From Solirubrobacterales bacterium 70-9 (GTDB taxonomy: Bacteria; Actinomycetota; Thermoleophilia; Solirubrobacterales; 70-9), in contig MKSH01000030.1 in the NCBI GenBank assembly GCA_001898095.1, positions 1-20,736 of the forward strand: 20,736 nt of DNA, in the 5' to 3' direction. Of the stretch, positions 1 to 20,736 are shown in pieces. Under the pieces are notes generated by a model. The model worked only from the letters and a program-made list of their open reading frames with translations, was not told the DNA's origin and searched no databases. The position numbers and the translations under genes were made by a program. Each line of letters opens with the position of its first letter. Positions within the stretch are counted from its first letter, which is position 1.

Positions 1-540
1 GCCGACGAGACCCTGATCGCGACCGGCCTGGAAGCGGGCGACGCCGAGATCATGGTCTACGCGGAAGAAGACGACGAGGCCGAGGAGGTCGACGTGTACG
101 AGGAGCCCGCCGCGGAGGAATTCCGGATCGTCGAAGCGCCGGAGGTGGAGACGGCCGACGGGGTGATCGACGGCCCGGCCGCCGACATCCGCGAAGCCGA
201 GGAGTACCTGGCCGACGAGTTTGAGGGCGCCGCGCCCTTCGAAGGCGCGGTCGAGCTAGGGGGCGAGGAGCCCGAGGAAGAGGAGGACCACATGGACACC
301 CGCATCCTCGAGCCGATCCCCGCCCCGGGCGAGATCAAGGTCACCGCGACCCACTGGCTCGACGAGGTCGAGGAGGACAGCTCCGGGCACTCGCTTGAGT
401 GGCCGGCCGCCGAAGAGCGCGACCTCCAGCACCGCGAGCGGATCGACACCCCCCGCGTGCGCCACCTCTTCCCGGTCCCGGACTCGGACTGGGAGGTCTC
501 GCACCTCGAGTTCACCCACTTCGGGCGCGACGCTTCTTAG
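1..540 (+). CDS. C-terminal part of an acidic protein of unknown function (5' partial)
   Basis: The frame is open from base 1 to a TAG at 538-540, so the true start lies outside the window; an internal ATG at 52 is not needed. The visible 179 residues are very acidic, with runs of Glu/Asp in the first 40 residues and again near residue 95 (EEPEEEEDH). This suggests a disordered tail. The last 80 residues are more mixed, with aromatic and His residues (THWLDEVEED near residue 115, and HLEFTHFGRDAS at the end), and may form a short conserved segment. I see no catalytic motif, membrane segment or recognised family. The gene ends three bases before the stop of the convergent ArsA-type gene, so no space remains for a separate terminator. 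Confidence 0.6.
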   Translation, partial: ADETLIATGLEAGDAEIMVYAEEDDEAEEVDVYEEPAAEEFRIVEAPEVETADGVIDGPAADIREAEEYLADEFEGAAPFEGAVELGGEEPEEEEDHMDTRILEPIPAPGEIKVTATHWLDEVEEDSSGHSLEWPAAEERDLQHRERIDTPRVRHLFPVPDSDWEVSHLEFTHFGRDAS

Positions 541-543
541 TCG

Positions 544-1713
544 TCAGGCGCGACCCGCGGCCATCGCGACCCGCTCCTCGCCGGTCGCGAACAGGTAGCG
601 GTTGATCTGGGCCAGGCCGGCCAGGTCGTGGACGTCTTCGTCCAGGTAGGGGACGCGGATCACCCCGGTCGCCCGCAGCTCCCGCGCCAGGTGCTCGATG
701 TTGCGGGCGTCGCGCTCGGCCAGCGCCTGGTAGTCGGAGAAGTTCGCCGCCACCCGCTGCGCCAGGTCCTCGTCGCCGAGCTTCTCCGCCAGTGCCGCGG
801 GCAGGTCGTCGGCCTTGCCCCCGCGGCATAGCTCCTCCGCCGGGTAGTGGACCTTGTTCACGATCACCCCGCCGAAGGGCAGCTTCGCCTCGACCAGTTT
901 GCGGTGGAAGTAGACCGCCTCGTCGATCGGCTCGCCCTGCGGCCCGCAGACGACGAGGAAGCAGGTGGTCGGCGCGGCGAGCAGCTTGTTGACCCGCTCG
1001 GCCCGCGCCTGGAAGCCGTCGACCATGCCGCTGAAGGCGTTGAAGAACTCGGCCAGGTCGGCGATCAGGTCGAAGCCGACGATCCGCTTCATCACCGAGA
1101 GCGCCACCGTCGCGCCGCGCCCCGCGACCTTCGCCGCGAACCCGGTCGGCTTCATGAAGACCTTCAGCGATTTGCCCTCGATGAACTGGGTGAGGCGGCG
1201 CGGCGCCTCGAGGAAGTCGAGCGCGTTGCGGCTCGGCGGCGTATCGAGGACGAGCACGTCGTAGTCGCCTTCGGTGTGGAGCTCGAACAGCTTCTCCATC
1301 GCCATGTACTCCTGCGAGCCCGCCAGCGCCCCGGAGATCTGCTGATAGATCGGGTTTTCGAGGACCCGGTCGCGCGACTCCTCGTCCGGCGCCTGGCGCG
1401 CGATCAGCTCGTCGAAGGTCTGCTTCGGGTCGAGCATCATCGCCCACAGCTCGCCCTTCATCTCGATCCCCTGCGCCTCGAAGAGCTTCGGCTCCACCTG
1501 GCGGGCGTCGTTGCCGAGCTCCTCCAGCCCGAGCGAGTCGGCGAGCCGCTTCGCCGGGTCGATGGTGAGCACGCAGACCTTCATCCCGCGCGCCGCCAGG
1601 CCCGCCGCGATCGCCGCCGAGGTGGTCGTCTTGCCGACCCCGCCTGAGCCGGCGCAGATGATCACCTCCTTGCCCTCGAGGGCGTCGGTGAGGCGTGGGG
1701 AGGAGGGGCTCAC
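544..1713 (-). CDS. ArsA/Get3-family ATPase, second gene of a pair
   Basis: This 389-residue protein belongs to the SIMIBI-class ArsA/Get3/anion-transporting ATPases. The P-loop GSGGVGKT is at residues 22-29, a switch motif DPAKRL at 52-57, and LDTPPS at 156-161. The stretch around residues 127-142 (SGALAGSQEYMAMEKL) is typical of actinobacterial members. No arsenite-binding cysteine set and no arsB neighbour is visible, so an arsenic role is unlikely. The GTG start at 1713 overlaps the TGA of the upstream ATPase (GTGA) and is preceded by GAGG at a suitable distance, which implies translational coupling. Mycobacteria carry a comparable adjacent pair (Rv3679/Rv3680). I infer that the two products work as one heteromeric ATPase. 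The substrate cannot be read from the sequence. Confidence 0.92.
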   Translation of the reverse strand: MSPSSPRLTDALEGKEVIICAGSGGVGKTTTSAAIAAGLAARGMKVCVLTIDPAKRLADSLGLEELGNDARQVEPKLFEAQGIEMKGELWAMMLDPKQTFDELIARQAPDEESRDRVLENPIYQQISGALAGSQEYMAMEKLFELHTEGDYDVLVLDTPPSRNALDFLEAPRRLTQFIEGKSLKVFMKPTGFAAKVAGRGATVALSVMKRIVGFDLIADLAEFFNAFSGMVDGFQARAERVNKLLAAPTTCFLVVCGPQGEPIDEAVYFHRKLVEAKLPFGGVIVNKVHYPAEELCRGGKADDLPAALAEKLGDEDLAQRVAANFSDYQALAERDARNIEHLARELRATGVIRVPYLDEDVHDLAGLAQINRYLFATGEERVAMAAGRA

Positions 1714-2603
1714 GCGAGTTTCCTCGACAGTCGCCGCGCCGCCTCCGGCCCGAGGTCGGGCTCGAACAGGAAGGGGAGCGTCTTCACCGGTGCCTGGGCG
1801 CGGCGCCGCAGCCGGGCCAGCTGCGCTCGCTGGGAGCGGGCCCGGCCGAACTCCGAGAGCGCCGCCCGCGCGGCCGCCTTCGGTGCGCCTTCGTCGCCCG
1901 CCGCCAGCGCGCCCAGCCGCTCTGCGTCCTCTTTCGAGAAGCGCTCCGGGTAGAGCCCGTTGAGGTAGACGCGGTCGACCGCGACGCCGACTTCCTCGAC
2001 CAGGTCGTGCTCCAGCGCCGCCGACTCGTTGACCGGCATCTCCTCCGGCAGGGCGACGATCGCCACCCCGGTGTTGTCGTGGTCGGTGATGAAGTTGTCG
2101 AGGGTCTTGGCCTGCGAGTGGATCGGCCCGACCCGGGCGATGTTGGCGAAGGTGCGCGGCGTCTGCAGGAAGCCGACCCCGTGGCCGGTGGCGGGCGCGT
2201 CGACGATCACGGTGTCGTATTTGCGCCCCGACTTCACCTTGCGGTCGAGCTGGGCGAGCTCCCAGATCTTGCCGATCGTGACCAGCTCCTTCAGCCCCGG
2301 CGTCGCCGCGGTGAGGTAGTTGAAGATGCGGCTGCGGAAGAGCATGTCGCGCATCGCCCGCACCTTCAGCTGCAGGAGGACGTACTCGCGCATCGACTCG
2401 TCGGGGTCGATCGAGATCGCCCAGAGGTTCTCTTCCAGTTCGACCTCGTGGAAGCCGACGGTGGTGTGCTCGAACATCCGCGAGGCGTTCTCCTGGGCGG
2501 CGACCTCGCAGACGATCGTCCGCTTGCCTTCGGCCGCGGCGCGCATGCCGAGGGCGACGGAGACGGTCGTCTTGCCGACCCCGCCCTTGCCGGTGACGAT
2601 CAC
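1710..2603 (-). CDS. ArsA/Get3-family ATPase, first gene of a pair (start probably further upstream)
   Basis: The product is an ArsA/Get3-like ATPase with the deviant Walker A GKGGVGKTT almost at its N-terminus and a VDAPATGHG switch motif in the middle. The C-terminal 60 residues are Arg/Ala-rich. The first canonical start is GTG at 2603, which would put the P-loop at residue 5 and cut off its leading beta strand. The same frame stays open upstream and encodes PELLDKRL directly before this GTG, which fits the usual N-terminus of this group. The codon before that segment is ATA at 2628-2630, preceded by AGGAA seven bases upstream. The real protein therefore probably starts at 2630 (306 residues) from a non-standard or miscalled codon. 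The gene overlaps the next ATPase gene (GTGA) and is divergent from the ParA-like gene. Confidence 0.88.
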   Translation of the reverse strand: MIVTGKGGVGKTTVSVALGMRAAAEGKRTIVCEVAAQENASRMFEHTTVGFHEVELEENLWAISIDPDESMREYVLLQLKVRAMRDMLFRSRIFNYLTAATPGLKELVTIGKIWELAQLDRKVKSGRKYDTVIVDAPATGHGVGFLQTPRTFANIARVGPIHSQAKTLDNFITDHDNTGVAIVALPEEMPVNESAALEHDLVEEVGVAVDRVYLNGLYPERFSKEDAERLGALAAGDEGAPKAAARAALSEFGRARSQRAQLARLRRRAQAPVKTLPFLFEPDLGPEAARRLSRKLA

Positions 2604-2695
2604 CAGCCGCTTGTCGAGGAGCTCGGGTATCGGGCAATTCCTAGCAATTTCGTCTTACGGCAGGAAAAAGACGGTCGTATCCGAATTACCGCGCA
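2604..2695. promoter_or_regulatory. Divergent intergenic region between ArsA pair and ParA-FtsZ genes
   Basis: This short gap is less GC-rich than its surroundings, with A/T runs near 2645-2650 and 2664-2669. It must hold the promoters for both directions. On the minus strand TAGGAAT near 2637-2643 could serve as a -10 element or, as AGGAA, as a ribosome binding site. No clear -35 element is seen, and there is no strong ribosome binding site in front of the ATG at 2696. Confidence 0.35.
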
Positions 2696-3928
2696 ATGGG
2701 ATTTCTAAGCCGCAAGAAGAAGAACCAGCCGGAGCCTGTCGTCACCGAGGAGACGCATCCGCTCGAAGAAGAGCTGCAGCGGATGGAAGAGGCAGTCCCC
2801 GAGCGGCCGGTCGCCGACTACGAGCCGGAATACGACGATTCGGCGTACGCGGACGAATTTGACGAGGGGCCGCAGGCCGCGGGTCCTGTCGCCGATGAGC
2901 GCACCTCGTCCTCGCAGGCTGCGGGCGAGGTACACCCATCGGCGCCACCCGCGCCAGAGGCGCCGCAGCCCGACCCTGAGTACCGGGAGCCGGAGGCAGT
3001 GGCCCCGCGGGTCGCTCCCGTGGAGGATGAGGTCGCCGAGCGGGCGATCAACGACGACAACGACGACGACGAGTCGGGCGACGGGCGGATGAAGGCGATC
3101 GACCTGATCGCGCCGACCCGGCTCGACTTCCTCAAGCCGCAGGAGGCCCCGGCGCCCGAGCCGGTCGACACCGCCGACGTGATCGCCTTCGCCAACCAGA
3201 AGGGCGGCGTCGCGAAGACGACCACGACGCTGAACCTGGCCGTCGCCTTCGCCGAGTCCGGCTACCGCGTGCTCTGCGTCGACCTCGATCCGCAGGGCAA
3301 CCTGACGATGTCCCAGGGCATCGATCCGGACAAGGTCGAATACAGCCTCTACGACGTGCTGGTCAACGACATGCCGCTCTCCGAGATCATCGTCAAGCGG
3401 GAGATCGACATCGCCGTCGCCTCGATCGACCTGGCCGGCGCCGAGATTGCGATGAGCACGAAGATCGGCCGCGAGCGCTCGCTGGAGAAAGCGCTGAAGG
3501 AGGTCGCGGCCGACTACGACTTCGTCTGCATCGACACGCCGCCGAGCCTCGGCCTGCTGACGATCAACGCGCTGACGGCGGCGAACAAAGTGATCGTCCC
3601 CGTCCAATGCGAGTATCTGTCGATGCGCGGGCTGGTCCAGCTGCAGAACACGCTGCGGATGATTCAGGAGAACCTCAACCCAGACGTCCACATCGAGGGC
3701 ATCCTGCCGACGATGCTGGACACGCGGACGATCCACGCCAAGGAGGCGGTGGAGATCCTCGAGGAGAACTTCGGTGACCTCGTTTTCGAATCCCGGATCC
3801 GCAAGGCGATCAAGTTCGCCGAGGCGCCCGTGAAGGGCGCGAGCGTGCTCAAGTACGATTCTGAGAGCAGCGCGGCAAGCTACTACCGGGATTTGGCCAA
3901 GGAGGTCCTGGCGAATGGCTCGGCGTAA
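2696..3928 (+). CDS. ParA/Soj-family ATPase with a long acidic N-terminal extension
   Basis: The C-terminal 245 residues form a complete ParA/MinD-type ATPase. The Walker A box is KGGVAKTT at residues 169-176, in the GGVAKTT form common in actinobacterial ParA proteins. It is followed by DLDPQGNLT, the IDTPPSLG switch, and VPVQCEYLSMRGL. ParA proteins bind DNA non-specifically as ATP dimers and position chromosomes, plasmids or protein complexes. In front lies an extension of about 160 residues rich in Glu, Asp and Pro, with an Asp/Asn run near residue 120, which is probably disordered. A short basic N-terminus (LSRKKKNQ) precedes it. No parB or parS is present, so this need not be the chromosomal partition ATPase. 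Its end overlaps the ftsZ start by 14 bp, which points to a role in division or FtsZ placement. Confidence 0.93.
   Translation: MGFLSRKKKNQPEPVVTEETHPLEEELQRMEEAVPERPVADYEPEYDDSAYADEFDEGPQAAGPVADERTSSSQAAGEVHPSAPPAPEAPQPDPEYREPEAVAPRVAPVEDEVAERAINDDNDDDESGDGRMKAIDLIAPTRLDFLKPQEAPAPEPVDTADVIAFANQKGGVAKTTTTLNLAVAFAESGYRVLCVDLDPQGNLTMSQGIDPDKVEYSLYDVLVNDMPLSEIIVKREIDIAVASIDLAGAEIAMSTKIGRERSLEKALKEVAADYDFVCIDTPPSLGLLTINALTAANKVIVPVQCEYLSMRGLVQLQNTLRMIQENLNPDVHIEGILPTMLDTRTIHAKEAVEILEENFGDLVFESRIRKAIKFAEAPVKGASVLKYDSESSAASYYRDLAKEVLANGSA
3899..3905 (+). promoter_or_regulatory. Strong ribosome binding site of ftsZ inside the ParA gene
   Basis: AAGGAGG lies nine bases before the ATG at 3915, within the last codons of the ParA-like gene. 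It fixes the ftsZ start at 3915 rather than at the in-frame ATG at 3942, and so makes the N-terminal extension genuine. Confidence 0.8.
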
Positions 3929-5444
3929 CAAGCGGGCATCGATGCGCGAGGGTCCCCTCGCAGATCTGTTTCGTTCGACCGGGGCCGACGCCCCGGAGGA
4001 CCCTCCCGAGGCTCCAGGCAGCTTCTTCGACCAGGAGAGCGAGCCCGCACCCGCGGCCGAGGCGCCCGCGCCGCCGCCGCGCGAAGAGCCCGCCCGCCGC
4101 GAGCCCGAGCCGGCCCGCGAGCCGGTGGCGCGGGAGCCCGAGCCGCCCGCCCGCGAGCCCGAGCCCCCGCGTGAACCCGTGGCCCGCGAGCCGGAGCCGC
4201 CCGCGCCGCGCCGCGAGGACCCGCCGGAGTCCTCCGAGCCCGCCCCCGAGCGCCTGAAACGGGTGTTCGCCGAGGAGCCGCGCCCGCGTCAGACCAGCGA
4301 GGAATTCATGCAGGGCCCGCGCTACGGCCGCGAGGAGCCCGCCTACGAGGCGCCCGGCTCCGGTGAACCGCACCAGCCGGTGATCAAGGTCGTCGGCGTC
4401 GGCGGGGCCGGCGTCAACGCGGTCAACCGGATGGTCGACGCTCGCATCCCCGGGGTCGAGTTCATGGCCGTCAACACCGACCTTCAGTCGCTGCAGCTCT
4501 GCGTCGCCGACGTCACCGTGCACATCGGCGACGAGCAGACGCGCGGGCTCGGCGCCGGCGCCGACGCCGCCGTCGGCCACCGCTCCGCCTTCGAGGAGCA
4601 GGACAAAATCAAGCGCCTGCTGAAGGGCTCCGACATGGTCTTCGTCGCCGCCGGCGCGGGCGGCGGCACCGGCACCGGCGCCGCTCCGGTGATCGCCCGC
4701 CTGGCGCGCGAGGTCGGCGCACTGACCGTCGGGATCGTCACCAAACCGTTCACCTTCGAGGGCAACAAGCGCGCCAGTCAGGCTGCCAAAGGCATCGAAG
4801 AACTCGGCAACGAGGTCGACACCCTGATCGTCGTCCCCAACGACCGGCTGCTCGAGGTGCTCGACCAGCAGACCTCGATGGTCGAGGCCTTCCAGGTCGC
4901 CGACGACGTGCTCCGCCAGGGCGTCCAGGGCATCTCCGACCTGGTCACGCTGCCCGCGGTGATCAACCTCGACTTCGCCGACGTGCGGACGATCATGTCC
5001 GACGCCGGCCGGGCGCTGCTCGGCATCGGCATGGCGCACGGCGAAGGCCGCGCGATCCTGGCCGCCGAAAAAGCGATCTCCTCGCCGCTGCTCGAGACCT
5101 CGATGGATGGGGCGCGGGCGATCCTGCTGTCGATCACCGGCGGCGCCGACCTCTCGCTGGTCGAGGTCTCCGAGGCGGCCAAGGTGGTCGGCGAGGCGGC
5201 CCACCCGGACGCCAACATCATCTTCGGCGCGAACGTCGACGAGGAGCTCTCCGACCAGATCTGGGTCACCGTCGTCGCCACCCGCTTCGACGGCCGCGGC
5301 GCCCCGCGTCGCTCCTCCGCCCAGGTGGATGCGGAACCGACGATCCGCCGCACCAAAGACATGGGCCGCGGCCGGCCGCCGCAGACGCAGCGCGGCAGCG
5401 GCGACACCTTGGGGATCGACGTCCCCGAGTTCCTCCCCGGCTGA
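3915..5444 (+). CDS. ftsZ: Cell division GTPase FtsZ with a 155-residue proline-rich N-terminal extension
   Basis: This tubulin-like GTPase forms the Z-ring. The globular domain starts near residue 155 (PVIKVVGVGGAG). It carries the tubulin signature GAGGGTGTG at residues 247-255 and the T7 loop NLDFAD at 351-356, which completes the neighbouring subunit's GTPase site, so it should be active. A short linker ends in LGIDVPEFLPG, matching the conserved C-terminal peptide that binds partners such as SepF. The odd part is the N-terminus: FtsZ normally has 10-30 residues there. Here a basic start (MARRNKR) is followed by about 100 residues of irregular repeats built from REPEPP/AREPVA units, predicted disordered. 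At 509 residues it is well above the usual 350-450. No dcw-cluster gene is adjacent. It is co-transcribed with the ParA-like gene, with which it overlaps by 14 bp. Confidence 0.96.
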   Translation: MARRNKRASMREGPLADLFRSTGADAPEDPPEAPGSFFDQESEPAPAAEAPAPPPREEPARREPEPAREPVAREPEPPAREPEPPREPVAREPEPPAPRREDPPESSEPAPERLKRVFAEEPRPRQTSEEFMQGPRYGREEPAYEAPGSGEPHQPVIKVVGVGGAGVNAVNRMVDARIPGVEFMAVNTDLQSLQLCVADVTVHIGDEQTRGLGAGADAAVGHRSAFEEQDKIKRLLKGSDMVFVAAGAGGGTGTGAAPVIARLAREVGALTVGIVTKPFTFEGNKRASQAAKGIEELGNEVDTLIVVPNDRLLEVLDQQTSMVEAFQVADDVLRQGVQGISDLVTLPAVINLDFADVRTIMSDAGRALLGIGMAHGEGRAILAAEKAISSPLLETSMDGARAILLSITGGADLSLVEVSEAAKVVGEAAHPDANIIFGANVDEELSDQIWVTVVATRFDGRGAPRRSSAQVDAEPTIRRTKDMGRGRPPQTQRGSGDTLGIDVPEFLPG

Positions 5445-5457
5445 GCCGGCCTGGGCT

Positions 5458-6882
5458 ATGCCGGGCGTCGTCGCGGCCGGCCATCCGGAGAGCGCCGAGG
5501 CCGGTGCCGCGATGCTGCGCGCCGGCGGCAACGCCGTCGATGCCGCGGTCGGGGCGGTGCTCGCCTCCTTCGCGGTCGAGAGCCCGCTGACCGGGCTCGG
5601 CGCGGGCGGCTTCATGGCCGTCCACCATCGGGGCGAGACGACGCTGCTGGACTTCTTCGTCGCCGTGCCGGGGCTGGACGAGACGCCGCGGACGGGGGAT
5701 CTGGAGCGGGTCGACGTGGTCTTCGACGCCGAGACGACGCAGGCGTTCTTCGTCGGCCCGGTCTCCTGCGGGGTGCCGGGGACGCCCGCCGGGCTGGTCG
5801 AGGCGCTGCGCCGCTTCGGCTCGATGCCGCTTGACGAGCTGGTGGTCCCGGCGATCCGGCTCGCCCGCGAGGGCGCCCCGGTGAACCACGAGCAGGCCTA
5901 CATCCTCGAGATCCTCGAGCCGATCCACGCGCGGCTGCCGGGGACGCGAGAGCTCTACGCACCGGCGGGGCGGACGCTGCGCGAGGGGGAGATCTTCCGC
6001 TTCGAGGAGCTCGCGGTGGCGCTCGAACGCTTCGCCGCCGAGGGCGTGGCGCCGTTCTATCGCGGCGAGGTGGCGGCGGCGCTGTCGGATTTCGTGGTCG
6101 CCGATGGCGGCACCCTCGGCCGTGGGGACCTTGCCGCCTACGCGGCGATCGAGCGCACCCCGGTGCGGGCCGAGTTCCGCGGCACCGAGGTGCTGACCAA
6201 CCCGCGGCCGTCCTCGGGCGGCACCCTGATCGCCTACTCGCTGGACGTGCTGGAGCGGCTCGGGCCGTCCAGCGGCCCCGAGCAGCTGGTCGAGGCGATG
6301 GACGCCGCCAACCGCCACCGCGCCGACCTGCTCGGCTCGACCACCCACATCTCGGTGATCGACGGCGAGGGAATGTGCGCGGCGGTGACCTGCTCGAACG
6401 GCTCCGGCTCGGGCGTGCTGGTGCCGGGGACCGGGGTGATCCTCAACAACATGCTGGGCGAGGAGGACCTGAACCCGTTCGGCTTCCACCAGGGCGTGCC
6501 GGGCGCGCGGGTGACCTCGATGATGGCGCCGACCGTGGTCCTGCGCGACGGCGAGGTGGTGCTCGCCGTCGGCAGCGCCGGCTCCAACCGGATCCGCTCG
6601 GCGATCCTGCAGACGGTGGTGCGGGTGGTCGAGCAGGGGATGGGCCCGGCGGGGGCGATCGCCGCCCCGCGGATCCACTTCGAGGGCGGCGTGGTGCAGG
6701 CCGAGCCGGGTATCGACGCTGCCGCGCTGGCCCGACTGGAGGCCCGGGGGGTCCCGGTCGCCCGTCGTCCCGAGATCAACCTCTTCTTCGGCGGCGTCCA
6801 GGCCGTGGCCCGCGATCCGGCGACCGGGGCCCTCAGCGGCGGCGGCGATCCGCGCCGCGGCGGCGCCGTCGCCTACGCCTGA
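5458..6882 (+). CDS. Gamma-glutamyltransferase-family Ntn-hydrolase, short form without signal peptide
   Basis: The 474-residue protein follows the GGT fold from end to end: GGNAVDAAV near residue 25, GAGGFMAV near 48, the autocleavage/nucleophile site STTHISV with the likely catalytic Thr at 295, ILNNM near 330, and GSAGSNRI near 378. GGT enzymes cleave themselves before this Thr and then transfer or hydrolyse gamma-glutamyl groups. Two features are unusual. The protein starts directly at the first conserved block (MPGVVAAGHPE) with no signal peptide, unlike secreted GGTs. The DFRE motif, whose Arg holds the glutamyl carboxylate in classical GGT, reads DFFVAVP here. The substrate is therefore probably not glutathione. 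The ATG lies 13 bases after the ftsZ stop, so the gene is likely co-transcribed. The in-frame open region upstream of 5458 is a shadow of ftsZ. Confidence 0.88.
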   Translation: MPGVVAAGHPESAEAGAAMLRAGGNAVDAAVGAVLASFAVESPLTGLGAGGFMAVHHRGETTLLDFFVAVPGLDETPRTGDLERVDVVFDAETTQAFFVGPVSCGVPGTPAGLVEALRRFGSMPLDELVVPAIRLAREGAPVNHEQAYILEILEPIHARLPGTRELYAPAGRTLREGEIFRFEELAVALERFAAEGVAPFYRGEVAAALSDFVVADGGTLGRGDLAAYAAIERTPVRAEFRGTEVLTNPRPSSGGTLIAYSLDVLERLGPSSGPEQLVEAMDAANRHRADLLGSTTHISVIDGEGMCAAVTCSNGSGSGVLVPGTGVILNNMLGEEDLNPFGFHQGVPGARVTSMMAPTVVLRDGEVVLAVGSAGSNRIRSAILQTVVRVVEQGMGPAGAIAAPRIHFEGGVVQAEPGIDAAALARLEARGVPVARRPEINLFFGGVQAVARDPATGALSGGGDPRRGGAVAYA

Positions 6883-6913
6883 GTGCGCCGCACTGCGTCA
6901 AAATAGTCAGACG

Positions 6914-8038
6914 ATGGCGGGCGGGAGGCAGATCGACTTCGCCGCGGAGGGTCTCCTCGACGACCTCGAGGGCGGCGCGCGCGAGGCGCGACTCGGGCTG
7001 CTGGAGAAGCTGAGCGCGGAAGGGGTCTCGCTGGCGGAACTGCGCGACGCGGTCGCCTCCGGGCACCTCACGGTGCTGCCGGTCGAGCGGGCGATCGCCG
7101 GCGACGGGCCGCGCTATAGCGCCAACGAAATCGCCCGGCAGTCGGGGCTCGGGCTGGAGCTGGCGCTCGCCTTCCGCGCCGCCCTCGGCATTCCCTACGG
7201 CGACGATCTCGACGACAAGGTGGGCACGCAGGCCGACCTGGACGCGGCGGTGCGGACGAAGGCGATCCTCGACGCCGGTTTCCCGGTCGAGGAGATGTTG
7301 CGCAACGCGCGCGTCGTCGGGATGGCCACGGCACGGGTCGCCGAAGCCAACCGCGACCTTGTCGTCCGCAATCTGACCGCCCCCGGCGACAACGAGCGCG
7401 AGCTCGCCGAACGGCTCGTCGGCAGCGTCGAGTTCCTGTTGCCGCTGGGAACCGAGTTCCTCGGCTACGCCTTCCAGGCCAACCTCCTCGAGCAGGTGAA
7501 ACGCGACGTGATCGGCGCCGCCGACCTCGCCTCGGGGGACATCGGCGGGGTGGTCGAGCGGACCGTCTGCTTCGCCGACCTGGTCGAGTTCACCAGCCTC
7601 GGCGAGGAGATCGCGCCGGAGGAATTGGGCGCGGTCGTCGGCCATTTCGAGGAGCTGGCGACCGGCGTCGTCACCGCTCCGATACGCCTCGTGAAGACGA
7701 TCGGCGACGCGGTGATGCTGGTCTCGCCGCAGGCCGAGCCGCTGGTCGAGGTGGCCCTCGACCTGGTCGCCGCGGCGGCCGCGGAAGGGGACCAGTTCCC
7801 GGTCCTCCGCGCCGGCATCGCCACCGGCCCGACCCTTCCCCAGTCGGGCGACTACTACGGCCGCTCGGTCAACCTCGCCAGCCGCATCACCGGCATCGCC
7901 CGCCCCGGCAGCGTCCTCGTCGACTCCCCGACCCGCGAGGCCGCCGGCGAGGACCACTTCGCCTACTCCTTCGCCGGCGAGCGACGTTTGAAGGGCATTG
8001 ACGCCCGGCAGAAGCTGTTTCGGGTTCGGAGGGGCTGA
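6914..8038 (+). CDS. Class III adenylate cyclase with N-terminal regulatory domain (Rv1264-like)
   Basis: The C-terminal half is a complete class III cyclase homology domain. Metal-binding aspartates are D222 (CFADLVEFT) and D265 (GDAVM). The purine-selecting pair is K261 (RLVKTIGD) and D313 (GDYYG), and the transition-state residues are N320 and R324 (VNLASR). All six are present, so a homodimer with two active sites should make cAMP. The N-terminal 200 residues are helical, with no membrane segment. Both architecture and length match mycobacterial Rv1264, in which this region is an autoinhibitory pH-sensing domain, and I infer a similar role. AATAGT at 6902-6907, six bases before the ATG, could be a -10 element for a leaderless transcript. 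The gap to the GGT-like gene is 31 bases, so co-transcription is also possible. Confidence 0.94.
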   Translation: MAGGRQIDFAAEGLLDDLEGGAREARLGLLEKLSAEGVSLAELRDAVASGHLTVLPVERAIAGDGPRYSANEIARQSGLGLELALAFRAALGIPYGDDLDDKVGTQADLDAAVRTKAILDAGFPVEEMLRNARVVGMATARVAEANRDLVVRNLTAPGDNERELAERLVGSVEFLLPLGTEFLGYAFQANLLEQVKRDVIGAADLASGDIGGVVERTVCFADLVEFTSLGEEIAPEELGAVVGHFEELATGVVTAPIRLVKTIGDAVMLVSPQAEPLVEVALDLVAAAAAEGDQFPVLRAGIATGPTLPQSGDYYGRSVNLASRITGIARPGSVLVDSPTREAAGEDHFAYSFAGERRLKGIDARQKLFRVRRG

Positions 8039-8051
8039 AAGGGACGGGAAA

Positions 8052-8113
8052 GGGACGCGGCCCTCTCATAGGCGGTCCGGGCAGGCTGTGACCGCCTATG
8101 AGAGGGCCGTCCC
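8052..8113 (+). repeat. Hairpin A: long inverted repeat with conserved loop
   Basis: The 18-bp arms at 8059-8076 and 8091-8108 pair perfectly and are extended by GGGAC/GTCCC at 8052-8056 and 8109-8113 after a two-base bulge. The loop at 8077-8090 is CCGGGCAGGCTGTG. No U-tract follows, so it is not a classical terminator. Confidence 0.85.
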
Positions 8114-8230
8114 TCGGGGGGAGGGAGAGGGCGCGCGTCCCGTGCGGGTCCCGGGGGAGATCCGCAACGAAGGCGTCCGGAACGTGACGTTTCTTCAGGG
8201 AATACTTCACATCGGCCACGGGTCCCCTCG

Positions 8231-8277
8231 CTCCGTTCGCTGCTTGTACGGGTATGGCGAACAAAGAGCGAACGGAG
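8231..8277. repeat. Hairpin E
   Basis: Perfect 11-bp arms CTCCGTTCGCT (8231-8241) and AGCGAACGGAG (8267-8277) enclose a 25-nt loop. I see no second copy of its loop in this window. Confidence 0.65.
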
Positions 8278-8394
8278 GCCTGCGGCGGCCCGGGATCCCC
8301 CGCCAAGGCGCACGTCCTGGTGACGTCCCCCGCATCTCCCTCGAGGAAGGCAGGAGATCGTCCCGCCCGCGACCCTCCCGTCACCCCCTCCCCC

Positions 8395-8443
8395 GGTGCG
8401 TTCGCAGTTGGCTCCGCTATGCGGTCATTTCTGCGAACGCACC
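8395..8443. repeat. Hairpin F, partner of hairpin G
   Basis: Perfect 13-bp arms GGTGCGTTCGCAG (8395-8407) and CTGCGAACGCACC (8431-8443) enclose a 23-nt loop with a small inner CCGC/GCGG helix. Bases 8419-8440 are the exact reverse complement of 8659-8680 in hairpin G. Confidence 0.75.
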
Positions 8444-8520
8444 GCCCTCGGCGCCCCGGAGGGGTGACGGATCCCCCCGAAAGCGCACGAACCCCGCGCA
8501 CTTCCCCCCGCAAGCCTCGC

Positions 8521-8580
8521 GTCCCGGGCGTCTCGGAGGCGGCCACAGCCTGCCCGGGTCGCCTCCGAGACGCCCGGGAC
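8521..8580 (-). repeat. Hairpin B: long inverted repeat, conserved loop in reverse orientation
   Basis: Perfect 21-bp arms at 8521-8541 and 8560-8580 enclose an 18-nt loop containing CACAGCCTGCCCGG (8544-8557). That is the exact reverse complement of the hairpin A loop. The stem sequence differs from hairpin A but matches hairpin C in island 2. Confidence 0.85.
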
Positions 8581-8656
8581 GGCCGGACCCGGCCGCACTG
8601 CCTCCGAAGTACGCCGTCCCCGGCCGCACCGGCCCCGAATCGCCACCCCACCACCC

Positions 8657-8703
8657 GCGCGTTCGCAGAAATGACCGCATGGCGGCCAGAAGTGCGAACG
8701 CGC
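8657..8703. repeat. Hairpin G, partner of hairpin F
   Basis: Perfect 11-bp arms GCGCGTTCGCA (8657-8667) and TGCGAACGCGC (8693-8703) enclose a 25-nt loop. The loop and left arm (8659-8680) are the reverse complement of hairpin F. It ends 14 bases before the methyltransferase stop codon. Confidence 0.75.
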
Positions 8704-8717
8704 CGGCCGCGGCCGCT

Positions 8718-9638
8718 CTACGCCGGCTTCCGCGCACTGACCAGCAGGTTGTAGAAGAGCTCGGCGGGGAGGTGGGGCTCGAGGAGGCGGGTGTCGACCT
8801 TCTGCAGGGCGATGTAGCTCTGGAAGGCGAAGCGGCGCCAGCGGAGGGGGACGGAGTCGGGCTCGGCGCTCGACTCGACCGTGCGCAGGCCCCAGCCCCA
8901 GGCGTTGGCGAGGAGCTCCTCGCCGCCGACGCGGCGGTCGTCGAAGCCGGCGCGCTCGAGCAGGCGGCGCAGGTCGGCGGGGGCGAAGGCGTGGACGTCG
9001 ACCTCGCCCTCGAGCGAGTGGCCCTCGGACTGGTCGACTTCGGCGACGGCGCGGCCACGGGCGCCGACCAGGCGGCGCCAGACCGGGGCGACCAGCATGC
9101 CGCCGCGCTTCGGCAACGCCGCGAGGCGGTCGCCGTAGCGGGAGGGCTCGCCGGCGAAGACGATCGACCCGCTCGGCCGCAGCACCCGCTTGAACTCGGC
9201 GAAGGCGCGGCCGAGGTCGGGGATGTGGTGGAGGACGGCGTGGCCGAGCACGAGGTCGAAGCTCTCGTCCTCGAACGGCAGCGTCTCCGCCTCGGTGACC
9301 ACGGTGTCGACGCTCTCGAGGCCGAGGGCTTTGGCCGTCGTCGCCAACTGGGCCAGCATCCCCGGCGAGATGTCGGTGGCGGTGAGCTTGCCGATCAGCC
9401 CCAGCTGTACCAGGTTGAGCGAGAAGTAGCCGGTCCCGGAGCCGATCTCGAGCGCCGCGTCGAAGGTCTGGCCGTCGCCCCCGCCGAGCGCCTTGACCAG
9501 CTTCTGGCGCACCTGATCCTGGCCTATATCGCCGAAATCGATCCCCCACTTGGCGTCGTACTCGTGCGCTGCCGCGTCGTGGTAGCGGGTGTTCACGTCC
9601 TTGATGTGCTCCGGCGTCGCGGTCGGTGAGGCTGGCAT
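8718..9638 (-). CDS. Class I SAM-dependent methyltransferase (Methyltransf_11 type)
   Basis: The 306-residue protein has a Rossmann-fold methyltransferase core. Motif I (LEIGSGTGYF) is at residues 63-72, the acidic residue after beta 2 is in TATDISPGM, and the post-I block LPFEDESFDLVLGHAVLHHI is followed by LRPSG. This is the ubiE/COQ5-like layout that usually methylates small molecules or lipids. The C-terminal 120 residues extend beyond the core and hold an Ala/Arg-rich helical part and a conserved-looking end (AFQSYIALQKVD). The substrate cannot be inferred. The ATG at 9638 has no ribosome binding site but has TAGAGT nine bases upstream, which suggests leaderless translation. The gene is divergent from the polysaccharide cluster and shares its 45-bp promoter region. 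Confidence 0.9.
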   Translation of the reverse strand: MPASPTATPEHIKDVNTRYHDAAAHEYDAKWGIDFGDIGQDQVRQKLVKALGGGDGQTFDAALEIGSGTGYFSLNLVQLGLIGKLTATDISPGMLAQLATTAKALGLESVDTVVTEAETLPFEDESFDLVLGHAVLHHIPDLGRAFAEFKRVLRPSGSIVFAGEPSRYGDRLAALPKRGGMLVAPVWRRLVGARGRAVAEVDQSEGHSLEGEVDVHAFAPADLRRLLERAGFDDRRVGGEELLANAWGWGLRTVESSAEPDSVPLRWRRFAFQSYIALQKVDTRLLEPHLPAELFYNLLVSARKPA

Positions 9639-9647
9639 CGGCGCGGG

Positions 9648-9653
9648 ACTCTA
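9648..9653 (-). promoter_or_regulatory. Putative -10 element (leaderless) of the methyltransferase gene
   Basis: TAGAGT on the minus strand lies exactly nine bases before the ATG at 9638. A TTGCAG sequence 19 bases further upstream could be the -35 element. No Shine-Dalgarno sequence is present. Confidence 0.55.
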
Positions 9654-9682
9654 ACGGTGACCGTGTGGTCCGCTGCAATACC

Positions 9683-10462
9683 GTGCGGCGCGTGGCCGAG
9701 GAGATCCTGCAGGCAAACCAGCCCGAGGGGGTGCCGCCGCTGCCCCTGACCGGGGAGCGGACGCTGCCCGACGTGCCCGCCGAGAACTACTGGTTCCGGC
9801 GCCACCTGGCGGTCTACGAGTGGATCGGAGAGCGGATCGCCGGCAAGCGCGTCGTCGACATGGCCTGCGGCGAGGGATACGGGTCCGACCTGCTGGCCGC
9901 GGCGGGCGCGGCGAGCGTGGTCGGCGTCGACGCCAACCCGGAGGCCCACGAGCACGCCCGCCTGCGCTACGTGCGCCCCAACCTGCGCTTCGAGCGCGAC
10001 CTGGTCGAAACCTTCGCCGAGCCCTGCGACGCGGTCACCTTCCTGCAGACGATCGAGCACGTGCAGGACCCGGGCGCGGTGCTCGACCACTTCAAGTCGA
10101 TGCTGGCCGACTCGTCGGCCGGCGCCGCCTACGTCTCGACCCCGAACCTCCTGACGCTCGCCCCCGATGGCGCCGACAAGTCCGACAACCCATGGCACAT
10201 CAAGGAGTACCGGGCGGAGGAGTTCCGCGCCCTCTGCGAGGCGCACTTCGGCCGGGTCGAGCTCTACGGCCTCTTCCACGCCCGCAAGCTGCGCGTCCAC
10301 GCCTGGGCGCTGAAGGCCGGCTGGGACGCCGTCCATCGCCGTCTGGGCCTGACGGAGCCGTTCTACGACCGCTTCACGCCGGCGATCGCCGCCTCCGACT
10401 TCCGCCTCGCGACCGGGGACCTCGACCGCGCGCTCGACTTCCTTGCCGTCTGCCGGCCGTAG
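9683..10462 (+). CDS. SAM-dependent methyltransferase of the alpha-glucan/methylglucose cluster (Rv3030-like)
   Basis: The core has motif I DMACGEGYG near residue 59, GVDANPEA after beta 2, and the LQTIEHVQDP block. The N-terminal signature LTGERTLPDVPAENYWFRRH (residues 22-41) is the hallmark of the actinobacterial group that includes mycobacterial Rv3030. That protein is encoded next to a GH57 enzyme and a GT4 glucosyltransferase and is linked to methylglucose lipopolysaccharide synthesis. The same gene order follows here. I infer that it methylates a sugar or glucan. The start is uncertain: GTG at 9626, 9665, 9683 and 9692 are all in frame and none has a good ribosome binding site. I chose 9683 because it leaves a short lead before the signature. 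The stop overlaps the GH57 start by 20 bp. Confidence 0.88.
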   Translation: MRRVAEEILQANQPEGVPPLPLTGERTLPDVPAENYWFRRHLAVYEWIGERIAGKRVVDMACGEGYGSDLLAAAGAASVVGVDANPEAHEHARLRYVRPNLRFERDLVETFAEPCDAVTFLQTIEHVQDPGAVLDHFKSMLADSSAGAAYVSTPNLLTLAPDGADKSDNPWHIKEYRAEEFRALCEAHFGRVELYGLFHARKLRVHAWALKAGWDAVHRRLGLTEPFYDRFTPAIAASDFRLATGDLDRALDFLAVCRP

Positions 10463-11876
10463 TGCCCCCGGCGCGGGGACGGCGGGCGATCTGGCGATCG
10501 TCCTCCACTCGCACATGCCCTACGTCGAGGGCTTCGGGACCTACCCGTTCGGCGAGGAGTGGCTCTTCGACGCGGTGGTCCGCTCCTACCTGCCGGTGCT
10601 GGAGGTGGCGCGCGACCTGACCCTGACGGTGACCCCGGTGCTCGCCGACCAGCTCGAGGACGCGGGGGCGGCAGCGCGGCTGCGGCGCTTCCTGGTCGAC
10701 TGGCGGATCGGCGCCGCGGAAGCCGACCTTGACGACATCGCACCGGAGGAGCGGCCCGCCTGCGCCGCCGAGCGCGATCGCTACGCGCGGGCGCTGGAGC
10801 TGTTCGACGCGGCGGGCGGTGACCCGCTGGCGCCGTTCCAGCGGGCGGCGGCGGAGGGACGGGTGGCGCTCGCCGCCTCCTCGGCCACCCACGCGCTGCT
10901 GCCGCTGCTCGCCACCGACGCCGGGCTGCGCCTGCAGCTGGACGCCGGCATCCGCTCCCACCGCCGCCGCTTCGGCTGGGACGGCGGGTTCTGGCTGCCC
11001 GAGTGCGCCTACGACCCGGGCCTCGAGTGGGGGCTGGCGCGCGCGGGGGTCGAGTGGTTCTGCGTCGACCAGAGCCGCCACGAGGAGCCGTTCGCCGCGC
11101 TCCGCCCGGTGGCGACCGCGGCGGGACCGGTGGCGCTGCCGATCGACTGGGAGGCGATTGCCTGGCTCTGGGACCTCTCCGGCTACCCCTCCGACCCCGC
11201 CTACGCCCAGTTCGACGGCAAATCGCTGCGCGGGATGCGCCTCTGGAAGATCGGCGGCGGCGCCTACGACCCGGAGGCCGGGGCGGCGGCGGCGCGGCGC
11301 CAGGCGGGCGAGTTCGTCGCCGCGATCGCCGCTCGCCTGCGCGACTACGCCGCGGCGTCCGGCCGGCGCGGCCTGATCACCTTCGCGATCGACACCGAGC
11401 TGCTCGGCCACTGGTGGTCGGAGGGGCCTCTCTGGCTCGCCGCGGTGCTGGAGGGAGCGGCCGCGGCGGGGGTGCGGCTGATGACCGTCCCGCAGGCGCT
11501 CGAAGACCACGAGCCCGAGCGCCGGCCGCTGCGTCGCTCCAGCTGGGGCGAGGACAAGGACTTCTCGACCTGGGACTCGCCGCCGGTCGCCGACCTGGCT
11601 TGGGCGACGCGCCGGCTGGAGCTGCGCCTCCTGCAGGCGGTGCGCGCCGGCCTGCCGGGCGGGCGGGCGGAGCGGGCCGCGCGGGAGCTGCTCGCCGTCC
11701 AGGCCAGCGACTGGGCCTTCCTCGACCGCCGCGGCCAGGCGGGCGATTACGCCTGGCAGCGGTCCACCGATCACTCGCGGGCGCTCTACGAAGCCATAGG
11801 ATGCAACCGTGACACCGATCCGCGCATGCGTTCGCTTGCCCCGGACCTCCGCCTGACGCCCCTCCTGGAACCCTGA
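10443..11876 (+). CDS. GH57-family 1,4-alpha-glucan branching enzyme (DUF1957/Rv3031-like)
   Basis: The 477-residue protein begins with the GH57 first-strand motif AIVLHSHMPYV (near residue 18). The nucleophile Glu is in FWLPECAYDPG (E187), and the acid/base Asp is in FAIDTELLGHWW (D317). The C-terminal helical region has the DWAFLDRRGQAGDYAWQRSTDH block typical of GH57 branching enzymes. Such enzymes cut an alpha-1,4-glucan and re-attach the piece by an alpha-1,6 bond. The TTG start at 10443 overlaps the preceding methyltransferase gene by 20 bp; no other start lies upstream of the first motif. Between a methyltransferase and a GT4 enzyme, it should act on the intracellular glucan that the GT4 enzyme makes. 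A trehalose- or amylase-type GH57 function is less likely. Confidence 0.92.
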   Translation: MPSAGRSAPGAGTAGDLAIVLHSHMPYVEGFGTYPFGEEWLFDAVVRSYLPVLEVARDLTLTVTPVLADQLEDAGAAARLRRFLVDWRIGAAEADLDDIAPEERPACAAERDRYARALELFDAAGGDPLAPFQRAAAEGRVALAASSATHALLPLLATDAGLRLQLDAGIRSHRRRFGWDGGFWLPECAYDPGLEWGLARAGVEWFCVDQSRHEEPFAALRPVATAAGPVALPIDWEAIAWLWDLSGYPSDPAYAQFDGKSLRGMRLWKIGGGAYDPEAGAAAARRQAGEFVAAIAARLRDYAAASGRRGLITFAIDTELLGHWWSEGPLWLAAVLEGAAAAGVRLMTVPQALEDHEPERRPLRRSSWGEDKDFSTWDSPPVADLAWATRRLELRLLQAVRAGLPGGRAERAARELLAVQASDWAFLDRRGQAGDYAWQRSTDHSRALYEAIGCNRDTDPRMRSLAPDLRLTPLLEP

Positions 11877-11897
11877 TCAGCCTCTGACGAGCAGCCC

Positions 11898-13094
11898 ATG
11901 ACCCGTGTCCTGATCCTCTCCTGGGAGTACCCGCCGCTGATCGAGGGCGGCCTCGCGCGCCACGTGCGCAAGCTCTCCGAGGCGCTGGTCGAGCTCGGCG
12001 TCGAGGTCCACGTCCTCACCCGCGGCGGCGAGGAGTCGCCCGCCGAGGAAACCGCGGGCGGGGTGGCGATCCACCGCATCCGCGAGCCCACCCGACCGAC
12101 CGACCTGGGCGAGTTCGTCGCCTGGGTGGAGCGGATGAACTCCGACATGCTGGCGGCCGGGGTGGAGCTCGGGGACCGCTACGAGTTCGACCTCGTGCAC
12201 GGCCACGACTGGCTCGTCGCCAACGCCTGCGACCACCTCTCGCGCCGAATGTCCGCGCCACTCATCACGACGATCCACGCGACCGAGTACGGCCGCCACC
12301 AGGGCTGGGTCAACGACCATCCGCAGTCCTACATCCACGGGGTCGAGCGCTGGATCACGAACCGCTCGCAGCGGGTGATCGCCTGCTCCGCCTACATGCG
12401 CGAACAGATCGCCGACATCTTCGGCGTCGCCGAGGGGCGGATCACGGTGATCCCGAACGGGATCGACCCGCTCGACCTGCCGCAGCCCGACCCGGCCGAG
12501 TTGGCGCGGCTGCGAAAGTCGTTCGCGGCGCCGGAGGAGCGCCTCGTCCTGCTGATCGGCCGGCTCGTCTACGAGAAGGGCTTCCAGTTGGCGCTGGAGG
12601 CGATGCCGAAGGTGATCGAGGCGGCGCCGGGGACGCGCTTCCTGGTCGCCGGCTCCGGCACCCACGAGGAGGAGCTGAAACGTCAGGCCGAGGATCTCGG
12701 GCTGATGGAGCACGGCACCTTCCTCGGCTGGATCGGCGACGACGTGCTGCACACCCTCTACGCGATCGCCGACCTCACCGTGGTGCCCTCGATCTACGAG
12801 CCCTTCGGCCTCGTGGCGCTGGAGGCGATGGCCTCCGGCTGCCCCTGCATCGTCGCCGACACCGGCGGCCTGCGGGAGGTGGTCCCGCACGAGGAAGCCG
12901 GCCTGCGCTTCGCCGCCCGTGACCCCGAGGCGCTCGCCGAGGTGGCGATCCGCGTCCTCTCCGACCCGGAGCTGGAGGCGCGCTTGATCGCCGAAGCCAA
13001 GGAGCACGTCCTGCGCTTCGACTGGGGCGACGTGGCGGTCCAGACCGCCGCCGTCTACGCCGAGCTCGTCGGCGCCAAGCTCGGCCCCGCCTAG
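11898..13094 (+). CDS. GT4-family alpha-glucosyltransferase, glycogen synthase-like (Rv3032-like)
   Basis: This retaining GT-B glycosyltransferase has 398 residues. The N-terminal domain carries WEYPPLIEGGLARHV (residues 9-23), the glycine loop of actinobacterial GlgA/Rv3032-type enzymes, and HGHDWL near residue 98. The C-terminal domain carries NGID, LIGRLVYEKGFQ and the nucleotide-sugar motif E-x7-E (E301 and E309, EPFGLVALE). Rv3032 elongates alpha-1,4-glucans and takes part in methylglucose lipopolysaccharide and glycogen synthesis. Using a nucleotide-glucose donor here is inference by family. The gene starts 21 bases after the GH57 gene in the same direction, so the three genes form an operon. 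The ribosome binding site is weak (GACGAG). The stop is four bases from that of the convergent XRE gene. Confidence 0.93.
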   Translation: MTRVLILSWEYPPLIEGGLARHVRKLSEALVELGVEVHVLTRGGEESPAEETAGGVAIHRIREPTRPTDLGEFVAWVERMNSDMLAAGVELGDRYEFDLVHGHDWLVANACDHLSRRMSAPLITTIHATEYGRHQGWVNDHPQSYIHGVERWITNRSQRVIACSAYMREQIADIFGVAEGRITVIPNGIDPLDLPQPDPAELARLRKSFAAPEERLVLLIGRLVYEKGFQLALEAMPKVIEAAPGTRFLVAGSGTHEEELKRQAEDLGLMEHGTFLGWIGDDVLHTLYAIADLTVVPSIYEPFGLVALEAMASGCPCIVADTGGLREVVPHEEAGLRFAARDPEALAEVAIRVLSDPELEARLIAEAKEHVLRFDWGDVAVQTAAVYAELVGAKLGPA

Positions 13095-13098
13095 GTTC

Positions 13099-13398
13099 CT
13101 ACGACAGCGGCGGGCTGCCGAAGGTGAAGGTCCCGTACTTCGCTTCGCCGGGGGTCCAGTGGATGCCGTCGACCAGCTCTTCGGGGCGGATCGCCATCGC
13201 CCCGGCCAGCCGCACCAGGGTGTCGATCCGGGCCACCCGCTCGCCTTTCTCCAGCTTGCCGATCTCGGTCCGATGCAGCGACGCGCGTTCGCCGAGCTCT
13301 TCCTGGGAGAGGCCGGCGAGCTGTCGGCAGCGCCGCAGGTTCTGACCGAAGCGCAGCGCGACGCCCTCCGAGATCACCTTTCGCTCTTCCCGCGGCAC
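13099..13398 (-). CDS. XRE-family helix-turn-helix transcriptional regulator
   Basis: The protein has a Cro/CI-type HTH: FGQNLRRCRQLAGLSQEELGERASLHRTE is followed by IGKLEKGERVARIDTLVRLAGAM, covering all helices of the fold. A short C-terminal tail (IHWTPGEAKYGTFTF) may form a small sheet. Length is 99 residues from GTG at 13398. Other starts are ATG at 13449 (116 residues) and GTG at 13377. I prefer 13398 because TTATCT, a possible -10, lies six bases upstream, as in leaderless genes, and because the extra residues from 13449 look unstructured. GTG 13377 has a GGAAGA-like ribosome binding site and is the main rival. A 10-bp palindrome covers the start and suggests self-repression. The gene is divergent from the VapB-like gene. 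Confidence 0.85.
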   Translation of the reverse strand: MPREERKVISEGVALRFGQNLRRCRQLAGLSQEELGERASLHRTEIGKLEKGERVARIDTLVRLAGAMAIRPEELVDGIHWTPGEAKYGTFTFGSPPLS

Positions 13399-13407
13399 GC
13401 GGGAAGA
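13385..13407. promoter_or_regulatory. Perfect palindrome over the XRE start codon, likely autoregulatory operator
   Basis: Arms TCTTCCCGCG (13385-13394) and CGCGGGAAGA (13398-13407) are perfect 10-bp inverted repeats with a GCA spacer. The site overlaps the preferred GTG start, the possible -10 TTATCT, and the GGAAGA that would serve the GTG at 13377. It fits a repressor operator, or an RNA hairpin hiding the start. Confidence 0.5.
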
Positions 13408-13454
13408 TAACGTCAGGTGGGAACCCGGGTGGAAGCGTATTGTCTGCATCGTGG

Positions 13455-13460
13455 TAGCGT
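13455..13460 (+). promoter_or_regulatory. Putative -10 element (leaderless) of the 58-codon gene
   Basis: TAGCGT lies exactly nine bases before the ATG at 13470. No Shine-Dalgarno sequence sits at a normal distance. No clear -35 element is visible. Confidence 0.45.
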
Positions 13461-13469
13461 TTATGCAGG

Positions 13470-13646
13470 ATGGATCGGACGTTTGACACTCCCGACGAGC
13501 GGGTCGAGGAGCTGCTTGTCGAGATGATCCGATTGACCGGTGAGGACAAGGTCACGGCACTGTGTAAGGCGCTGGAAGAAAGGCTGGAGCGGCTGCGCGA
13601 CGTCGGCCAGCGGCTGCTCGGCGTCGATCCGGAAACCCGACGATGA
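13470..13646 (+). CDS. Small VapB-like antitoxin or regulator (58 residues)
   Basis: An ATG at 13470 opens a 58-codon frame ending in TGA at 13644-13646. The sequence contains LLVEMIRLTGEDKVTALCKA and then an Arg/Leu/Glu-rich helix (LEERLERLRDVGQRLL). The pattern of a LTGE-type turn followed by a TALxxALEERLER helix resembles the short VapB/Rv0623-type antitoxins that pair with PIN-domain toxins. No toxin gene follows: the next 41 bases are non-coding and the next gene is unrelated. It could be an orphan antitoxin, a free regulator, or a partner of the divergent XRE gene. Support for a real gene is the well-placed TAGCGT -10 element and coding-like amino-acid composition. Confidence 0.6.
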   Translation: MDRTFDTPDERVEELLVEMIRLTGEDKVTALCKALEERLERLRDVGQRLLGVDPETRR

Positions 13647-13656
13647 TCGTTAACGA
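13647..13656. promoter_or_regulatory. Short palindrome upstream of the membrane-anchored protein gene
   Basis: TCGTTAACGA is a perfect 10-bp palindrome directly after the stop of the small gene and about 20 bases before the TAACCT -10 candidate. It sits where a -35 region or operator would be, but it is short enough to be chance. Confidence 0.25.
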
Positions 13657-13675
13657 GGACTGCGCACGAGGTCGC

Positions 13676-13681
13676 TAACCT
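13676..13681 (+). promoter_or_regulatory. Putative -10 element of the membrane-anchored protein gene
   Basis: TAACCT lies six bases before the GTG at 13688, a distance expected for a leaderless or nearly leaderless transcript. It supports this GTG as the start. Confidence 0.4.
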
Positions 13682-13687
13682 GCGCGC

Positions 13688-14311
13688 GTGCCCTTCGCGA
13701 AGTCCAAGGCCCGCCGCAGCCCGATGCAGCGGTTGACCGATCAGCGCCGCAGCCTGGCCCTCGCCGGCCTGGCGGCAGGGGCGGTCTTCAGCGCCGCGAT
13801 CCTGCGCCGCAGGCGGCGCGGGGGAGAGGCCGAGTTCGGGCAGTCCCACGCGGAGGCCGCCGAGACCCCGACGGAGCCGACCGGGTCGGGGCCGCCGCCC
13901 GCCGCCGAGGTGCCGCCGGCCGCGAGCGAGTCGGACGCCTTCGCCGCCGCTGAAGCTGCGACCGCGACCCAGGCCGACCACGAAGCCCCGGAGACGACCG
14001 CGCTGAACGCGACCACGGAGCCGGTGTCAGCCGAGGCCGCCTCGACCAGCATCTCCGACCCCGCCACCGGCGAACTGAGCGCCGAGGAGGCCTCGATCCT
14101 CGCCGTCCTCGCCCAGAGCGGCCGCAACGACGACGACCGCACCGCGATCGCCGTCGCCGCCTCGCTTGAACGCGAGACCGCCGACGTCGCCGGCGTGCTG
14201 CGCAAACTGGGCGCCGAAGGCGTCGTCGAGGGTGAGCTCTACACCGCCTCCGGCGAGAAGATCTGGGCGGTCACCGAGCGCGGGGTCCGCCGGCTCGGCG
14301 CCCAGCACTGA
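13688..14311 (+). CDS. Membrane-anchored protein with a possible C-terminal winged helix; function unknown
   Basis: The 207-residue protein has three parts. Residues 1-21 are basic (FAKSKARRS). Residues 22-40 are hydrophobic (SLALAGLAAGAVFSAAIL) and are followed at once by an RRRRR run, so the anchor likely leaves the rest in the cytoplasm. Residues 45-125 are Ala/Glu/Pro/Thr-rich and probably disordered. The last 80 residues (ILAVLAQSGRNDD, then LERETADVAGVLRKLGAEGVVEG and AVTERGVRRLG) alternate helices and strands like a winged-helix DNA-binding domain of the MarR/ArsR kind. I know no named family with this exact build. The function is open; a membrane-tethered DNA-binding protein is the reading I find most natural. 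It converges on the ABC permease gene with 54 bases between them. Confidence 0.72.
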   Translation: MPFAKSKARRSPMQRLTDQRRSLALAGLAAGAVFSAAILRRRRRGGEAEFGQSHAEAAETPTEPTGSGPPPAAEVPPAASESDAFAAAEAATATQADHEAPETTALNATTEPVSAEAASTSISDPATGELSAEEASILAVLAQSGRNDDDRTAIAVAASLERETADVAGVLRKLGAEGVVEGELYTASGEKIWAVTERGVRRLGAQH

Positions 14312-14365
14312 GGCGCCCGCCCGCCTCGGACCGCCTGCCGCCCGCGCCAGGCCCGCCGCCCTGCC

Positions 14366-15139
14366 TCAGACCGCCCGCTGGTAGGTCCTGAACGCCCGCA
14401 CGGCGAAGACGCCGCAGAGGCAGAGGAAGGCGACCAGGAGGCCGGTCTTGCCCGCGATCGCGCCCCAGGACGGGTCCGGCGTGACCGCGCTGCGCCCGGC
14501 TTCGACAGCCCAGTTCAGCGGGTTGTACTTGACCAGCGACTGCATCCAGTCCGGCATCAGGTCCTTCTGCATGAAGGTCACCGAGATGAAGGAGAGCGGC
14601 AGGAGCAGGAACTGGACCGTCGCGATCAGCGTCTCCTCGCGCCGCACCAGCAGCGCCAGGCCGATCGAGAGGCAGCCGAAGGCGGACCCGAGCAGCACCG
14701 AGACGAGGATCAGGACGGCGACCCCGGGGACGCTGTTGGCGAACGTCGCGCCGACGATCAGCGCCAGGACGACGATGATCAGCGACTGGATCGCGGTGGT
14801 CAGCGCGCTGGAGGCGAGCCGGCCGGAGATCAGCGAGCTGCGCCGCACCGGGCTGACCAGGAAGCGGTCGATGACGCCGCGGTTGATGTCCTCGATCACC
14901 GGCATGCCGGTCCAGCCGGCGCCGAAGAAGGCGGTCATCACGACCACGCCGGGGGCGAGGAACTGGATGTAGTTGGTCGAGCCGAAGCCGGGGATGTCGG
15001 TCACCGACTTGAACAGGGCGCCGAAGAGCAGCAGCCAGATCACCGGCTGGACGAGCGAGACGGCGATCCACCAGGGCTGGCGCCAGAGCGCCATCAGGTG
15101 GCGGACGGTCATGTGCTGGGTGTCGCGCAGGGCCTTCAT
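14366..15139 (-). CDS. ABC-2 type membrane permease (DrrB-like)
   Basis: The 257-residue permease has about six membrane segments, near residues 23-43, 58-78, 106-132, 137-160, 168-188 and 230-250. The middle holds the ABC-2 pattern VIEDINRGVIDRFLVSPVRRSS, a cytoplasmic coupling helix typical of DrrB-type drug or lipid exporters, and YNPLNWAVEAGR lies before the last segment. With the adjacent ATPase it forms an exporter, presumably with two subunits of each. The ATG at 15139 shares a base with the stop of the ATPase gene (TGATG), so translation is coupled. The frame stays open upstream, but that part is a shadow of the ATPase gene. Confidence 0.93.
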   Translation of the reverse strand: MKALRDTQHMTVRHLMALWRQPWWIAVSLVQPVIWLLLFGALFKSVTDIPGFGSTNYIQFLAPGVVVMTAFFGAGWTGMPVIEDINRGVIDRFLVSPVRRSSLISGRLASSALTTAIQSLIIVVLALIVGATFANSVPGVAVLILVSVLLGSAFGCLSIGLALLVRREETLIATVQFLLLPLSFISVTFMQKDLMPDWMQSLVKYNPLNWAVEAGRSAVTPDPSWGAIAGKTGLLVAFLCLCGVFAVRAFRTYQRAV

Positions 15140-16140
15140 CAGTGGTGCACTCCTTTCCGGTGGGCGGGTCGCTCTCGGTCGTTCGCTTCGGCGGCGCCGA
15201 AGGTGCGGCCGGCGAAGCGCAGGTAGACGTCGTCGAGGGAGGGACGGGCGACGGTGACCGAGCCGACCTCGACCGCGGCGCCTTCGAGCGCCGCCAGCAC
15301 GGCCGGGACGGTGCGGGCGCCGTCGGCGGCGCGGGCGTGGACGACGCGCTCGTCGACCAGCACCTCGTCGACCCCGTCGATCCGCTCCAGCGCCGCCCGC
15401 ACCGCGGCCTCGTCGGCGTCGGCGTCGAGCTCGACGTGGATCGCGTCGCCGTTCAGCCCCCGCTTCAGCTCGTCGGGGGAGCCCTCGGCGACGACCCGAC
15501 CCTTGTCGACGATCGCCAGGTGCGCCGCCAGCTGGTCGGCCTCCTCGAGGTAGTGGGTGGTGAGCAGCACGGTCAGCCCCTCGCCCGCGAGCCGCCCGAT
15601 CTCCTCCCACATCTCCGCCCGCACCTCGGGGTCGAGGCCGGTGGTCGGCTCGTCGAGGAAGAGCACCTGCGGTTTGTGGACCAGCGCCTGGGCGACGTCG
15701 AGCCGCCGCCGCATCCCGCCCGAGTACTCGCGCACCAGGCGGTCGCCGGCGTCGGCGAGCCCGAACTGGCCGAGCAGCTCGTCGATCCGTGACTCGAGGC
15801 CCTTGCCGCCCATGCCGAAGACCTGTCCCTGGAGGCGCAGGTTCTCCCGCCCGGTCGCCTCCTGGTCGAGCCCGCCGGCCTGCGAGACGACGCCGATCGA
15901 CTCGCGCACCCGCGCCGGTTCCTCCAACACGCTGAAGCCCGCCACCCGAGCCGAGCCGCCGTCGGGGTGGGCGAGGGTGGTGAGGATCTTCACCGTCGTC
16001 GACTTGCCCGCCCCGTTCGGCCCGAGCAGCCCGAAGACGCTGCCCGCCGGAACCGCGAAGGTGAGGCCGTCGAGCGCCTGCACGTCCTCGCCGTATGCCT
16101 TCTTCAGATCGATCGCCTCGATCGCGTTCGCGCCGTTCAC
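15139..16140 (-). CDS. ABC transporter ATP-binding protein (DrrA-like drug/lipid exporter)
   Basis: All ATPase motifs are intact: Walker A GPNGAGKST at residues 40-48, Q87, signature YSGGM at 139-143, Walker B LFLDE with D163/E164, and the switch His196 in TTHYLEEAD. The wording EPTTGLDPEVR and a C-terminal extension of about 100 residues, ending in RPSLDDVYLRFAGRTF, are features of the DrrA family, which exports anthracyclines and other hydrophobic compounds. The GTG start at 16140 has GAGGAGG five bases upstream. It is the first gene of a two-gene operon divergent from a MarR regulator, which should repress it through the operator at 16177-16200. The substrate is unknown. Confidence 0.95.
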   Translation of the reverse strand: MNGANAIEAIDLKKAYGEDVQALDGLTFAVPAGSVFGLLGPNGAGKSTTVKILTTLAHPDGGSARVAGFSVLEEPARVRESIGVVSQAGGLDQEATGRENLRLQGQVFGMGGKGLESRIDELLGQFGLADAGDRLVREYSGGMRRRLDVAQALVHKPQVLFLDEPTTGLDPEVRAEMWEEIGRLAGEGLTVLLTTHYLEEADQLAAHLAIVDKGRVVAEGSPDELKRGLNGDAIHVELDADADEAAVRAALERIDGVDEVLVDERVVHARAADGARTVPAVLAALEGAAVEVGSVTVARPSLDDVYLRFAGRTFGAAEANDRERPAHRKGVHH

Positions 16141-16145
16141 CCAGC

Positions 16146-16152
16146 CCTCCTC
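16146..16152 (-). promoter_or_regulatory. Strong ribosome binding site of the ABC ATPase gene
   Basis: GAGGAGG on the minus strand is five bases before the GTG at 16140 and decides that start. It contrasts with several neighbouring genes that lack any such site. Confidence 0.75.
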
Positions 16153-16176
16153 GGGGTAGTAGAATTCTCTCGATTC

Positions 16177-16200
16177 TCAAGTATCTTGAAAATCAAGATA
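16177..16200. promoter_or_regulatory. MarR-type operator with overlapping inverted repeats
   Basis: TATCTTGA-AAA-TCAAGATA (16182-16200) is a perfect 8-bp inverted repeat with a three-base spacer. An overlapping TCAAG-TAT-CTTGA (16177-16189) shares its left half, so there are three half-sites in a row. The site is AT-rich in GC-rich DNA and lies between the divergent exporter and MarR genes, six bases before the marR ATG. Binding there would block both promoters. Confidence 0.8.
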
Positions 16201-16205
16201 ACACG

Positions 16206-16688
16206 ATGCCGACCCGCATGAAGAAAAAGACGAAGCGCGAGTTGGTCCATGAGCTGGTGGCGGCGACCCGGGCGAGCCAGGTGGCGACCGACAAAATGGA
16301 CGACGCCGGCAGCCGGGCGCTGGGGGTGAACCGGACCGACGGACGCTGTCTCGACGTGATCCAGCAGACCGGCCGGATCAGCGCGGGGGAGCTGGCCGAG
16401 CGGGCCGGTCTGACCACCGGTTCGGTGACCGCGGTTGTCGATCGACTGGAGGCGAAGGGCTTCGTGCGCCGGGTGGCCGATCCGGAGGACCGCCGCAAGG
16501 TCCTGCTCGAGGTCACCGACGAGATGGAACACCGCGCCCTCGAACTCTGGGGCCCGCTCGCCCACCGCGGGATTCCACAGCTCGAGAAGCTCTCGGTGAG
16601 CGAGATCGAACTGCTGATCCGCTACATGCGCTTCGCCACCGAGCTGAACGAGACCCGCGCGGCGGAGATCCGGGCCGAACTGGAGTAG
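16206..16688 (+). CDS. MarR-family transcriptional regulator
   Basis: The 160-residue protein has the MarR winged-helix layout: a long first helix (LVHELVAATRASQVATDKM), GRCLDVIQQTGRISAGELAERAGLT, the recognition helix TTGSVTAVVDRLEAKGFV, and the wing RRVADPEDRRKVLLEVT. The end is helical and should dimerise. MarR proteins repress efflux genes and release DNA when they bind phenolic or other hydrophobic ligands, or on oxidation. No cysteine-based sensor is obvious; only one Cys is seen, near residue 50. I start it at ATG 16206; ATG 16218 is possible, and upstream in-frame sequence runs through the operator and is not coding. It is divergent from the ABC exporter, which is its likely target. 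Confidence 0.93.
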   Translation: MPTRMKKKTKRELVHELVAATRASQVATDKMDDAGSRALGVNRTDGRCLDVIQQTGRISAGELAERAGLTTGSVTAVVDRLEAKGFVRRVADPEDRRKVLLEVTDEMEHRALELWGPLAHRGIPQLEKLSVSEIELLIRYMRFATELNETRAAEIRAELE

Positions 16689-16740
16689 GGGGAGGGCCGG
16701 GGACGGCGTAGTTCGCGGCCCGGTCGATTGGGGACGGTCG

Positions 16741-16800
16741 CGTCCCGGGCGTCTCGCGGCGGTCCTGGCAGGCTGTGACCGCCCCGAGACGCCCAGGACG
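16741..16800 (+). repeat. Hairpin C: long inverted repeat with conserved loop
   Basis: The 23-base arms (16741-16763 and 16778-16800) pair with two mismatches. The loop CCTGGCAGGCTGTG (16764-16777) differs from the hairpin A loop at one base. The left arm shares GTCCCGGGCGTCTCG with hairpin B. Confidence 0.82.
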
Positions 16801-16980
16801 CGAGGCTTCCGGGGGGAAGTGCGCGGGGTCGGTGCGCTTTGCGGGGGAGACGTCACGCCTCCGCAACGCCGACCCGGGTGCGTTGGGCAGGGGCCTGTCA
16901 CGGAAGGCTCACGTCTCCTCGCCCTCGTCACGGATCTCCGCCGGGACCCGCACGGGACCCGCGCCCTCGCACCTCTCCCC

Positions 16981-17044
16981 GGGACCCGGCCCTCTCGTAG
17001 GCGGTCACAGCCTGCCCGGACCGCCTACGAGAGGGCCGCGTCCC
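16981..17044 (-). repeat. Hairpin D: long inverted repeat, conserved loop in reverse orientation
   Basis: Perfect 18-bp arms (16988-17005 and 17020-17037) are extended by GGGAC/GTCCC (16981-16985 and 17040-17044) around a two-by-two internal loop. The loop CACAGCCTGCCCGG (17006-17019) is the exact reverse complement of loop A. The stem differs from A by one base pair, changed on both sides (A-T to G-C). Confidence 0.85.
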
Positions 17045-17065
17045 TCGCCGTCCCTCGAGCGCGCC

Positions 17066-17719
17066 CTACGCCGCAGGCGGCGGGCGCAGCGTGCCGGGCG
17101 CCTCCGGGTCCGGTTCGACCGGGCGATCCCAGCGCAGCTCGGTCGGCGCCTCTCGCATGCGCAGGATCCGCGCCGGGATGCCGCCGACGACGGCGTTCGC
17201 GGGGACGTCCTTGGTCACCACCGAGTTGGTGCCGATGATCGAGTTGTCGCCGACCCGGACGCCGCGCAGGATGCAGGCGCCGTAGCCGATCCAGACGTTG
17301 GAGCCGACCTCGACGTCGCGCTTGTAGATGCCCTGCTGGCGGATCGGACGCTCGATCTCGACCACGCCGTGATCGAAGTCGATGAACATCGCTCGGTCGG
17401 CGATCACGCACTGCTCGCCGATCCGCACGTGCTGGTAGGCGGAGATCGTGCACTCCTGGCCGAGCACCGACTTGGCGCCGATCTCGACCAGCCCCTCGTG
17501 GCAGCGGATCTTGGTCCGGTCGCCGATCCAGACGAAGCGGCCGAAATCGACCCGCCCGCGCGGTGAGATCTCGATTTCCAGGCCGCGGCCGAAGAAGACG
17601 AAGCCGTCGGTGCGCCAGCGGCGGCCCGCCGAGGTCAGCAGCCGACGCCAGGACCAGCGCCAGGCGAGCCGCCCGTAGCGCCAGTTCAGCATCTTGTGTC
17701 GGGAGAGGAAGCGGAGCAC
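17066..17719 (-). CDS. Hexapeptide-repeat (left-handed beta-helix) acyltransferase
   Basis: The 217-residue protein has imperfect hexapeptide turns from about residue 48 to 190, including VEIGAKSVLGQECTI, VRIGEQCVIADRAMF and VEVGSNVWIGYGACILRGVRVGDNSIIG. It ends with the family's closing block VVTKDVPANAVVGGIPARIL. FIDFDHGVVEIERPIRQQG in the middle carries the catalytic His of WbbJ/WcaF/maltose-type O-acetyltransferases. Such trimeric enzymes transfer an acetyl or similar group from acyl-CoA to a sugar, often on surface polysaccharide. The basic, Trp-rich N-terminus (residues 1-38) is longer than the core requires. The GTG start at 17719 has TAAAGT nine bases upstream and no ribosome binding site; ATG in codon 10 is an alternative. 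It is divergent from the MeaB gene. Confidence 0.92.
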   Translation of the reverse strand: MLRFLSRHKMLNWRYGRLAWRWSWRRLLTSAGRRWRTDGFVFFGRGLEIEISPRGRVDFGRFVWIGDRTKIRCHEGLVEIGAKSVLGQECTISAYQHVRIGEQCVIADRAMFIDFDHGVVEIERPIRQQGIYKRDVEVGSNVWIGYGACILRGVRVGDNSIIGTNSVVTKDVPANAVVGGIPARILRMREAPTELRWDRPVEPDPEAPGTLRPPPAA

Positions 17720-17728
17720 GGCGGGGCA

Positions 17729-17734
17729 ACTTTA
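17729..17734 (-). promoter_or_regulatory. Putative -10 element (leaderless) of the acyltransferase gene
   Basis: TAAAGT on the minus strand is exactly nine bases before the GTG at 17719. It is a strong TANNNT match in GC-rich DNA. Confidence 0.55.
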
Positions 17735-17764
17735 GTGCCGGGTCGGGCAGCCGGACCCAAGGCT

Positions 17765-17770
17765 TAGACT
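17765..17770 (+). promoter_or_regulatory. Putative -10 element (leaderless) of the MeaB gene
   Basis: TAGACT lies exactly nine bases before the GTG at 17780, and no ribosome binding site is present. It faces away from the acyltransferase -10 element about 30 bases to the left. Confidence 0.55.
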
Positions 17771-17779
17771 GGCGACCCC

Positions 17780-18742
17780 GTGCCTGACGTTGCCAAAGAC
17801 GCCCCGCTCGCCGAGCGCCTGATCGCCGGCGACAAGCGTGCCCTGGCGCGCGCGATCACGCTGATCGAGTCCGACGACCCGGCCGGCTGGGATCTCGTCC
17901 GCGAGGTCTACCCGCGCACCGGCAAGGCGCGGATCATCGGCTTCACCGGGCCGCCCGGGGTGGGGAAGTCCACGCTGATCGGCGCCCTGACCGGGGAGAT
18001 GCGCAAAGCGGACCGCGAGGTCGCGGTGCTCTCGATCGATCCCTCCAGCCCGTTCACCCGCGGCGCCCTGCTGGGCGACCGGATCCGCCTCTCCGAGCAC
18101 TTCCTCGACCCCGGCGTCTTCATCCGCTCGATGGCCTCGCGCGGCGCCCTCGGCGGGCTCTCCGAGGCGGCCCTGCAGGTCGCCCTGGTGATGGACGCGG
18201 CGGGCAAAGACGACGTGCTGATCGAGACCGTCGGCGTCGGCCAGGCCGAGATCGACATCGTCGACCACGCCGACACGATCATCCTCGCGCTGATGCCCGG
18301 CTCCGGCGACTCGATCCAGGCGCTGAAGGCCGGGGTGATGGAGATCCCCGACATCATCGTCGTCAACAAGGCCGACCACCCGATGACCGACACGATGGTG
18401 CGCGAGGTGCGCAGCGTGCTGGCGCTCTCCCACGAAGCGGGCGACTGGAAGGTGCCGATCGTCCGCACCGAAGCGATGAACGGGGTGGGCGTCGACAAGC
18501 TGGCCGTGAAGATCGACGAGCATCGCGCCTTCATCGAGGAGAAAGGGACGCTGGCCGAGCGCCGCGCGCGCAACCTGCGCAGCGAGGTGATCGGGATCGC
18601 GGCTTCGCGGATGCGCCGGCAGCTGGAGGCCTGGGCGGCCGAGGACGCGCCGACGGCGGAGCTGCTGGAGCGGGTGGTGCGGCGTGAGCTCGACCCCGCC
18701 ACGGCGGCGAGTGAGCTCCTGGAGCGGCACACCGATGCCTGA
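17780..18742 (+). CDS. meaB: MeaB/ArgK-type G3E GTPase, methylmalonyl-CoA mutase chaperone
   Basis: The 320-residue GTPase has Walker A GPPGVGKST at residues 57-65, the switch DPSSPFTRGALLGDRIR, the ETVGVGQAEIDI block that marks MeaB and human MMAA, and NKAD at 196-199 for guanine recognition. A C-terminal dimerisation arm (residues 255-320) completes the family length. MeaB protects and reloads the B12 cofactor of methylmalonyl-CoA mutase or related mutases, using GTP. No mutase gene lies in this window. The older name ArgK, as an arginine transport kinase, is misleading. The GTG start at 17780 is supported by the TAGACT element nine bases upstream. Its stop overlaps the start of the PRC-barrel-like gene by eight bases, so the two are co-translated. 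Confidence 0.95.
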   Translation: MPDVAKDAPLAERLIAGDKRALARAITLIESDDPAGWDLVREVYPRTGKARIIGFTGPPGVGKSTLIGALTGEMRKADREVAVLSIDPSSPFTRGALLGDRIRLSEHFLDPGVFIRSMASRGALGGLSEAALQVALVMDAAGKDDVLIETVGVGQAEIDIVDHADTIILALMPGSGDSIQALKAGVMEIPDIIVVNKADHPMTDTMVREVRSVLALSHEAGDWKVPIVRTEAMNGVGVDKLAVKIDEHRAFIEEKGTLAERRARNLRSEVIGIAASRMRRQLEAWAAEDAPTAELLERVVRRELDPATAASELLERHTDA

Positions 18743-19142
18743 ACCGCTCGCCCTCGGCGCCGCGATCGGCTGGGTCGGGACCCAGCTGGCGGACCTCGAG
18801 GGCGAGGCGGCGGGCGAGGTGCAGAGCGTCTACATCGACTCGACCTCGCACGAGCCCACCTGGCTGGTGGTGCGGCTGGCCGGGGGGCGGCGGGGACGCG
18901 GCGCCCGCATCGTCGCGGTGCCGGTCGACATGTGCGCGGGGGCTCCCGGGGTGGGGGTCTGGGCGGCCGTGGACTCGGATCGGCTGCGCGGGGCGCCGGT
19001 GGTCGACGCCACCCGGCCGCTCCTGCGCGAGCACGAGCTGGTGATCTGCGAGCACTACGGGATCACCGACGACGTCGGTCGGGCGGCGATCGTCGGCGAC
19101 CTCGCCGAGGGCGCCGTGACGGCGATCCCGCCCCGCAGCTGA
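18735..19142 (+). CDS. PRC-barrel-like domain protein, function unknown
   Basis: The 135-residue protein starts at ATG 18735, eight bases inside the MeaB gene, with GGAG ten bases before it. Residues 8-45 (IGWVGTQLADLEGEAAGEVQSVYID and then WLVVRLA) show the PRC-barrel pattern: a 'distinct from X, G-x-V-D' strand, a DxEGExxGxV turn, and a strand ending in WLVV. A basic Gly/Arg loop follows, then VAVPVDMC and a second region with alternating strands. PRC-barrel domains occur in RimM, in photosynthetic reaction centre H subunits and in many stress proteins, and often bind RNA or protein. No membrane segment or catalytic motif is seen. It may assist MeaB or be merely co-transcribed. Confidence 0.72.
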   Translation: MPEPLALGAAIGWVGTQLADLEGEAAGEVQSVYIDSTSHEPTWLVVRLAGGRRGRGARIVAVPVDMCAGAPGVGVWAAVDSDRLRGAPVVDATRPLLREHELVICEHYGITDDVGRAAIVGDLAEGAVTAIPPRS

Positions 19143-19168
19143 GCCGTATCCGTCACAAACTCGTAAGA

Positions 19169-19184
19169 AAGCCTTGAAAGGCTT
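19169..19184. promoter_or_regulatory. Small hairpin before the DipZ-like gene
   Basis: AAGCCT-TGAA-AGGCTT is a perfect 6-bp stem ending eight bases before the ATG at 19192. Its right arm includes the AAAGG that would act as ribosome binding site, so it could dampen translation or be an operator. It is too short and lacks a T-run, so a terminator is unlikely. Confidence 0.35.
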
Positions 19185-19191
19185 CTGACGC

Positions 19192-20736
19192 ATGCTCCTG
19201 CTGCTCATCTTCGGCTTCGTCGCCGGCGCCGCCACCGCGGTGTCGCCCTGCGTCGTGCCGGTGTTGCCGATCGCGCTCTCGGCCGGGGCGACGGGCGGGC
19301 GGCGCAAACCGCTCGGCGTGGTCGCCGGGCTGGTCGTCTCCTTCACCTTCGCCCTCTTCGCGCTGGTCTACGTGATCGACGCGCTCGGCCTGCCGAACGA
19401 CCTGCTGCGGAACATCGCGATCGTCGTCCTCGCCGGCTTCGGCATCGTCCTCCTGGTCCCAGCGCTGTCGGCCCGGGTGGAGGGCTACGCCTCGCGCTTC
19501 ACCAGCCGGGTCGGGGTGAAGACGGACGGCGGCGACGGCTTCTGGCCCGGGTTCGGGCTGGGCCTCAGCCTCGGCGTCCTCTACGCCCCCTGTGCCGGGC
19601 CGATCCTCGCGGGCGTCCTCACCTTCTCCGCCTCGCAGTCCTTCAACGCGGGCCGGCTCGCGGTGGTGATCGCCTACGCGATCGGCTCGGCGATCGTCCT
19701 CTACCTGATCATGATCGGCGGTCGCAAGCTGGCCGCCCCGCTCGCCCGTCGCAGCGGCGCCTTCCAGATGGCAATGGGGGCGATCATGGTCCTCGTCGCC
19801 TTCGCCATGTGGCAGGGGTACGACACCAAGTTCCAGTCGAACGTCGTCGCCGATCTGCCCGGCTTCCTCACGAATCCCGCCGAAGGGATCGAAAAGAGCT
19901 CTTCGGCCCAGGAAGCGCTGGCCGAAATCCGCAGCGAAGACAGCCACGGGATCGGTCTGAAGGCGCAGGAAATCGAAAACGAAGGTGGCGAATCGGGCGC
20001 CGGCGAAAACGAAGCCGGCGTCCCCACTCGCGAAGGCCATCCGACCGGCACCGGCAACTCCAAGAACGCGCCGACCGAATCGCGCCTCACCGCGCGCGAG
20101 GAAGAAACCGTCCCCCTGAACGACATCGGCGTCGCCCCCGAATTCACCGACACCGAGGACTGGTTCAACACCCCCGGCGACAAGCCACTGACGATGAAAG
20201 GGCTGCGCGGCAAGGTCGTCCTGATCGACTTCTGGACCTACAGCTGCATCAACTGCATCCGCACGCTGCCCTACCTGAACGCCTGGTACAAGCGCTACGC
20301 CAAGGACGGCCTGGTGATCGTCGGCGTCCATACGCCGGAGTTCCCCTTCGAGCGCGAGGCCTCGAACGTCGAAGAAGCGATCAAGACCGACGGGATCCAG
20401 TATCCGGTGGTCCAGGACAACGAAAACGGGACCTGGAACGCCTACGGCAACCTCTACTGGCCGGCCGAGTACTTCGTCGACGCTCGCGGCAACGTGCGCT
20501 ACGCCCACTTCGGCGAGGGCGAGTACGCGACCAAAGAAGAAGTGATCCGCGAGCTCCTGACCGAAGCGGGCCACCCGCCGGGCAAGGAGCGCGCCGGCGC
20601 CCACGGGATGGCCGCCGAACCGACGGTGTCGACGCCGGAGTCCTACCTCGGCTCGGGCCGCGCCGAGGACTTCACCAACGGCTTGATCACCAAAGGGACC
20701 CACCAGTTCACGCTCACCCAGCCGGGGGAAAACGAA
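19192..20736 (+). CDS. DipZ-like CcdA-thioredoxin fusion protein (3' partial)
   Basis: The frame is open from ATG 19192 to the window end (515 residues). Residues 1-225 form a CcdA/DsbD-type membrane domain with paired cysteines C20 (AVSPCVVPVLP) and C134 (LYAPCAGPILAG), which carry electrons across the membrane. A charged linker of about 90 residues follows. Residues 316-450 are a TlpA/AhpC-like thioredoxin domain with the active site SCINC (C352/C355), which should lie outside the membrane. From about residue 475 a further module begins (TPESYLGSGRA), as in mycobacterial DipZ (Rv2874), whose C-terminal part is a carbohydrate-binding-like domain. It should reduce disulfides or sulfenic acids of exported proteins. 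The linker uses GAA for Glu almost throughout. It starts 49 bases after the PRC-barrel-like gene and may be independently transcribed. Confidence 0.92.
   Translation, partial: MLLLLIFGFVAGAATAVSPCVVPVLPIALSAGATGGRRKPLGVVAGLVVSFTFALFALVYVIDALGLPNDLLRNIAIVVLAGFGIVLLVPALSARVEGYASRFTSRVGVKTDGGDGFWPGFGLGLSLGVLYAPCAGPILAGVLTFSASQSFNAGRLAVVIAYAIGSAIVLYLIMIGGRKLAAPLARRSGAFQMAMGAIMVLVAFAMWQGYDTKFQSNVVADLPGFLTNPAEGIEKSSSAQEALAEIRSEDSHGIGLKAQEIENEGGESGAGENEAGVPTREGHPTGTGNSKNAPTESRLTAREEETVPLNDIGVAPEFTDTEDWFNTPGDKPLTMKGLRGKVVLIDFWTYSCINCIRTLPYLNAWYKRYAKDGLVIVGVHTPEFPFEREASNVEEAIKTDGIQYPVVQDNENGTWNAYGNLYWPAEYFVDARGNVRYAHFGEGEYATKEEVIRELLTEAGHPPGKERAGAHGMAAEPTVSTPESYLGSGRAEDFTNGLITKGTHQFTLTQPGENE

Follow-up and report, generated by a model that had tools for sequence, protein, structure and literature searches.

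The window, by which we mean the whole 20,736-nt stretch of DNA from Solirubrobacterales bacterium 70-9 that was analysed, contains two gene-free islands, and their placement between convergent genes, as described in the first-pass annotation, was confirmed by the flanking gene pairs. Hairpins A and D are of one type (R) and hairpins B and C of another (L), and the genes and features are laid out as follows:

6914-8038, plus strand: adenylate cyclase-like gene, left neighbour of island 1
8039-8053, minus strand: R-side outer array of island 1, made of CGTCCCTT-type units of about 10 bp (from the sequence and the outer flanks of 58 R hairpins)
8054-8114, minus strand: hairpin A, R-type, island 1, with loop CACAGCCTGCC on the minus strand (CM R1, 68.8 bits; DNA fold z -7.6 / -8.6)
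8231-8278, plus strand: internal palindrome 1 of island 1, CTCCGTTCGCT...TATGGC...AGCGAACGGAGG, a copy of the L365 start-codon palindrome
8394-8444, plus strand: internal palindrome 2 of island 1, GGTGCGTTCGCA...TGCGAACGCACC, with arm matches to the L374 and L366 start palindromes
8520-8580, plus strand: hairpin B, L-type, island 1 (CM R1, 86.1 bits)
8581-8626, minus strand: L-side outer array of island 1, in units of about 38 bp that carry GGGGACGGCG (from the flanks outside 41 L-side hairpins)
8659-8706, plus strand: internal palindrome 2 once more, beyond the L hairpin of island 1 (repeat match 85%; arm matches of 10-12 nt only)
8718-9638, minus strand: methyltransferase gene, right neighbour of island 1
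16206-16688, plus strand: MarR gene, left neighbour of island 2
16695-16741, plus strand: L-side outer array of island 2 (inverse repeat with island 1; L-side outer flanks)
16742-16800, minus strand: hairpin C, L-type, island 2, with a CACAGCC loop on the minus strand (CM R1, 77.3 bits)
16982-17042, plus strand: hairpin D, R-type, island 2 (CM R1, 79.5 bits)
17043-17061, plus strand: R-side outer array of island 2, CGTCCCTCGCCGTCCCTC (R outer flanks)
17066-17719, minus strand: hexapeptide transferase gene, right neighbour of island 2

The adenylate cyclase-like gene is followed directly after its stop codon by the R-side outer array of island 1. As had been proposed, the islands carry the same two-hairpin element in inverse orientation, and the inverse blocks between them were recovered: the longest pairs listed are 8436-8536 with 16784-16884 (101 nt, 84%), 8051-8124 with 16972-17045 (74 nt, 91%), 8116-8175 with 16920-16979 (60 nt, 83%) and 8580-8625 with 16695-16740 (46 nt, 72%). 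The long hairpins said to bound the islands are likewise borne out, as A-D folded as single-stranded DNA with z = -6.8 to -8.6 on both strands and none of 200 shuffles matched these folds.

A dispersed family of inverted hairpin pairs

The first-pass annotation took the islands for members of a dispersed, BIME-like non-coding family that it did not recognise; further copies were indeed present in the window's own genome and in five other species of the genus, and Rfam gave no match in the window at the gathering threshold. The carriers belong to a single group of soil actinobacteria. Sampled stretches of the window's genome hold 63 loci, counted after removal of 2 of 101 hairpin matches that carried no family loop. 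At least 132-150 matches to the hairpin model were obtained in each of six of the twelve genus genomes and none in the other six, where the best 150 candidates per genome were scored and the counts may include both strands of one hairpin. Island 1 had no match in the plasmid and phage collections; a pattern match in a viral contig (L211) carried no family hairpin and was taken as chance.

Paired hairpins are always inverted, running from an L hairpin to an R hairpin, in 36/36 pairs of the window's genome and 17/17 pairs of a second species; as in REPINs, the unit of repetition is a palindromic hairpin present twice in inverse orientation. At 27 of the 63 loci only a single hairpin was found at the scan threshold. 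The hairpins are about 60-61 nt long (a 61-position model with 21 modelled pairs), with stems of 20-26 bp and a 12-nt loop around CACAGCCTGCC that is near-constant across copies, and in the family alignment the L and R stems covary, with compensatory changes. Hairpin centres in paired copies lie about 240-600 bp apart, with a long subfamily (16 copies, 13 of which have 464-466 bp between centres) and a short subfamily (20 copies, 241-398 bp). The element ends are ragged, variable tandem arrays in partial inverted agreement (GGGGACGG / CGTCCC), and no target duplication could be defined given these ragged ends and empty orthologous sites that are too diverged. There is no T-tract after the stems and no GTAG tag at the edge of the hairpin model, and L and R were never seen to enclose a gene (no inverted neighbours 800-6000 bp apart among 168 loci, some of them overlapping). 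The two complementary loops could kiss within one transcript, but such complementarity is an automatic result of inverted copies, and this reading is further weakened by a G-T/A-C asymmetry, by which each hairpin would act on its own strand.

Like REPs, the family is multi-copy, extragenic and near 3' ends: gene 3' ends make up 49 of the 71 gene ends adjoining paired elements and lie at a median of 74 bp from the element, compared to 214.5 bp for 5' ends. Neighbours are convergent at 30 of the 58 loci with both neighbours seen (the 5 of 63 loci without a neighbour on one side were left out), compared to 39 of 273 background pairs, and the other loci lie between tandem (21) or divergent (7) genes; convergent placement is a tendency in the family and not a rule. 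Genes were called by a codon-usage script, and divergent and large-gap loci may hide missed genes. That the element is possibly mobile, as had been suspected, gains support from orthologous sites that are empty in several relatives. Few sites are common to different species in the partial samples compared, whose locus sets include some overlapping loci.

Internal palindromes and the starts of AbiEi_4-DUF559 genes

The additional internal stretch of island 1, in which two further hairpins had been noticed, holds one full and one partial match to gene palindromes, and these hairpins are key because they match the start palindromes of AbiEi_4-DUF559 genes. Internal palindromes match 5'-end palindromes of such genes in 30 of the 36 paired copies, against none in a reversed-query control and comparable matches in only 5 of 117 other intergenic gaps. 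The count falls to 26/36 once seven gene palindromes are dropped that lack a Shine-Dalgarno-like run and, for the most part, ATG as well, and six of the 36 elements, island 2 included, carry no internal match. Internal palindrome 1 and the start palindrome of L365, a gene of the same genome (G000:C256), share 91.7% identity across 48 nt, with E from 2e-15 to 3e-14 according to the size of the database, and all 14 matches of L365 among element loci fall in loci of its own genome (130-nt gene windows, no control). The arms of internal palindrome 2, but not its centre, match the start palindromes of L374 (in the second species, G009) and L366 (own genome) over 12-15 nt with a best E of 2e-5, and in sister long copies the match to L366 extends over 43 nt (E 1e-6 to 5e-9). 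Some matching gene palindromes belong to paralogues of other species.

Among 32 AbiEi_4-DUF559 genes with a palindrome score of at least 12, an ATG lies at the palindrome centre in 21, and in 25 the palindrome is preceded closely on its 5' side by a G-rich Shine-Dalgarno-like run (both counts without a control). The ATG is replaced by CTG or AGG in several dispersed palindrome families and kept in the L365 family. One palindrome is present in tens to about 100 copies per carrier genome and had no copies in most non-carriers. Gene-start windows were compared at 90 nt (with a 351-gene control), 110 nt (letter shuffles only) and 130 nt (no control), and the 30 + 40 gene loci sampled are part of the paralogues listed; four further loci of G008 and one of the window's genome were inspected only. 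The L and R hairpins have no clear gene partner, since their model gave only four matches at E <= 0.1 in the 100 gene loci examined, just behind L308 and L320 and weakly near the starts of L322 and L307.

The protein family is large (E <= 1e-10 for 7,719 of the 7,995 candidates scored), and its genes occur in all twelve genus genomes; because these include the six without elements, the genes by themselves do not suffice for the presence of elements. Its predicted fold resembles AbiEi (residues 5-198) joined to Vsr/I-Bth0305I (residues 204-305), and thus differs from AbiEi antitoxins and from Vsr/I-Bth0305I homing endonucleases in that the two domains are fused. Its profile matched no sequence of a solved structure at E <= 0.1, and a literature search returned no paper naming both DUF559 and AbiEi. 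To our knowledge, neither solved family is tied to interspersed palindromes. AbiEi antitoxins are described in PMC7319586 as repressors of their own operon that act by binding to inverted repeats.

The RAYT/IS200 partner that the first-pass annotation had suggested looking for did not materialise: PF01797 was found in 0/12 genus genomes, with the search positive in 5 of 14 control genomes, so that neither the cognate RAYT of a REPIN nor the Y1 transposase of an IS200/IS605-derived element (PATE) was detected. The PF01797-free genomes include carriers that are 94% and 96% complete. Of 95 reading frames with a start hairpin, 60 were inspected by eye, and all besides the AbiEi_4-DUF559 gene looked like chance frames that run through the repeats themselves.

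Known repeats and possible origins of the element

RIME of rhizobia and BOX of pneumococcus are modular palindromic intergenic repeats, a layout that the element shares by description only, and we know of neither matching gene-start palindromes. REPINs/BIMEs with RAYTs are closer, with an inverted hairpin doublet as unit, compensatory stem changes, high copy number, intergenic placement behind gene 3' ends and dispersed palindromes matching palindromes at a specific gene family. However, the element departs from them in hairpin, stem and loop size, in the distance between hairpin centres, in its flanking tandem arrays and missing GTAG, in a genus in which no Y1 transposase was found and in matching genes that encode AbiEi_4-DUF559 proteins; REPs proper are short (20-40 nt) with an unpaired GTAG tag, unlike the 61-position hairpin. 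CGTC-tagged REPs (PMC3733652) share CGTC(CC) beside the stems, head-to-head doublets, a convergent or tandem gene context and the lack of a known dedicated transposase, but have stems of 8-9 bp, loops of 4-5 nt and an unpaired CGTC at one end, whereas the element has 21 modelled pairs and a 12-nt loop, with CGTC partly within the stem. The literature searched held no report of REPs in Actinobacteria with convergent genes, nor of hairpin repeats in Solirubrobacterales.

We give an even chance to the explanation that both islands are copies of an oversized, clade-specific mosaic repeat of REPIN-like type, for which an AbiEi_4-DUF559 nuclease is proposed as mover. The trans-acting partner is probably this nuclease family rather than a RAYT, which would make this a pairing of repeat and nuclease distinct from the known systems linked to a transposase. 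The palindromes are associated with these genes, and from data that are comparative throughout we infer a mobilising role. The element would consist of inverted L and R hairpins around a body that usually holds smaller palindromes. Each AbiEi_4-DUF559 protein would recognise the palindrome of its own gene, much as AbiEi antitoxins bind the inverted repeats of their own promoter, and its Vsr/homing-endonuclease-like domain would nick or cut such palindromes; repair or replication might then copy the element to new intergenic sites and even out the copies within a genome, with insertions surviving mostly behind gene ends. A wider generalisation is tentative and rather doubtful, namely that AbiEi_4-DUF559 proteins are RAYT-independent REP-associated nucleases, with their own start palindrome as recognition site and a homing-endonuclease-like domain through which intergenic palindromes, the L-M-R elements of the window among them, would be copied around the genome.

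Inverted doublets, a position behind gene ends and copy numbers as for REPs and REPINs (PMC3733652, PMC3116915) would also fit a true REPIN/RAYT system whose Y1 transposase has been lost or is missing from the draft genomes, and CGTC-type REPs have been reported without a dedicated transposase; with PF01797 in none of the genus genomes despite working controls, hairpins exceeding the 20-40 bp of REPs and the GTAG tag absent, we regard this as very unlikely. A MITE moved by a DDE or other transposase, carrying the internal palindromes as unrelated cargo, is unlikely: two subfamilies of fairly constant length and the partial inverted agreement of the ends speak for it, but the ends are variable arrays instead of fixed terminal repeats, a target duplication could not be made out, and internal palindromes in 30/36 paired copies lie far above the 5/117 of other intergenic gaps.

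Selection could instead keep the elements as host-function sites, be they two-way terminators, mRNA 3'-end stabilisers or chromosome-structuring sites. The excess of, and shorter gap to, gene 3' ends and the compensatory stem changes are consistent with this, which we nevertheless hold to be quite unlikely, as half of the species lack the elements, few sites are shared among those compared, tandem and divergent genes are flanked too and no T-tract follows the stems. The gene palindromes might also be autoregulatory operators or start-codon hairpins, and the dispersed copies captured operators or decoys with no role in mobility. The binding of inverted repeats by AbiEi antitoxins to repress their own operon, as described in PMC7319586, points this way, as do the Shine-Dalgarno-like run (25/32) and central ATG (21/32) of the gene palindromes, both without a control, and the CTG or AGG in several dispersed families, though the L365 family keeps ATG. 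This purely regulatory account seems improbable, since it explains neither the tens to about 100 copies per carrier, with none in most non-carriers, nor the position of the palindromes inside a mobile-looking element.

How REP-like repeats spread in RAYT-free genomes found no answer in the literature searched, and what is new here is that palindromes scattered through the genomes of one clade match those at the starts of genes from one large family. Since the predicted fold of that family combines AbiEi with a homing-endonuclease-like domain, the question of binding, cutting and mobility becomes testable; if the proposed role of the AbiEi_4-DUF559 nuclease is true, it would give a function to the common but little-studied DUF559 family. 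As for the age of the insertions, four of the six flanking genes with an orthologue in the sampled loci of the second species flank an element there too, compared to 4 of 29 other genes, and a few element sites may be old.

Anatomy of the element

The first-pass annotation had described the two gene-free islands of the window as inverted copies of one composite hairpin element that looked like part of a dispersed family, and both descriptions held: island 1 (8040-8624) and island 2 (16696-17060) match in inverse orientation over four blocks, and further copies are present, the family counting 63 loci in the surveyed stretches of the source genome (G000, a 4.2-Mb draft, 84% complete). All four long hairpins of the islands fold strongly as single strands and are of two types, L and R, which enclose the body of the element.

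Features of the islands and of the outer arrays (window coordinates)
8054-8114: hairpin A, type R
8231-8278: internal palindrome 1 of island 1
8394-8444: internal palindrome 2 of island 1
8520-8580: hairpin B, type L
8581-8626 and 16695-16741: L outer direct repeats of ~38 bp with GGGGACGGCG, also in the L outer flanks of own-genome loci
16742-16800: hairpin C, type L
16982-17042: hairpin D, type R
R outer units: ~10 bp, CGTCCCTT type

Hairpins were surveyed by BLAST with the islands and by scanning the window plus 60 fetched stretches for the loop and the palindrome together. In G000 this gave 101 matches, 99 of which were retained; they fall into the 63 loci, 36 of them with a pair of hairpins and 27 with one. 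L and R were in opposite orientation in 36/36 pairs, which comprise a short, island 2-like class (n = 20, centres 241-398 bp apart) and a long, island 1-like class (n = 16, centres 445-503 bp apart, 13 of them at 464-466 bp). The layout was identical in 17/17 pairs of a second species, G009, and over 168 loci, some overlapping, 76/76 hairpin neighbours ≤800 bp apart were inverted, and inverted neighbours 800-6000 bp apart numbered 0. The loop, CACAGCCTGCC, is near-invariant; four L hairpins (contigs C131, C171, C112 and C172) have a rewritten loop in common, AAGCGGGCAGCCTGCCCGGG, suggestive of template switching and of copying from one element to another.

Across 72 hairpins from six species, 95.6% of stem cells are paired and 13 of 21 stem pairs have changes on both sides, with a covariation score reached by 0/500 shuffles. 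Stem types vary with the species (R stems are mostly of one type in G000, of a second in G009 and of a third in the other carriers), which implies that copies were evened out within each genome or arose in recent bursts. When distinct hairpins were counted on the strand with loop CACAGCC, G-T mismatches exceeded A-C mismatches in both L (34 vs 7) and R (43 vs 4); 41 of the 77 G-T cells fall at a single position, without which the counts are 17 vs 7 and 19 vs 4. Since L and R are inverted and the G-T excess lies on the CACAGCC strand, each hairpin would act on its own strand.

Genomes, sites and gene context

Within the 12 genomes of the genus (G000-G011) the hairpin model matched at least 132-150 times each in G000, G003, G006, G007, G008 and G009 (best 150 candidates per genome) and not at all in G001, G002, G004, G005, G010 and G011; order-wide, 7/232 genomes match, the seventh by one weak match. 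Draft assemblies seem to break at element repeats, which probably makes these copy numbers underestimates. Carrier drafts measure 3.8-4.7 Mb vs 2.4-3.4 Mb for non-carriers, and identity to G000 is 85-89% in carriers vs 78-82% in the others for a first neighbour protein (G011 has no orthologue) and 73-86% vs 61-72% for a second (G001 and G011 have no full orthologue). Among the matches listed, the named holders are metagenome-assembled Solirubrobacterales/Actinomycetota (SZAS-14, SZAS-10, SZAS-9 and RYN_247), and 13 pattern matches in other organisms were rejected, there being no family hairpin there.

Measured between protein alignment ends, the island-1 site spans 680 bp in G000 vs ~36 bp in G003, 121 in G009, 44 in G010 and 50 in G004. 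An AbiEi_4-DUF559 gene is in place in G007 and G008, the G005 contig ends within such a gene, G002 has a different palindrome inside 255 bp, and G006 has a different reading frame followed by an L hairpin. The island-2 comparison covers G005-G009, since the MarR gene was not found in the stretches fetched from G001, G002, G003, G004 and G010; the flanking genes are 39 bp apart in G009, 33 bp in G006 and 75 bp in G005, and the family loop is absent in G007 (301 bp) and G008 (513 bp). One G009 element sits between two genes only 31 bp apart in G000. When partial samples of element clusters were compared, 65 from G000 and 64 from G009, a flanking orthologue was common to 4 pairs (5 over all species), one with elements at opposite gene ends; of six G000 flanking genes with an orthologue in fetched G009 loci, four flank a G009 element, vs 4/29 other genes. 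By these counts and the site gaps, a number of sites are probably old and common to different species; many others are not.

A purpose-made codon-usage gene caller placed 30 of the 63 loci between convergent genes, 21 between tandem and 7 between divergent ones, the remaining 5 lying at contig edges, vs 39 convergent, 176 tandem and 58 divergent among 273 other adjacent pairs (Fisher p 5e-9 against all background pairs, 5e-4 against only gaps >200 bp). Gene ends next to paired elements are 3' ends in 49/71 cases, and the median gap to the neighbouring gene is 74 bp at 3' ends vs 214.5 bp at 5' ends. This is the pattern of convergent and gene-3'-end placement described for REPs in PMC3733652. 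Many family hairpins of G009 lie within ~350 bp of a contig start (e.g. C43, C50, C62, C70, C107, C117).

Start palindromes of AbiEi_4-DUF559 genes

The island-1-site genes of G007 and G008 have AbiEi_4 (PF13338) and DUF559 (PF04480) domains; a long hairpin of the G007 gene carries the ATG in its loop, and the G008 gene has a poor hairpin at its start. This family has 6-18 matches per genome, fragments included, in 12/12 genus genomes. With hairpins scored as pairs minus twice the mismatches in a 90-nt window at the start, 15/30 family genes reached 12 vs 0/351 other genes, and 17/30 reached 10 vs 3/351. At 40 further paralogue loci (130-nt window) 17 reached 12 and 21 reached 10, and in other genera of the order 9/30 reached 10 vs 3/150 letter shuffles. 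Among the 32 genes scoring ≥12, counted with no control set, a G-rich Shine-Dalgarno-like run stands just 5' of the palindrome in 25, and ATG lies in its central 15 nt in 21 (26 including GTG/TTG). From one paralogue to the next the stem sequences are mostly unrelated. AbiEi_4-DUF559 genes often have a long start-centred palindrome preceded by a G-rich run, as at L304, L309, L310, L365, L366 and other loci, an arrangement that also occurs elsewhere in the order, in some further genera. The palindromes look like start-codon control. Among the papers searched, 14 mention DUF559 and none names it together with AbiEi.

We compared 38 gene 5' palindromes scoring ≥10 with element bodies. At E ≤ 1e-3 they matched 30/36 paired elements in G000 and 15/17 in G009; 27/36 G000 elements matched at 1e-5, and 26/36 at 1e-3 after removal of seven palindromes without the Shine-Dalgarno-like run. 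Reversed queries matched 0/36 and 0/17, coding segments 0/36 and other intergenic gaps >60 bp 5/117. Palindrome 1 of island 1 matches that of gene L365 over 48 nt (14/14 L365 matches are in own-genome loci), palindrome 2 has its arms alone (12-15 nt) in common with L374 and L366, and sister long copies of island 1 match L366 over 43 nt; island 2 gave no internal match in the 38-palindrome comparison. Three G000 gene palindromes recur mainly in G000 elements (L309 6/8, L322 7/7, L333 2/2 matches), and that of L310, from G006, matched in G006 at E 2e-15; others, e.g. L320 and L392, matched mainly in other species, G000/G009 sequence being far over-represented.

Several dispersed palindrome families have CTG or AGG in place of ATG, and the loop lacks an ATG in gene copies of the GTTGATGGGCCGAAAA type. 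Forward GTTGATGGGCCGAAAA matches number 77 in G000, 49 in G003, 99 in G006, 61 in G007, 32 in G008 and 29 in G009; the six non-carriers give a single match, a mismatched reverse one in G004, and the reversed pattern gave 0 in every genome. L/R-type hairpins also lie directly 3' of L308 and L320, apparently a single orthologous locus of G003 and G006, and weakly near the starts of L322 and L307.

Positions of L/R-type hairpins that carry a CCGTCCCT tail and immediately follow AbiEi_4-DUF559 genes
L308:2405-2465
L320:2379-2439

Relation to REPINs

A RAYT/IS200-type transposase gene, proposed earlier as the partner to look for, did not materialise: PF01797 was found in 0/12 genus genomes, with controls positive in 5/14 genomes. 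At the level of sequence we show a recurrent tie of the element to AbiEi_4-DUF559 genes. The element resembles a REPIN in its working (PMC3116915) but differs in two defining features, with no short tagged REP and no RAYT found in the genus. Our preferred reading is a REPIN-like mosaic whose trans-acting partner is probably the AbiEi_4-DUF559 nuclease family, an action that is inferred.

Outward, the L side carries units of ~38 bp and the R side units of ~10 bp, in variable copy number. These repeats are near, yet unequal to, GGGGWSAS, a motif that PMC3733652 reports in the TIRs of tyrosine transposases. The R array is often followed by another short hairpin repeat, CCGGGCGCCAGCTTCCCGGCGCCC and variants (e.g. 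contig positions C121:1397, C186:4955, C42:11527 and C7:1941).
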